Shown here: positions 1 to 62,488 of the stretch, one piece after another
Layout: each line of letters starts with the position of its first letter
How positions within the stretch are numbered: position 1 is the first letter of the stretch
Assembly (NCBI GenBank): GCA_016223005.1
Contig: JACRPW010000025.1
Coordinates: forward strand, 1 to 62,488
Source of the DNA: Deltaproteobacteria bacterium
GTDB lineage: Bacteria > Desulfobacterota > GWC2-55-46 > UBA9637 > GWC2-42-11
Direction of reading: 5' to 3'
DNA length: 62,488 nt
Made by a program: the position numbers and the translations under genes
Notes under the pieces: model-generated
What the model was told of the DNA's origin: nothing
Database searches by the model: none
Seen by the model: the letters and a program-made list of their open reading frames with translations, nothing else

Positions 1-230
1 AGCGGCTTTCCAAGGTCCCATATAAGCACAACAGGGACTATCATGAGGAGGGCAATAGCGGTTACAGATGCATATATGGCTATCGGTTTATATCTTTTGA
101 TGCCAAATACCCATCCCAGACATGATATGACAAATGAACCTGCGCTAGCACCCACAAGCCAGAAATAACTTGTTATCGGCACCCCCCAGTTAACATGGTG
201 AAAGGCATTCCATACAATCTCTTTTTCCAT
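1..230 (-). CDS. NrfD/PsrC-like membrane subunit, N-terminal part
   Basis: Partial gene: the ATG is at 230 and the reading frame runs off the left edge after about 76 codons. The product starts MEKEIVWNAFHHVNWGVP and continues into hydrophobic segments, including a Gly/Ala/Ser-rich stretch (VGASAGSFVISCLGW), typical of the first helices of polysulfide-reductase NrfD/PsrC quinol-interacting membrane proteins. A good ribosome site (GGAGATAAAAA) precedes the start. It directly follows the four-cluster ferredoxin gene on the same strand, the usual B-C subunit order of DMSO-reductase-family or alternative complex III modules. The family call is inference from the N-terminus and the neighbour; the catalytic subunit is not in the window. 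Confidence 0.75.
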   Translation of the reverse strand, partial: MEKEIVWNAFHHVNWGVPITSYFWLVGASAGSFVISCLGWVFGIKRYKPIAIYASVTAIALLMIVPVVLIWDLGKP

Positions 231-246
231 TTTTTATCTCCTTAAC

Positions 247-1110
247 TTAGTGTCCCTTCCCGCTCTTTCCAAACAAGAGGGATATCTTTTCAGGTATCTC
301 CTTTGCAAAGTTCCACTGGTTTCTCGCTATCTGCCTCCACATACCCCAAAATCCCGGGTCATTTTCAAACAGATCCCCGTGCTGGCCGCCTTTATGGTTT
401 AATTTGAATGTATCAAACTCCTCTTTTATCTGTGCGTTTCTGTGTTCGGGCTCGTAACTTTCTTCAACATCCATATCCTCTAAACCGATGTAATAGACCT
501 GAGGATATGTGCCTATCTCGTGCCTTAAAACTGTGGTAGGATATGTGGAAACAAGCCTATTTACCTCGCTATCAGGGTCGTTTATGTCTCCAAAGGTCAT
601 TGCCCCGCCCTCACAGGTAGATACACAAACAGGCGCCAAACCACGGGTTACCCTGAAGACACAGAAGTCACACTTATCTGCAACAAAAAATGGGTCATGC
701 GGATTTGTTCTTGCCTCCGGCAGAAGGTGCCTAGCATTATAAGGACAGGCAATCATACATGACCTGCACCCTATACACCTGTTATATCTCTGAAGGACAA
801 AACCGCTCTCGTGTTTATAGGTTGCCTGAACAGGGCATGCCCTGACACAGATTGGATAATCACAGTGATTGCATAATCTGGGGATGAACTGCCTGTGCAC
901 ATGCGGGTATGTCCCCTTGTCAACAACCTTGACCCATGTCCTCCAGACACCCAGAGGCACATCATGCTCTACCTTGCATGCCACAGTGCAGGACATACAC
1001 CCAATGCACCTCTGTAAATCCACTACCATAACATATCGCTTTTTCCCCGGCACACCTATAGACCGTGGATGCTGCAAACCGTATGAAGACTCTTTTACTT
1101 TTTCAGACAT
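247..1110 (-). CDS. 4Fe-4S ferredoxin-type electron transfer subunit (DmsB/PsrB/NrfC-like)
   Basis: 287-residue iron-sulfur protein that would pass electrons between a membrane quinol subunit and a catalytic partner. Four cysteine groups are visible: CIGCMSCTVACK near residue 36, CNHCDYPICVRACP near 81, CIGCRSCMIACPY near 112, and a looser C-x2-C-x11-C-x3-C group near residues 146-165. This is the classic four-cubane pattern of the DMSO reductase B subunit family. No signal peptide is visible, so export would depend on a partner. GGGAGG lies upstream of the ATG. It sits 14 bases after the lipoprotein gene and 16 bases before the NrfD-like gene, forming one operon. The substrate of the complex cannot be told. 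Confidence 0.92.
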   Translation of the reverse strand: MSEKVKESSYGLQHPRSIGVPGKKRYVMVVDLQRCIGCMSCTVACKVEHDVPLGVWRTWVKVVDKGTYPHVHRQFIPRLCNHCDYPICVRACPVQATYKHESGFVLQRYNRCIGCRSCMIACPYNARHLLPEARTNPHDPFFVADKCDFCVFRVTRGLAPVCVSTCEGGAMTFGDINDPDSEVNRLVSTYPTTVLRHEIGTYPQVYYIGLEDMDVEESYEPEHRNAQIKEEFDTFKLNHKGGQHGDLFENDPGFWGMWRQIARNQWNFAKEIPEKISLLFGKSGKGH

Positions 1111-1124
1111 TCAGTGCCTCCCTT

Positions 1125-1475
1125 TCAAATCCTGGGGCGATTTGGGGACAGATTTAAAATCTGTCCAGGTTTTATTTCCTTATCTGTCAGCACCTTTTTT
1201 GAAGGTGAATATAACTTTACAGACACACCATTAGGGCTAAATGGTTTTCCTGTCTTTTTGTCATGAAAGACAAAGAGCAACTGATGGGTATTATTACCCT
1301 TATCTTCTTTAGTCTCTGCGCCAGAGAAGACTAAGGGATTATCAATAAAGGTTACACCCATGTTTACCACTACACCGCCGACACTTTGCTCATAGAAGGA
1401 CTTTGCCCCTGATGAACATGAGATAATCGCCATGAAGACAAAAACAAAAAATATTTGCCGCAGATACTTATCCAT
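1125..1475 (-). CDS. small putative lipoprotein
   Basis: 116 residues with a lipoprotein signal: Lys/Arg start, hydrophobic FFVFVFMAII, then the lipobox ISCSSG, so Cys20 would be lipidated. The rest is a small beta-rich domain that I do not assign to a family. It is the first gene of the operon with the ferredoxin and NrfD-like genes and may be a periplasmic accessory. The last dozen codons are supplied by a palindromic repeat (1144-1166), so the native C-terminus has probably been replaced by repeat-encoded residues (PGQILNLSPN). Function unknown. Confidence 0.75.
   Translation of the reverse strand: MDKYLRQIFFVFVFMAIISCSSGAKSFYEQSVGGVVVNMGVTFIDNPLVFSGAETKEDKGNNTHQLLFVFHDKKTGKPFSPNGVSVKLYSPSKKVLTDKEIKPGQILNLSPNRPRI
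1144..1166. repeat. Palindromic repeat family A (GGGGACAGATTT/AAATCTGTCC arms)
   Basis: Near-perfect palindrome of the GGGGACAG...CTGTCCCC type, also at 6178-6222, 19598-19622, 30611-30662 and 33021-33084. Here it lies inside the 3' end of the lipoprotein gene and encodes its last residues. Confidence 0.85.
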
Positions 1476-1535
1476 TAAACCACTCCTTTTTACTGAAAAG
1501 GGATTGTAAGATTTTTTTCATTATACAGTAGCAGT

Positions 1536-1551
1536 AGCATGAAACATGCCA
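1536..1551 (-). promoter_or_regulatory. Candidate sigma-54 (-24/-12) promoter
   Basis: On the minus strand the sequence reads TGGCATGTTTCATGCT. It has GG and GC separated by 10 bases, as in the consensus TGGCAC-N5-TTGCA, with a mismatch in each element. It would start transcription about 50 bases before the lipoprotein ATG at 1475. An NtrC-type sigma-54 activator gene lies immediately upstream. Confidence 0.55.
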
Positions 1552-1677
1552 GATATTTGAGAAACGGGGTGAGAAATTGCCATATCAGGTAACTTTTTGG
1601 TTTTAAAAGATAATTTTTAATTTCTATATTGTAAGGCAAGATACGAGGGGTGTTTCTTAAAGAGTAAATAATTTACT

Positions 1678-1716
1678 TATGGGTGATATGACCCATAAAG
1701 AGTGGGTGATATGACC
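1678..1716. promoter_or_regulatory. Tandem activator (UAS) sites
   Basis: GGGTGATATGACC occurs twice, at 1681-1693 and 1704-1716, 23 bases apart (about two helical turns). The first copy sits in an inverted repeat with arms TATGGGT and ACCCATA. They lie roughly 130-180 bases upstream of the candidate sigma-54 promoter, a normal enhancer distance. The likely binder is the NtrC-type protein encoded just beyond; that is inference. Confidence 0.55.
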
Positions 1717-1731
1717 AATTTGAAGGGGAAT

Positions 1732-3105
1732 TTAAGTTCTTATCCCAAACTTCTTTATCCTGTAGCGAAGTGTGTCCCTGCTCATTGAAAGAAGGGCTGC
1801 TGCCTTGCTCTGGTTTCCATGTGCAAGGTTTAATGCCTGTCTTATAAGACCCTCTTCTATTTTTTCTAAAGACACACCATCTTGAGAAAGAGGGATGTTA
1901 AGGGAACTGGGTGTATTAAAAGACACAGGACTGCCGTTCATCTCAATGGGCAGATGCTCTGGAAGAAGGGTATCCCCTGTCTCTAATATGCTTATCCTCT
2001 CTATAACATTCTTTAATTCCCTGACATTGCCAGGCCATGGATAATTTATGAGAAGTTCTGCGGCTTCCGGAGTTATCCTTTGTATCTTTCCTCTCAACTT
2101 CCTGTTAAATGCGTCTATAAAATATTTAGATAAAGGGATAATATCCTCTCTCCTTTCCCTTAGAGGGCAAAGTGAAACAGGTATGACCATAAGACGATAG
2201 TATAGGTCCTCCCGGAATTTACCATCTTTAACCAGCCTTGCAAGGTCTTTGTTGGTAGCGGCTATAATCCTGACATCTACAGATATATCTTTTGTCCCAC
2301 CCAATCTTTTAAAGGTTTGTGTATCTATTACCTTGAGGAGTTTAGATTGCGCAGAGATGGGCATATCTCCTATCTCGTCCAGAAAGATTGAGCCTCCGTC
2401 AGCCAGTTCAAACAAACCCTTTTTCATTGCCTTGGCATCTGTAAAGGCGCTCCTTTCATGGCCAAAGAGTTCATTTTCCATCAGTATCTCTGGGATAGCA
2501 GTGCAGTTGATTTCTATAAAAGGCTTGTCCCCTCTTATACTCTGGTAATGCAATAACTTGGCAAACATATCCTTTCCTGTTCCGCTCTCCCCTTGAAAAA
2601 GGACACAAGAGGTATCGCTCTGGCATAATTTTTCCATCATCTTAAAAAGGTCTTGCATTACCTTGGATGTTCCAATTATATTATCAAAACCATACCTTTC
2701 CTTCTGCTCCCGCTTAATCCTTTGCACCTCTCTCTTTAGTTTGCTTGATTCAAGGACGTTTTTAAGGATGAGTGTTATCTGTTCTATGCCAAAAGGTTTT
2801 TCTATGAAGTCATACGCCCCAAGTTTCATAGCCTGAACCGCTGTAGTAACCATTCCATGAGCAGTAATTATAATAATCATGGCGTTTTCGTCAACCAGCC
2901 TTATCTTTTTTAAGACCTCTATGCCGCTCATACCTGCAAGTTTAAGGTCTAAAAGCACTGCGTCTGGAGTTTCTCTGGCATATACATCAACAGCCTCTTC
3001 ACCTGTCTCACAGGTTAGGATATCAAAACCCCTTGATGCGAGATTTTTCTGAAGATAAAGACGAATAACCCTTTCATCATCTACAATTAATATCTTGTTT
3101 GTCAA
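1732..3105 (-). CDS. sigma-54-dependent response regulator (NtrC/AtoC family)
   Basis: 457 residues with the standard order: receiver domain (phospho-acceptor Asp53 in LLDLKL, Lys103 in IEKPFG), AAA+ sigma-54 interaction domain (Walker A GESGTGKD at 172-179, Walker B FLDEIG near 241), and a C-terminal Fis-type helix-turn-helix ending at the C-terminus. The sigma-54 contact loop reads SAFTDA (219-224) rather than GAFTGA; GAFTDA-like variants exist, but the first Gly change is worth noting. It overlaps the sensor kinase gene by 4 bases, so the two form a cognate pair. Likely target: the redox operon downstream, which has a -24/-12-like promoter and paired upstream sites. Confidence 0.95.
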   Translation of the reverse strand: MTNKILIVDDERVIRLYLQKNLASRGFDILTCETGEEAVDVYARETPDAVLLDLKLAGMSGIEVLKKIRLVDENAMIIIITAHGMVTTAVQAMKLGAYDFIEKPFGIEQITLILKNVLESSKLKREVQRIKREQKERYGFDNIIGTSKVMQDLFKMMEKLCQSDTSCVLFQGESGTGKDMFAKLLHYQSIRGDKPFIEINCTAIPEILMENELFGHERSAFTDAKAMKKGLFELADGGSIFLDEIGDMPISAQSKLLKVIDTQTFKRLGGTKDISVDVRIIAATNKDLARLVKDGKFREDLYYRLMVIPVSLCPLRERREDIIPLSKYFIDAFNRKLRGKIQRITPEAAELLINYPWPGNVRELKNVIERISILETGDTLLPEHLPIEMNGSPVSFNTPSSLNIPLSQDGVSLEKIEEGLIRQALNLAHGNQSKAAALLSMSRDTLRYRIKKFGIRT

Positions 3106-4691
3106 ATTGGCGCCCCTTTGCCCCCCATGCCCTTTACCGGCAGTCTTATGGTAAAGACACTGCCTTTACCATATTCGCTTGCAGCCTCTATCTTCCCGCC
3201 ATGGGATTCTACAATCATTTTACTTATATATAAACCTAAACCTGTGCCTGTATGGTGAGTAGTAAAAAAAGGGAGAAATATCTTACTCATATTCTCGGGC
3301 AGGATACCATTGCCTGTATCTTTAAATCTTATCTCTACTAAAGGTGGATTTGTTTCTGTATTAAAATGGGTAGAGATGTGAAGTTTTCCATTCTCATTCA
3401 TAGCCTGTATGGCATTTAAAGCCAGATTAATGAAAACCTCCTGAATCTTTTTCTCATCCACAAATATCTTTGGCAGATTATCCTCTAATTCCCTTGAAAC
3501 TTCCACATTTCCTGACATTGCCTTTGGATTTATGAAGTCAACAGTCTTTATCAACACCATGTTAATATCCACTAACTCACTTAAATCATGGGGTATCTGG
3601 TCAGGCTTTGCAAAATCCAAAAGGTCCCTAACCGTCTTGTCCAGTCTATGTATCTGCTCTAATATGTCTTCAAAGACCTCTCTTCTGGTATCTGTATCTT
3701 CCCCATTATAATCATCCCTTAATGACTCAATGGCAAAACTTATGCCTGCAAGCGGATTTTTGATTTCGTGTGCCACACAGGTTGCCAATTCACCTACTGC
3801 CGCAAGTTTTTCTGCCTGCTCCATTTGCTTGTTATGGTATTCCTCTGCAATATTTTGAAGCCTTTGAATCTCTTTAATCCGCTTGGTAAGTTCAAGGTTT
3901 GCCTCCCCCACCCTAGCATAGGCATCCTCAAGCCTATCTATCATACTATTGAACTCATTTGCCAGAAAACTTATCTCAGCTCCGTCACCCACATTTACCC
4001 TTGTCCATCTCCCTGCTTCCACCTGATGAACACCTTCGGCAAGGGACATGATTGGCTTTGTGATAGTCCTGTTGAGGTAGAAGATGTAGAAAAGGGCGAA
4101 GGTCAAAACCAAGACAGTCCCAATTATCATAGTAATATCTACCTTCTCTACAGAATATCTGGTAGTTCCTATAACATCATTTAACTTTCTCCTGTCTATA
4201 TCTGTCAAAAAATCAATAATATCTTCCCCTAACTTGTCCATCTCATACATAAGCCTCGCGGCTTCAGGATTGCCAATAGGGTTAGGAATAGAAAATATCT
4301 CCTCTGCCTTTTCTTTTAAGAGGTTGTAGTTCTTATTTATATCTTGATAAATTAAAAGACTCCCTGCAACAAGCGGCTGCCTATTTTTATCAAAAACTTT
4401 AACATTTTCTATCTCTTTAATAGTTCTTTGTACCTTTCTATCACTCTCTATGAACCTTTCTTTTTCTTTCTTGTCTCCAGAAATGATGTAGTCATTGGCA
4501 GGCATAAGGAGGTTCTGTGTGGATGTGACCATGTCATGTAAGGCATCTATCTCTTCAAACACCCTCTCTATATTATTAACACTTGAGGAGAGGATTAACC
4601 TGTCATATACGGCTATAGCGCCGACAAAGACCATGATGATAATACCCAAAAGATAGCCAAAAAGAAGCCTTGTCCTTATCTTAAAAGACAT
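3102..4691 (-). CDS. membrane sensor histidine kinase
   Basis: 529 residues. Transmembrane helix 1 is at about 9-31, followed by a helical periplasmic sensor region to about 185, transmembrane helix 2 (MIIGTVLVLTFALFYIFY), a HAMP domain, a short coiled coil, then a HisKA dimerisation domain with the phospho-acceptor His in VAHEIKNPLAG, and a HATPase_c domain with N box (NLALNAIQAM), G1 box (DTGNGI) and G2 box (TGLGLYISK). It is co-transcribed with and overlaps the NtrC-type regulator gene, which is its likely partner. The sensed signal is unknown; the sensor domain is an all-helical four-helix-bundle-like fold by appearance. Confidence 0.95.
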   Translation of the reverse strand: MSFKIRTRLLFGYLLGIIIMVFVGAIAVYDRLILSSSVNNIERVFEEIDALHDMVTSTQNLLMPANDYIISGDKKEKERFIESDRKVQRTIKEIENVKVFDKNRQPLVAGSLLIYQDINKNYNLLKEKAEEIFSIPNPIGNPEAARLMYEMDKLGEDIIDFLTDIDRRKLNDVIGTTRYSVEKVDITMIIGTVLVLTFALFYIFYLNRTITKPIMSLAEGVHQVEAGRWTRVNVGDGAEISFLANEFNSMIDRLEDAYARVGEANLELTKRIKEIQRLQNIAEEYHNKQMEQAEKLAAVGELATCVAHEIKNPLAGISFAIESLRDDYNGEDTDTRREVFEDILEQIHRLDKTVRDLLDFAKPDQIPHDLSELVDINMVLIKTVDFINPKAMSGNVEVSRELEDNLPKIFVDEKKIQEVFINLALNAIQAMNENGKLHISTHFNTETNPPLVEIRFKDTGNGILPENMSKIFLPFFTTHHTGTGLGLYISKMIVESHGGKIEAASEYGKGSVFTIRLPVKGMGGKGAPI

Positions 4692-5022
4692 AGTAACCTC
4701 ATAGTGCAGGAATAAACCATTTAGCCGTTAGTTCTAACGGCTAAAGCGCATTGAAAAGGTAATCAAAAATATTATCTCATAGAATATTCAGAAATTCAAG
4801 GCGGTAAATACCCAAATAAATACCCAAATACCCAAAATTACCCTTGAAAATATCTATAGAATCTGACTAAAAATACTGCTAAACTTATTGCCCATGGGAA
4901 GCCTCCTTTTGGGTTCTTTGTTTTTACTCAATTACATTTTATCTGTTGAGGCTTCCTTTTAACCCAAAAACAGACATTGATTTTTTGGGGTTTAAAAACT
5001 TTATTTTGGACAGATGTGAATT
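4692..5022. repeat. Intergenic region with several inverted repeats
   Basis: Divergent spacer between the kinase and the cysteine-desulfurase gene. It holds a perfect 12-bp stem with a 2-base loop at 4720-4745 (TTTAGCCGTTAG / CTAACGGCTAAA); a run of CCCAAATA-type short repeats around 4806-4845; a 9-bp inverted repeat GGAAGCCTC (4897-4905) / GAGGCTTCC (4948-4956); and a family B repeat at 4961-4993. I see no clear promoter or Shine-Dalgarno site for the gene at 5023. Confidence 0.7.
4961..4993. repeat. Repeat family B copy
   Basis: Arms AACCCAAAAA and TTTTTTGGGGTT flank the conserved core CAGACATTGA. Other copies are at 13771-13803, 22763-22790 and 30004-30030. Confidence 0.8.
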
Positions 5023-6147
5023 ATGATATACCTTGACAATTCAGCCACATCATTTCCAAAACCCGAATCTGTTTATCAAAGGGTAGACTATATCTTGCGG
5101 AATATCGGGGGAAACCCTGGCAGAGGCAGTCACCGCATGGCGATTGGCGCCAGCCGGATCATATTTGAAACGCGGGAGTCTGCAGCAAGACTATTCAATA
5201 TAAAAGATTCATCACGCATTGTGTTTACAAGAAATGCTACAGAGGCAATAAACCTTGCATTTAAAGGGCTGTTAAAGCCAAATGACAATGTTGTTACAAC
5301 AAATATTGAGCATAATGCTGTATCAAAGACCTTAAGAAGACTTGAGGGACAAGGTATAAATGTTTCAAAGGTTTGTGCATCAAATAACGGATTTGTAAAA
5401 CCGACTGACATTGAAAAGGCGATTACAAAGGATACAAGACTCGTATCTGTCACTCATGCCTCTAATGTATTCGGCGCAATACTTCCGATTGCAGAGATCG
5501 GTGCTATTTGTAAAAATAAGGGTGTGTTGTTTATGATAGATGCAGCACAAACAGCAGGGATAATAGATATTGATGCCCCGGCAATGAATATAGACATCCT
5601 TATTGCAACAGGTCATAAGGCTTTATTTGGTCCCCAAGGCACAGGTTTTTTATATATAAAGGAAGGGATAGAGCCGCTTCCTCTTGTGGATGGCGGACTT
5701 GGCGAGGCAGAGGACATAAGCGAGATACCAGATAGACTTGAGGCAGGAACAATGAATACACCGGGCATAGGGGGGCTTGGCGCAGGCATTGAATTTATTT
5801 TAAAAGAGGGTGTTGCTTGTATAAGAAAATATGAAGAAGGCATTGTAAAACAGATTATTCAAGGGCTGCAGGATTTAAAAGGTATAAGCATTATAGGGAC
5901 GCTTGATGCAGATAAAAGGGTATCCCTTGTTTCGTTTAATATAGACGGCAAAGATCCTTTAGATGTCGGCTGCATACTGGATAATGAGTTTGGCATAATG
6001 ACAAGGTGCGGAACTCACTGTGCATACGATGCACATAAAACTTTAGGCACATACCCATCAGGGGCTGTAAGGGTAAGCCCGGGGTATTTTAATACTGAAA
6101 AAGAGATAGAGGGGTTTTTAAGGGCAATAGGTGAGATAGTAAGATAA
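5023..6147 (+). CDS. class V aminotransferase, cysteine desulfurase-like
   Basis: 374 residues of the PLP-dependent NifS/SufS superfamily. The PLP lysine is in ATGHKALFGPQG (near residue 200), with HASNVFG and DAAQTAG as cofactor-binding segments, and a C-terminal loop with two cysteines (RCGTHCAYD) where desulfurases carry the persulfide Cys. The overall pattern resembles the 'cysteine desulfurase family protein' subfamily (EF2568-like) that often accompanies selenium metabolism, and selA lies 9 kb downstream. It could supply S or Se from (seleno)cysteine; that is inference. The ORF starts at ATG 5023 with MIYLDNSATSFPKP, a typical N-terminus. Confidence 0.88.
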   Translation: MIYLDNSATSFPKPESVYQRVDYILRNIGGNPGRGSHRMAIGASRIIFETRESAARLFNIKDSSRIVFTRNATEAINLAFKGLLKPNDNVVTTNIEHNAVSKTLRRLEGQGINVSKVCASNNGFVKPTDIEKAITKDTRLVSVTHASNVFGAILPIAEIGAICKNKGVLFMIDAAQTAGIIDIDAPAMNIDILIATGHKALFGPQGTGFLYIKEGIEPLPLVDGGLGEAEDISEIPDRLEAGTMNTPGIGGLGAGIEFILKEGVACIRKYEEGIVKQIIQGLQDLKGISIIGTLDADKRVSLVSFNIDGKDPLDVGCILDNEFGIMTRCGTHCAYDAHKTLGTYPSGAVRVSPGYFNTEKEIEGFLRAIGEIVR

Positions 6148-6177
6148 GAGGCAGAGAGTTCGTTGAAAAATGGTAAA

Positions 6178-6262
6178 TAAATCTGTCCCCATTATTTCCC
6201 ATTATTTCTGTCCCCATTATTTCCTAACCCTTAAACTCCATAACTCTTCAACTCTTAAACTT
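6178..6262. repeat. Repeat-rich leader of tsaD
   Basis: A tandem pair of TCTGTCCCCATTATTTCC units (family A half-sites) is followed by an AACTC-containing array of period 8. The reading frame of tsaD is open through it, which gives a false 31-codon N-terminal extension. Confidence 0.7.
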
Positions 6263-7318
6263 ATGTTAATCCTCGGTATAGAATCTTCATGTGATGACAT
6301 GGCTGCTTCAGTTGTTGAAAATGGCAGGAAAATACTTTCCAGTGTTGTTTCTTCTCAGGACGACATTCATAAAAAATACGGCGGCATTGTGCCTGAACTT
6401 GCGTCCCGCAGGCATATTGAGACAGTTATCCCTGTTACTAATGAGGCGCTCTTGCAGGCAGGTGTATCACTGCATGATATTGAAGGCATAGGTGTTACAC
6501 AGGGACCAGGTCTTGTAGGCTCTATCCTTGTAGGACTTTCATTTGCAAAGGCAGTTGGCTATACAATGGATATACCTTTTGTTGGTGTTAATCATATTGA
6601 ATCGCATCCAATGGCAGTGTTTCTGGAAGAAGTCAGAAGTCAGAAGTCAGAAGTCAGAAATGAAAATTCTAAAACTCTAAACTCTAAACTCCGAACTCCA
6701 GACTTTCCTTTTATCGCCCTTGTTGTTTCAGGCGGACATACCACGCTTTTAAAATTTAAGGATTTTGGAGATTATTCTATTATAGGTCAGACAAGGGATG
6801 ATGCCGCAGGAGAGGCATTTGACAAGGTTGCAAAACTGCTGGGGCTTGGGTATCCTGGCGGCGGTGTAATTGATAGACTTGCAAAAGAAGGCAATCCTAA
6901 GGCAATAGAATTTACAAGACCGTATATGCCAGATACCTTTGATTTCAGTTTCAGCGGAATAAAGACAGCGGTATTGAACTATCTAAAAAAGGGGGTGGGA
7001 AATACAAAAACCACATCCAACATCCAAGATTTGGCTGCTTCATTTCAGGAGGCGGTAGTTGATGTGCTTGTTGAGAAATCAATCCGTGCATGCAAGCATA
7101 AAGATATAACCAACCTTGTTATATCAGGCGGTGTTGCATGTAATTCAAGGTTAAGGCAAAAACTATCAGAGGCAGCAAAGGCGGAAAATATAAACCTCTT
7201 TATTCCTCCTCCAAGATTATGCACTGACAACGGCGCTACTATAGCAGCGGCAGCGTATTACAAATTAAAAAAGGGCATGAGCGGAGACCTTTCAATGAAT
7301 GCATATGCAAGTTTTTAG
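6263..7318 (+). CDS. tsaD: tRNA N6-adenosine threonylcarbamoyltransferase
   Basis: Kae1/TsaD ATPase-fold enzyme that transfers threonylcarbamoyl to A37 of ANN-decoding tRNAs. I place the start at ATG 6263 (MLILGIESSCDD), as in homologues; the open frame upstream is repeat sequence. Visible motifs: GIESSCDD, the metal-binding HIESH near residue 110, VSGGHTTL, and C-terminal VISGGVACNSRLR and DNGATIAAAA. Length is 351 residues against a usual 330-345; the excess is an in-frame insert between the HIESH region and VSGGHT, encoded by an AGTCAGA x4 / AAACTCT heptad array (6627-6701). The insert would sit in a surface loop if tolerated. Confidence 0.95.
   Translation: MLILGIESSCDDMAASVVENGRKILSSVVSSQDDIHKKYGGIVPELASRRHIETVIPVTNEALLQAGVSLHDIEGIGVTQGPGLVGSILVGLSFAKAVGYTMDIPFVGVNHIESHPMAVFLEEVRSQKSEVRNENSKTLNSKLRTPDFPFIALVVSGGHTTLLKFKDFGDYSIIGQTRDDAAGEAFDKVAKLLGLGYPGGGVIDRLAKEGNPKAIEFTRPYMPDTFDFSFSGIKTAVLNYLKKGVGNTKTTSNIQDLAASFQEAVVDVLVEKSIRACKHKDITNLVISGGVACNSRLRQKLSEAAKAENINLFIPPPRLCTDNGATIAAAAYYKLKKGMSGDLSMNAYASF
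6627..6701. repeat. Heptad repeat array inside tsaD
   Basis: Four copies of AGTCAGA followed by four degenerate copies of AAACTCT/GAACTCC. It is translated in frame as a Ser/Glu/Lys/Asn-rich insert absent from ordinary TsaD. Confidence 0.9.
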
Positions 7319-7323
7319 TAGGA

Positions 7324-7370
7324 AGGGCTGCGCCACCAAAAATGCGGATAAAAACGGTGGGCAGAGCCCT
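7324..7370. repeat. Imperfect hairpin between tsaD and rsmA
   Basis: AGGGCTGCGCCACC (7324-7337) pairs imperfectly with GGTGGGCAGAGCCCT (7356-7370). It may be a repeat copy or a weak processing or termination structure. It covers the first possible ATG (7342) of rsmA. Confidence 0.55.
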
Positions 7371-7395
7371 ACAGACTAAAGGCGAAGGGTGTAAG

Positions 7396-8229
7396 GTGAA
7401 ATTCAAAGACCTCTATAAATCCTACGGCATCTCACCCCGAAAAAGGTTTGGTCAGAACTTTCTTACAGACAAAAATATTGCAAATAAGATTGTCCGTCTG
7501 GCAGATATAAAGTCTGATGATGTGGTGTTAGAGATAGGTTCGGGTATCGGCGCCCTTACAGACCTTTTAGTAGAGACAGGCGCAAAGATTATTGCTGTTG
7601 AAATTGATAGAACCCTTTTTTCAATCCTTTCTGAAAGATTTTCTTGTAAAAAAAATATTAAGATATTGAATGATGATGCCCTTAAAATCTCATACAAAGA
7701 CATGGCAGCAAGATTTGGGAAAAAACTAAAGGTTGTTTCAAACCTTCCCTACAATATATCAACTCCCATCCTCTTTAAATTTCTGGATGAAAGGCAAGCA
7801 TTTTCAAGTCTTGTCTTGATGCTCCAAAAAGAGGTTGCAGAGAGGATTGCTGCAAAACCCTCATGCAAGGATTATGGTGTGTTGTCCGTCTTTGTCCAGA
7901 TGTTTATGGGTACAAAGGTTGAGTTCAGAATCCCTCCCTCTGCGTTTTATCCAAATCCGAAGGTTTACTCTAGTGTTTTGATGCTTGATGTATTGGATGA
8001 GCCGAGGGCTAAAATAGATGATACTATTTTGTTCAAAAGCCTTGTTAATGCGGCATTCAATCAGAGGAGAAAGACCTTGTCAAATGCCCTTAAAGGGCTT
8101 GCTGTTCCTCACGATGTCATCGTAGAGGCATTGGGTGCAACGCGCATAGACCCCGGAAGACGGGGCGAAACCCTGTCAATAGAAGAGTTTGCAAGACTTT
8201 GTAATTGCTTGACCATGATAAAAAAATAG
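7396..8229 (+). CDS. rsmA: 16S rRNA (adenine1518/1519-N6) dimethyltransferase
   Basis: KsgA-family methyltransferase. Motifs: RKRFGQNFL near the N-terminus, SAM-binding EIGSGIGALT, and the catalytic NLPYNIST. The C-terminal helical domain ends with the usual ...RRGETLSIEEFARL. I prefer the GTG at 7396 (VKFKDLYKSYGISPRKRFGQ) because it gives a normal KsgA N-terminus of about 277 residues; the ATG at 7342 lies inside a hairpin repeat. It follows tsaD and precedes the epimerase genes on the same strand. Confidence 0.93.
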   Translation: MKFKDLYKSYGISPRKRFGQNFLTDKNIANKIVRLADIKSDDVVLEIGSGIGALTDLLVETGAKIIAVEIDRTLFSILSERFSCKKNIKILNDDALKISYKDMAARFGKKLKVVSNLPYNISTPILFKFLDERQAFSSLVLMLQKEVAERIAAKPSCKDYGVLSVFVQMFMGTKVEFRIPPSAFYPNPKVYSSVLMLDVLDEPRAKIDDTILFKSLVNAAFNQRRKTLSNALKGLAVPHDVIVEALGATRIDPGRRGETLSIEEFARLCNCLTMIKK

Positions 8230-8264
8230 ATTATAAGACAAAAGGTATTTGCGGAGGCAAATCT

Positions 8265-10235
8265 ATGAAAATTCTTGTTACAGGCGGCGCAGGATTTATA
8301 GGCTCTCATCTATGTGAAAGGCTTTTGCATGATGGGCATGATGTAATATGCCTTGATAATTTCTTTACAGGCTCAAAAGAGAATATTGCCCATCTGATGA
8401 ATAATCACAGGTTTGAACTCATAAGGCATGATATAATCCAGCCGATATTATTAGAGGTTGACCAGATTTATAACCTTGCATGCCCTGCATCGCCAATCCA
8501 TTATCAATACAACCCTGTAAAGACTGTAAAGACAAGCGTTATGGGGATAATAAATATGCTCGGACTTGCAAAGAGGGTAAGGGCAAGGATTCTGCAGGCA
8601 TCCACATCAGAGGTTTATGGCGACCCAAAGGTTCATCCCCAAAAAGAGGACTACTGGGGGAATGTGAACTGCATTGGAATACGTTCTTGTTTTTCAGAGG
8701 ATACAGAAGTATTAACTTATGACGGTTGGAAATTATTTAAGGATTTAACCACAGCAGACAAAATTGCAACATTAACCAAAACACACAAACTGGAATATCA
8801 TAAGCCTATTGAAATAATAAAGCAGAGATATGCAGGACAACTAATAGAGTTTAAGAATTTTCATTGCGATATCCTTGTTACTCCTAATCACAAGATGTAT
8901 GCTAAAAAGAGAGGCGATTCCGGCAAATCAGAATTTCAGCTGCTTGAAGCATTTCAATCTATAAATTGGGAAAGAGCCAGAATGCTTAAAGTGACTGATT
9001 ATGATTCTAATGATGTAGAATGGTTTTATTTTCCTAAAGATACAGACAGAAAAAATAGCAAAGCGCCCTTTGTTGAAAAGATAAAGATGGATGATTGGCT
9101 GGAATTTTTTGGTTATTTTATTACTGAAGGTTGTGTTTCTCCAAGAAAAAGAAAGAGATTTATAAATGGCAAAGAATATATTAACTATGATTATCGTGTT
9201 TTAATTGCTCAATCTAAAAGCAATGAAGAATATTGGAATAAAATTAAAAGATGTTTGAAGAGATTACCCTTTAATTTCGTGGAAAGTTATGACCACCAGT
9301 TTTGCATAACTAATAAACAATTAGCAAATTATCTAAAACAAATCGGAAAATCGCATGAGAAGTTTATTCCGAGAGAATTTTTAAATGTATCAAGAAGGCA
9401 ATTAAAGATTTTATTCGAATCAATGATGCTTGGGGACGGCAGTAAAAACGGACAAATTTACTATAGTAATTCCTATAGACTAGTTAGTGATTTTCAGGAA
9501 ATTTTATTTAAGATAGGATACGCAGGTAATATTGCATGCCATGATAAAAGAAAAAAAAATTGGCTTTATCAAATACACATTTTAAATCGTTTTAATACGA
9601 AATACAGAATGCCCTTTTATCCTGCCAGAACAATAAAAGAGTATGATGGTTATGTTTATTGTGTAAATGTGCCTAATCATATTATATTTGTCAGACGTAA
9701 TGGTAAGGCTCTCTTTTGCGGTAACTGTTACGATGAGGGAAAAAGGGTTGCTGAGACCCTTATGATGGACTATCACAGGCAGAACAAAGTTGATATACGA
9801 CTCGTCAGGATATTTAATACATACGGGCCCCGCATGGCTTTTAATGACGGCCGTGTGGTGTCAAACTTTACACTTCAGGCATTAAGAGGAGATGATATAA
9901 CAATATACGGTAACGGCACCCAAACCCGTTCATTCTGCTTTGTATCTGATTTGGTTGACGGCATAATTAAGATGATGAATCAGGATGGTTTTACAGGTCC
10001 GGTAAATATGGGCAACCCTGAGGAATATAAAATCATTGCTCTGGCTGAGAAGATAAGAAAAATTACAAAGAGCAGGTCAAAAATAGTCTTTAAACCGCTG
10101 CCGCAGGATGACCCTTTACAGAGGCAGCCGGATATAACCATTGCAAAGGAAAGACTGGGATGGCAGCCTAAAGTTAATGTGGACAAGGGTCTGAAACTAA
10201 CAACGGAAGATTTTAAAAGGAGATTTACAAGATGA
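8265..10235 (+). CDS. UDP-glucuronate decarboxylase-type epimerase, interrupted by an intein
   Basis: 656-residue precursor. N-extein (residues 1-141): Rossmann SDR start MKILVTGGAGFIGSHL and the Ser/Thr motif ASTSEVYGD. Intein: residues 142-487. C-extein: 488-656, beginning CYDEGKRVAE, which carries the catalytic Tyr-x3-Lys. The spliced product would be 310 residues, the normal length for bacterial UDP-xylose synthase (Uxs)-type decarboxylases. With ugd downstream, UDP-glucose to UDP-glucuronate to UDP-xylose is a likely path. Start at ATG 8265, with GCGGAGG seven bases upstream; the longer open frame back to 8205 overlaps rsmA. The stop overlaps the next start (ATGA). Without splicing the active site would be split. 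Confidence 0.93.
   Translation: MKILVTGGAGFIGSHLCERLLHDGHDVICLDNFFTGSKENIAHLMNNHRFELIRHDIIQPILLEVDQIYNLACPASPIHYQYNPVKTVKTSVMGIINMLGLAKRVRARILQASTSEVYGDPKVHPQKEDYWGNVNCIGIRSCFSEDTEVLTYDGWKLFKDLTTADKIATLTKTHKLEYHKPIEIIKQRYAGQLIEFKNFHCDILVTPNHKMYAKKRGDSGKSEFQLLEAFQSINWERARMLKVTDYDSNDVEWFYFPKDTDRKNSKAPFVEKIKMDDWLEFFGYFITEGCVSPRKRKRFINGKEYINYDYRVLIAQSKSNEEYWNKIKRCLKRLPFNFVESYDHQFCITNKQLANYLKQIGKSHEKFIPREFLNVSRRQLKILFESMMLGDGSKNGQIYYSNSYRLVSDFQEILFKIGYAGNIACHDKRKKNWLYQIHILNRFNTKYRMPFYPARTIKEYDGYVYCVNVPNHIIFVRRNGKALFCGNCYDEGKRVAETLMMDYHRQNKVDIRLVRIFNTYGPRMAFNDGRVVSNFTLQALRGDDITIYGNGTQTRSFCFVSDLVDGIIKMMNQDGFTGPVNMGNPEEYKIIALAEKIRKITKSRSKIVFKPLPQDDPLQRQPDITIAKERLGWQPKVNVDKGLKLTTEDFKRRFTR
8688..9725 (+). 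other. Intein with LAGLIDADG homing endonuclease domain
   Basis: 346 codons, inserted in frame at ...GIRS|C and ending ...FCGN|C. Splicing signals: Cys1 (block A: CFSEDTEVLTYDG), block B TPNHKMY, block F VYCVNVPNHIIFVRRNG, terminal Asn346 and +1 Cys. The penultimate residue is Gly instead of the usual His. Central endonuclease motifs: FFGYFITEG and LFESMMLGDGS, each ending in an acidic residue before Gly, as in dodecapeptide endonucleases. The DNA looks more AT-rich than the flanking exteins, in keeping with horizontal mobility. The insertion point is one residue before the catalytic Tyr of the host enzyme. Confidence 0.93.
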
Positions 10236-11173
10236 GAATCCTTGTTACAGGCGGCGCAGGTTTTATAGGCTCTAATATAGTGGATGAATATGTTAGGGAC
10301 GGGCATGATGTTCTTGTCATAGATGACCTTTCAACAGGTAAGGAGAAAAATATAAATTCAGACGCAACATTTCATAAAATCAGTATATGTGATGAGGCTA
10401 TAGAAAATATTTTTAAAGAATTTAAGCCTGATGTAGTTAATCACCATGCAGCACAGATGGATGTGAGAAAATCAGTAGAAGACCCTGTATTTGATGCAAG
10501 GACAAATATAATCGGCATGTTAAACCTTTTGGAGAACTCAAAGAGATGCGGAGTTAAAAAGGTTATATTTGCCTCTACAGGCGGCGCTGTATATGGTGAA
10601 CAGGAAAGATTCCCTGCAGATGAGAAACATCCAACAATGCCACTTTCCCCTTATGGTGTTTCAAAACTCGCAGGAGAAAAATATCTGTATTATTATAAGG
10701 CTAACTTCGGCATAGATTACTGCATATTAAGATATGCAAATATTTATGGTCCAAGACAGGACCCTCACGGAGAGGCTGGGGTTGTTGCAATATTCATCCA
10801 GAAGATGCTTAAAGGTGAGCAGCCGATAATCAATGGAGACGGCAAACAGACAAGGGACTTTGTGTTTGTTAAAGATGCTGCGGATGCGAATATAAAGGCG
10901 CTCTCATTTAGCGGCAGCGATGTATTTAATATCGGGACAGGCATAGAAGCAGATGTAAATTATATTTTTAATGAACTGGCAAGGTTTGCAGGGGTCCATT
11001 GTAAAGAGGTTCATGTCCCAGCAAAGGATGGAGAGCAGAGAAGGAGTGTTATAGATGCAGCAAGGGCAGAAAAGGTGCTTGGCTGGAAACCGCAGGTGCC
11101 TCTTAATGAAGGTTTAAAAGAAACCGTTGAATATTTTAAAAACATATCATGCAGGTCATCACATCTCACATAA
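10232..11173 (+). CDS. NAD-dependent nucleotide-sugar epimerase (GalE-like)
   Basis: 313-residue extended SDR: GGAGFIGSN NAD-binding loop, ASTGGAVYGE, catalytic YGVSKLAGEKY (Tyr-x3-Lys) and RYANIYGPRQ substrate-side motif. Probably a UDP-glucose (or UDP-GlcNAc) 4-epimerase; the exact sugar cannot be told. The start overlaps the stop of the intein-bearing gene (ATGA), and its 3' end overlaps the next gene by 25 bases, so the three are translationally coupled. Confidence 0.92.
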   Translation: MRILVTGGAGFIGSNIVDEYVRDGHDVLVIDDLSTGKEKNINSDATFHKISICDEAIENIFKEFKPDVVNHHAAQMDVRKSVEDPVFDARTNIIGMLNLLENSKRCGVKKVIFASTGGAVYGEQERFPADEKHPTMPLSPYGVSKLAGEKYLYYYKANFGIDYCILRYANIYGPRQDPHGEAGVVAIFIQKMLKGEQPIINGDGKQTRDFVFVKDAADANIKALSFSGSDVFNIGTGIEADVNYIFNELARFAGVHCKEVHVPAKDGEQRRSVIDAARAEKVLGWKPQVPLNEGLKETVEYFKNISCRSSHLT

Positions 11174-13791
11174 ATGCAGATTTTGATACCCTTGCTTCAA
11201 TGCTTGCTGCAAGGAAACTCTATCCTGAAGCAGTCCTTGCATTCCCCGGCTGCCTTGAAAAAAATTTGAGGGATTTTTTTGAAAAACCTATCTCCAGAAT
11301 ATTTGAATATGTAAAGGCAAAAGATATTGATATAGATAAGATTAAAGAGCTTATAATAGTTGATATGAGACATAAGAAGGGAATAGGCAGATTTGCAGAG
11401 ATTGTTGAAAAACCCGGTATAGTTATCCACATCTACGACCACCATCCAAAATCGCCTGATGACATACACGGCTTAAAAGAATTTACAATGCCTTATGGCT
11501 CAACCACTACAATACTTGTCCATATTATAAAAGAAAAAGATATTCCATTAACACCTGATGAGGCAACGATTATGATGCTTGGCATATATGAAGATACAGG
11601 CTCCCTTACATTTATATCAACTACTGAAAAGGACTATGAGGCGGCTGCATTCCTCCTGTCAAAAGGCGCAAACTTAAATATTGTTTCAGATATGATTAAG
11701 ACAGAACTCTCGGCAGAACAGGTGTCCCTCCTGAATGACCTCCTGCAGTCTGCTGTAACATATGTAATTAACGGTATTGAGGTGGTAATTGCAGAGGCAT
11801 CTTCAGATACATATGTGGGGGACATTGCTGTTCTGGTTCACAGACTGAAGGATATTGAAAATATCAATTGTCTGTTTGCACTTGTGAGGCTTGAAGACAG
11901 GGTGCATCTTGTTGCCAGAAGCAGGATAAAAGAGGTCAATGTGGGTGAGGTGGCTGCACTCCTTGGCGGCGGCGGGCATCCTACCGCGGCATCATCTACG
12001 TTCAAGGATATAACCATTGTGGAGGCAAAGGAAAGATTGGTAGCAGCATTAAAGGAAAAGGTGGTGCCGAAGCGTCTGGCAAGGGATATGATGTCTCTAC
12101 CACCCATTACAATATCTTCAGAATCAAATATGGAAGATGCAAGGGATTTACTTGTCCGATACGGCATAAATGCCATACCTGTTATGAAAGGTGAAAAACT
12201 TATAGGTATTATTACTCGTCAGGTTATTGAAAAGGCAATATATCACGGTTTTAGAGATTTACCTGTAACAGAATATATGACAACTGATTTTAAGACTGCT
12301 GCACTTACCTCATCTGTTTCAGAGGTTCAGGAGGCAATAATTAGTTATCGCCAGAGGCTTCTGCCTGTTATCCAAGATAATCAACTTATAGGTGTGATAA
12401 CCCGAACAGATGTTTTGAGGGCAATGCACGAGGATGTGATGGAAAAACCGTGTTTAATTGCGGATGAGTATACGAGAAGACGCAAGTTTGTTTCAAAACT
12501 TATACACGAGGTGCTGCCTGAAAGGATTTATAATATCTTAAAAGATGCAGGTCATATTGCTGAAGACATAGGTTTCAATGTCTATGCGGTTGGTGGTTTT
12601 GTCCGTGATTTAATAATGCGGCATAAAAACCTTGATATTGACATAGTTGTAGAAGGTGATGGTATCCGGTTCGCAAATGAATTTGCAAAGAGATTTAACT
12701 TAAGGGTCAGAACCCATGAAAGATTCTCTACAGCAGTGGTTGTATTTCCTGATGGTTTTAAGATTGATATTGCAACAGCAAGGCTTGAATATTATGAAAT
12801 GCCCGGTGCCCTTCCAACAGTAGAACTTTCATCCATAAAACTTGACCTGTATAGGAGGGATTTTACTATAAATACATTAGCCATAGCCCTTAATCCGAAA
12901 AATTTTGGTGAACTAAAGGATTTTTTTGGCGCCCAAAGGGATATAAAGGAAAAGGCAGTAAGGGTATTGCATAACTTAAGCTTTGTTGAAGACCCCACAA
13001 GGGTATTCAGGGCAATCAGGTTTGAACAGAGATTCGGTTTTAAAATAAGCAGGCATACTCAAAATCTTATAAAGAATGTTGTGAAACTGGATGTATTTCA
13101 GAGGGTAAGCGGGAAAAGGATATTAGAGGAGACAATAGCAATCATTGGAGAAGATACCTACACATCTGCTATAAGACGAATGAAGGAACTGGATATTTTA
13201 AAATTTATTCATCCTAATATAGTTATGGATAAAGATATAGAGGCGATTCTTGAAAGGGGGGAATATGTTATATCATGGTATAAACTGTTATATCTGGATG
13301 AAAAGATAGAAAAATGGCTAGTAATATTTTTACTCCTGACAGACAGGTTAAAAAACGATGATTTTCTCTCTTTGTGTAAGAGGCTTAATATAGAAGGCAA
13401 ATATAGATTAAGAATTATCAATGCAAGAAACGACGCAGTAATGGCATTAAATAATCTACAAATGCAGGTGTCAGCAGGGCGGGAAGGTATAAGAGGCAGC
13501 GAAGTCTACAGGATTTTAAAGCCTCTGCCAATGGAGAACATACTTTATATAATGACAAGGTCAAAAATAGAAGATGTTAGAAAAATAATATCAAACTACA
13601 TAACACATCTTAAGGATTTAAAGACAATCCTTACAGGCAATGATTTAAAAGAAATGGGTTTGATAGAAGGGCATATCTATTCGGAGATCCTTGATAAACT
13701 TCTGGGAAAGAAACTGGATGGAGAGATTAAGACAAGGGAAGATGAGATTGGTCTGGTTAAGAAGGAGTTGCAGCCCAAAAATAGACATTGA
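11149..13791 (+). CDS. DHH-CBS-tRNA nucleotidyltransferase fusion protein
   Basis: 880 residues in three parts. An N-terminal DHH/DHHA1 phosphoesterase-like module (SHINADFDTLAS, DMRH, DHHPKSPDD, GGGGHPTAASS; about 1-300). Two CBS domains (about 305-430). A class II poly(A) polymerase/tRNA CCA nucleotidyltransferase (GGFVRD, metal-binding DIDIVVEGDG, RRDFTINTLA; about 460-860). This architecture is known in deltaproteobacteria and Aquifex-type bacteria, where such proteins act as A-adding or CCA-adding enzymes on tRNA 3' ends. The start MQVITSHINADFD lies inside the preceding gene. The last codons and the stop (QPKNRH*) are contributed by a family B repeat. Confidence 0.93.
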   Translation: MQVITSHINADFDTLASMLAARKLYPEAVLAFPGCLEKNLRDFFEKPISRIFEYVKAKDIDIDKIKELIIVDMRHKKGIGRFAEIVEKPGIVIHIYDHHPKSPDDIHGLKEFTMPYGSTTTILVHIIKEKDIPLTPDEATIMMLGIYEDTGSLTFISTTEKDYEAAAFLLSKGANLNIVSDMIKTELSAEQVSLLNDLLQSAVTYVINGIEVVIAEASSDTYVGDIAVLVHRLKDIENINCLFALVRLEDRVHLVARSRIKEVNVGEVAALLGGGGHPTAASSTFKDITIVEAKERLVAALKEKVVPKRLARDMMSLPPITISSESNMEDARDLLVRYGINAIPVMKGEKLIGIITRQVIEKAIYHGFRDLPVTEYMTTDFKTAALTSSVSEVQEAIISYRQRLLPVIQDNQLIGVITRTDVLRAMHEDVMEKPCLIADEYTRRRKFVSKLIHEVLPERIYNILKDAGHIAEDIGFNVYAVGGFVRDLIMRHKNLDIDIVVEGDGIRFANEFAKRFNLRVRTHERFSTAVVVFPDGFKIDIATARLEYYEMPGALPTVELSSIKLDLYRRDFTINTLAIALNPKNFGELKDFFGAQRDIKEKAVRVLHNLSFVEDPTRVFRAIRFEQRFGFKISRHTQNLIKNVVKLDVFQRVSGKRILEETIAIIGEDTYTSAIRRMKELDILKFIHPNIVMDKDIEAILERGEYVISWYKLLYLDEKIEKWLVIFLLLTDRLKNDDFLSLCKRLNIEGKYRLRIINARNDAVMALNNLQMQVSAGREGIRGSEVYRILKPLPMENILYIMTRSKIEDVRKIISNYITHLKDLKTILTGNDLKEMGLIEGHIYSEILDKLLGKKLDGEIKTREDEIGLVKKELQPKNRH

Positions 13792-13803
13792 TTTTTGGGG
13801 CTG
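13771..13803. repeat. Repeat family B copy providing a stop codon
   Basis: CAGCCCAAAAA and TTTTTGGGGCTG arms around TAGACATTGA. The TGA in the core ends the tRNA nucleotidyltransferase fusion gene. The GC-poor stem with a following T-rich stretch might also slow transcription before ugd. Confidence 0.85.
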
Positions 13804-13845
13804 TATATTTATAATGCCAAATAAATCATTGGAGGGTATGTATTT

Positions 13846-15127
13846 ATGAATATCTGTGTTGTGGGGACAGGATATGTGGGTCTTGTTACAGGCACATGCT
13901 TTGCAGAGTTTGGCGTGAATGTTACATGCGTTGATAAAGATAAGGGCAAGATAGACATGCTTAAAATAGGCAAGGTTCCTATATATGAACCCGGCCTTGA
14001 AGAACTTGTTGCCAAAAATACAAGGGAGGGAAGGCTGTCTTTTTCTACTGACCTTGCAGAGGGTATAAAAAAATCCCTTGTTATATTTATTGCTGTTGGA
14101 ACACCGCCAAAAGAGGACGGCTCTGCAGATTTACAGTATGTTGAGGAAGTGGCAAGAACTATAGCAAATAACATGAACGGCTATAAGGTCATTATTACAA
14201 AATCTACTGTGCCTGTTGGCACAGGCAAGTTAATTGAAGATATTGTCAGAAAAAAACTAGGCAGCGAAAATCAGTTTGATGTAGTTTCAAACCCTGAATT
14301 TTTAAGAGAGGGTTCGGCAATAGAAGATTTCATGAGACCTAACAGGATTGTAATTGGCGCAAGAAGTCAGCAGGCTATTGCAATACTAAAAGATCTGTAT
14401 TCACCCTTATATCTCTTTGAGACACCGTTTATAATAACTGATATAGAAACCGCTGAACTTATAAAGTATGCATCCAATGCATTTCTTGCCACAAAGATTT
14501 CGTTCATAAATGAGGTGGCAAATATCTGTGAAAGGGTTGGTGCGGATGTGCATATGGTCGCAAAGGGCATGGGGCTTGACAACAGGATAGGTTCTAAATT
14601 CCTTCATCCCGGTCCCGGATTCGGAGGTTCATGTTTTCCAAAGGATACAATGGCAATAACAAATATAGCGAAGACGCACGGATATACCTTTGAAATAGTT
14701 GAGGCTGTATTAAGGGTGAATGAGAGGCAAAGAGATATTATGGTGGAGAAGATTAAAGATATGCTGCAGTGTTTAAAAGGCAAGACCATTGGTATTTTGG
14801 GACTATCATTCAAGCCAAATACAGATGACATCCGCGAATCTCCAGCCATTGATATTGTAAAGAGGCTCCTGAATGAGGGGGTAAATATAAGGGCATATGA
14901 CCCTGCTGCAATGGAGGAGGCAAGAAAATTTTTTGGTAATAAAATAATTTGTTGTAAAGATGCCTATGATGCGGCAGATGGAAGCGATGCCATTGTAATA
15001 CTTACAGAATGGAACCAGTTCAGAAAACTTGATATGGGAAAGATAAAAGGGCTTTTAAAATCGCCTATTCTGATAGATTTAAGAAATGTTTATAATCCGC
15101 AGGCACTGATGGATAAAGGGTTTATCT

Positions 15128-15150
<23 letters not shown>
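13846..15150 (+). CDS. ugd: UDP-glucose 6-dehydrogenase
   Basis: 434-residue UDP-glucose/GDP-mannose dehydrogenase family enzyme making UDP-glucuronate with 2 NAD+. N-terminal NAD-binding VVGTGYVGLVTGTCFAE, TKSTVPVGTG, catalytic Cys in GPGFGGSCFPKD (near residue 262), and the C-terminal domain with LGLSFKPNTDDIRESP. GGAGGG precedes the ATG. Its product is the substrate of the decarboxylase encoded 4 kb upstream. The 3' end overlaps selA's longest frame by 23 bases. Confidence 0.96.
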
Positions 15151-16607
<1,457 letters not shown>

Positions 16608-16627
<20 letters not shown>

Positions 16628-17321
16628 AAATTTCATACTCTATCATGTCCTGAATACCCGCCTCTCTAAAGCCTTTTAGCCTGAGTCTGCATGAATCACA
16701 CACACCACATGCCTTTATCTCATTTTTATAGCATGACCATGTGAGATGGAATGGCGCCCTTAGTTCAATGCCCTTTTTAACTATTGCTGATTTTTTTATG
16801 TGGATAAGCGGAGTAATTATCTCTATTTTTGTTTCAGGTTTTGTTCCGGCATCTATTGCCTTTTCAAATGCCTCGTAAAAGATTTCTCTGCAGTCAGGAT
16901 AGCCTGAACTATCCTCCTCCACAGCGCCAATATAAATCCTTTTTGCTTTAATAACCTCTGCCCATGATACCGCAATAGAAATGAGATGTGCATTTCTGAA
17001 AGGGACATAGGTGGTGGGGGTGGAGAGTGGAGGGTGGAGGGTGGAAAGTGGAGAAGTGGCAACCTTTATAGTTTCATCTGTCAGTGCAGACCCGCCGATT
17101 TTTTTGAGATAGGCAATATCAACTATAAGCCGTTTTTCCACATTATAAAAATCCGCAATGTCGTTGAATGCCTTTAATTCTCGTGTCTCGGTTTTCTGTC
17201 CGTAATTCACATGCAGAAATGCAAGTTCGTTCTCAAGACTTGCAATGGCAGCAGCAACAAGACTGTCCATTCCACCGCTGACAAGGACTATACAAAGTGG
17301 TTTAGAACCTGCTTTATTCAT
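16608..17321 (-). CDS. queC: 7-cyano-7-deazaguanine synthase
   Basis: QueC, the ATP-dependent enzyme forming preQ0 in queuosine synthesis. PP-loop [10 protein letters not shown] near the N-terminus, HVNYGQ, VPFRNA, and a zinc site C-x8-C-x2-C-x2-C in [18 protein letters not shown] start at ATG 17321 (MNKAGSKPL), preceded by GGGGAAAA; the upstream frame is a repeat of CTTTCTCGC. A GGTGGAG-type heptad array (17011-17059) adds a Ser/Thr/Pro/Leu-rich insert just before TTYVPFRNA. The 3' end overlaps that of selA by 20 bases on the opposite strand. Confidence 0.94.
17011..17059. repeat. Heptad repeat array inside queC
   Basis: Degenerate GGTGGAG units with period 7, in frame in queC on the minus strand as [13 protein letters not shown]. 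Confidence 0.88.
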
Positions 17322-17421
17322 TTTTCCCCGCCTTTCTCGCCTTTCTCGCATCTTACATATATCATAATGCCGTATGATTGCCCATGAAAAACTCAAAAAA
17401 CCAGAGGAAACAGGTTCTAGA

Positions 17422-17448
17422 TTAGCACTCTAATCTTTGGACTGCTAA
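17422..17448. promoter_or_regulatory. CIRCE operator of groES-groEL
   Basis: TTAGCACTC, nine bases, then GACTGCTAA. The consensus is TTAGCACTC-N9-GAGTGCTAA, so there is one mismatch in the right arm. It indicates HrcA repression of the chaperonin operon. It lies just upstream of the -35 box. Confidence 0.9.
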
Positions 17449-17455
17449 AATTCCC

Positions 17456-17484
17456 TTGACAATTTTAAGGGTAGTGAATATATT
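17456..17484 (+). promoter_or_regulatory. Sigma-70 promoter of groES-groEL
   Basis: TTGACA (17456-17461), a 17-base spacer, and TATATT (17479-17484). Transcription would begin about 30 bases before the groES ATG. Confidence 0.8.
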
Positions 17485-17522
17485 ATTGTAAAATTTTTAA
17501 ATTAAAAGGAGGTAGATGTATT

Positions 17523-17813
17523 ATGAAAATTAAACCGCTTCACGACAGGATTCTGGTGAAGAGACTGGAAGAAGAGGAAAAAACAAAAGGGGGGATAATC
17601 ATCCCTGACAGCGCAAAGGAAAAACCCGCAGAGGGTGAAATCATTGCAGTCGGAACTGGAAAGGTCAGCGAGGACGGCAAGGTTACACCACTGGCGGTAA
17701 AGGTCGGGGACAAGGTGCTTTACAGCAAATATGCTGGCACAGAGGTAAAGGTTGACGGTCAGGAGTATCTGATGATGCGCGAGGATGATGTTCTTGGAAT
17801 CATAGTAAAATAA
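17523..17813 (+). CDS. groES: co-chaperonin GroES
   Basis: 96 residues, full length. Caps the GroEL folding chamber in the cytoplasm. N-terminal [16 protein letters not shown], mobile loop [16 protein letters not shown], and C-terminal [11 protein letters not shown] are all typical. AGGAGG lies upstream of the ATG. First gene of the CIRCE-regulated operon with groEL. Confidence 0.98.
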
Positions 17814-17838
17814 TTTAACAAAGAAAAGACAGGCGTGA

Positions 17839-19584
<1,746 letters not shown>

Positions 19585-19597
19585 TTTAAATCTATCT

Positions 19598-19622
19598 GGG
19601 GACAGATTTTAAATCTGTCCCC
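19598..19622. repeat. Repeat family A, perfect palindrome
   Basis: 12-base arms GGGGACAGATTT and AAATCTGTCCCC around one T, just after the groEL stop. Confidence 0.9.
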
Positions 19623-19650
19623 AATTCTTAATTCTTTACAATTCTTTATT

Positions 19651-19678
19651 AAAGGGGCGGTATCTATGCTGCCCCTTT
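19651..19678 (+). terminator. Terminator after groEL (probably bidirectional)
   Basis: Stem AAAGGGGC/GCCCCTTT with loop region, followed by TATATTTTT on the plus strand. It overlaps the 3' end of the convergent yggU gene and could serve both. Confidence 0.7.
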
Positions 19679-19990
19679 TATATTTTTGATAATCTCCTCA
19701 AATTTAATATTTAAAATATCAATCGGCGCTCCTGTGATTCTGACCCTCTTTCCCCTGGATTTAATGCCCTGAATAAGGCATAAATCTTTCTTTTTTATTT
19801 TAAGCCGCTCTGCCAGAAATTCTATAAGGGATTTGTTGGCATTACCGCCAATAGGCTGAGATATGAGTTTAACCTTGAGTCTAGCGCCATGTAAACCTGC
19901 AATCTCATTCCTTGATGCACCCGGCTGGATATAAAGTTCTAATAGGATACCGTCTTTGTCTAGAGTAATGAAAGGGAATTTACCAGTCAT
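19664..19990 (-). CDS. DUF167 family protein (YggU-like)
   Basis: 108 residues with the DUF167 pattern: LELYIQPGASRNEIAGLHG, RLKVKLISQPIGGNANKSL, and IQGIKSRGKRVRITG. Function unknown in this family. It lies downstream of yggT, an arrangement common in bacteria (proC-yggT-yggU). Confidence 0.9.
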   Translation of the reverse strand: MTGKFPFITLDKDGILLELYIQPGASRNEIAGLHGARLKVKLISQPIGGNANKSLIEFLAERLKIKKKDLCLIQGIKSRGKRVRITGAPIDILNIKFEEIIKNIKGAA

Positions 19991-20005
19991 GCGGCATCAG
20001 CCTTA

Positions 20006-20302
20006 CTATCTTAGTTGGACAGATAAATCTTTTAATGTCCCTACAATAAAGAACTGTAAAAATACTATTGCAAGGATAAGTATAAGCGGAGAGAGGTCAA
20101 TGCCTCCAATATAAGGCATCCTCTTTCTTAGAGAATACAAGGCAGGTTCTGTTACCTGATATAAAAATCGGACTATAGGATTATACGGATCCGGACTCAC
20201 CCATGATATAAATGCCCTTATGATAATGAGCCACATATAAAATGTGAGCAGATAATCCAATACTACAGAGGCGGCATAAAGGAAGTTACCGATTACAAAC
20301 AT
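20006..20302 (-). CDS. YggT family membrane protein
   Basis: About 98 residues from ATG 20302 (MFVIGNFLYAASVVLDYL), with GGAG nine bases upstream; the longer frame from 20329 is less likely. Two YggT repeats of hydrophobic helices are visible, with RAFISWVSPDPYNPIVRFLY and LSPLILILAIVFLQFF. Inner-membrane protein, possibly linked to osmotic or division functions. Clustered with proC, yggS and yggU. Confidence 0.9.
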   Translation of the reverse strand: MFVIGNFLYAASVVLDYLLTFYMWLIIIRAFISWVSPDPYNPIVRFLYQVTEPALYSLRKRMPYIGGIDLSPLILILAIVFLQFFIVGTLKDLSVQLR

Positions 20303-20326
20303 GTCGCTTCGCTCCATTGAAAAGTG

Positions 20327-20412
20327 CAAATTGTAAATTGCAAATTGTAAATTGATTTTCTTCCACTGTAAAATTCCAAATCTTCAATTTTCAATTTACA
20401 ATTCAATATTGC
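20327..20412. repeat. Heptad repeat hairpin between proC and yggT
   Basis: CAAATTG/TAAATTG x4 on the left and CAATTTT/CAATTTA/CAATTCA on the right. AT-rich, period 7, arms self-complementary. Confidence 0.85.
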
Positions 20413-20423
20413 AGAAATATTGC

Positions 20424-21245
20424 CTACCTTCCTGTCAGTTCCTTTGACTTTATCGTTGCTGCCTCTACAGCCTTTATTATATCACTCCTTAAAGCCCCCT
20501 CTTCAAGTTTTTCAATTCCTGCAATGGTTGTGCCTCCAGGAGAGGTAACCATATCCTTTAATTCAGCAAAATGCTTATCGCTTGTAAGGGCAAGTTTTGC
20601 AGAGCCAATCACTGTCTGGATGGCAAGGATGTTTGCAGTTTTTCTGGATAATCCCATCTTTACACCTGCATCGGAAAGCGCCTCCATAATCAGAAAGATG
20701 TATGCGGGCCCGCTCCCGCTGAGTCCTGTTACAGCATCCATCAATTCCTCTTTCTCAATGAAGACTACCTTGCCCACTGTCTCAAATATATGCAGGGCAA
20801 GATTTTTATCATCTTCTGAAACACCATGTGCGGCATATATCCCTATGGCGCCTTCGCATATAAGTGCAGGTGTGTTTGGCATAACCCTTATAATCGGAGG
20901 GGCAGGCGGAGGGACATATTCGCGTATAAAGTTTACTGATACACCTGCTGCAATAGTGATTAGAAGTTTATCCTTTGTTATATCGTCTCCTATCTCTTTA
21001 ACAGTCTCTTTTATATCATTTGATTTAACAGCAAGAATAACAATATCAGCGCCTTTGACCACCTCAAAGTTTTTTGTGAAAACCTTTATCCCGTATTTTT
21101 CTGTGATATACGAAAGCCTTTCCTTGAACTTGTCAGAGGCAAGTATTTGTCCCGGTGTAATCTTTTTGGATGCAAGAAGTCCGCGTATAAGCGCCTCTCC
21201 CATATTGCCTGCACCTATAAAACCTATTGTCTTGTTTGCCAACAT
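20424..21245 (-). CDS. proC: pyrroline-5-carboxylate reductase
   Basis: 273 residues from ATG 21245 (MLANKTIGFIGAGNMGEAL), chosen because GGAGG lies five bases before it. Final step of proline synthesis, NAD(P)H-dependent. Rossmann motif GFIGAGNMGEALI, substrate-side RVMPNTPA, and the C-terminal SGSGPAY and TSPGGTTIAG motifs are intact. Confidence 0.96.
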   Translation of the reverse strand: MLANKTIGFIGAGNMGEALIRGLLASKKITPGQILASDKFKERLSYITEKYGIKVFTKNFEVVKGADIVILAVKSNDIKETVKEIGDDITKDKLLITIAAGVSVNFIREYVPPPAPPIIRVMPNTPALICEGAIGIYAAHGVSEDDKNLALHIFETVGKVVFIEKEELMDAVTGLSGSGPAYIFLIMEALSDAGVKMGLSRKTANILAIQTVIGSAKLALTSDKHFAELKDMVTSPGGTTIAGIEKLEEGALRSDIIKAVEAATIKSKELTGR

Positions 21246-21321
21246 AATTACCTCCATGACTGATTTATGCAGGACTAAAGTCCTACCCTTAATATTTAAT
21301 ATCGGAAATTAAACTTTAAAA

Positions 21322-22035
21322 TTAAGTCTTTTTTTTATTTTCCCTCTTACCGAATATTGCTGTCCCAATCCTTACAATGGTTGCCCCTTCTTCTATTGCC
21401 GTTTCAAAGTCATTTGACATGCCCATAGAAAGTTCTGTCATGGATACATCCTCTATGCCTTCTTTCTGAACATCCCTTGAAATCTCAAAGAGCCTCCTGA
21501 AATACGGTCTTACATCTTCAGGGTCTTCAAAGAATGGCGGTATTGTCATAAGTCCTTTTACAGCAATATTCTTTAACCCTGCAACACCTTTTACAAGGTT
21601 TAAAACATCGCCTTCACAGCAGCCTGATTTGGTCTTCTCTCCTCCGATATTCACCTGAATCAGAATATCCATCTTTTTTTCTGCCCTTTTGTCAATTTCC
21701 ACAGCCAGTAAAGCAGTATCAACAGTCTCAATCATGTCAAACAGATGGACAGCATATTTCACCTTGTTCTTCTGCAGGGTGCCGATAAAGTGCCATTTTG
21801 CCCTTGAATCTGAAATCTGAAATCTCAAATCTGAAATCTTCTCTTTTGCCTCCTGAACATAATTTTCTCCAAATATGTTGATACCACCTGCAATTGCATC
21901 CTTAATCCTTTCGGGTTCAACAGTTTTAGTTGCTGCCGCAATCCTTATATCAGAAGGATTTCTGCTGCTTCTGTTTGCAGCGCTTGCAATACGCTGCCTC
22001 AAAATCAGTATATTCTTTTTAATATCAACAGACAT
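21322..22035 (-). CDS. PLP homeostasis protein, YggS/PROSC family
   Basis: 237-residue PLP-binding TIM-barrel protein. PLP lysine in AATKTVEPERI, then GENYVQEAKEKI, WHFIGTLQKNK, VNIGGEKTKSG and C-terminal SMGMSNDFETAIEEGATIVRIG (quoted in parts). A heptad array TGAAATC (21804-21840) encodes an in-frame ISDLRFQISDSRAK segment just before KWHFIG; this same kind of insertion is seen in several other genes here. Cluster with proC and yggT. Confidence 0.93.
   Translation of the reverse strand: MSVDIKKNILILRQRIASAANRSSRNPSDIRIAAATKTVEPERIKDAIAGGINIFGENYVQEAKEKISDLRFQISDSRAKWHFIGTLQKNKVKYAVHLFDMIETVDTALLAVEIDKRAEKKMDILIQVNIGGEKTKSGCCEGDVLNLVKGVAGLKNIAVKGLMTIPPFFEDPEDVRPYFRRLFEISRDVQKEGIEDVSMTELSMGMSNDFETAIEEGATIVRIGTAIFGKRENKKKT
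21804..21840. repeat. Heptad repeat array inside yggS
   Basis: TTGAATC, then TGAAATC/TGAAATC/TCAAATC/TGAAATC, period 7, in frame. Confidence 0.9.
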
Positions 22036-22052
22036 TGGTTTTATAGCATCTT

Positions 22053-22712
22053 TTAAAATTCAATCCAAGCGGATTTTTTGAAATCCTCTATCCCAATATA
22101 ATGTATCCACCCCATCTCCCAGACAGCGCCCAGAAAGAGCAGTGTAACAACAAAGAGATAACACCATTTCATATCAACTATAGATTCCTTTAATGCGTCA
22201 ATAGTTCTTTCCTTTTTCTTCCACTGACTTGGAAATGCAATGGAAAGACCGATGTTGATACCTGCCAGAGTGGAAAATATATATCCGCCGAATTCAAGGA
22301 TAAAAGTGCCGATAAAGAGTATCTTAAGAATGGGAGAGGCTGGGATGCCGTAGAATAAGATTCCTATATAAAGTGCCCTGCCGATTGTTACCAAAAACGG
22401 CAGAAAAAATATAATACCTGTAAGGGTCGTGGAAATAAAGGCTCCGAATATGAGATTAAAGAAAAATGTATATAAAATCTTAAGCGGCAGATATGGTGCA
22501 AGGGGTCCCAGAAGCGGCTGTAAATAAGACGCTGAAGGGAGGTACTTTAATATCTCTTTTCTGATTTCCATTATCTCCGGCACACCTTGCATTACCATCC
22601 GCTGACCGATGATAATGAATACAAGGTTTAAAAGGACAAGGGTGAGGAGCAGTCCCTGAAACTCAGATGCCTTATGCCATGCAGTCTCATATATCTCCCT
22701 TATCTTATGCAT
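22053..22712 (-). CDS. SpoIIM/DUF95-like integral membrane protein
   Basis: 219 residues with about five hydrophobic segments: LLLTLVLLNLVFIII, FNLIFGAFISTTLTGIIF, FLPFLVTIGRALYIGIL, ILFIGTFILEFGGYIFS and CYLFVVTLLFLGAVW. The central pattern (F.NL..G..........G......N, then E..G) resembles SpoIIM/DUF95 family proteins, which occur widely in non-spore-formers with no settled role. Ends the minus-strand proC-yggS cluster. Confidence 0.65.
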   Translation of the reverse strand: MHKIREIYETAWHKASEFQGLLLTLVLLNLVFIIIGQRMVMQGVPEIMEIRKEILKYLPSASYLQPLLGPLAPYLPLKILYTFFFNLIFGAFISTTLTGIIFFLPFLVTIGRALYIGILFYGIPASPILKILFIGTFILEFGGYIFSTLAGINIGLSIAFPSQWKKKERTIDALKESIVDMKWCYLFVVTLLFLGAVWEMGWIHYIGIEDFKKSAWIEF

Positions 22713-22762
22713 TACATTTTAATAACCTTAATTGCCTATTATAGTCAATATCCAATTGATTG

Positions 22763-22790
22763 CCCAAAAATAGACATTGATTTTTTACGG
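22763..22790. repeat. Repeat family B copy
   Basis: CCCAAAAA, core TAGACATTGA, then TTTTTTACGG; the right end differs from the GGGG of the 13771 copy and matches the copy at 30004. It lies just upstream of the TTGACA at 22794. Confidence 0.8.
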
Positions 22791-22836
22791 TGATTGACAA
22801 TATGACTACTACTATGCTAGATTGCAGCCTAAAACA

Positions 22837-24177
22837 ATGAAGGTTGAACTATCGCCATCTCAGATTATAACACTTGGTTTTTTGGGTATCATACTCATCG
22901 GCACAATAATCCTTGCCCTGCCCATATCATCTGCAAAAGATAGTTTAACCCTTGTGGATGCCCTGTTTACCTCAACATCAGCAGTATGCGTTACAGGTCT
23001 TATTGTGATTGATACGCCAAATGACCTTTCCATGTTTGGGCAGATAGCAACACTCTTGCTTATCCAGATTGGCGGGCTCGGCTATATGACATCTGCTACC
23101 ATCCTTTCAATAGTTGTTGGTAAAAAGGTCGGGTTGAAACAGAGGTTGGTTTTGCAGGAGGCATTGAATGTTTTGAGTCTTGAAGGGCTCATAAGGTTTA
23201 CAAAAGGGGTTTTGAAGGTTACATTTTTATTTGAGTTAATAGGCGCGGTTCTTCTATCAATAAGATTTGCTATGGATATGGATATATTTAAGGCAATATA
23301 TTTCGGGATATTTCACTCTATCTCTGCATTCAACAATGCAGGGTTTTCTCTCTTTTCTAATAATTTGATGGGATACCGAAACGATATCTTCAGTAATATT
23401 GTGATTACAGGACTGATTATAATAGGCGGCATAGGTTTCCTTGTAATAAGCGATGTGTATAAATATACAAGACGCGAGGTTACAAGACTCTCAACCCACA
23501 CAAAACTGGTGATTTCGGTTACCTCTACCCTCATCGTATCAGGCACCACTGCCATCCTTCTGTTTGAATATTTTAATCCCCAGACATTTGCCTCTTTTTC
23601 TCTAAAGTCAAATCTTTTAACAGCATATTTTCACTCTATATCAGCAAGGACAGCAGGTTTTAATACCATTGATATTAGTTTAATGCAGAGTTCTACCCTT
23701 TTTCTTATAATAATGCTTATGGCTGTTGGCGCATCACCCGGTGGGACAGGCGGCGGGATGAAGACAACGACATTTGGCGTAATGATGATTGGTCTCTGGT
23801 CAACCATCAGGGGACATACAGATACAGTCTTTTTTGAAAGGAGGGTGTCTCATGAGTTAATTACAAGGGCGTATGCAATCGGGGCAATGGCTTTTTTAGT
23901 TGTTAATATATCAACCCTTCTCCTCCTCCTTGAAGAAAAGTCGGATTATCTTCACACACTATTTGAGGCTGTGTCTGCATTTGCTACTGTTGGGCTATCT
24001 GTAGGCGATGGAGGTGTCAGGAGTCTTTCAGCGCTTTTCACCGATATGGGAAAACTTACAGTGGCACTAACAATGTTTATAGGCAGGGTTGGACCCCTTA
24101 CAATGGGGATGGCTGTAATAAAAAAGGCAGAGATGGTAAGACTGCGGTATCCTGAAGGCAAGGTATTGATAGGATAA
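22837..24177 (+). CDS. Trk/Ktr-type potassium transporter, membrane subunit
   Basis: About 446 residues, many transmembrane segments, four selectivity-loop repeats each with a conserved Gly: SAVCVTGL, SAFNNAGFSL, SARTAGFNT, SAFATVGLS. This is the TrkH/KtrB superfamily. ATG 22837 (MKVELSPSQI) is my choice; a TTG at 22822 is in frame. A TTGACA at 22794-22799 is a possible -35, but the -10 is unclear. It is followed at 14 bases by the TrkA/KtrA regulatory gene. The short form without an N-terminal extension points to a KtrB-like protein. Confidence 0.95.
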   Translation: MKVELSPSQIITLGFLGIILIGTIILALPISSAKDSLTLVDALFTSTSAVCVTGLIVIDTPNDLSMFGQIATLLLIQIGGLGYMTSATILSIVVGKKVGLKQRLVLQEALNVLSLEGLIRFTKGVLKVTFLFELIGAVLLSIRFAMDMDIFKAIYFGIFHSISAFNNAGFSLFSNNLMGYRNDIFSNIVITGLIIIGGIGFLVISDVYKYTRREVTRLSTHTKLVISVTSTLIVSGTTAILLFEYFNPQTFASFSLKSNLLTAYFHSISARTAGFNTIDISLMQSSTLFLIIMLMAVGASPGGTGGGMKTTTFGVMMIGLWSTIRGHTDTVFFERRVSHELITRAYAIGAMAFLVVNISTLLLLLEEKSDYLHTLFEAVSAFATVGLSVGDGGVRSLSALFTDMGKLTVALTMFIGRVGPLTMGMAVIKKAEMVRLRYPEGKVLIG

Positions 24178-24191
24178 ACACAGGAGGCTTT

Positions 24192-24878
24192 ATGAGAAGA
24201 TTTGCTGTTATTGGTCTGGGCAGATTTGGATACAGTGTTGCAAAAACACTTGTAGAAAAGGGATGCGAGGTTCTTGCAATAGACGATGATGAGGAAAAGA
24301 TAAAGGATGTAAGCGATTTTGTAACCCATGCTGTGCAGATGGATGCAACTGATGAAGAGGCGCTCCGTCATGCAGGGGTTCATTATGTTGATATTGCTGT
24401 GGTGAGTATCGGTGAGAATATTGAGGCAAGCATACTGATTGTCATGACATTAAAGGAGATGGGTGTTAAAGAGGTGTTGGCAAAGGCTGTAACCCCTATT
24501 CATGGAAAGGTTCTCCGAAATATAGGTGTAAGCAAGGTCATCTTTCCTGAAAGGGATATGGCGATAAAGGTGGCAACCAGCCTTGCGACACCAAATATCC
24601 TAGAGCAGATTGAACTTTCGCCTCAATACAGCATCGTAGAAACCTCTGTGCCAAAAGGTCTTGCAGGAAAAACCATCATGGAAAGTGATATAAAGAATAG
24701 ATTTGATGTAAATGTGATTGCCATCAGAAAAAGGGTGCCGGTAATTACAGAGGCTGGCGAGCCTGATTTTATTGAAGAATGGAATGTATCTCCATCAACT
24801 GATGACAGGATAGAGGAGGGGGATGTATTGGTCATGATTGGCGACAACAAAGATTTAGAGAAACTAAAGAAAGGATAA
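24192..24878 (+). CDS. Trk/Ktr potassium channel regulatory subunit
   Basis: 228 residues: an RCK_N Rossmann domain (FAVIGLGRFGYSVAKTL, acidic residue at the end of strand 2, AIDDDEEK) and an RCK_C domain (about 140-225). Cytoplasmic nucleotide-gated ring that controls the KtrB-like pore encoded just upstream. ACAGGAGG precedes the ATG. Confidence 0.95.
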   Translation: MRRFAVIGLGRFGYSVAKTLVEKGCEVLAIDDDEEKIKDVSDFVTHAVQMDATDEEALRHAGVHYVDIAVVSIGENIEASILIVMTLKEMGVKEVLAKAVTPIHGKVLRNIGVSKVIFPERDMAIKVATSLATPNILEQIELSPQYSIVETSVPKGLAGKTIMESDIKNRFDVNVIAIRKRVPVITEAGEPDFIEEWNVSPSTDDRIEEGDVLVMIGDNKDLEKLKKG

Positions 24879-24881
24879 CTT

Positions 24882-25178
24882 ATGACAAGCACAAACAATA
24901 TAAGCAACAAACATGAGTCTAATCAGTCAAAGGTCAAGGATTTGATTGAGATGGGCGAGTTTTATTTTGTAAATCAAAAATGGGATAATGCTGTTGAGGT
25001 CTTAATGAAGGCTAAAAAAATAGACCCTAACAATCCCGATGTCTATTATAACCTTGGCATTGTATATGAGATGAAAAACCAGTTTGAAGATGCAAAGCAG
25101 ATGCTTGAAAAGGTGTTAAAAATAAAGCCTGACCATGAATGCGCCCAGAGACACCTCAATAAATTAGTCGGGACATAA
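24882..25178 (+). CDS. small TPR protein
   Basis: 98 residues with two tetratricopeptide repeats: one around WDNAVEVLMKAKKIDPNNPD and one around YYNLGIVYEMKNQFEDAKQM. No signal peptide. Starts four bases after the ktrA-like stop, so co-transcribed. A protein-interaction adapter of unknown role. Confidence 0.85.
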   Translation: MTSTNNISNKHESNQSKVKDLIEMGEFYFVNQKWDNAVEVLMKAKKIDPNNPDVYYNLGIVYEMKNQFEDAKQMLEKVLKIKPDHECAQRHLNKLVGT

Positions 25179-25197
25179 CGATGTAAATATTTAGATA

Positions 25198-26505
25198 ATG
25201 CCAAACATAAATCTCAATATAGATAATATTACCCTATTCCTTTCAAAAGAAGAAATTTTTAATCTCCAGCCGCAGGTTTTTAAAATCCATGAGCAGATGG
25301 AAAAAAGGGGGGGGGCGGGCAGTGATTTTATTGGCTGGCTTCATGTACCGTCTAAAACATCAAAAGATTTACTCAAAGAAATACATTCTGCGGCAGAACA
25401 TATAAGGGAAAATTCTGAAGTATTTATCTGCATCGGCATTGGCGGCTCATATCTTGGGGCAAAGGCAGCCCTTGGGTTCGTTAGTCATACATTCTATAAC
25501 CAACTCCGTCCTGAAAAAAGGCTCACCCCTGAAATCTACTTTGCAGGGCATAACATGAGTTCCGACTATCTTTCTGATTTACTGGAGATAATTGGCGATA
25601 GGGATATTTGTATAAATGTGATTTCCAAATCAGGGACAACCATTGAACCGGGGACTGCATTCAGGGTCATTAAAAAACTTGTTGAAAAAAGATATGGCAG
25701 GGATGAGGCAAGAAAAAGGATTTTTGCAACAACGGATAAAGAAAAAGGGGCATTAAAGAAACTTGCTGATATTGAAGGATACAAAACCTTTGTTGTGCCT
25801 GATGATATTGGAGGCAGGTATTCGGTTCTGACGCCTGTTGGTCTTCTGCCTATTGCAGCTGCAGGGATTGATATTTTTGAACTCATGGAAGGTGCAAAGG
25901 ATTTTGAGGAACTCACATCAAACCCTGATATAAAATTAAACCCATCTTATCTTTATGCTGCTATCCGCTATCTACTGTATCAAAAAGGCAAGGCAGTAGA
26001 AATCCTCTCATCATTCCATCCATGCCTGCATTATATTGCGCAGTGGTGGAAGCAATTAACTGGAGAGAGTGAGGGTAAAGATAAAAAAGGTGTGTTTCCT
26101 GCTTCAATGGATTTTACTACAGATTTACATTCCCTTGGACAATGGATACAGGACGGACAGAGAATCATATTTGAGACATTCATGCTGATTGAAAGGTCAA
26201 ACAGGGAATTGCTTATACCATCTGCAAAGGATAATGGCGATGGGCTTGGATTTATTGCAGGTAAATCTTTAGATTATGTAAATGACAAGGCATATCAAGG
26301 CACTGCTCGGGCACACAAAGACGGCGGAGTTCCTAATATGACGATTTCTATTAAGGACAGGACGCCCTATTCCCTTGGACAACTCTTTTACTTTTTTGAA
26401 AGGGCTATAGCAATGTCAGGTTATCTACTAGACGTCAATCCATTCAACCAGCCAGACGTGGAGTTTTATAAGAAGAATATGTTTGCCCTTCTGGGAAAAC
26501 AATAA
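25198..26505 (+). CDS. pgi: glucose-6-phosphate isomerase
   Basis: 435 residues, the shorter bacterial Pgi form. Interconverts glucose-6-phosphate and fructose-6-phosphate. Motifs: IGIGGSYLGAKAAL, VISKSGTTIEP, DDIGGRYSVLTPVGLLP, and the C-terminal histidine/lysine region. The ATG at 25198 has only a weak upstream site. Last gene of the ktrB-ktrA-TPR-pgi run. Confidence 0.96.
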   Translation: MPNINLNIDNITLFLSKEEIFNLQPQVFKIHEQMEKRGGAGSDFIGWLHVPSKTSKDLLKEIHSAAEHIRENSEVFICIGIGGSYLGAKAALGFVSHTFYNQLRPEKRLTPEIYFAGHNMSSDYLSDLLEIIGDRDICINVISKSGTTIEPGTAFRVIKKLVEKRYGRDEARKRIFATTDKEKGALKKLADIEGYKTFVVPDDIGGRYSVLTPVGLLPIAAAGIDIFELMEGAKDFEELTSNPDIKLNPSYLYAAIRYLLYQKGKAVEILSSFHPCLHYIAQWWKQLTGESEGKDKKGVFPASMDFTTDLHSLGQWIQDGQRIIFETFMLIERSNRELLIPSAKDNGDGLGFIAGKSLDYVNDKAYQGTARAHKDGGVPNMTISIKDRTPYSLGQLFYFFERAIAMSGYLLDVNPFNQPDVEFYKKNMFALLGKQ

Positions 26506-26717
26506 AAGAATAAATGCCTCTGCAATATTTGCGAAAACAGATAAAGCGGACATTCTAATCTGTAAATCGCCAGTTTGTAAAATAGCGAGGTTTTTAATCA
26601 CTATTTTACGGCATAATCTTCTTTCTTCTGGAAGCCTTCGCTTACCATATGCACAGATATTGCAATATTCATGGCATTCTGCCAAATAGGCATATCTTCA
26701 AAACCCTTATTTCTCAT
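26506..26717 (-). pseudogene. Broken four-helix-bundle (23S rRNA IVP-type) protein gene
   Basis: From ATG 26717 the frame reads MRNKGFEDMPIWQNAMNIAI...SEGFQKKEDYAVK then TAG. The pattern (F.D.P.WQ.A......V......F) is that of four-helix-bundle proteins first known from 23S rRNA intervening sequences. A second frame continues with LQIRMSALSVFANIAEAF, the family's R..A.S...NIAEG signature. Between the two parts is a short inverted repeat (GTAAAATAG ... CTATTTTAC, near 26578-26610) that shifts the frame. The 3' end is lost at the pgi gene. The ATG overlaps the argF stop. Confidence 0.75.
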
Positions 26718-27646
26718 TTCCTGTTTCTTATTTCTGTATTTAGCAGTTTTTCCAGCGCTGCCTTCTGAACATGCAGCCTATTTTCTGCTTCATCAAAGAC
26801 AGCAGATTGTTTACACTCTATTATATCGTCTGTTATCTCTTCTCCCCTGTGGGCAGGAAGGCAGTGCATGACAACAGCGTCTTTTTTTGCAAGTTTTAAA
26901 ATATCTTTATTTATCTGATACCCTTTAAAATCTTTTACTCTTTTTTCCCTTTCTTGTTCCTGTCCCATGCTTGCCCATACATCTGTGTTCAAGACATCGG
27001 CATTATTGGCTGCCTCTTTCAGGTCTATTAAAACCTCAATCTTTGTTTGAGCATTCTTTTTTGCATGCTCCAATATTTTTTTGTCTGGTTCATATCCTTT
27101 TGGACATGCAAGGAATAAATCAAACCCAAGTATTGCCGCAGCCTCTATCCATGAATTTGCCATGTTGTTTCCGTCGCCTATCCATGCGACCTTAAGACCA
27201 TTGTAATGCCCCTTTTTTTCAAACATGGTAAATACATCTGTCAAGACCTGACATGGATGGTGTAAATCAGTCAAGCCGTTTATAACAGGTATCTCCGAAT
27301 GTTCTGCAAACTCCTCCACAATATCATGCCCGAATGTGCGGATAACGACAGCATCTATATACCTAGATAAAACTCTAGCAGTATCCTTTATTGGTTCGCC
27401 TCTGCCTATCTGCGAATCCCGATGGCTTATAAATATTGCATTCCCGCCCATCTGATACATTGCTGCCTCAAATGATACGCGGGTTCTTGTTGATGCCTTT
27501 TCAAATATAAGCCCCAGTGTTTTACCGATAAATGGTTTATAAGGGATGCCCTTTTTATGGTTATCCTTCAGGACACGAGTTCTTTCAAATAATTCGTCTA
27601 TCTCGGATTTTGTCAAGTCAGATATTTTAAGTAAATCTTTTTTCAA
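26714..27646 (-). CDS. argF: ornithine carbamoyltransferase
   Basis: 310 residues. Makes citrulline from ornithine and carbamoyl phosphate. Carbamoyl-phosphate loop STRTRVSFE, HPCQVLTD, and the C-terminal MHCLPAHRGEEIT are intact. The last codons (EIRNRK) are made by an AGAAATA-type heptad array (26705-26737). The start overlaps the argD stop (ATGA), so argD-argF is an operon. CarA, which makes the carbamoyl group, is encoded 2.5 kb away on the other strand. Confidence 0.96.
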   Translation of the reverse strand: MKKDLLKISDLTKSEIDELFERTRVLKDNHKKGIPYKPFIGKTLGLIFEKASTRTRVSFEAAMYQMGGNAIFISHRDSQIGRGEPIKDTARVLSRYIDAVVIRTFGHDIVEEFAEHSEIPVINGLTDLHHPCQVLTDVFTMFEKKGHYNGLKVAWIGDGNNMANSWIEAAAILGFDLFLACPKGYEPDKKILEHAKKNAQTKIEVLIDLKEAANNADVLNTDVWASMGQEQEREKRVKDFKGYQINKDILKLAKKDAVVMHCLPAHRGEEITDDIIECKQSAVFDEAENRLHVQKAALEKLLNTEIRNRK

Positions 27647-28860
27647 GACTGCACCCCATCCAGAACAGGCATTAGAATTTCAAACATCTCATCCACTTCA
27701 TCTTTTGTAACAACAAGAGGCGGGATGAACCTAATTATCTTGTCTGCTGTGCAGTTTATAAGGAGTCCTTTTTCAAGACATTTCTTGACAATATCTGCAC
27801 CCGGAATATCCAATTCCATGCCAATCATTAAGCCCTTGCCGCGAACCTCTTTGATGAACGGATATTCTGCCTTTAGTTTATGTAATTTTTCAATGAGATA
27901 TTTCCCGATCTTCTGACAATTTTCCAGTATACCTTCTTCCAAAACCGCCTTTAATGCTGCAATGCCTGCTGCTGTGGCAAGGGGATTTCCGCCGAAGGTT
28001 GAGGCATGCGTCCCCGGCACAAAACTCTTTGCAATCTCATCAGTTGCCAGCATGGCGCCGATGGCAACGCCGCCTGCCAGCCCTTTTGCCAGCGTCATAA
28101 TATCCGGCGTTACGCCGTAATGCTCATAAGCAAATAACTTTCCCGTGCGCCCCATGCCGACTTGAACCTCATCGAAAATTAGAAGCATGCCTTTTCCTTT
28201 GCAGAGTGCCTTCAACCCTTTCAGATAATTATCGGACGGAATATTCACCCCGCCCTCACCCTGAATAGGCTCAACCATAACAGCGCATGTCTCAGGTGTA
28301 ATTGCAGATTCCACTGCTTGGACATCATCAAAAGGAACATATATAAATTTTTCTAAAAGCGGCTCAAACCCTTGCTGGAACTTCTTCTGTCCTGTTGCAG
28401 CAAGGGTTGCCATAGTCCGCCCATGAAAGGACTTCTCCATTGTAATAATCTGAAATTTATTTTCATCTTTATCTTTAAAATATTTCCTTGCAAGTTTTAT
28501 TGCAGCCTCATTTGCCTCTGCCCCTGAGTTGCAGAAAAACACTTTGTCGGCAAATGAGTTTTTGCAGAGGAGTTCGGCTAATTCTGCCTGCGGCTCAATG
28601 TAATAGAGGTTTGATATATGAATAAGTTTTTCTGCCTGCTCCTGAATCGCCTTTACAACCTTTGGATGACAGTGTCCTAGATTGCAGACCGCAAGGCCTG
28701 CAACAAAATCCAGATATTCCTTTCCATCTGCATCCCAAACCCTGCATCCCTTGCCTTTTGTGATGGCAATGGGAAAACGGTTGTAGGTGTTTGCAATATA
28801 TTTACTCGTTAGATTTATGATTTCCTGTGTAGTCAATTTTACCCTCGTTTTTGGAAGCAT
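27643..28860 (-). CDS. argD: acetylornithine aminotransferase
   Basis: 405-residue class III PLP aminotransferase of arginine synthesis. FCNSGAEANEAAIKLAR, FHGRTMATLAATGQ, DEVQVGMGRTG, and the PLP lysine in TLAKGLAGGVAIG. Substrate specificity is supported by the adjacent argF. The start at ATG 28860 gives a usual N-terminus. Confidence 0.95.
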   Translation of the reverse strand: MLPKTRVKLTTQEIINLTSKYIANTYNRFPIAITKGKGCRVWDADGKEYLDFVAGLAVCNLGHCHPKVVKAIQEQAEKLIHISNLYYIEPQAELAELLCKNSFADKVFFCNSGAEANEAAIKLARKYFKDKDENKFQIITMEKSFHGRTMATLAATGQKKFQQGFEPLLEKFIYVPFDDVQAVESAITPETCAVMVEPIQGEGGVNIPSDNYLKGLKALCKGKGMLLIFDEVQVGMGRTGKLFAYEHYGVTPDIMTLAKGLAGGVAIGAMLATDEIAKSFVPGTHASTFGGNPLATAAGIAALKAVLEEGILENCQKIGKYLIEKLHKLKAEYPFIKEVRGKGLMIGMELDIPGADIVKKCLEKGLLINCTADKIIRFIPPLVVTKDEVDEMFEILMPVLDGVQS

Positions 28861-28939
28861 GGAGATTTATTAAATTACCAAATTAAAACTCAAAATACAA
28901 AAGAAAAATGTGATAATTGCCGAATATGAATAGCCAAGT

Positions 28940-29415
28940 CATATATACCTCCAGTAAAGCTGGAGGCTTGAAAGATGTGAACCGCTCAAAGCGGTTTAAA
29001 ACCATGAGCCGCATAAATGCGGCTGCTATTCAAACATTCTCAACTGGTCAAGTCTTTTCTCTCCTTCCTGCCTGCCTGTGCCGTTGGCACGGCAGACAGG
29101 CACGCAGACAGGATACTTCGGAGGTATACTTATCAGCATATGCAGATGGTCGGACATCAAATGCCCTTCCAACACCAAAGACTCTTTTGACCTCTCCAAG
29201 ATATCTGCGTATCTCTCCATACATTACCTTCTTCCGATATTTCGGTATCCAAACTATATGATACTTGCAATCCCATACTGTATGAGATAAACCTTGCTTG
29301 TCTTCCATTGAAAGCCTCCTTTCCTGTAAACTTTGAGCGGTTCACAGTTAGGGAGGCTTTCATATACTCCAGTAAATGTCAAACTCTACGAGTCCCCCAG
29401 CAAAGCTGGGGGTTT
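28940..29415 (-). mobile_element. IS200/IS605-type element, degenerate
   Basis: Both ends carry subterminal stem-loops of the IS200/IS605 kind: CCTCCAG-TAAAG-CTGGAGG at 28948-28966 and CCCCCAG-CAAAG-CTGGGGG at 29394-29412. Inside there is a perfect 15-bp inverted pair, GTGAACCGCTCAAAG (28977-28991) and CTTTGAGCGGTTCAC (29331-29345), and further hairpins (CCGCTCAAAGCGG, AGCCGCATAAATGCGGCT) near 28982-29030. The only gene is a broken tnpA. No TnpB is present. Confidence 0.8.
29020..29308 (-). pseudogene. IS200-type transposase TnpA (Y1_Tnp), broken
   Basis: N-terminal part in one frame (SHTVWDCKYHIVWIPKYRKK, then YGEIRRYLGEV), then a frameshift with a small deletion, then LEGHLMSDHLHMLISIPPKY in another frame. 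The HUH residues (HLH) survive, but the C-terminal part with the nucleophilic Tyr is gone. It is replaced by a family E repeat (CCTGTCTGC / GCAGGCAGG type, 29065-29110) encoding Cys/Arg-rich nonsense. Cannot be functional. Confidence 0.85.
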
Positions 29416-29466
29416 ACTTATTATTATTATGACACAGCCTCAAGGATTAAATGTGATAAGAATAAT

Positions 29467-29705
29467 ATGTTCACACGAGAGGTTTATAATATCTTAAGGC
29501 ATTGCCTGTGGGGGGGGATAGGCAGGTAGAATTTGTGCTTGAAACCTATGACAAGGAAACCATATCAGAGGTTGTCAGACATAGTTCATATCTTTCCCCT
29601 AAAACTGTCAACTACTGGTGCCTGTGTTTGAATATTAAAAAGGAGGATACGCGATGTTTTACGAGGCAGTTCCCAAGGATGTGGCATCCCTCATCAGCAG
29701 GCTGA
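29467..29705 (+). pseudogene. AbiE-like antitoxin remnant (DUF6922-like)
   Basis: After a frameshift at a run of eight G (29510-29517) the frame reads EFVLETYDKETISEVVRHSS, then YLSPKTVNYWCLCLNI. This matches the C-terminal pattern of small proteins commonly encoded directly before AbiEii-type nucleotidyltransferase toxins. The N-terminal part lies in a different frame. It overlaps the start of the toxin remnant at 29654, as in intact pairs. Family naming is from memory of the pattern. Confidence 0.55.
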
Positions 29706-30113
29706 GTTCTTTTCCTTTACCCAATAATACCTATATGGCTGGCGGCACTGCTGTTACCCTCTATTTAAGGCACAGGGTTTCTATAGATGTTGACCTTTTC
29801 ACGCAAGAACATTTTCTTACAGGGCCTATTTATAGATGCAATACGAAAGGACCACTCAGTTCACATAGAAGGTGTTTCGGATAGAGATTCCCTGGTAGCA
29901 GAAACAGGGGGCGTGAGATTAAGCCTCTTCTAGTATCGATATAAAGAGGGGTCTTGTGTTTTTTGATGATGCAGAAAGGGGATTAAAAGATATTATCCTC
30001 TTGCCCAAAAATATACATTGATTTTTACGGTCTTGAAAGGGTCTTCCCTATGTCCCATTGATCAGACTGAATGGGAAGATGTTAAAAGGTTTTTTATCCG
30101 GGTTGTTTTGTAA
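29654..30113 (+). pseudogene. AbiEii/DUF1814-type nucleotidyltransferase toxin remnant
   Basis: Starts MFYEAVPKDVASLIS after AAAGGAGG. It has the nucleotidyltransferase signature YMAGGTAVTLYLRHR then SIDVDLFT (GG-T-A...HR.S.D.D.F). A frameshift follows near 29830; the other frame continues DGVSDRDSLVAETGGVRLSL, then a TAG, then FFDDAERGLKDI. A family B repeat is inserted at 30004-30030. The tail DQTEWEDVKRFFIRVVL at about 30060-30113 still looks like the family C-terminus. So there are several independent lesions in one abortive-infection-type toxin gene. Confidence 0.75.
30004..30030. repeat. Repeat family B copy in the toxin remnant
   Basis: CCCAAAAATA, core TACATTGA, then TTTTTACGG. Same right end as the copy at 22763-22790. 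Confidence 0.8.
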
Positions 30114-30115
30114 AC

Positions 30116-30145
30116 CCCGCACCACGTTTGCGCGGACTGTGCGGG
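30116..30145. repeat. GC-rich hairpin upstream of carA
   Basis: CCCGCAC (30116-30122) and GTGCGGG (30139-30145) form a perfect 7-bp stem. A further GGCGGGG/GAGCGGGG duplication follows to 30174. Not followed by a T run. Role unknown; much more GC-rich than the surroundings. Confidence 0.5.
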
Positions 30146-30197
30146 CGGGGCATTCTGGCATGGAGCGGGGTAGACATCCCTTAAGGAGTTATATATT

Positions 30198-31418
30198 ATG
30201 CCATTACCTAAAAAATCCATCCTAGCGCTTGCTGACGGCACTGTGTTTGAGGGCTGTTCCTTCGGCGCTGAAGGCGAGGCGATTGGCGAGGTTGTGTTCA
30301 ATACATCTATGGCAGGGTATCAGGAGATTTTGACTGACCCGTCTTATAAAGGGCAGATTGTTACAATGACATATACCCAGATTGGCAACTATGGAATCAA
30401 TGAAGAGGATGTTGAGTCTCATAGACCATGGGCAGAGGGTTTTATAGTAAAGGAATCTTGCGATTATCCAAGCAACTGGCGGTGCAAGGAAACATTAGAC
30501 AGTTATCTAAAGAAAAATAATATTGTCGGAATAAAGGGCATAGACACAAGGGCTTTGACAAGGCATTTGAGGACTCACGGCGCAATGAACGGTGTTATAT
30601 CAACAGAATTGGGGACAGAAGTTGGGGACAGATTTGAAATCTGTCCCCTATTATCTGTCCCCAGCCTTGTTAAAAAGGCAAGGGAATTTCCATCCATGGC
30701 AGGGCTTGATTTAGCAAAAGAGGTTACATGCAAAGAGCCTTATTATTGGAAACAGGGCTTGTGGAATTTAGAAAGAGGTTATACACTCCGAACTCCGAAC
30801 TCCGAACTCCGAACTTACCGTGTGGTTGCCTACGATTTCGGAATTAAATTCAACATCCTCCGCAACCTTGTCCATTTTGGATGCGATGTTACTGTAGTGC
30901 CTGCGTGGACATCTGCCGAAGATGTTTTAAAGATGAACCCGGATGGTATATTCCTGTCTAATGGTCCCGGAGATCCTGATGCTGTAACATATGCCATAGA
31001 AAATGTAAGAAAACTAATTGGAAAAAAACCGATATTTGGAATCTGTCTGGGACATCAAATACTTGGTTTGGCCCTTGGCGGAAAAACATACAAATTAAAG
31101 TTTGGGCACAGAGGTGGCAACCAGCCTGTAATGGATTTGACAACAAGAAGGGTTGAAATCACAGCGCAGAACCACGGTTTTGCAGTGGATGTGGATTCTC
31201 TGAAAGGGATTGCTGAACTTACGCATATAAATCTGAATGATAAAACAGTGGAGGGGCTTGCACATAAAAAACTTCCGCTCTATTCTGTCCAGTATCATCC
31301 AGAGGCGTCCCCCGGACCTCATGATGCAAGTTATCTCTTTAAAAGGTTTGTGGATTTGATGGAGGGCAGATGGTCGCTGAACTTGATTCAGGAAGTAGGG
31401 GGGTTGCGTCCATCATAA
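30198..31418 (+). CDS. carA: carbamoyl-phosphate synthase small subunit
   Basis: 406 residues; glutamine amidotransferase subunit supplying ammonia to CarB for arginine and pyrimidine synthesis. N-terminal [20 protein letters not shown] and [20 protein letters not shown] (in parts). C-terminal class I GATase with catalytic Cys in [16 protein letters not shown] and His-x-Glu in [11 protein letters not shown]. It is about 20-25 residues longer than usual because of two in-frame repeats: a family A element (30611-30662) encoding [16 protein letters not shown], and an ACTCCGA x4 heptad array (30784-30816) encoding [10 protein letters not shown] at the domain junction. AAGGAG precedes the ATG. No carB follows; the convergent next gene overlaps by 6 bases. 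Confidence 0.95.
30611..30662. repeat. Repeat family A element inside carA
   Basis: Nested palindrome: outer half-sites GGGGACAGAA and TTATCTGTCCCC flank an inner GGGGACAGATTT/AAATCTGTCCCC palindrome. Translated in frame within the linker after GVIST. Confidence 0.9.
30784..30816. repeat. Heptad repeat array inside carA
   Basis: ACTCCGA repeated four times with a partial fifth, in frame at the junction between the N-terminal and GATase domains. Confidence 0.9.
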
Positions 31419-31907
31419 ATGAGCCTTATATCCGGGTTTGCTTTTAAAAAGTTCTTTATGTTTTGCAAGGTAATAGACGATTGCTATATTAAGCACGAGC
31501 GCACCTATACGAAACAAAGTCTGTGCCTGAATAACCTCATACACCTCAAAAGGAATAAATAGCGATGTGGCGAGGACAGTAAGCCATTCAGCCCACCGCC
31601 TTCTTTTATAAAGTCCATAAGATTCTGTAAGATTAAGTGATGCAAAGAAAAACATGCCTGTCCCTACGCCTATGATTGTCCCATTCCCAACCATGCCCAA
31701 CCTTTTTATGGCACTTTCTACATAGTAATTATCCATATCAAGATTAAAGATGCCCACAATCTTGTTTGCAATCTGTCCCATATCTTGATTGATAAGGCTT
31801 ATTGCGCCAATGGACAAAAGAAAACATACTATTCCAAGAACAAGTTTTTCAATTATTATGAATTTTAGAAAACCTTCGTGTTTTTTCATAGATGACGGCT
31901 TTCCCAC
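31413..31907 (-). CDS. DUF2127-like membrane protein
   Basis: 164 residues with four hydrophobic helices: [53 protein letters not shown] and [15 protein letters not shown]. The pattern [17 protein letters not shown], then IPFEVYE, is characteristic of DUF2127 proteins. Function unknown. Starts four bases after the exchanger stop, so the two are probably co-transcribed. Confidence 0.8.
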
Positions 31908-31911
31908 AGCA

Positions 31912-32925
31912 TTAGAGAATCAATATAAAAAGGATAAATAGTATATATAAAAAACCATTTACTGATAAAAGTAAAGGGGTTATTTTTATATTTCTGATTG
32001 TAAAAAGATACAGCCACCCTGCTGCCATAAGTGTAATAATGCTGCTTGCTGTAACAGTAAGGTTTGTTGTCCATGGTGTAAGAAATATACCTATTGCAGG
32101 CAAAAGGCTTCCTTGAAAGACCATTGCACCTGTAATATTTCCAACTGCCATAGTGTCCTTGCCGTGTCTTATCCATATAATGCTGTTTACCTTTTCAGGA
32201 AGTTCTGTGGCAATCGGGACAATAAGAAGTGAAAGGGCTATTACAGGCACCTTTAGGATATTAGCCAGATGTTCAATCCCTGTCACAAACCCTTTTGCCC
32301 CAATGATTATGAATGTCAGGGCAGCGAGGAGTTGAATAACAACAAAAAACATATGGTCTTTAAATATGGCAGAAAGATAAAGACTCTTTCTTTCTTCAGT
32401 GGTATGTCCATCCTTTGCAAGGGTTTTACTTGCCTTTACTGTTTCAAGCACATAGTAAAAATATGACATGACAAGGACTATAGCAATAAAGACCCTTAAG
32501 AGCCGCCATGCAGGTGGTGTAAATGCAACAAAAAAGGCAAGTGAGAAAGCAAATAAAAAGAATTCCAAGTCCCGTTTAAAACCAGAATGTTCAGGGTTTA
32601 TTGTGGTTTTTTTCCTCTTATCTTTAAATATGAATGCAGCCATGCCCATAAGGAATATGGCAATGGTTGAAAGCATTAAAGGTGCACCAAGTATGGCGCC
32701 GACACCCACCTCTTCACTTATTTTCTGGGAATTGCCTGCAAATATTGCTACAAGCGGGACCATTGTTTCAGGGAGCGCTGTGCCTACTGCTGCAAATATG
32801 CTCCCGGTCACACCTTCTGAAAACTTTAGTTTTGCTCCAAGTGATTCCACAGCATTTGTAAAAACTTCGGCAGCAATCACAATGATGACCAGAGAGATTA
32901 AAAGTATGATTAAGTCAGAAGCCAA
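31912..32925 (-). CDS. Na+/Ca2+ exchanger (CaCA) family transporter
   Basis: 337 residues, about ten transmembrane helices, with the two inverted alpha repeats of the family: AAVGTALPETMVPLVAI in the first half and PIATELPEKVNSIIWI, then GNITGAMVFQGSLLP, in the second. The conserved Glu of each repeat is present. Ion specificity cannot be told; YrbG-like antiporters move Ca2+ against Na+ or H+. Confidence 0.88.
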   Translation of the reverse strand: MASDLIILLISLVIIVIAAEVFTNAVESLGAKLKFSEGVTGSIFAAVGTALPETMVPLVAIFAGNSQKISEEVGVGAILGAPLMLSTIAIFLMGMAAFIFKDKRKKTTINPEHSGFKRDLEFFLFAFSLAFFVAFTPPAWRLLRVFIAIVLVMSYFYYVLETVKASKTLAKDGHTTEERKSLYLSAIFKDHMFFVVIQLLAALTFIIIGAKGFVTGIEHLANILKVPVIALSLLIVPIATELPEKVNSIIWIRHGKDTMAVGNITGAMVFQGSLLPAIGIFLTPWTTNLTVTASSIITLMAAGWLYLFTIRNIKITPLLLSVNGFLYILFILFILIL

Positions 32926-33128
32926 ATTAAGTTACACTCCTTTAATCCAAAAAAAGCGGTTGCCCCGAAAAATAAAAACTTAAATGCATTTTTCGGGTTA
33001 ACTATGGGGCTTGGACAACCGGGGACAGCCCCTGATGCCCCTGATAGAATCAATCAGGGGCATTCAGGGGTAAAATCTGTCCCCAAATTTTCACGCATCA
33101 CGTATAACGCACACGCACAACGGTTTTT
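32926..33128. repeat. Intergenic block of nested palindromic repeats
   Basis: Holds a family C variant at 32964-32997 (CCCGAAAAAT...ATGCATTTTTCGGG), flanked by GCGGTTG and CAACCG-type arms. At 33021-33084 is a family A pair (GGGGACAG ... CTGTCCCC) that encloses another inverted repeat (GCCCCTGAT / ATCAGGGGC). No gene is visible. Upstream of the exchanger and downstream of icd. Confidence 0.8.
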
Positions 33129-35414
<2,286 letters not shown>

Positions 35415-35428
35415 TTATATTGCAGCAT

Positions 35429-35449
35429 CCCCGATTTAGACACTCGGGG
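35429..35449. repeat. Small hairpin in the icd leader
   Basis: CCCCGA (35429-35434) and TCGGGG (35444-35449) with a nine-base loop. It lies between the riboswitch terminator and icd; related to family A by the following GGGGACAGG. Confidence 0.6.
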
Positions 35450-35490
35450 ACAGGTTTATGCCTTCCGCATCACCCCCTTTTTGCTCCAAT

Positions 35491-35552
35491 AAAAAAAACC
35501 GTCTGGCATACAACAAATATAGATATAAAATTTGTTATATGTGCCCAGACGG
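35491..35552 (-). terminator. Intrinsic terminator of the ZTP riboswitch
   Basis: On the minus strand, CCGTCTGG (35552-35545) pairs with CCAGACGG (35506-35499); the stem is extended inward by an AT-rich helix (AACAAAT/ATTTGTT) and followed by eight U (35498-35491). The 5' arm is the same sequence as the conserved 3' motif of the riboswitch, so aptamer and terminator are mutually exclusive. Confidence 0.88.
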
Positions 35553-35621
35553 TCGGCTTTATTGTGTCATATCTTCCACTACCCCGGTGGTGGCCACCTT
35601 GATTCCGTCAGTTATGGAAGC
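35543..35621 (-). ncRNA. ZTP (pfl) riboswitch aptamer upstream of icd
   Basis: Reading the minus strand: P1 strand CTTCCA (35620-35615), conserved AACTGACGG, P2 GGTGG/CCACC, the hallmark ACCGGGG (35587-35581), P1 partner TGGAAG (35578-35573), a linker, and the hallmark CCGTCTGGGC (35552-35543). In the standard form these are ACTGGCG and CCGCCTGGGC; here both sides of the pseudoknot changed together (GACGG with CCGTC), which keeps pairing. The class senses ZTP/ZMP and turns genes on by preventing termination. Downstream gene: icd. Confidence 0.87.
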
Positions 35622-35638
35622 AACTTATGAGGATGATT

Positions 35639-35667
35639 TTCTTACTATAAAAACAGGGGGTTGTCAA
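35639..35667 (-). promoter_or_regulatory. Possible promoter of the riboswitch-icd transcript
   Basis: TTGACA on the minus strand (35667-35662), 17-base spacer, weak -10 TAAGAA (35644-35639). Transcription would begin close to the P1 stem of the riboswitch. Confidence 0.45.
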
Positions 35668-35713
35668 TCTTTTTTTGAAAACTTTTTTTGAAAACTTGAA
35701 GTGGGGTTAAAGT

Positions 35714-36427
35714 TTAACTGCAAGGAGATTTTCTTATCCTGATGGCACCCAGCAGCAGATTTGCTATAATTGATATAAAATATATTTCATCTTCCTGAAA
35801 CTCTTTTGAAGTAATAGTCTGCACATTCAAAACACCGAACAGTTCGCCTTTTTTGATAATAGGATGGGACAACATTGTGGTATATTCCTGCTCCCGCAGT
35901 TCAGTAAATTTCTTGTATCTTGGGTCATTGGATACATCTTTTACAATAATAGTCTCCCCTTTTTGCGCTGCTGCACCTGTAATTCCCTCTCCCAACTTTA
36001 GTTTGACCTTTCCGATTGCCTCTTTTCTAAAACTTGTGGTTGCCCTCAAAACAAGTTCTTTTCCATACCATAGATATATTGATGCCGCATCAACACCTAA
36101 TCTTTTTGCTGTTTTTTCAACAACTGACTGCAGCACCTCATCAAGCTCATAGTCAGAACTTGCAAGCATGCTTATCTCTTCAAGGGTTATGATTTCCATC
36201 TTTTCCCTGTTTGCCTTTTCCATCTCAAATATAAGACCACCATCTTCATCCACCTTTATATGTGAAAAGGTATCCATTGGCAAGTATGGATTTATGGCCT
36301 TACTCGCAGCAGGCATATTTTTAAATTCAGAAAATCCACATGAACAGGATAGTTTTATTCTATAATCATCCACCCTGTCGCTTTTCATTTTTTTGCCGCA
36401 TTTTCTGCATCTCGTAATGACTTCCAT
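35714..36427 (-). CDS. GAF domain protein with N-terminal zinc-ribbon-like cysteines
   Basis: 237 residues from ATG 36427 (MEVITRCRKCGKKMKSD), chosen for the GGGAGGG upstream. N-terminus: C-x2-C ... C-x-C (SCSCGFSEF), a small zinc-binding element. C-terminal GAF domain (about 95-235): ASIYLWYGKELVLRATT, LGEGITGAAAQKGETIIV and GVLNVQT. No output domain, so it may be a cytosolic small-molecule or redox sensor acting on a partner. Unknown ligand. Downstream of rodZ on the same strand. Confidence 0.85.
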   Translation of the reverse strand: MEVITRCRKCGKKMKSDRVDDYRIKLSCSCGFSEFKNMPAASKAINPYLPMDTFSHIKVDEDGGLIFEMEKANREKMEIITLEEISMLASSDYELDEVLQSVVEKTAKRLGVDAASIYLWYGKELVLRATTSFRKEAIGKVKLKLGEGITGAAAQKGETIIVKDVSNDPRYKKFTELREQEYTTMLSHPIIKKGELFGVLNVQTITSKEFQEDEIYFISIIANLLLGAIRIRKSPCS

Positions 36428-36471
36428 ATTCCCTCCCATGAACCCCCAAAATACAGTTACATTTTTTGAAT

Positions 36472-37350
36472 CTAATTCCCTGTTTCCTGAGGGAGAACAA
36501 GTTTTACAACCTGTCCGTTCTCGCCAAGTTTTCCTAATGGTTTCCCATTTAACTTTAAACCCACCCCAGCTGCATTTCCGATTACAATAGAGAACTTTTT
36601 CTTTGCCTCCCATACTATATTCTCACTGTCTCTTAACAACACCTCAAAGGGTTTTTCATCGTCAATCTCAACCCTCATCCATGTAGGCTTAATCGTCAGT
36701 ACCTCAAGTTTAAGTTTTTTAACATCATATACTCCACCTTGATGCATATCTGCCTTATTTGCAGCCTCATGTATCTTATCAGTTTCTCCTGTAGTTGTAA
36801 TACCAGTATCTGCTTGTGGATTATCAGCAGGTGGTTTGGAGGGTTCTGTCAAACCGATACCAACTGTACTCCCCTCCTTATGTGTATTAAGATTAACCTT
36901 CTTATTATAATACGCATAACCAAAATATGAGGCAGTCAGGATAAACACAAAAAATATAACTAGAAGTGCCGGGTTATGAATCAAAGGTAAACCCCGTGCC
37001 GGTGTCTTATCATCTGTAGAGACTGCATCAGTATGACAGGGTATTTTTTCTGATCTCTGATTTGAATCATCTGTCAAATTATCTGATTTACTGCTTAAAT
37101 ACTCTTCGTAGTGGAGAACCGCATCATCACTATCAATGCCGGCATATTTACAATATAACCTTATAAAACCTCTGACAAAGGTAGGGTGCGGCAGATTTGC
37201 ATCATCATTTTCCAATGCGGCAAGCCATTTCATCTGTATCTTTGTAACCCTGGATATATCCTCAAGGCTTATACCCCGCATCTCCCTCTGTCTTTTCAGA
37301 TATACACCAGGTTTTTCCATAACACCTTTTAAAGAGAGCTGCTTTGCCAT
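36472..37350 (-). CDS. RodZ-like cell-shape protein
   Basis: 292 residues. N-terminal Xre-type helix-turn-helix (YLKRQREMRGISLEDISRVT, then TFVRGFIRLYCKYAGID), a charged linker, a single transmembrane helix (LLVIFFVFILTASYFGYAYY, near 143-162), a Thr/Pro-rich periplasmic linker, and a C-terminal DUF4115 domain. This is the RodZ architecture, which couples MreB to the envelope. Preceded by the TPR lipoprotein gene. Confidence 0.9.
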   Translation of the reverse strand: MAKQLSLKGVMEKPGVYLKRQREMRGISLEDISRVTKIQMKWLAALENDDANLPHPTFVRGFIRLYCKYAGIDSDDAVLHYEEYLSSKSDNLTDDSNQRSEKIPCHTDAVSTDDKTPARGLPLIHNPALLVIFFVFILTASYFGYAYYNKKVNLNTHKEGSTVGIGLTEPSKPPADNPQADTGITTTGETDKIHEAANKADMHQGGVYDVKKLKLEVLTIKPTWMRVEIDDEKPFEVLLRDSENIVWEAKKKFSIVIGNAAGVGLKLNGKPLGKLGENGQVVKLVLPQETGN

Positions 37351-37357
37351 AATACCC

Positions 37358-38134
37358 TTATTTTAAAGACTTAAGATTTTCCATTGATGAACGTGCCATA
37401 TCAGTATCAGGCAAAATCTTAATAACCTCATTAAATGACTGGGCAGCCCTTTTTTTATCGTTTAATTTCATTGAAACAATCCCGAGGTTGTAATATGCCT
37501 CAGCATAATCAGGAACATGTTTTATTGCAAGGGCAAAAGAGTCTTGAGCATCCCTGTCCCTGCCTGTCTTCATATATGCCATCCCCATATTATTATAGGC
37601 AAGACCATATCTTGGATTTGCACCTATTGCCTTTTTATAACTATCAATCGCCTTTTCATAATCTCCTTTCTGAAAGTATGCCCACCCCATATTGTTAAAT
37701 GCTGTTTCAGGTGCGGTATAAAAGATATTTTCAATTGCCTTTTTAGATTCTCCGATTGCCTCATCCCATTCCCCTTGTTTTAGATACACTGCCCCAAGGT
37801 TTGTATGTGCCTCTGAAAACTTTGGGTTTAATCTTATTGCCTCTTTAAAATGTCTTATAGCCTCTTCATTAAGTTCTCTATAAAAATAGGCAAGACCAAG
37901 TGCATTGCGATATACTGCATCTTGAGGATTTTTTTCAACAGCAGATGAGAGTTCCTTTAATGCCGGCGGTAAATTGCCTTCGCTTAAGTGAACGATGCCA
38001 AGACGATAGTGTATTGACGCCTCTTCCTTTAAATCTGATGCAGCACAGCCGTATAAGGCAGTGAATAGTGAATAGTAAATAGTAAAAACAAATATAAAAT
38101 TTTTGATTTTTGACTTTTGACTTTCTTTTTTCAT
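37358..38134 (-). CDS. TPR lipoprotein (PilF/NlpI-like)
   Basis: 258 residues. Signal peptide with lipobox LFTALYGC, then six or so TPRs (AVYRNALGLAYFYRELNEEA, AHTNLGAVYLKQGEWDEAI, AFNNMGWAYFQKGDYEKAI, AYNNMGMAYMKTGRDRDA, AYYNLGIVSMKLNDKKRA). Resembles PilF-type outer-membrane lipoproteins that help assemble pilus secretins, though any scaffold role is possible. Odd feature: the n- and h-regions of the signal peptide are encoded by two heptad arrays (38059-38125). The start overlaps the kinase gene upstream by 4 bases. Confidence 0.88.
   Translation of the reverse strand: MKKESQKSKIKNFIFVFTIYYSLFTALYGCAASDLKEEASIHYRLGIVHLSEGNLPPALKELSSAVEKNPQDAVYRNALGLAYFYRELNEEAIRHFKEAIRLNPKFSEAHTNLGAVYLKQGEWDEAIGESKKAIENIFYTAPETAFNNMGWAYFQKGDYEKAIDSYKKAIGANPRYGLAYNNMGMAYMKTGRDRDAQDSFALAIKHVPDYAEAYYNLGIVSMKLNDKKRAAQSFNEVIKILPDTDMARSSMENLKSLK
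38059..38125. repeat. Heptad arrays encoding a signal peptide
   Basis: Plus strand AGTGAAT/AGTGAAT/AGTAAAT/AGTAAAA, then TTTTTGA/TTTTTGA/CTTTTGA/CTTTC, period 7. On the coding strand they give SQKSKIKNF and TIYYSLFTAL. Confidence 0.88.
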
Positions 38135-39039
38135 ATATCCTCAAAATGTGTAAGTTTTTTAAATTCCCTGTATCTTTCATTAATCTCCTTAAGTGTCAAT
38201 GTCTTCATGCGATTTAGGCTGAAATCCTCTACATTAAATGATGCCATAACGCTTCCAAATATTATCGCCTGCCTTATATTATCCTCTGAAATATTATCTG
38301 TGTTTGCAAGATACCCCATTAATCCGCCTGCAAAACTATCCCCTGCACCTGTTGGATCAAATATAGACTCCAGCGGGTATGCAGGTGCCGAGAATATTGA
38401 ACTGCCATTGAACATAAGGGCACCGTATTCACCCCTCTTTATTATTAACGTTTTAGGACCATAGGACATTATCTTTCTGGCAGCCTTAACCAGATTCGGC
38501 TCTGCTGCAAACTGCATCGCCTCACCTTCATTTATTACAAACAGATTAACTCTGGAAAGAAGTTTTATAAGGCTTTCTCGCTTGCCTGTTATCCAAAAAT
38601 TCATTGTATCACACGCAACAAGTTTAGGTTTATCAACCTGTTCCAGTACATTCCACTGCAGGTCAGGGTCTATATTTGCAAGAAATACATAGGGGATGGA
38701 TTTATAATCTTCAGGTATCTGTGGTGTAAATCTCTCAAATACATTGAGGTGTGTTTCCAATGTATGTGCCTCATTCAAATCATAGTCATATCTGCCCTTC
38801 CATCTGAATGTCCTGCCTTCAACCTTTTGCAGCCCCTTTATATCAATATCCCTTGATTTTAGAAAAGAGATATGTTCTTCAGGGAAGTCACTACCAATAA
38901 CAGCGACAAGATTTACATCAGAAAAATAACTCGCTGCTGTTGAAAAGTATGTGGCTGAGCCGCCGAGCACATCTTCTGCCTTACCAAAAGGTGTCTCAAC
39001 AGAATCAAATGCAACAGAGCCAACAACAAGGATACCCAT
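38131..39039 (-). CDS. PfkB family sugar/nucleoside kinase
   Basis: 302 residues from ATG 39039 (MGILVVGSVAFDSVET), with AAAGGAGG upstream. Ribokinase fold: N-terminal substrate site GSVAFDSV, ATP/anion-hole motif FDPTGAGDSFAGGLMGYL near the C-terminus, with Asp as catalytic base. The substrate is not clear; the form resembles PfkB kinases often found near envelope genes in deltaproteobacteria. Overlaps the TPR gene by 4 bases. Confidence 0.9.
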   Translation of the reverse strand: MGILVVGSVAFDSVETPFGKAEDVLGGSATYFSTAASYFSDVNLVAVIGSDFPEEHISFLKSRDIDIKGLQKVEGRTFRWKGRYDYDLNEAHTLETHLNVFERFTPQIPEDYKSIPYVFLANIDPDLQWNVLEQVDKPKLVACDTMNFWITGKRESLIKLLSRVNLFVINEGEAMQFAAEPNLVKAARKIMSYGPKTLIIKRGEYGALMFNGSSIFSAPAYPLESIFDPTGAGDSFAGGLMGYLANTDNISEDNIRQAIIFGSVMASFNVEDFSLNRMKTLTLKEINERYREFKKLTHFEDI

Positions 39040-39062
39040 TATGCCTCCTTTCAACGGTTATG

Positions 39063-39372
39063 TTAATTTTCTGCATATTCAAACAAACTTGGAATAACAT
39101 TTTTTCTGTCCAGATGTCCATTTTTCAATACAATAGGTATGTGGTCAATATCTTCTGGATTGTCAGGAATGCAATAAAATTGTTTCAAATACTTCCAATC
39201 ATTCAAAAATTTCTTTTTTTAACCCTTGCGTTTCAACCTGATTTTTTATTACAAGCAGGGTTTCTTTTAAAGAATTTACATAACTTTCATATTTTTCCTG
39301 AAATATTGGATTGCAGAAATAAAAAGTATTTTTATCAATTACAGTTTGAAATTTGATTTCGCCTGTTTTCAT
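39063..39372 (-). pseudogene. Hypothetical protein, single frameshift at an A7 run
   Basis: Frame 1 from ATG 39372: MKTGEIKFQTVIDKNTFYFC and on to VETQGLKKEIFE, then TGA at 39201. Frame 2 continues without a gap, FLNDWKYLKQFYCIPDNPED and on to NVIPSLFEYAEN, ending at TAA 39063. The junction is a run of seven A followed by G. One product of about 103 residues would result from a single base change, a sequencing error or programmed slippage. I do not recognise the family. It lies between the dgt stop (39379) and the kinase gene. Confidence 0.6.
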
Positions 39373-39378
39373 TGGATT

Positions 39379-40548
39379 TTACACCCTCTCATACGGGTCA
39401 AATAGTTTTTTATATTCATCAAGTGCAAATCTGTCTGTCATTCCTGCTATGTAATCGCAAATCAGCCTCTCTTTGCCCACCTCATTTATATTTGCATATA
39501 CATGCGGCGGTAAGAGGCGCGGGTCTTCTTCATATATCTTAAAAAGGTGTTTTATGATTCTATTCGCCTTATCAGCCATCCTGATGACCCTGTGATGCTC
39601 ATATAGATTCTCTTTAAGAAATTTTTTAAGTTCTTTATTTTTCCTGTCCATATCAGTAGAGAATCGGGTGATTGGATGACCTGTCTTTCTTATATCTTCT
39701 AAACTATTTATCCCATAATCCCTGATACATTTTAAGGTATTTTCAACAAGGTCTGTAACCTGCTGATTAATTATTTGAATGATTGTCTGGGATTTTACTG
39801 CCTTAATATCCTCGTCTTGATACATCTTTTTTACCTTGCTAAAATTTTCTTTCCACAACTCTATTTCATCCAACTTGTCTATCTCCAGCATACCTGAAGA
39901 AATGCCGTCATCAATATCATGATTATTATATGCTATCTCATCAGATATATCAACAATCTGTGCCTCAAGGCATGGGGCATTTTCAGGTTCATATTCATCC
40001 AGAATATCAGGGCGGTCATGTTCTGATGAGTGTTTTACAATACCCTCTCTTACCTCCCATGTGAGATTTAAACCTTTAAATTTGGGGTATCTATGCTCTA
40101 TATTTTCAACAATCTTTAAACTCTGGAGATTATGTTCAAAACCTCCATGGTCTTTCATAAGTTTATTAAGGGTTTTTTCACCTGTATGTCCAAACGGTGG
40201 GTGTCCAAGGTCATGGGCAAGGGCAATTGCCTCTGCGATATCCTCATTTAAATCCAGCGCCCTTGCTATGGTGCGGGCTATCTGTGCAACCTCTATAGTA
40301 TGGGTGAGCCTTGTCCTGTAGTGGTCTCCCTCGTGATACACAAAGACCTGAGTCTTATACTCCAGCCGCCTGAATGCATTGCAGTGAATAATCCTATCTC
40401 TATCCCTCTGAAATGCTGTTCTAAAGGGATGTTCAGGCTCATAGTATCTCCTGCCCCTTGAGTCTTTGCTTCTCATTGCATAAGAGGCGAGCCTTAAAGC
40501 CTCTTTATCAATTATAGAATCAATTACCCTTGCCACTATCACACCCAT
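39379..40548 (-). CDS. dgt: dGTP triphosphohydrolase-like HD domain protein
   Basis: 389 residues. HD-domain metallohydrolase of the deoxyguanosinetriphosphatase family: FRRLEYKTQVFV, TRLTHTIEVAQIAR (first His), IALAHDLGHPPFGHTGE (HD), KHSSEHD, and DEIAYNNHDIDDG. Hydrolyses dNTP to deoxynucleoside and triphosphate. The start may be ATG 40548 or a GTG a few codons in. It overlaps the end of a small upstream ORF (40520-40666). Confidence 0.94.
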   Translation of the reverse strand: MGVIVARVIDSIIDKEALRLASYAMRSKDSRGRRYYEPEHPFRTAFQRDRDRIIHCNAFRRLEYKTQVFVYHEGDHYRTRLTHTIEVAQIARTIARALDLNEDIAEAIALAHDLGHPPFGHTGEKTLNKLMKDHGGFEHNLQSLKIVENIEHRYPKFKGLNLTWEVREGIVKHSSEHDRPDILDEYEPENAPCLEAQIVDISDEIAYNNHDIDDGISSGMLEIDKLDEIELWKENFSKVKKMYQDEDIKAVKSQTIIQIINQQVTDLVENTLKCIRDYGINSLEDIRKTGHPITRFSTDMDRKNKELKKFLKENLYEHHRVIRMADKANRIIKHLFKIYEEDPRLLPPHVYANINEVGKERLICDYIAGMTDRFALDEYKKLFDPYERV

Positions 40549-40666
40549 CCTTCAGCCCTGCAAGGAAGTTCTTGTAGTCATCATAATACTCATCCATCAA
40601 ATCAACAGGGGCAATCTTATCAGTATCAATCTTTTTCTTTTCTTTTAGAAATTCTTTAAATGTCAC
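40520..40666 (-). CDS. small acidic protein, 48 residues
   Basis: GTG start at 40666; reads (M)TFKEFLKEKKKIDTDKIAP, then DLMDEYYDDYKNFLAGLKD, ending ...GKGN* inside the dgt start. Charged, no transmembrane segment. It overlaps dgt by 29 bases, which suggests translational coupling. No strong ribosome site. Codon pattern and coupling favour a real gene, but the family is unknown to me. Confidence 0.5.
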   Translation of the reverse strand: MTFKEFLKEKKKIDTDKIAPVDLMDEYYDDYKNFLAGLKDGCDSGKGN

Positions 40667-40703
40667 TTAAAATACCATTAACCCGGCTGAATTTTTCATC
40701 CCA

Positions 40704-41018
40704 TTACATCTTGTAAAGGGAAAGCCTTTCTACTATTTGTCCGTTTTTCAAATGTTTTTCAACTATCTCCTCAACATCATTTACACTTACATTTTTATAC
40801 CATATCCCTTCAGGGTAGATAACTACTGCCGGGCACATATCCCCTTTTGGTTCTGTTTCCTTACATACACTCAGACACCCAGCCTTAGATGTCTTTATCT
40901 CATCTTTGAGATTATACTCATCAAGTTTTTCCCTGAACTTCTCTAATAACTCCTCAGAACCCTTTGATACACAGTGTTTACCCTGACTCACAAACAGATG
41001 CAGACGATATGGTTTCAT
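40704..41018 (-). CDS. thioredoxin-like [2Fe-2S] ferredoxin
   Basis: 104 residues. Cys positions: near 16 (GKHCVSKGS), then AGCLSVC near 48-52, and DMCPAVVIYPEG near 62. This C-x(n)-C-x3-C-x(n)-C spacing with C-terminal YPEGIWY is that of NuoE-like/Shethna-type 2Fe-2S ferredoxins with a thioredoxin fold. Starts inside the rdgB stop (ATGA), so it is the last gene of the rph-rdgB-fdx unit. Electron partner unknown. Confidence 0.88.
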   Translation of the reverse strand: MKPYRLHLFVSQGKHCVSKGSEELLEKFREKLDEYNLKDEIKTSKAGCLSVCKETEPKGDMCPAVVIYPEGIWYKNVSVNDVEEIVEKHLKNGQIVERLSLYKM

Positions 41019-41641
41019 ACTATCTCCTCTCCTTTCAAGTGCCTCTTCACTGCAGATATTGCCTTTGCCCTGTGGCTTATCCTGTTTTTTTCTTCTGGTT
41101 TAAGTTCTGCCATTGTCTTTTTTAATTCAGGCACATAAAAGACAGGGTCATAACCAAAACCATAACTGCCCTTTGGTTCAAACGCTATAAAACCCTTGCA
41201 CTCACCCTCTGCGATATATTCTTCACCTGATGGAAAAACCACTGCTATAACTGATTTATATTTGGCGATTCTCTTCTCAAAGGCAATGCCTGCAATCTCT
41301 TCTAACAGTTTTTTATTATTTTCATCATCTGTTGCATTTTCCCCTGCATATCTTGAAGAATAAACACCGGGCATTCCATCCAACACATCCACCATCAAGC
41401 CTGAATCATCTGCAAGGGCAATCTCCCTTGTATGTCTTGCAGCCACCCTTGCCTTTTTCAGTGCATTACCCTCAAAACTGTCGCAGTCCTCTATAATTTC
41501 AGGTATATCAGAAAAATCTTTTAAGGACAAAAAGTTGCCACAAAATGCAACTGCATTTTTTGGGTTAATATCTCTATCACTAAAAAGTGCCTCAATCTCT
41601 TTTATTTTATGATTATTCCTTGTTGCAAGAACAATCTTCAT
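41015..41641 (-). CDS. rdgB: XTP/dITP pyrophosphatase
   Basis: 208 residues from ATG 41641 ([20 protein letters not shown]), which overlaps the rph stop. Removes non-canonical purine nucleotides. [26 protein letters not shown], and SHRAKA are intact. After FSDRDI the expected short link to LSLKDF is replaced by a longer segment ([12 protein letters not shown]) encoded by a family C repeat at 41541-41568, an in-frame insertion. Confidence 0.95.
41541..41568. repeat. Repeat family C copy inside rdgB
   Basis: AAAATGCAACTGCATTTTTT followed by GGGTTAA; same sequence as the right part of the perfect palindrome at 55574-55609. In frame. Confidence 0.85.
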
Positions 41642-42387
41642 TTTAGACTGCCGAGGAGTCCCATCTGCTTTTTTGTCAGTTCCGTTGTGCCTCTGGATGC
41701 AAGAGAGATCATATCTTCCATATCTTCTTTTGAAAACGGACAAGTCTCTGCTGTGCCCTGAACCTCAACAAATTTACCGCTGCCTGTCATAATCACATTC
41801 ATATCAACATGAGCCTTTGAATCCTCTTCATAGGTTAAGTCAAGAAAACTTAAGTTATTAACAACACCGACACTCACAGCAGCAACGGAATCCAGAATAG
41901 GAGCAGTATTTATAGTGCCTTTATTTTTCATATTCTTTATCGTATCAACAAGCGCTACAAATGCACCTGTAATTGATGCTGTTCTTGTTCCGCCGTCTGC
42001 CTGAATAACATCACAGTCAATCCATATAGTCCTCTCACCAATGGCATTAAGATCAACCACTGACCTAAGCGACCTGCCTATAAGCCTTTGAATTTCGTGG
42101 GTTCTTCCACCTACCTTTCCTGCAGATGATTCCCTTCTTATCCTTACCTTTGAGGAACCGGGGAGCATAGAATATTCCGCTGTTATCCAGCCTTTATTTG
42201 TTCCTTTTAAAAACGGCGGCACACCTTCCTCAACAGTGGCAGTGCATATAACCTTTGTATCCCCCATCTCTATCAGCACTGAACCATTTGAAAATTTTAG
42301 AAATTTCCTTGTTATCCTGACACTGCGAAGTTCATCTGCCTGCCGTCCATCACCCCTGATAAAACCACGGCATTTATTATTTTGCAT
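41638..42387 (-). CDS. rph: ribonuclease PH
   Basis: 249 residues. Phosphorolytic 3'-5' tRNA-trimming exonuclease. [48 protein letters not shown], and [19 protein letters not shown] are all present. Overlaps rdgB downstream and the small hypothetical gene upstream. Confidence 0.96.
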
Positions 42388-42712
42388 ACCCTGCCCTCAC
42401 TTTCAAGAAAGAAAAACTATCCTTATCAAGGGACACCAGCACATTTAATAAACTTAAGTTTTCCTTAATTATTGGTATCTTTTTAATATAAAGCCCTGCC
42501 AAAGTCTCCTTGAATCGCACAAGTTCCCTTAATTTATTTTTCCTGCTTAAAGTTGCGATGGTTAGATATAATAGTTCAAAGGCCCTTTCGTAACAGTATC
42601 TAACCTCAACGAAATCACCCTTTTCTATCCAATTGCCTGCCCTGTTTAACTCATTGGCAATCATGAGAATCTGCTTATAAAATGGGAAGGAACGCCATTT
42701 TTCTTTTGTCAT
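42377..42712 (-). CDS. conserved-looking hypothetical protein
   Basis: 111 residues from ATG 42712 ([20 protein letters not shown]); a start at 42736 is also open. All-helical and charged, with [20 protein letters not shown] in the middle. No domain recognised. It lies between the DUF5674-like gene and rph, overlapping the latter by 11 bases. Confidence 0.65.
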
Positions 42713-42725
42713 GGTTTTATGGTAT

Positions 42726-43073
42726 TTAAGATTCATATTCTACAAGGTTATCTATAATCCCAGTAATCCTTTTTCTTATTTCCAAATTTTCAACTTCCAT
42801 AGAAAAGTTGTCCTGATGAGGACGAATGTTTATCAAAGATGTATATTCTATGAAATCATTTTTGTCTTTGAATGGATAGAGATTTATCCCCCATAGATTT
42901 TCTTGTTCCGAACCATTTTCCAAGAGATAAGCCTCTAAATCCGAATGAAGTTCAGCATCAATAGCAAGAATATCTTTCTGTACATCCACAACTACCTTTA
43001 TCATTGTTTTAAAATAACCAAGATAGTTATCTGTAAGTTCATTTCTGGAGATTCTGGAATCTATAATCTTCAC
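42726..43073 (-). CDS. DUF5674-like protein
   Basis: 115 residues. Pattern VKVVVDVQKDILAIDAELHS, then DLEAYLLENGS, LWGINLYPF and SLINIRPHQ(D)N is that of DUF5674 proteins, small proteins often in toxin-antitoxin-like pairs. Its neighbour at 42377 could be its partner; that is inference. Function unknown. Confidence 0.7.
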   Translation of the reverse strand: MKIIDSRISRNELTDNYLGYFKTMIKVVVDVQKDILAIDAELHSDLEAYLLENGSEQENLWGINLYPFKDKNDFIEYTSLINIRPHQDNFSMEVENLEIRKRITGIIDNLVEYES

Positions 43074-43084
43074 TGTAAATAGCC

Positions 43085-45919
43085 TTAACCTTTTTTATCA
43101 CTGCCTGCTGCCGAAAGCGCTTCTATGCACCGCTCGCATACCTCTGGATGTTCTTTAAACTCCCCTACCCTTTCGCTGTAGTTCCAGCACCTTGCACATT
43201 TTTTACCCCTTGCCTTGTTTATACCTATCTTCAGGTTTTTTATTTCCTGACTTTCAAACATAATATCTGAACTGTCAAACACATACCCTTTGTCCAGCAA
43301 AGAAATTTGAGATATAATCAGTATTTCCTTGAAAGTTTCAGCATACTTCATAAGAATCTCTTTAAGTTCACCTTCCGCTGATATTTTAACCAATGCGTCA
43401 AGGGAGTGTCCTATTACCTTATCTTTTCTTGCATTTTCCAATGCCTTTGCAGCCTCTGTCTTTGTGCAAAGCAGTATGTCCCATGTTTCAGAAAGTTTGT
43501 CGTTAAGCCATTCATTTTTGATTTCAGGAAATGATGAGAGATGCACACTGTCAGTATACCTGCCCGGCATAAAATGCCATACCTCATCTGATGTAAATGG
43601 GATAATTGGTGCAATAAGCCTTACAATATGGTCAAGGATATAATATATCGTTGTCTGCACTGCCCTGCGGTTTCTTGAAGCCGCACCTAAAGTATAGAGG
43701 CGGTCTTTAATTACATCAAGATAGAATGCGCTTAAATCAACACTACAAAAGTTATGAAGACTGTGATAAATCACATGGAATTCAAAATCATTGTATGCCT
43801 TTAAAAGCCTTTCAGTGAGTTTTGTAAGTCTATGGAGTATAAGGCGGTCTATCTCAGTAAGTTCATTGTATGGGACAATATCCTTTTCAGGACTATAATC
43901 ATAGAGATTGCCCAGGATAAACCTGCATGTGTTTCTTATTCGTCTGTATGCGTCTGATAGTCTTGTGAGTATCTCCCCGGAAATCCTTATATCTTCCCTG
44001 TAATCTTCTGCTGAGACCCATAATCTTAAAATCTCTGCACCATATTTGTCTATAACCTCTTGCGGTGCTACCACATTGCCTATGGATTTACTCATCTTTT
44101 TGCCGCTGCCATCAACAACAAAACCGTGCGTCAGGACAGAATTATACGGTGCTTTTCCCCTTGTGCTGACAGAGGTAAGAAGCGCTGAATGGAACCAGCC
44201 TCTGTGCTGGTCGCTCCCTTCAAGATAAAGGTCAGCAGGATACTTCAGATTATCCCTATCTTCCAGAACCGCAGCAAAACTTACACCTGAATCAAACCAA
44301 ACATCTAATATATTTTCTTCTTTTATAAATTCTTTACTCCCACACTTCAGACATTTTGTGCCTTGCGGCAATAACTCTGCCGCACCCTTTTCAAACCATA
44401 TATCAGCGCCATGTTTTTCAAATTCATCTGCGAGCCTGTTGATTATATCCTTATCCAGAAGCACATATCCGCACTCCTTACAGTCAAATGCTGTAATAGG
44501 CACCCCCCAAGCCCTCTGCCTTGATATGCACCAGTCAGGTCTGTTTAAAACCATATTATAAATCCTGTCCCTGCCCCATGAGGGTATCCACTGGACTTTA
44601 TCAATCGCCTCCAGAGATTTTTTTCTCAAGTCATTATCTTCCATAGATATAAACCACTGCTCTGTTGCCCTGAATATTATTGGATTCTTACACCTCCAGC
44701 AGTGAGGATAGGAATGCTCAATACTATCTTCTTTTAACAACGCGCCTTTACATTTAAGAAGTTCAACTATATTCTTATTTGCATCAAATACCTTCTGCCC
44801 TTCAAACTCTGGGACTGCATTTGTAAACCTTCCCTGATTGTCAACAGGATTGTAAATATCAAGATTGTATTTCAGCCCTAACTCGTAGTCATCCTGACCA
44901 TGCCCCGGTGCTATGTGAACGCAGCCTGTGCCTGTTTCAAGGGTTACATGGGTTCCAAGAATGATTATGGAATCCCTGTCAATAAACGGATGTCTTGTCT
45001 TTGTGCCTTCAAGTCTTGATGGATAAAAGGTATCCAGTATTCTATAATCAGTCCAGTTGAGTTTTTTTGCAACATCTTCTAATAGCCCTTTTGCTACAAT
45101 ATATATCTCTGCCCCTTGCCCCTGTATCTCTATCGCCGCATACTCCAATTCAGGATGCATTGCTATTGCAAGATTTGCAGGCAGGGTCCACGGTGTGGTC
45201 GTCCAGATGATGATGGATACATCTTTATTTGCAAGACTTGGAATTTTTTCCTTGAACCTTGAATCTTGAATCTTGAATCCCACATATATTGACGGCGACC
45301 TTTTGTCAGCATATTCAACCTCTGCCTCTGCAAGCGCTGTCTGGCATGAACTGCACCAATGCACAGGCTTTTCCCCTTTATAGACAAGACCTCTTTCAAC
45401 ACACCTGCCAAGTTCTCTCAATATTGAAGATTGATATTTATAGTCCATCGTAAGGTATGGCTCATCCCATTCGCCAAATACCCCAAGCCTTTTAAATTCT
45501 TCTCTCTGAATGTTTACAAACTTTTCCGCATATGCGCGGCACATTTTTCTGGTTTCCATCTTTGTCTGCTTACTGCTTACTGCTTTCTGCTTACTGTCTT
45601 TTTCAACCTGAAGTTCTATTGGCAGACCATGACAGTCCCAGCCCGGCACATAATCGGTTGCCTTCCCTGCCATAAACCTTGCCTTTACAATTATATCCTT
45701 TAAGATTTTATTCAGGGCGTGTCCAATATGGATATGTCCGTTTGCATAAGGCGGACCGTCATGCAGGATATACTTCTGCCTGTTTTTGCTAATCTCTTTG
45801 ATTTTGCCGTAGAGATTTTCATCTTCCCATTTTTTCAGAATATCAGGCTCATTTTTACTAAGATTCGCCTTCATTGGAAAGTCTGTATTTGGGAGATTTA
45901 AGGTTGTCTTGTAATCCAC
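43085..45919 (-). CDS. ileS: isoleucyl-tRNA synthetase
   Basis: 944 residues, normal bacterial length. HIGH-type motif PYANGHIHIGHAL, editing domain (TTTPWTLPANLA), KMSKS in GKKMSKSIGNV, anticodon-binding helices, and the C-terminal zinc finger CARCWNYS ... CERCIEAL. Two heptad arrays are in frame: TGCTTAC units (45567-45597) encode KDSKQKAVSSKQTK, and TTGAATC units (45251-45281) encode FKIQDSRFKEK in the editing domain. Both lie in loops. Confidence 0.97.
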   Translation of the reverse strand: MDYKTTLNLPNTDFPMKANLSKNEPDILKKWEDENLYGKIKEISKNRQKYILHDGPPYANGHIHIGHALNKILKDIIVKARFMAGKATDYVPGWDCHGLPIELQVEKDSKQKAVSSKQTKMETRKMCRAYAEKFVNIQREEFKRLGVFGEWDEPYLTMDYKYQSSILRELGRCVERGLVYKGEKPVHWCSSCQTALAEAEVEYADKRSPSIYVGFKIQDSRFKEKIPSLANKDVSIIIWTTTPWTLPANLAIAMHPELEYAAIEIQGQGAEIYIVAKGLLEDVAKKLNWTDYRILDTFYPSRLEGTKTRHPFIDRDSIIILGTHVTLETGTGCVHIAPGHGQDDYELGLKYNLDIYNPVDNQGRFTNAVPEFEGQKVFDANKNIVELLKCKGALLKEDSIEHSYPHCWRCKNPIIFRATEQWFISMEDNDLRKKSLEAIDKVQWIPSWGRDRIYNMVLNRPDWCISRQRAWGVPITAFDCKECGYVLLDKDIINRLADEFEKHGADIWFEKGAAELLPQGTKCLKCGSKEFIKEENILDVWFDSGVSFAAVLEDRDNLKYPADLYLEGSDQHRGWFHSALLTSVSTRGKAPYNSVLTHGFVVDGSGKKMSKSIGNVVAPQEVIDKYGAEILRLWVSAEDYREDIRISGEILTRLSDAYRRIRNTCRFILGNLYDYSPEKDIVPYNELTEIDRLILHRLTKLTERLLKAYNDFEFHVIYHSLHNFCSVDLSAFYLDVIKDRLYTLGAASRNRRAVQTTIYYILDHIVRLIAPIIPFTSDEVWHFMPGRYTDSVHLSSFPEIKNEWLNDKLSETWDILLCTKTEAAKALENARKDKVIGHSLDALVKISAEGELKEILMKYAETFKEILIISQISLLDKGYVFDSSDIMFESQEIKNLKIGINKARGKKCARCWNYSERVGEFKEHPEVCERCIEALSAAGSDKKG
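45251..45281. repeat. Heptad repeat array inside ileS (editing domain)
   Basis: TTGAACC then TTGAATC x3, period 7, in frame. Confidence 0.88.
45567..45597. repeat. Heptad repeat array inside ileS (N-terminal part)
   Basis: TGCTTAC/TGCTTAC/TGCTTTC/TGCTTAC, period 7, in frame. Confidence 0.9.
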
Positions 45920-45937
45920 TACAAAAGCCTCCTGATT

Positions 45938-46540
45938 TTAAGTGTAAAGCGTCAGACTTATAACCACCTGCGCACATCCTATAACAAATCCGAGTGCCCC
46001 GCCAATCCATTCTATATGTTTTAATTCTTTTGCAATGAATTTTATAAGAAGTGCCTCAAACTGCTCAAGATTAAGGTTATCTATCTTTGAAACCAGCATA
46101 TCTTTTATATCTATCTTTTCCTGAAAATTGTTGACCAGTTCCCCTTTTTTTTCATCAATATGTTTCAGCGCCTCTTTCGTAAGATAATATTTTATATGAT
46201 ACAAGAGGTTCTCTGACAATAGACCAATAATCGGAAGACTCTTGATTCTGGTTGCCTTGAATCTATGCTCAATTATCTCATCAACTGCCTTTTCAACCTC
46301 TGCTTTCCATTCTATGCATTCAAGGATTTTAGAAAAATCTTTTGCATTCAGAAGTTCATTTTCTATAGTCTTTGCAATGGTTTTTGCTATCTCTTTCCTT
46401 CTCTTTGGGATAATGCCCTGCAGTCTGTAACCGAATATGTTTACAGGCTCGTAAGGACGAAACAGCATCTTAACAGCCACATAGTTTGTAAACCATCCGA
46501 TTAAAGCCCCTGCAAGCGGAGGGATAAGGATGTTATACAT
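45938..46540 (-). CDS. DUF445 family membrane protein
   Basis: 200 residues. N-terminal helix with PPLAGALIGWFTNYVAVKML, then FRPYEPVNIFGYRLQGIIPK and RRKEIAKTIAKTIENELL, and a C-terminal hydrophobic helix (GGALGFVIGCAQVVISL). This is the DUF445 pattern (YheB-like). Membrane-anchored, role unknown. Shortest form of the family. Confidence 0.88.
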   Translation of the reverse strand: MYNILIPPLAGALIGWFTNYVAVKMLFRPYEPVNIFGYRLQGIIPKRRKEIAKTIAKTIENELLNAKDFSKILECIEWKAEVEKAVDEIIEHRFKATRIKSLPIIGLLSENLLYHIKYYLTKEALKHIDEKKGELVNNFQEKIDIKDMLVSKIDNLNLEQFEALLIKFIAKELKHIEWIGGALGFVIGCAQVVISLTLYT

Positions 46541-46545
46541 GTTAC

Positions 46546-46818
46546 CTAAAACCTCCTTTTATCAATTTCCTCCTGATAGAACTTTTTATACAAAACCTCC
46601 CACTCCCTGCTGCCTTCAGGAACCTGTTTTGACATAGACCTTATTTTTTCTCGGGCAGCATCATCTGCCGTATCTTCTATCTTTAGATAGTTTGTAAGGG
46701 TTTTTTTTATCTCTCTGAGTGCCTCAGCATCATCTGTAAAATCCACAAGGTCGTCCTTCCAGATACCGTCTGTAATGATGTGTGAGATGTGGGAAATTCT
46801 GTCTTCTGTCAGCCTCAT
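46546..46818 (-). CDS. DUF507 family protein (second copy)
   Basis: 90 residues. MRLTEDRISHISHIITDGIW, then REIKKTL and KIRSMSKQVPEGSREWEVLY, typical of DUF507, a small helical family found mostly in deltaproteobacteria and related phyla. Overlaps the other DUF507 gene by 4 bases. Function unknown. Confidence 0.88.
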   Translation of the reverse strand: MRLTEDRISHISHIITDGIWKDDLVDFTDDAEALREIKKTLTNYLKIEDTADDAAREKIRSMSKQVPEGSREWEVLYKKFYQEEIDKRRF

Positions 46819-47096
46819 AGAACTATCCCCCGTTCCTTTGCAAGTTTATTCTTTATCATCATAAACATCTTTCTATAGTCCATTTTGCCTCTGTCCATCT
46901 CGCCTGCATGCTGCTTCATTATATTTTCAACCTCCCTCTCCAGTTCATCTTCTGCCTGTAAGTCCTTCAGGAAAAGTTCTGTAATCCTTTTAAGGACAAC
47001 ATCTTCATCAACTTTGAATAATATAATGCCCTTTTCTTTTAGTTTATCCAGAATTATTCTTGAAATCTTTTCAACCTGTTCAATTGTAAGCCTCAT
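46815..47096 (-). CDS. DUF507 family protein (first copy)
   Basis: 93 residues. MRLTIEQVEKISRIILDKLK, then VENIMKQHAGEMDRGKMDYR, and MMIKNKLAKERGIVL. Same family and opening as the next gene but clearly diverged, so an old tandem duplication. The two probably work together, for example as a heterodimer; that is inference. Confidence 0.88.
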   Translation of the reverse strand: MRLTIEQVEKISRIILDKLKEKGIILFKVDEDVVLKRITELFLKDLQAEDELEREVENIMKQHAGEMDRGKMDYRKMFMMIKNKLAKERGIVL

Positions 47097-47413
47097 AGTA
47101 TCTCCCTTGTTTTAAACAAAGATGCTAGCACACTTTATCATCATCTTGCAAGTTTTGGGGTTTTTTGGGGTTTTCTGAGGCTATATGTAGAAAATATTTT
47201 TGCGGCTTATAGGCTCTGACCCGAAAAATAAAAACCAAATACATTTTTCAGGTTAATCCTTTCACAAAAGTAATGCCCTTCTATTATCTTGCGGAGTTTT
47301 TTCTCTTGACAGGGGCATGTTAATGGGTGAAGACCCAATGACAATGCTCTGGAAAGAAGATACAGCGGAAACATATGCTGTGCGATGAAGCAGTCTGTTT
47401 TGTCGTTAGATTT
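47097..47413. repeat. Intergenic region with a family C repeat
   Basis: Contains GGGGTTTTTTGGGGTTTT duplications near 47157-47175 and a family C variant at 47218-47255 (CCCGAAAAAT ... ACATTTTTCAGG). A short plus-strand open frame at 47321-47388 (GEDPMTMLWKEDTAETYAVR) may be a gene fragment; I cannot assign it. No RNA gene recognised. Confidence 0.6.
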
Positions 47414-48124
47414 TTATGGTTTCATTAGACCCTTAATACTTTTTCCTATACTCTTTAAGGGAGATGTGATTTTCTCCTGAGCAGATGCGAGCATCTTTTT
47501 CTTAAACACATCCTTCAGGTCATTTTGCGGATTTTTCATATTGCCCCATACATTAAAATTAACTGCAATCTCTCCCTCTTTCTTTAGAAGTCCTAACACA
47601 AGGGGTGCAGAAATCCCCATTAGAACTCCCTTTGACTCTAAATCCATATCCTTCAGTTTGAGCGTAGAAGGTGCTTTTATATATTCCTTAACTATGCTGA
47701 AGTTTGATTCAAGGTTTAATCTCCCCTTTTTGACCCTAACATCTCCTCCCATATAGGGTCCTAAAAGTGTCATATCAAAATCTTTTAGCAAAAGATTACC
47801 CTTGAAATTTTTATCAGGTATCTCTCCATCAGACTTCAACACAATCTTTCCGTCATTGGGCAGTTTCGCAGATGTGCTGATAGTCATCTTGTCCTGAAGG
47901 ATGTTTGTTTTGCTATTAACATCTACAGTTACATTAGTTATTTCCATTTTAAAACTTTTAAGTTCATCAGTAATCACCACTTTCCCATTACTCACTTCCA
48001 AAACCTTTACAATAACTTCTATTGACGGCTTTTCATCCTTCTTCTCCGTCTCCTTTTTTATATCAGGCACAGGCATCAGCCATTTATTCTGTTTCGTTCT
48101 TTTAACCCAAAAAATGCATTTCAA
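47414..48124 (-). pseudogene. AsmA/DUF748-like protein, main part of a split gene
   Basis: 236 residues, beta-rich, with repeats such as VKVLEVSNGKVVITDELKSF, LLKDFDMTLLGPYMGGDVRV and SKGVLMGISAPLVLGLLKKE, as in AsmA/TamB/DUF748 envelope proteins. The first codons (MKCIFWVK) are the family C repeat, not native sequence. The native signal/anchor lies upstream in another frame (48162-48308). The ORF alone lacks an export signal, so the gene is probably inactivated, or its N-terminal end was replaced. Confidence 0.6.
48102..48122. repeat. Repeat family C copy at the broken AsmA-like gene
   Basis: TTAACCCAAAAAATGCATTT, the left arm of the family C palindrome. It supplies the false start codon of the ORF 47414-48124. 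Confidence 0.75.
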
Positions 48125-48161
48125 AAAGACATACCTATAGAACCACGCCTATCAAGGCAAT

Positions 48162-48308
48162 TCACGAATCATTATTAACAAGGGCACTGTTGACCTTTTC
48201 CGTTATAAAGGAATCAAAAGGAAAGAATAGGATTAAACCTGTTGCAGCTAAAAAGATGATAATGAAAAACCAGAGTATAATCTTCTTAAACATATTAAAC
48301 ATAGCCAT
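48162..48308 (-). pseudogene. N-terminal anchor fragment of the AsmA-like gene
   Basis: 48 codons from ATG 48308: MAMFNMFKKIILWFFIIIFL, then ILFFPFDSFITEKVNSAL, stop TGA at 48162. It has one hydrophobic helix followed by the FP-D...-type start of AsmA/GspN-like proteins. The frame stops 37 bases before the downstream ORF, which is in another frame. Confidence 0.55.
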
Positions 48309-48351
48309 AATAAAACTACACTTTCTTAAGTATTGTCAAATGAAATGCAGC

Positions 48352-49662
48352 CTATTTTTTGGGTTTTATGCCCCATTTATCAATCGCCTCTATTGCCCAG
48401 TCAACATTTTTATCTGTATGGCAGTTGTTGCACGCATTAGGCACGTCATACTCCTTTGTCATCTCAGGTGATATAAATTTGAATGTATGGTCTCTTGATT
48501 CAGCGCCGTTTGCGTGTTTGCCTGTCTTCACCATGTGGCACTCCATGCAGTCGCTTCCTGTGCTGGTGCGTTTGTGTCTTGTATGCTCTTCAATCTTCTG
48601 ATATGAATATGTAAGCCCTGCCGGTGAATCAGGACCATGACAGGTAAGACATAAATTATTGCCGGGTTTGTAAACAAGTGATTTATATTCTGTGCCGTGA
48701 GGATTGTGGCATGTAAAACACTTTATTCCCTGTTTATACATCTCGCTGAATTTATATGTATTGCCATGAACCATGTTTTTGTTAGCAGAGTCGTTGGTCC
48801 AGAATGTATATGTTCCCTTACCGTGTTCAAACGGATCTTCAACCCAGTATTTGCTCAATACATCACCGGGTTTGAAGCCCATTGCCCAGGCGGTCTTATT
48901 ATCAACATTCTTCCCGCTCAAATGGCATTGGAAGCAGACATCATTTGCCCTGTCCACATCCAGAAGACCGGGATTTATGATTTTATTGTCCCTTACATAC
49001 TGGCTTGGTTTTATTACCTTGCCTGCCTTTTTCTCTTCGTCTAATTTATCCATTGCCTCTACATGCTCTTTCCCTGGTCCGTGGCATGCCTCGCACGCAA
49101 TATTTCTTTCAGAGGATTTTTTTGTTTCTAAATCATAACCTGTTTGGTGGCAGCCTTCGCATAACCTTGATGCAGGTTTTTGATCCCAGTCTTGGGAGTA
49201 TTGCGGAACCCACCAGTCCTTTTTAGGCACATATGGCTGCCACTTGTTCTTTTCAACATTCCATTCTGCCGGATGTATAAAGTAGTCGTCGCCTATTTTC
49301 TTGGCATACCTCTGTTTGAACCTGGAGCCTATAAGAATATCAACATCATCCATATTGAATGTCCGCACAGGGTCTTTGGAATTAAAATCGCCGAGGACAT
49401 TCTTATCAGTGCCGTCCCATATCGGGGTCTGCTCCATTTTATTATGAAATGTCTTTTCCCAACCTGCATACTTTGCCTCGTGGCATCTTTTGCACTCTTT
49501 TGAGCCGGCATAATCTTTAAAAGGCGCATTATAACCTGCCTGCTGCTGCATTGCCTTTTCCATATCCTCATAGCCGTGCATAGGAATGCCTATCGCAGGA
49601 ATCAGTAAAATTACTGCAGGAACAGCGAGCATAACCATTAGTTTCAACATCTTTTTGTGCAT
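48352..49662 (-). CDS. octaheme c-type cytochrome
   Basis: 436 residues. Signal peptide (MHKKMLKLMVMLAVPAVILL). Eight CxxCH sites: CKRCH, CEGCH, CEACH, CFQCH, CFTCH, CLTCH, CMECH, CNNCH. Periplasmic electron carrier or reductase of the cytochrome c554-like superfamily; it lacks the CxxCK site of NrfA. The last heme is close to the C-terminus. Its neighbours (chrB, an AsmA-like gene) give no substrate; it could serve the NrfD module at the window start, but nothing shows that. Confidence 0.95.
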   Translation of the reverse strand: MHKKMLKLMVMLAVPAVILLIPAIGIPMHGYEDMEKAMQQQAGYNAPFKDYAGSKECKRCHEAKYAGWEKTFHNKMEQTPIWDGTDKNVLGDFNSKDPVRTFNMDDVDILIGSRFKQRYAKKIGDDYFIHPAEWNVEKNKWQPYVPKKDWWVPQYSQDWDQKPASRLCEGCHQTGYDLETKKSSERNIACEACHGPGKEHVEAMDKLDEEKKAGKVIKPSQYVRDNKIINPGLLDVDRANDVCFQCHLSGKNVDNKTAWAMGFKPGDVLSKYWVEDPFEHGKGTYTFWTNDSANKNMVHGNTYKFSEMYKQGIKCFTCHNPHGTEYKSLVYKPGNNLCLTCHGPDSPAGLTYSYQKIEEHTRHKRTSTGSDCMECHMVKTGKHANGAESRDHTFKFISPEMTKEYDVPNACNNCHTDKNVDWAIEAIDKWGIKPKK

Positions 49663-49678
49663 AAACCCTCCTTATGAA

Positions 49679-49759
49679 TGTAACTCAAGGCTTTAGCCTT
49701 GAGGGTTTTAAACCCCTGATAAAAACATTCAGGGGCAGGCTCTAAAGGTTTGAGTTACA
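49679..49759. repeat. Compound palindrome after chrB
   Basis: Outer 10-bp arms TGTAACTCAA (49679-49688) and TTGAGTTACA (49750-49759). Inside are CTCAAGGC/GCCTTGAG (49684-49703) and CCCCTGA/TCAGGGG stems. The right arm provides the chrB stop codon. It may also act as a terminator-like structure ahead of the cytochrome gene. Confidence 0.8.
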
Positions 49760-50768
49760 ACGCATCACCACCTCCTTTTGATATATAGAGCATCTCAAAA
49801 ACCTCCATGCCTTTTTTAAGCATTTCTTCATCACTCTTTGCGGTTTTTCTTATGCCATTAAGGATTTCTTCCACGCCGCTGCTGTCAGGATTTTCATACA
49901 AGTTGTCTTTTACATCCAGTTCATGGACTATTTCCGCGATTTTTTGGGCAGCGGGGTCTTTAATGCCGAATGAACTTATGATTGCCTCAAATGTGCAGAG
50001 CGATCCTGCATGGGTAAACTCCCCCCCGCGCATATCAAAAAACACAGACTTTTTATCCGCAGCGCCTGCAACGCTTTCATCCGTAAACTTGAAAACAGCA
50101 TTATTGTCAATAAACCGCTTTATAAGCCATGCGGAAGCCATCCTGTCCACGAATGGTTTTTTTCGGGTGAACCATGCCTTCCCCTGATAATCTTCTATGC
50201 GCCTTACAGTAACCGGCGCATCTTTAAATAGGACATCAGAAGATTTTTTCAGCCGTTTTTCTATAAGCCCAAGCCTTTTTTGCAGACCGCTTCCAGCCCT
50301 TGAGCCAAAGAAATCTATCTTTCTTATTTCTTCAAATTCCCTTGCAGTTTTTTTGAACCGTTCAGACAGTTTATTCAGGTGATTTGATGCAGAGTCTTTT
50401 TTTACGCTGTTGATTTTTTGCTCCATTTCGCTGATAGAGGTCTGAATGCCCCTGAAATCACTTTCCCTCTGGCGGTTGAAAAATTCTACAAGTTCCTCAT
50501 TCTTCATTGTCTCAATCTTTGAAACCTTGACAAAGCCGGCATCCCCTTTCATCGCAGTGATTTCTGAGACAAGCCACTGCAAGAGTTCATAATGTTCATC
50601 ATTATAGGGAAGGATATAGACAGCGTCTTTAATTGCAATAGCGCCTGTCTTTGCCAGCCTTCTCCATATCCGCATCCTGCTGCTAACAGGTTTTGACGGT
50701 ACAGTGTAAAAAAATAACAGCCATGCCATATCTTCTTTTACTTTGGTTTTATCGGATAGTTTGTCCAT
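49755..50768 (-). CDS. chrB: chromate resistance protein ChrB-like
   Basis: 337 residues. N-terminal ChrB_N domain (WLLFFYTVPSKPVSSRMRIW, then KDAVYILPYND), a coiled linker (about 85-160), and a C-terminal ChrB domain (FTRKKPFVDRMASAWLIKRF, HAGSLCTFEAIISSFGI, IVHELDVKDN). ChrB is a chromate-sensing regulator or accessory of the ChrA pump; no chrA is nearby. ATG 50729 (MAWLLFFY) is an alternative start. The promoter region carries a TGTAACATATGTTACA palindrome. Confidence 0.9.
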   Translation of the reverse strand: MDKLSDKTKVKEDMAWLLFFYTVPSKPVSSRMRIWRRLAKTGAIAIKDAVYILPYNDEHYELLQWLVSEITAMKGDAGFVKVSKIETMKNEELVEFFNRQRESDFRGIQTSISEMEQKINSVKKDSASNHLNKLSERFKKTAREFEEIRKIDFFGSRAGSGLQKRLGLIEKRLKKSSDVLFKDAPVTVRRIEDYQGKAWFTRKKPFVDRMASAWLIKRFIDNNAVFKFTDESVAGAADKKSVFFDMRGGEFTHAGSLCTFEAIISSFGIKDPAAQKIAEIVHELDVKDNLYENPDSSGVEEILNGIRKTAKSDEEMLKKGMEVFEMLYISKGGGDAL

Positions 50769-50782
50769 TGTCTAAATTTTGA

Positions 50783-50817
50783 TGTAACATATGTTACATT
50801 TAAGTAACACATGTTGC
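50783..50817. promoter_or_regulatory. Tandem operator-like palindromes upstream of chrB
   Basis: Perfect palindrome TGTAACATATGTTACA (50783-50798), followed by a second, imperfect GTAACACATGTTGC (50804-50817). They lie 15 to 49 bases before the annotated chrB ATG. Candidate binding sites for ChrB itself or another dimeric regulator. Confidence 0.55.
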
Positions 50818-50952
50818 ATAAGATGTCTAACAAATTTCTGTAACCCTTGGAAGGTATTCTGCAAAAAGGTTTTTCTGCCTTGACCAAAAAAAATCAATCC
50901 AGTATATTGTGTTAAGCATCCCAACAGATGTTAGTGCGGGGACTGTCCCTTG

Positions 50953-50968
50953 TGTTCCACGTGGAACA
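50953..50968. promoter_or_regulatory. parS site 1
   Basis: TGTTCCACGTGGAACA, a 16-bp perfect palindrome close to the parS consensus TGTTTCACGTGAAACA. It lies upstream of mnmG in the parAB-dnaA region. Confidence 0.85.
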
Positions 50969-50974
50969 TAGAGG

Positions 50975-51005
50975 AGGTTATGGGTAGTGGGCAATAGGTT
51001 ATGGG
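50975..51005. repeat. Heptad array between the ribosome site and start of mnmG
   Basis: GGTTATG/GGTAGTG/GGCAATA/GGTTATG, period 7. AGGAGG (50971-50976) is followed at once by this array, so it has probably pushed the start codon away from its ribosome site. Confidence 0.75.
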
Positions 51006-52899
51006 AAAATACAAAAATAAACAGATGACAAAAGAAAATAACACATACGACATTATAGTAATCGGCGCTGGTCATGCAGGGTGCGAGGCAGGGCTTGCTG
51101 CAAGCAAACTCGGTCTAAAAACCCTTGTTTTGACGATAAATCTTGATACCATAGGGCTTATGTCATGCAATCCTGCAATTGGCGGGCTTGCTAAAGGTCA
51201 TCTTGTAAAGGAGATAGACGCGCTTGGCGGAGAGATGGCAAGGGTTATTGATGAAACAGGCATACAGTTCCGCATATTGAATGCTAGCAAAGGCCCTGCT
51301 GTTCGGGCAACAAGGGCGCAGGCAGACAGGCAGCAATATCGCTTAAAGATGAAGTCTATCCTTGAAAATCAGGAAAATCTCCATATTCGGCAGGCATTGG
51401 TAGATAGAATTTTAGTGAAAAACAGCATGATTACAGGTGTTGAGACAAATATTGGGGAAATATTTAATGCAAAGGCAGTTATCATAACAACAGGCACATT
51501 TTTAAAGGGTTTAATCCATATTGGCATGACTAATTTCCCTGCTGGACGGGCAGGGGATATTCCGTCAAACAAACTATCTGACAGTCTAAAAGAACTTGGT
51601 CTTGAACTCGGCAGGCTAAAAACAGGCACATGCCCAAGACTTGACGCAAAAACCATAGATTTTTCCGGACTTGAGAAGCAGGAGGGCGATAAAAAGCCAA
51701 CCCCATTTTCCTTTTCCACAAAGGAGATTACGCAAAGGCAGGTTCCATGCCACATAACATATACAAATAAAGAAACGCACAGGCTCATTAAAGAAAATCT
51801 TGATAAATCACCGCTTTATGGTGGTATTATAAAAGGCATTGGACCAAGATACTGTCCATCTATTGAAGACAAGGTTGTCCGATTTGAAGATAAAGAAAGG
51901 CATCAAATCTTTTTAGAGCCAGAGGGTTATGATACAAATGAGATATATCCAAATGGACTTTCTACCAGTTTGTCTGTGGATGTCCAGTTAAAATTTTTAC
52001 GGACTATCAAGGGCTTAGAAAATGCAGAGATTTTAAGGCCCGGATATGCCATAGAATACGATTTTATCCCGCCAACCCAGTTAAAACCAACTCTGGAGAC
52101 AAAACTTATACAAGGACTTTACCTTGCAGGGCAAATCAACGGGACTTCAGGGTATGAAGAGGCAGCGGCGCAATGGCTTATGGCAGGGATCAATGCTGCA
52201 TTAAAAATTAAGGGGAAAGAGCCTGTTATTTTGAGAAGAGATGAGGCATACATAGGGGTTTTGATAGATGACTTGGTCACAAAAGGGACTAATGAGCCTT
52301 ACAGGATGTTTACCTCCCGCGCAGAATACAGGCTCATTTTAAGAGAAGACAATGCAGACTTGAGGCTTCGTGAAATAGGATATGAAGCAGGTCTTGTTGA
52401 TACCAGCGCATACAAGGCATTTGAAATAAAGAAAGAATTTATCCAGAATGAACTTAACTGGCTGGAAAACACAAGGGTTAATCCGTCATGGGATTTTAAT
52501 AATAGATTAAAAGAACTGGGCATTGGTGAAATAAACAAATCTATTACATTAAATGAATTGTTGAGAAGGCACGACGCCACTTTAGAAATTATTTATGCCC
52601 TTATGAACAAAACACCTCTCCCGGATGCAAAGATAATTGAGCAGATAGAGATTCAGGTTAAATATGATGGTTATATCAAAAGACAGGTGGAGCAGATTGG
52701 CAAATTTAAAAAGATGGAGAACCTGAAAATACCTGAAGGCACTTTATATGAGAAGGTCTCTGGCTTATCCAGAGAGGTAATAGATAAACTCAATAGGGTA
52801 AAACCAGTATCCATTGGACAGGCGAGCCGCATATCCGGGGTAACCCCTGCTGCGATTTCTATGCTTTTAATACACTTGAAGAAGATGGGAAGGATATGA
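51001..52899 (+). CDS. mnmG: tRNA uridine-5-carboxymethylaminomethyl modification enzyme
   Basis: 632 residues (GidA). FAD-binding [66 protein letters not shown] (in parts). Works with MnmE on wobble U34. The start may be 51001 or ATG 51025 (MTKENNTYD); homologues favour the latter. A parS site lies just upstream. Gene order mnmG-rsmG-parA-parB is the classical origin-proximal cluster. Confidence 0.96.
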
Positions 52900-53582
52900 A
52901 AAAAAGTCAAAAGTTAAAAGTTAGAAATCAGAAGGAAAAGACAAAAGAACTGCTAAAAATCGGGGCGGAAGAACTGGGGATTCCTCTGGGGGATGCGGAA
53001 ATCAGTTTGTTTTTAAAATATCTTGAGGAGTTAAAGGAGTGGAATAAAAAAATCAATCTAACAGCAATAAAAGATGATAAGGGTATTATAATAAGGCACT
53101 TTTTAGATTCCCTTACACTGACGAACTTCCTAAAATCCTGCAAAACCCTTCTTGATATTGGTTCTGGCGCAGGGTTTCCCGGTATACCATTAAAAATTGT
53201 TATCCCTGAATTAAAAGTTACACTTCTGGATTCTGACAGCAGAAAGGTGTCTTTTATGAGACACATTATAAGAACGCTTGGGTTAAAAGATATTTCTGCA
53301 ATTCAAGGCAGGGCAGAAGATAAAAAAGTTGCAGATGAACTCAGTATTTTTGATGTCGTTGCAGCAAGGGCATTTTCAGGGCTGAAGGTGTTTTTGTATA
53401 CAGCAAAAAAGTATGTAAAAGAGGGCGGAATAATACTGGCAGTAAAGGGGCCAAAAGGGGTTACGGAGTTAGAAGAACTAGGGAGAACAATCGGGATTAC
53501 ATTTACTGAAAAAGGAGAGAGCAGACTTCCATTTTCAGATATAACAACAAGTATATTGGTATTTAAGAGAATGGAGCAGTAA
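52896..53582 (+). CDS. rsmG: 16S rRNA (guanine527-N7) methyltransferase
   Basis: 228 residues (GidB). SAM site [18 protein letters not shown], substrate-side [12 protein letters not shown], and HFLDSLTL. The start overlaps the mnmG stop (ATGA). The first 15 codons ([14 protein letters not shown]) come from an AGTCAAA-type heptad array (52900-52935). Slightly longer than usual at the N-terminus for that reason. Confidence 0.95.
52900..52935. repeat. Heptad array at the 5' end of rsmG
   Basis: AGTCAAA/AGTTAAA/AGTTAGA/AATCAGA, period 7, in frame. Confidence 0.85.
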
Positions 53583-53594
53583 GCAGTTACTTAA

Positions 53595-53618
53595 AAATTG
53601 TTCCACGTGGAACAATTT
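53595..53618. promoter_or_regulatory. parS site 2
   Basis: A 24-bp perfect palindrome with core TGTTCCACGTGGAACA (53599-53614), flanked by AAAT/ATTT. Identical core to site 1. Immediately upstream of parA. Confidence 0.9.
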
Positions 53619-53679
53619 TCCTGTTGCAAAGATAAATCCTTGTGCTAAACTATAACAAGTTAATGTGTAAGAGGCGTCT

Positions 53680-54465
53680 TTGGCAAGAATTATAAGCATC
53701 GCAAATCAAAAAGGTGGGGTGGGGAAAACAACCACTGCTATTAATCTTTCAGCATCCCTTGCTATTGCAGAAAAAAGGGTTCTCCTGATAGACTTTGACC
53801 CGCAGGCTAATGCAACAAGCGGTGTTGGCATACAAAAAGAGGGGGTAAGAAAAGGTATATATCAGGCACTTATCCAGCATGACGATATTAAAGACTTGAT
53901 ATTTGATACAGAAATTATCTCTCTTAAGGTAGTGCCTTCAACGGTTGACCTTATAGGCGCAGAGGTTGAACTTATAGATGAACCTGACAGAGAGACGAGA
54001 CTAAAAACGGTGTTAACAAGTATAACAGATGCGTATGACTATATATTGATAGACTGCCCACCATCCCTAAGTATTCTCACACTTAATGCCCTCACTGCTT
54101 CTCATTCTGTTGTAATTCCTCTCCAGTGTGAATACTATGCCCTTGAGGGCATATCTCAACTTATGAAAACCATAAATCTAATAAAAATGGGGTTGAATCC
54201 ATCTCTGGAAATAGAGGGTATACTCCTCACAATGTTTGACCCCAGAAATAACTTGTGCCATCAGGTGGTAGAAGAGGTTAGGTGTCATTTTAATGGTAAA
54301 ATATTTAAAACAATTATTTCAAGAAATGTAAGGTTGAGCGAAAGCCCAAGTTTTGGCAAGCCTGTGATTTTATATGATATCAATTCAAAAGGGGCATCAA
54401 ACTATATTGAACTTGCTAAAGAAATGCTTTTGAAAGATTGTGCAATACATGGGGTTAAAAGGTAA
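53680..54465 (+). CDS. parA: chromosome partitioning ATPase ParA/Soj
   Basis: 261 residues. Deviant Walker A KGGVGKTTTAINLS, Walker A' IDFDPQANATSG, and Walker B YILIDCPPSLSILT. TTG start at 53680 with AGAGG upstream; MARIISIANQKGG is a typical N-terminus. Works with ParB and parS to segregate the origin. A parS site is 60 bases upstream. Confidence 0.96.
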   Translation: MARIISIANQKGGVGKTTTAINLSASLAIAEKRVLLIDFDPQANATSGVGIQKEGVRKGIYQALIQHDDIKDLIFDTEIISLKVVPSTVDLIGAEVELIDEPDRETRLKTVLTSITDAYDYILIDCPPSLSILTLNALTASHSVVIPLQCEYYALEGISQLMKTINLIKMGLNPSLEIEGILLTMFDPRNNLCHQVVEEVRCHFNGKIFKTIISRNVRLSESPSFGKPVILYDINSKGASNYIELAKEMLLKDCAIHGVKR

Positions 54466-54514
54466 TGACACTGTATTTTGCTTTATAACTATTTGATATT
54501 GAAAGGAAATTATT

Positions 54515-55366
54515 ATGCGGAAGAAAAAGGTTTTAGGGAAAGGGCTGGGTGCCTTAATAAAAATTCAGGAAATATCTGGTGGAGATTACATTAAGGTTCC
54601 TATAAATGAAATAAGGGCAAACAGATTTCAACCCAGAAAGACCTTTGATGAAGTAACCTTAAAAGAACTTGCAGATTCTATAAAAGAAAAAGGCATTCTT
54701 GAGCCCCTGCTAGTAAGAAGGAATAATCCAGGTTACGAACTCATTGCAGGTGAAAGAAGGCTCCGTGCAGCAAAGATGTCTCTACTAAAAGATGTCCCTG
54801 TGCTTGTCATGAATGTTTCAGATGAAGAGGTGCAGGAACTAGCCATTATAGAGAATATCCAGAGAGAGGGATTAAATGCAATTGAGCAGGCAGAAGGCTT
54901 TAGGAGTCTTATAGAGAAGTTTGGTCTTTCACAAGAGGAGATTGCAAAAAAGGTTGGCAAAGAAAGGGCAACGGTTGCAAATTTTTTAAGACTATTAAAA
55001 TTACCACTGGATATAAGATCTGAGATAGAAAAAGGCTCAATAACAATAGGACATGCAAAGATAATCCTTTCTGTTGAGAAGGAATCTTTGCAAAGAGAGA
55101 TCTGCAGAAAGATACTTAAAAAAGGGCTTTCTGTAAGAGGAACCGAGAGTTTGGTTAATAAATTCAAGGTGTTAACTGGTGCCCATAAGTCCCCAATCGC
55201 TTCCATTTCTACGGTTAAATATATTGAAAAAGAGATGCAGGACATATTCCTTACAAGGGTTTCCATCAAAGAACATAATGGAAAAGGACGAATTGAGATA
55301 GAATTCCACTGTCTTGAAGAGTTTGAAAGATTAGTTGAAATGACAAGGTCTGTAAAACACAGGTGA
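54515..55366 (+). CDS. parB: chromosome partitioning protein ParB/Spo0J
   Basis: 283 residues. N-terminal KGLGALI, CTPase/ParB domain (IRANRFQPRKTFDEVTLKEL, PGYELIAGERRLRAAKMSLL), central helix-turn-helix (SQEEIAKKVGKERATVANFL), and C-terminal dimer domain. GAAAGGAAA precedes the ATG. Two matching parS palindromes lie within 4 kb. Confidence 0.96.
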   Translation: MRKKKVLGKGLGALIKIQEISGGDYIKVPINEIRANRFQPRKTFDEVTLKELADSIKEKGILEPLLVRRNNPGYELIAGERRLRAAKMSLLKDVPVLVMNVSDEEVQELAIIENIQREGLNAIEQAEGFRSLIEKFGLSQEEIAKKVGKERATVANFLRLLKLPLDIRSEIEKGSITIGHAKIILSVEKESLQREICRKILKKGLSVRGTESLVNKFKVLTGAHKSPIASISTVKYIEKEMQDIFLTRVSIKEHNGKGRIEIEFHCLEEFERLVEMTRSVKHR

Positions 55367-55373
55367 AACACTC

Positions 55374-55402
55374 ACGAGCCTTGGCTCACAAAGGGGGTGA
55401 AA
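55374..55402. repeat. Repeat family F copy
   Basis: TCACGAGCCTTGGCTCAC then AAAGGGGGTGAAAA. A second copy at 61829-61886 is split by another repeat. Confidence 0.65.
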
Positions 55403-55406
55403 ATCT

Positions 55407-55552
55407 ATATACGGCTGACTGCCCTGCCTACAAAAAGGAGCGAAAAACTTAAAGCGAGAAGCGTAAAACTAATGTACCTTTGTTTTTCATTTTTAGCTTT
55501 GCGCTTTTCACTATAAATAGATGGTTTGCCAGCGGGACAGTCAGCCGTATAT
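55407..55552. repeat. 146-bp MITE-like element
   Basis: Perfect 15-bp terminal inverted repeats ATATACGGCTGACTG (55407-55421) and CAGTCAGCCGTATAT (55538-55552). The interior is a GAGCGAAAA.../TTTTTCATTTTT heptad-type fold-back, a relative of which lies at 60648-60712. No coding capacity. A small non-autonomous element or a nested repeat. Confidence 0.7.
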
Positions 55553-55573
55553 GAGTAGTTATTTTCGGGACAA

Positions 55574-55609
55574 TTAACCCAAAAAATGCAATTGCATTTT
55601 TTGGGTTAA
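55574..55609. repeat. Repeat family C, perfect 36-bp palindrome
   Basis: Arms TTAACCCAAAAAATGCAA and TTGCATTTTTTGGGTTAA. The most complete copy; partial or variant copies at 32964, 41541, 47218 and 48102. Confidence 0.9.
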
Positions 55610-55646
55610 AGGGGCTAAAACCAATTTTTCAGAGGAGGGCTTTCTT

Positions 55647-56030
55647 ATGTTTGGCAGGGGCAAGAGTAAAGAAAAAGAGCCTTTAGAAAATCAGATGAAT
55701 GGATTTATCGGTAAAGGTATGTCTATAGAGGGTAGATTGAATTTTGAAGGTTCTATAAGGATAGACGGTGATTTTAAGGGAGAGATAGATTCTGATGGAC
55801 TACTAATCATCGGTGAAGGTGCCTTAGTAGAGGCTGTCATAAGTGTAGGTTCTGCAATAATATGCGGTGAGGTAAGAGGAGATATTGATGTAAGTAGTAA
55901 AGTGGAATTAAAAAAACCTGCGCATATACACGGCAACATCAAGACACAAAGCATTGTTATAGAAGATGGGGTTGTATATGAGGGGCATTGTATAATGAAG
56001 GGTGAATCTTTAAGCACAGAATCATCCTAA
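55647..56030 (+). CDS. bactofilin family cytoskeletal protein
   Basis: 127 residues. Central bactofilin (polymer-forming, DUF583) beta-helix: GKGMSIEGRLNFEGSIRIDG, DFKGEIDSDGLLIIGEGALV, VEAVISVGSAIICGEVRGDI and VELKKPAHIHGNIKT. Self-assembles into membrane-associated filaments that shape the cell or position ParAB-parS in some bacteria. GAGGAGG lies upstream of the ATG. The neighbour of parAB, as in Myxococcus. Confidence 0.92.
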   Translation: MFGRGKSKEKEPLENQMNGFIGKGMSIEGRLNFEGSIRIDGDFKGEIDSDGLLIIGEGALVEAVISVGSAIICGEVRGDIDVSSKVELKKPAHIHGNIKTQSIVIEDGVVYEGHCIMKGESLSTESS

Positions 56031-56046
56031 TACTCTATGGCTGGTT

Positions 56047-56361
56047 AACATGATTTCCCATTATGATGGGTATCCAATATCTTTTTTATAATATTTGTAG
56101 TTGACTTACCTTTTGCAAGTTTTATTCTTGCAATTATGCCGCCTTTTGCCTTTGCAATATCTGTTCACTGTTTAAACCCACTACAAGCACATCGCCAAGT
56201 TCTTTTGCTTTTTTAAGATACCTGACATGCCCTGCATGAATTATATCAAAACAGCCGTTGGTAAAGACAATCCTTTCCCTCTTTTTTTGTAATTTCTTTA
56301 CACAGTCTTTAAGGGTTGTTTGTGTTAGTATTTTTTTATCCAAGGCTTGTCCTTTTACCAA
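56047..56361 (-). pseudogene. RfaE2/HldE-type nucleotidyltransferase with internal deletion
   Basis: N-terminal part intact: [20 protein letters not shown] and [16 protein letters not shown] (cytidylyl/adenylyl-transferase HxGH motif). Then a jump: the next recognisable part, in another frame, is [20 protein letters not shown] and IIKKIL, the family's C-terminus (GG.....KG.STT..I..I). About 60-65 residues between them are missing. The remains lack the middle of the active site. Last gene before dnaN on this strand. Confidence 0.8.
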
Positions 56362-56367
56362 ATTAGT

Positions 56368-57465
56368 TCAAATCCTCATCGGCATAATTACATAAGTGCA
56401 ACCATCCATTTCTTCAGACCTCATTATACATGAACTTATATTGTCCTTAATTTCTATAACTGCATTTTCACCTGTCAGGATGCCAAGAATATCAAGTATA
56501 TAGTTTGCATTAAATGCCACTTCCAGAGGCTCTCCATTATAATCTATCTCCATGTCTTCTGTTGCCTCACCAAGGTCCGGATTACTGGAAGACAACTCAA
56601 CTTTTTCCTTGGTAATATTGAATCTTACCCCTTTAATCTTCTCGGATGACAGAAGTGACATTCTTCTTAGAGCGCCTGCCATTCTTTCTCTATTTACTTT
56701 AATTGTCTTATCATTACCTTTTGGTATAACCTGTCTGTATTTTGGAAACTCCCCATCTATAAGTCTTATTACTAAAACACTGCCACCTTTTTTAAAAATC
56801 GCGCTGCTTTCTGTAAATCCCGCTAATAAAGAACCTTCCTGCTCTAACAGTTTTTTTAGTTCCAAAACCCCTTTTTTAGGAAGAATAACTCCTTTTTTTA
56901 AACCTATATCCATATCAGTCGCTTTTTCTGCCAGCGCCAGCCTATAACCATCTGTTCCAACCATTATTAATTTACCGTCCTCGTTTTCAAAATATAACCC
57001 ATTTATATTTCGCCTTGTTTCATCTGTTGAAACTGCAAAAGATGTTTTGCTAATTATATCTCCAATTAATTCTGAATCTACTATTGTAAGTCTACCCTCA
57101 TTATATTGCGGGAAAGACGGAAACTCACTTACTGGCAGACTATTTATACTAAACCTTGACTTACCGCTTTTTATACTTACCCTCCCACTATCTCCTAATG
57201 ATAATTCAACATTATCTTCTGGAAGTTCCTTTATTATTTCATACAACTTTCTTGCATTAATTGTAATCCCGCCTCCTTGTATAACGGCAGCATCACATAT
57301 ATCTCTAAACGATACTTCCAGATCCGTTACAGTAATCTCCATTTGACTATCTCTTCCTTCTATAAGGATATTTGAAAGGATAGGCATTGTATTCCTTTTT
57401 TCAATTATACTTTGTGTTTTTTGCAGACTTTGTAAAAAGATTGATTTTTTCAGTTGTACTTTCAT
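56368..57465 (-). CDS. dnaN: DNA polymerase III beta sliding clamp
   Basis: 365 residues, standard length. N-terminal MKVQLKKSIFLQSLQKTQSI, mid-domain TDGYRLALAEK, and the C-terminal end YVIMPMRI (usual hydrophobic cleft side P-M-R). Follows dnaA on the same strand after a 203-base AT-rich gap. Confidence 0.97.
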   Translation of the reverse strand: MKVQLKKSIFLQSLQKTQSIIEKRNTMPILSNILIEGRDSQMEITVTDLEVSFRDICDAAVIQGGGITINARKLYEIIKELPEDNVELSLGDSGRVSIKSGKSRFSINSLPVSEFPSFPQYNEGRLTIVDSELIGDIISKTSFAVSTDETRRNINGLYFENEDGKLIMVGTDGYRLALAEKATDMDIGLKKGVILPKKGVLELKKLLEQEGSLLAGFTESSAIFKKGGSVLVIRLIDGEFPKYRQVIPKGNDKTIKVNRERMAGALRRMSLLSSEKIKGVRFNITKEKVELSSSNPDLGEATEDMEIDYNGEPLEVAFNANYILDILGILTGENAVIEIKDNISSCIMRSEEMDGCTYVIMPMRI

Positions 57466-57668
57466 AATAGTATCTCCTTCTTTTTTATATTATTTTAAAA
57501 TATAGTAGCTATAGTAAGGGGTGTTAATTTATTGAAAAGATATCTAACACTTTAATTTTTAAAATAATTTTTAATAAATAACCTGTTGATATCTACATAG
57601 GTTATTCAGAATATACTTATGTTATTAAATATTTATCTCTAAATAGAAATATTATTAACAGAAAATCA
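57466..57668. other. AT-rich spacer between dnaA and dnaN, origin candidate
   Basis: Very AT-rich, with AATTTTTAAAATAATTTTTA around 57548 and a TAACCT...AGGTTA inverted pair near 57578-57603. One degenerate DnaA-box-like TATCAACA is readable on the minus strand near 57584. Could be the DNA unwinding part of oriC, or the dnaN promoter region. No gene. Confidence 0.4.
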
Positions 57669-59027
57669 CTATTTTACCAACCGGTTTTTAAGAGATTCCA
57701 CAGTTTGTTTTAAATCAGGGTTATTATTCATATTCTCTTTTAATTTTTTATGGGCATAAATTACTGTGGAATGGTCCTTTCCTCCAAAAGACTCTCCTAT
57801 GGCAGGAAATGATGCCTTTGTATATTCTCTTGCCATATACATGGCAATCTGTCTTGGCATAGCAATATTATTAGGTCTTCTTTTAGAGCGCAAGTCAGAC
57901 ACATTGATATTAAAGAAGTTTGCCACAACCTTCTGCACATCTTCAATAGTTAAAATCTTATGACCTTTATCTACGATAATATTTTTTAAGGTATCTTTTA
58001 CCATGCTTATATTTATCTCTTTACCAGAAAGAGAAGATACTGCACCAACCCTGATTAAATATCCTTCAAGTTCACGAATATTTGAACTGCTTATAGATGC
58101 AAGATATTCAACCACATCTTCTGATAATATAATACCGTGTTCCTCTGCCTTTTTTTTAAGTATCGCAATCTTGACCTCCGTAGGCGGCGGCTGAATATCT
58201 GCTATAAGCCCCCATGCAAGCCTGGATCTTAATCGTTCGTCAAGCCCCGTGATGTCTTTTGGGAAGCGGTCGCTGCTTAAAACTATTTGGCGGTGGGATT
58301 CGTATAGGGTGTTAAATGTGTGAAAAAACTCCTCCTGTGTTCCCTCTTTACCTGTCCAGAACTGAACATCATCTATCAGAAGGATAGATGCATTTCTGAG
58401 TTTATTCTTAAAATCAGTCATTTTTTCATGTCTTACAGAACTTATAAACTCATTTCTGAACCTTTCGGATGTATAATAGTAAGCCCTTGCAGAGGGATTA
58501 TTATGAATAACCATATTCCCTATTGCCTGAAGCAGATGTGTCTTGCCCAGACCTGCACCGCTGTATAAAAATAAGGGATTATATTTACTGGAAAGATGGT
58601 TTGCCACAGCAAAACACGCTGCATGTGCAAACTCATTATTACTACCAACAACAAAATTATTAAAGGTATATTTTTGGGAAAGACCTGCCTCTTTCACTAT
58701 CTTTTCTGCAACGATGTTAACGACAGGTAAAGACTGCCTTTTGTCTATAATGGGCAGATTACCCTTGAATATTGATATTGAGCCTTTATCTTTTCCTATA
58801 CGCCAGACTATAGAATATTCCCTTCTGGTCGCTTCTTGCAGAGAACTCAGTATCAGGTTATTGTAGTTATCTTTTAGCCACTCAAGGAAAAACCTATTTG
58901 GGACCTCCAGTTCAATGGATGTTTCATTTGCCCCTAACTGTTTTATAGGTTTAAACCATGTGTTAAGAATTTGCAGATTGATATGGTTCTTTATTACAGA
59001 CAGTGTATTTTGCCAGATATCTTTCAT
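57669..59027 (-). CDS. dnaA: chromosomal replication initiator DnaA
   Basis: 452 residues from ATG 59027 (MKDIWQNTLSVIKNHIN). The open frame extends to 59120, but that part contains DnaA boxes and does not look like protein. Domains: DnaA_N; AAA+ with Walker A YSGAGLGKTHLLQAIG and Walker B ASILLIDDVQF; the sensor region GLDERLRSRLAWGL; and C-terminal box-binding domain with DHSTVIYAHKKL. No clear ribosome site. Confidence 0.97.
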   Translation of the reverse strand: MKDIWQNTLSVIKNHINLQILNTWFKPIKQLGANETSIELEVPNRFFLEWLKDNYNNLILSSLQEATRREYSIVWRIGKDKGSISIFKGNLPIIDKRQSLPVVNIVAEKIVKEAGLSQKYTFNNFVVGSNNEFAHAACFAVANHLSSKYNPLFLYSGAGLGKTHLLQAIGNMVIHNNPSARAYYYTSERFRNEFISSVRHEKMTDFKNKLRNASILLIDDVQFWTGKEGTQEEFFHTFNTLYESHRQIVLSSDRFPKDITGLDERLRSRLAWGLIADIQPPPTEVKIAILKKKAEEHGIILSEDVVEYLASISSSNIRELEGYLIRVGAVSSLSGKEINISMVKDTLKNIIVDKGHKILTIEDVQKVVANFFNINVSDLRSKRRPNNIAMPRQIAMYMAREYTKASFPAIGESFGGKDHSTVIYAHKKLKENMNNNPDLKQTVESLKNRLVK

Positions 59028-59040
59028 AGAAATAGTTTGG

Positions 59041-59072
59041 TTATACACAGGGCTATCAACACCTGTGAATAA
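59041..59072. promoter_or_regulatory. DnaA-box cluster upstream of dnaA
   Basis: TTATACACA (59041-59049, plus), CTATCAACA (59053-59061, plus, one mismatch) and TTATTCACA (59064-59072, minus). Consensus TTATNCACA. They are 14 bases from the dnaA ATG, so they serve dnaA autoregulation and/or oriC. Confidence 0.8.
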
Positions 59073-59161
59073 GTTATTTTGGATGAACGGCAATTTAACA
59101 AAGGGTAAGAGATATTTCAAGAGATATTTTAAATATTATGTAGAGGCTTATAATCTGACAG

Positions 59162-59595
59162 TTACATTGCATATTCAGACAATGGTTTTCTTACTATAGC
59201 CTCCTGCCATCTCCTGCCGTTATCCGTAGATACTTCAACTTTATGCCCTGCCATAATGCATTTACCACAGCATTGCCTCCAACATTATTTCCAATGCATA
59301 TTGTTATATACTCTGAATAGGGCGGAGGTGTCAGTATATCATCAAATGAAAGCAGGACAGGTTTTTCAACAAGCCCGCTGACCTCCAGATGCCATGACTT
59401 TATATCAACATCAGGTGTGTTATTAGATGACTGGACATAAAAATCTTTAGTACGGGTGACTTCATGCAATACCTTTTCCTGTTTTCTGAAAAATCTTTGA
59501 AGGTAAGACTAGGCAGGGGCATCTCTTGTGAACAGCAATGTAGAACCGATAGATAATACCCCTGCCCTTAAGAAGTCTCCTCCGTTTGAATCTAT
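59162..59595 (-). pseudogene. Sulfite oxidase-like (SoxC/YedY superfamily) molybdoenzyme, decayed
   Basis: Parts of one gene in three frames. GGDFLRAGVLSIGSTLLF looks like a Tat signal whose twin Arg changed to Gly-Gly. Then PLPSLTFKDFSENRKR; then VLHEVTRTKDFYVQSSNNTP and LEVSGLVEKPVLLSFDDIL, with the molybdenum-site region ICIGNNVGGNAVVNALWQGI. After that most of the central domain is missing, and the frame jumps to VEVSTDNGRRWQEAIVRKPL of the dimerisation domain. An in-frame TAG and the would-be start ATA confirm decay. It directly follows the rhodanese gene. Confidence 0.8.
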
Positions 59596-59924
59596 TTTCT
59601 TTCAACAGGATAGCCTTTCTTGAACCATGGGTCAAAACCCCCAAGGAGTGCCTTTGCATCCCTAAAGCCATTTCCTATAAGGATTTGTGCCGCACGGGCA
59701 CTTGAATGCTCGGCTGTTCAGGTGCAGTAGGTGACAGCGTCTTTATCCTTTGGCAGGTCTTTTGCCGCTGCCTCCAGTTTATCCATCTCAATCCTGATTG
59801 CGCCCTTTATCTTATGCGGACTTTGTGTATAGACGGTAGGGTTTCTCACATCAATAATTATACAGTCTTCCTTTCTGTCAATCTTCTGTTTGAGTTCTTC
59901 TTTTGTTATTCTTTTGACTTCCAT
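59592..59924 (-). CDS. rhodanese domain protein, probable selenoprotein
   Basis: 110 codons from ATG 59924 to TAG 59592, with an in-frame TGA at 59720-59718 (codon 69). Before it: RITKEELKQKIDRKEDCIII and DVRNPTVYTQSPHKIKGAI, ending VTYCT. After it: TAEHSSARAAQILIGNGFRD and AKALLGGFDPWFKKGYPVER. Both halves are one uninterrupted rhodanese fold, and TGA stands where relatives have the second Cys of YC-x-C-P-N-E. With selA in the genome, decoding as Sec (C67-T-U69) is the simplest reading; a hairpin fitting a bacterial SECIS follows. The alternative, a plain nonsense mutation, is not excluded because the next gene is decayed. Rhodanese-related selenoproteins are known in bacteria. Confidence 0.72.
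59687..59720 (-). ncRNA. Candidate bacterial SECIS element
   Basis: After UGA there are 16 bases, then GUGCC-CGUGC-GGCAC: a perfect 5-bp stem with a 5-base loop. The loop starts 21 bases after UGA and has G at position 2. Both fit the usual bacterial SECIS limits (UGA-to-loop distance of about 16-37 bases, G among the first two loop bases). The fold is by eye. Confidence 0.6.
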
Positions 59925-59942
59925 AGATTATCACCCCCGTCA

Positions 59943-60530
59943 TTATTTTTTTAATGATTCAAGCCTCTTTTCGCAGACATTCCAGTCTATGTTCTTCATA
60001 AATGCCTCAATATACAGCGGCCTTTTTACACCGTAGTCTATTACATAAGCATGCTCATACACATCCATCACAAGAATTGGTTTAACACAGCATGGGACTA
60101 ATCCGTTATGTGCATCAAGGCAGTAGTTATGAATCTTCCCATCGTACTCACAATAACCCAGTAGCACCCATCCTCTTGCAGCCATGCCGCATGCCTTGAA
60201 GTCTTCCTGCCACTTTTCAAATAAGCCGAATTCCTGAGATATAAGGTCAGATAGTTCACCTGTGGGTTTGGTCCCTTTACCGCCGAGGTTTTCAAAATAT
60301 AATTCATGGAGAACCACACCGTTCAGTGCAAAAGACTCATCTGCCTTTAATGCCCTAAAATCACTGAATATCTGATTTGCCTTGCTCTTATCCACAGTCT
60401 TAAGCCTTTGCTCAATCTCATTCAGTTTATTTACATACCCAACATAAAGTATATCTCTGTGCTGAGAAATTTGATTATCTGATATACTGTCAAGGTTTTT
60501 TAAATCAAATTTTTTTGGTTGGTGTGCCAT
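59943..60530 (-). CDS. Fe/Mn superoxide dismutase family protein
   Basis: 195 residues. Metal ligands: His in ISQHRDILYVGY, His in NGVVLHELYFENLGG, and Asp/His in VMDVYEHAYVIDYG. Cytoplasmic, no signal peptide. The W of the usual DVWEHAY is Tyr here. Cys-rich patch LVPCCVKPIL is not usual for the family. AAGGAGG precedes the ATG. Divergent in detail from classical SODs, so catalytic activity is likely but not certain. Confidence 0.88.
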   Translation of the reverse strand: MAHQPKKFDLKNLDSISDNQISQHRDILYVGYVNKLNEIEQRLKTVDKSKANQIFSDFRALKADESFALNGVVLHELYFENLGGKGTKPTGELSDLISQEFGLFEKWQEDFKACGMAARGWVLLGYCEYDGKIHNYCLDAHNGLVPCCVKPILVMDVYEHAYVIDYGVKRPLYIEAFMKNIDWNVCEKRLESLKK

Positions 60531-60586
60531 TTCAATCCTCCTTTTCAGAACGAATGATTATGAATATAATTATCCCAAATAATGAG

Positions 60587-60606
60587 TGAACAATAAAATA
60601 TGTTCA
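60587..60606. promoter_or_regulatory. Inverted repeat upstream of sod
   Basis: TGAACA and TGTTCA separated by eight bases (ATAAAATA). About 57 bases before the sod ATG. A possible operator or part of the promoter. Confidence 0.4.
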
Positions 60607-61033
60607 TGTGTTCCTGAAGCGACTGTTAAATTTCCCATTTTCCACGGGAGCGAAAAGTGAAGAGCGTAAAGTGAAAAACTAATGTGTCCTTGTTTTTCGT
60701 TTTTCATTTAAATAAGAAATATATGGTCATATTTTCGTGTATAATTTAAATTTAATTATAGCACATAGTTTTGAACATGGCAAAAAGGTATTAGCAAAGG
60801 GGTAAAATGTCAGTAAAATGTTAACTAAAAAGAACGGTCAAAGCCCTTACTTTGTTGGATATAAGAAACATAGATTACGCCTATGGCTAAAGATAAAAGG
60901 TAAAAACCTTATGATACCTCTTAAATGAATTGTCCCTTCATATAGATATAGTTGCCTGTCTGCCGACAGGCAGGAATGACTTTAGACTTTTAAAAAAATG
61001 GAATTTTTAGTTTTTTTCGGAACAGTATCTAAT
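60607..61033. repeat. Intergenic region with repeats and gene debris
   Basis: A heptad-type fold-back at 60648-60712 (GGAGCGAAAAGTGAAGAGCG ... TTGTTTTTCGTTTTTC) resembles the interior of the element at 55407-55552. Family E palindrome CCTGTCTGCCGACAGGCAGG at 60955-60974. A 36-codon open frame on the plus strand, 60818-60928 (GQSPYFVGYKKHRLRLW), may be a transposase crumb. No RNA gene recognised. Confidence 0.55.
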
Positions 61034-61153
61034 ATGAAAAATAGATTGGGAGATGGACATGTTTTACAGACTGAAAAAATTTTATGGAAGGCAGTTAAAG
61101 AAAATATTGAGTTTTTAAAAAGAGAGGTTTTGCCGCTGGTGAGTTCAAAATGA
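61034..61153 (+). pseudogene. Possible C-terminal fragment of a HepT/DUF86-like protein
   Basis: 39 residues: MKNRLGDGHVLQTEKILWKA, then VKENIEFLKREVLPLVSSK. The pattern (RN..-HG..-.....W......I..L...) recalls the C-terminus of HepT/DUF86 toxins with the HG changed to DGH. The rest of the gene is absent. Low certainty. Confidence 0.3.
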
Positions 61154-61801
61154 TTACATCATTGGACACTTGTTGCACAATGGTTTTTTATTTTTACAGA
61201 AGTCTTTCCCAAGTCTTACAATCAGGGCGTGGTATTCATTAAACAACTTTACCTCATGCGGAAGGTTCCCCATAAAGACTTTTTGAATTTCCTCATAGTC
61301 TGCCTCCTTGTCAATAATCATGTGCCTTGAAAATATCCGTTGTGTGTACGCATCAACAACAAATACAGGATGATTGCCTGCATAGAGCAGGATTGAATCT
61401 GCTGTTTCGGGACCAATACCATTAACCAAGAGAAGTCCCTTTCTTAAAAAATCTGCCCTTTTCTTAAAGAGTCTGTCCAGACTCCCGCCGTATTCATCAA
61501 ATAGATAATTTAAAAAATGTTTAAGCCTCTTTGCCTTTATGTTGAAATAACCTGCAGGTTTTATGAGTTTGGCAAGTTCGTCCTGACTCAAATCATGCAT
61601 TCTTTTTGGTGTAAGGGCTCCTGCCTTTTTTAGATTTTTAATTGCCTTTTCAACATTTGTCCATGCGGTATTCTGGGTTAAGATTGCACCCACAATAATC
61701 TCAAACTGCGTTTCTCCCGGCCACCAATGTTGTTTGCCAAAGGCTTTAAAGAGTTTATGGTAGGTCTTTTTAAGGGTGTCGGATAAAGTTTTATTCTTCA
61801 T
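61154..61801 (-). CDS. endonuclease III-like HhH-GPD DNA glycosylase
   Basis: 215 residues. HhH motif LLLVNGIGPETADSILLYAG with the catalytic Asp in VFVVDAYTQRI, and the helix TQFEIIVGAILTQNTAW. The C-terminal iron-sulfur loop has C-x6-C-x2-C (CKNKKPLCNKCPMM) and then stops, so the fourth ligand Cys of a 4Fe-4S cluster is missing. Either the last residues were lost or the cluster is not formed. It lacks the Lys of bifunctional Nth in the usual place, so this is the 'endonuclease III related' subfamily. Base excision repair role likely. Confidence 0.88.
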   Translation of the reverse strand: MKNKTLSDTLKKTYHKLFKAFGKQHWWPGETQFEIIVGAILTQNTAWTNVEKAIKNLKKAGALTPKRMHDLSQDELAKLIKPAGYFNIKAKRLKHFLNYLFDEYGGSLDRLFKKRADFLRKGLLLVNGIGPETADSILLYAGNHPVFVVDAYTQRIFSRHMIIDKEADYEEIQKVFMGNLPHEVKLFNEYHALIVRLGKDFCKNKKPLCNKCPMM

Positions 61802-61828
61802 TGGCTATGGTCAATAAAACCCACACGA

Positions 61829-61886
61829 GCTGTTGGCTCACCTGTCTGCGTGTGAACACACACAGGCAGGCAAAGGGGGATGAAAA
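61829..61886. repeat. Repeat family F copy split by a family E element
   Basis: CACACGAGCTGTTGGCTCAC ... AAAGGGGGATGAAAAA as at 55374, but with CTGTCTGCGTGTG and CACACACAGGCAG inserted between the halves. A nested insertion. Confidence 0.65.
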
Positions 61887-61913
61887 AGGGATTACGGTAA
61901 AAGCCGTAACCCC
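61883..61913 (-). terminator. Intrinsic terminator after the tRNA genes
   Basis: On the minus strand GGGGTTACGGC-TTTT-ACCGTAATCCC (61913-61888) followed by five T. On the plus strand the same stem is followed by TTAATTTTTTT, so it may work both ways. Eleven bases downstream of tRNA-Glu. Confidence 0.8.
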
Positions 61914-61923
61914 TTAATTTTTT

Positions 61924-61999
61924 TGGCGTCCCCACGGGGATTCGAACCCCGGTTACCGCCGTGAAAGGGCGGTGTCCTTGGCCTCTAGACGATGGGGAC
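61924..61999 (-). tRNA. tRNA-Glu (UUC)
   Basis: 76 bases including encoded CCA. GTCCCCA acceptor strand, D-arm, anticodon loop CTTTCAC with anticodon TTC, T-loop GGTTCGAATCC. Complete cloverleaf. Confidence 0.97.
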
Positions 62000-62008
62000 T
62001 TTAAAGAC

Positions 62009-62077
62009 AGTCAAGAGTCATAAGTCAGAGGTGAAAAGAAATTACTCCTGATTCTTGACGCCTCACTTTTGACTTTT
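62009..62077. repeat. Heptad fold-back between the two tRNA genes
   Basis: AGTCAAG/AGTCATA/AGTCAGA on the left and TGATTCT/TGACGCC/TCACTTT/TGACTTT on the right, period 7, arms self-complementary. It separates two genes that are probably co-transcribed. Confidence 0.85.
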
Positions 62078-62080
62078 TCT

Positions 62081-62156
62081 TGGTGAGCCGCCCGGGACTC
62101 GAACCCGGGGCCCACGCCTTAAAAGGGCGTTGCTCTACCAACTGAGCTAGCGGCTC
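62081..62156 (-). tRNA. tRNA-Lys (UUU)
   Basis: 76 bases including encoded CCA. GAGCCGC acceptor strand, anticodon loop CTTTTAA with anticodon TTT, T-loop GGTTCGAGTCC. Complete cloverleaf. Upstream of tRNA-Glu in the same direction. Confidence 0.97.
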
Positions 62157-62188
62157 AATGTAAAATGATACCTTAACCTATCGTTTTT

Positions 62189-62217
62189 TTAAATCATTTT
62201 TTATTAGAAATTGTCAA
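62189..62217 (-). promoter_or_regulatory. Possible tRNA operon promoter
   Basis: TTGACA on the minus strand (62217-62212), 17-base spacer, weak -10 ATTTAA (62194-62189). About 35 bases before tRNA-Lys. Confidence 0.35.
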
Positions 62218-62323
62218 GGTTTTTTACTGCTGAACAGAATATTTCAGGGTATTAAGTCATTATTGACATTTAGGGGACAGGTTAGTAAGATTATTTAATC
62301 TGCGTGACGGGCAAATAAAAATT

Positions 62324-62488
62324 ATGCAAAAAGAAGCAAAAGCAAGAATTAAAAGCAATGAGTTGCTTCAAAATGCCGGTTGGAGATTTTTTGATGGCAA
62401 AAACGGAAAAGCAAATATTGTTTTAGAAAATAACGCCAAAATCAACACCCCCCTTAAATCCCCCCTTGATAAGGGGGAAAATTGGGGT
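62324..62488 (+). CDS. HsdR-like type I restriction endonuclease subunit, first 55 codons
   Basis: Partial gene running off the right edge. MQKEAKARIKSNELLQNAGW, then RFFDGKNGKANIVLEN is the N-terminus of EcoEI-type HsdR subunits (KEA.AR..IN..L..AGW....). After ENNAKI the frame enters a CCCCCTTAAATCCCCCC-type repeat (62447-62487) encoding NTPLKSPLDKGENWG, so the native sequence is interrupted or extended here. Whether the gene is intact beyond the edge is not visible. No strong ribosome site. Confidence 0.65.
   Translation, partial: MQKEAKARIKSNELLQNAGWRFFDGKNGKANIVLENNAKINTPLKSPLDKGENWG
62447..62487. repeat. CCCCCTT / AAGGGGG palindromic repeat in hsdR-like gene
   Basis: ACCCCCCTTAAATCCCCCCT, then TGATAAGGGGG and AAAATTGGGG. 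A common type of dispersed bacterial palindrome, here translated in frame. Confidence 0.75.

Follow-up and report, generated by a model that had tools for sequence, protein, structure and literature searches.

Monomeric NADP-dependent isocitrate dehydrogenase (icd) in this deltaproteobacterium is probably controlled by a transcriptional ZMP/ZTP ON riboswitch. By its sequence, the RNA in question appears to be a genuine ZTP riboswitch and a member of the known class; its aptamer, terminator, position and conservation are established computationally. The stretch analysed, a contig of 62,488 nt referred to here as the window, carries the following features:

35536..35625, minus strand: ZMP/ZTP (pfl) riboswitch aptamer, single copy, full-length match to RF01750
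35606..35609, minus strand: pseudoknot 5′ strand GACG, read from the sequence
35548..35551, minus strand: pseudoknot 3′ strand CGTC, within CCGTCTGGGC, from the sequence and the 31-aptamer alignment
35491..35553, minus strand: intrinsic terminator, fold -25.7 kcal/mol, 5′ arm ACCGTCTGG identical to the aptamer 3′ motif, T8 at 35491-35498
35414..35490, minus strand: terminator-icd stretch with a dispersed palindromic repeat, related copies of which lie on contigs 15, 97 and 101 of the genome
33129..35351, minus strand: icd, monomeric NADP-dependent isocitrate dehydrogenase, 740 aa (TIGR00178)
35644..35667, minus strand: candidate promoter P1, TTGACA at 35667-35662 and TATAGT at 35649-35644, 12-nt spacer

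The Rfam ZMP-ZTP model RF01750 matches at full length (35625-35536, minus strand) with 51.2 bits against a gathering score of 39 bits, and a whole-genome search with this model returned one ZTP RNA, the copy before icd. Both hallmark motifs, P1, P2 and the pseudoknot strands GACG and CGTC are present. A sequence-only reading had recognised a ZTP riboswitch from these elements and called for a covariance-model search; the score, above threshold rather than below it, bears the identification out. That reading placed the element at 35491-35621, which is correct at the terminator end, but the aptamer runs slightly further, to 35625. Within an alignment of 31 icd aptamers, 96.1% of cells are paired in the named structure and 33 cells show compensatory change, compared with 10.2 +/- 3.4 in shuffles (0 of 500 as high). 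Two-sided changes occur at 7 pairs, and the named structure exceeds slid versions of itself in both paired cells and covariation score. The whole leader, moreover, folds 4.55 sd better than shuffles.

The pseudoknot joins the P1-P2 internal loop to the CCG-C/T-CTGGGC motif, and its GACG/CGTC strands are invariant and complementary in 31 of 31 icd aptamers. The change from GGCG/CGCC to GACG/CGTC, previously noted as compensatory, holds against the general consensus but is no novelty of this RNA: the A-U pair is found in 99 of the 107 ZTP RNAs examined, and the GGCG/CGCC form in three ZTP RNAs from outside the class. The GACG/CGTC pseudoknot is thus a class-wide rule and not new. Ligand contacts of the Fusobacterium ulcerans ZTP riboswitch are reported as U16, G17, G63, C69 and G71 (PMC11419147). 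Under our own mapping, with numbering anchored on A18/U68, the equivalents of these residues are invariant across the 31 icd aptamers.

The terminator is a long stem followed by T8, and its 5′ arm, as previously claimed, reuses the aptamer 3′ motif. Among 172 runs of six or more T on both strands of the window, only that of the icd leader has an 8-nt arm that finds its perfect complement 18-75 nt upstream, and a chance terminator was rejected on this basis. An overlapping terminator of 12-16 pairs that shares the 3′ motif is found in all 34 icd leaders identified among related genomes (see below), and a platform sharing this motif in 66 of 73 non-icd ZTP leaders. Since the 3′ motif of the aptamer doubles as the 5′ arm of the terminator, this is the layout expected of an ON switch. 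An ON mechanism by a terminator overlapping the aptamer was described by Weinberg 2010 (PMC2864571), and the terminator competes with the pseudoknot in the F. ulcerans riboswitch (PMC11419147). In the ligand-free state, the 3′ motif of the nascent RNA (35553-35545) would be captured by its complement at 35499-35507, forming the long terminator hairpin ahead of T8 and halting transcription before icd. When 10-formyl-THF is short, PurH would stall and ZMP/ZTP would rise; bound ligand would then lock the GACG/CGTC pseudoknot and withhold the terminator arm, so that icd is transcribed. Here the ligand, the direction of the response and the physiology are those we infer.

The next gene on the minus strand, 184 nt past the aptamer, is icd, whose product matches TIGR00178 over residues 3-739 with 1326 bits (curated cutoff 950). 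Its description as the only downstream gene is right for the adjacent gene but unproven for a sole target, because icd is followed by no detected terminator and, ~200 bp on, by an exchanger-like gene. The interval between terminator and icd contains a dispersed palindrome of the GGGGACAG/CTGTCCCC kind. Such palindromes recur in the window at 35414-35460, 6183, 19598, 30611-30655, 33021-33077 and 62273, some of them inside genes, e.g. the carbamoyl-phosphate synthase small subunit frame at 30198-31418. A second riboswitch in this interval (the TGATG...CCCCGA/TCGGGG stretch) was rejected, as it has no Rfam match and resembles the dispersed repeat.

Collecting icd leaders from relatives, as had been suggested, revealed that the pairing is widely shared. 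Across 196 related genomes, ZTP RNAs were found in 52 and monomeric icd in 63; in 34 genomes, the window's included, a ZTP RNA lies 129-511 nt upstream of an icd on the same strand. One of these distances, 187 nt at locus L192, is extrapolated, as the first part of its icd falls outside the match; this icd (G046 contig 37:60146-62311) has five in-frame stops behind an intact-looking ZTP riboswitch. A pairing common to 34 genomes is no accident of one genome. All 34 belong to one class. Spread to other phyla was rejected: 78 monomeric-icd loci of other taxa (L034-L111) all lack a ZTP RNA ahead of the gene, and the pairing is absent from 134 genomes of the same phylum outside the class. The sole hits in the search of icd loci were L033 and decayed copies. 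Within the window's own family, monomeric icd was not detected in G001, and the contig of G002 starts inside icd, leaving its leader uncovered.

Upstream of the aptamer, most relatives carry TTGACA, 16-18 nt and TAnnnT; in G004, as read from its sequence, the spacer to TATAGT is 16 nt. No good promoter for the window's icd was found besides the P1 hexamers, and given their 12-nt spacer, either P1 may be weak or read-through from upstream genes may supply transcription. A tandem GTTTTCAAAAAAA repeat occupies window positions 35668-35695, directly upstream of the TTGACA of P1.

A second promoter bears on how far the switch governs icd. The sequence-only reading had held that a conserved bypass promoter between 35352 and 35490 would tell against riboswitch control; none was found there in the window, but 22 of 34 relatives carry one between terminator and icd. 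This promoter, P2, is sigma-70-like and conserved (TTGACA-N17-TTTAGT or close variants), scores better than nearly all shuffles, and from its sequence would bypass the switch to give switch-independent expression of icd. It also stands alone in the riboswitch-less genomes G030 and G049, which suggests that icd was first served by P2 and acquired the riboswitch module upstream of it later. One could therefore argue that a promoter lying past the terminator, ahead of the start codon, drives most icd expression and that the riboswitch tops it up or is marginal. We consider this improbable, as P2 is absent from the window and unmatched in 11 other riboswitch-bearing leaders, and as aptamer and terminator are kept under covariation, indicating that the switch is selected even where P2 exists. 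Under riboswitch control, the module was probably placed upstream of the older promoter in an ancestor within the class, and in most relatives the switch would form an inducible layer over basal expression. The window's lineage seems to have lost that downstream promoter; expression of icd may depend on the switch there, and control may be tighter.

Several ZTP RNAs of the class have decayed. G004 retains only the first half of the aptamer, with the icd ribosome-binding site shortly after, and G009 retains the terminator and a damaged aptamer; with the class model they score 16.6 and 32.3 bits, respectively, against 87.3 for an intact aptamer. The IDH tree places G009 among riboswitch-bearing relatives, well supported, and G004 within the same, partly unresolved clade, so both decayed copies lie among intact ones. 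The pntA leaders of G024 and G042 have also decayed, and the ZTP RNAs L244 and L246, which precede pyrophosphatase-pntA, have no recognisable 3′ motif and look decayed. The window's copy might likewise be decaying and no longer work: it is among the weaker scorers (51.2 vs up to 68 bits), has an extra U after GGGG, follows a promoter with a 12-nt spacer and is the last copy in its genome. Its pseudoknot, hallmark motifs and ligand-contact equivalents are nevertheless all intact, its P1 stem retains a two-sided change (G-C to A-U, columns 11/54) and its terminator is very strong; decay is improbable.

The identity of the regulated activity is addressed by G003, in which monomeric icd was not detected. 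Here a ZTP RNA with a 14-pair terminator precedes a dimeric NADP-icd (L151, NF006156 635 bits) that is non-homologous with the monomeric enzyme. This replacement, a single case, speaks for isocitrate dehydrogenase activity, and against a hitch-hiking gene, as the target.

To place icd among the targets of the class, we tallied which gene comes first behind each of 107 ZTP RNAs, the window's included along with a few of other classes. One representative per cluster gave the family name; fhs and pyrophosphatase were identified by eye from sequence:

monomeric icd: 34/107
rnfC: 30/107
class-V aminotransferase then serA: 19/107
CPA2 antiporter: 5/107
sucC/acl-like: 5/107
pntA: 3/107, plus 2 behind pyrophosphatase
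serA: 2/107
fhs: 2/107, both in other classes
kup: 1/107
dimeric icd: 1/107
others: 3/107

Loci L145, L150, L186 and L142 exemplify this unusual regulon. Within the class, no ZTP RNA was found before fhs, though many of its genomes have full-length fhs. Targets such as icd, rnf, pnt, sucC, kup and the CPA2 antiporter are unusual for ZTP RNAs, and together with the class-wide A-U pair they could be explained if the GACG/CGTC form senses a different ligand. This is very improbable: A18 and U68 sit in the corresponding helix, the interdomain pseudoknot, of the F. ulcerans ZMP riboswitch (PMC11419147), so an A-U pair does not point to a new ligand; moreover, the contact-residue equivalents are invariant and serA fits one-carbon supply. 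Retaining ZMP/ZTP as the ligand, we lean slightly towards a class regulon that has shifted from genes of purine and folate metabolism to the supply of reductant and carbon (both icd types, transhydrogenase, Rnf, succinyl-CoA ligase, serine synthesis and cation transport), in which 10-formyl-THF shortage would control NADPH and TCA flux and of which the window's genome kept the icd branch only.

Metabolically, icd, pnt and rnf make or move reductant and serA feeds serine-derived one-carbon units, which together suggest a reading in terms of NADPH and serine. The target list (icd, pntA, rnf, serA, sucC) would fit reductant and serine supply, the transporters less well. Shortage of 10-formyl-folate would thereby be coupled to 2-oxoglutarate or NADPH supply, and the payoff is probably NADPH, with 2-oxoglutarate for glutamate and serine, refilling reduced folates and one-carbon units. 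ZMP would arise normally, since the window's genome encodes the AICAR transformylase domain of purH, split over two frames (G000 contig 77:993-2031, L268 and L269) by a frameshift or an assembly error. For formate-THF ligase, the genome has a single fhs-like frame, reduced to 195 residues (G000 contig 18:8474-9052, L266) that cover only family positions 2-45 and 404-555. With most of the enzyme missing, the route from formate into folate may be gone, or the assembly may be at fault.

In the literature we could read, no joint mention of a ZTP riboswitch and isocitrate dehydrogenase was found; the gene tables of Weinberg 2010 and Kim et al. 2015 may list the pairing already. Within that literature, icd as a conserved target and the class regulon are new, whereas the kind of RNA is known. 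The pairing would extend ZTP alarmone signalling beyond purine and one-carbon genes to a TCA-cycle, NADPH-making enzyme in 34 genomes of a little-known class, with a non-homologous enzyme replacement as natural evidence for isocitrate dehydrogenase activity as the target. It offers a case in which signalling from folate shortage to redox and carbon supply can be tested.

Overall, the window's RNA shares with the RF01750 ZMP/ZTP riboswitches their sequence motifs, P1/P2/P3, pseudoknot and a terminator overlapping the 3′ motif, but differs in its target, icd, where purH, fhs, pfl, glyA and folD are the common targets reported (PMC2864571). With the F. ulcerans ZTP riboswitch it has in common the A and U residues of the interdomain pseudoknot and the competition between terminator and pseudoknot (PMC11419147), whereas organism and target gene differ and the window's terminator stem is extended by an A+U-rich hairpin.
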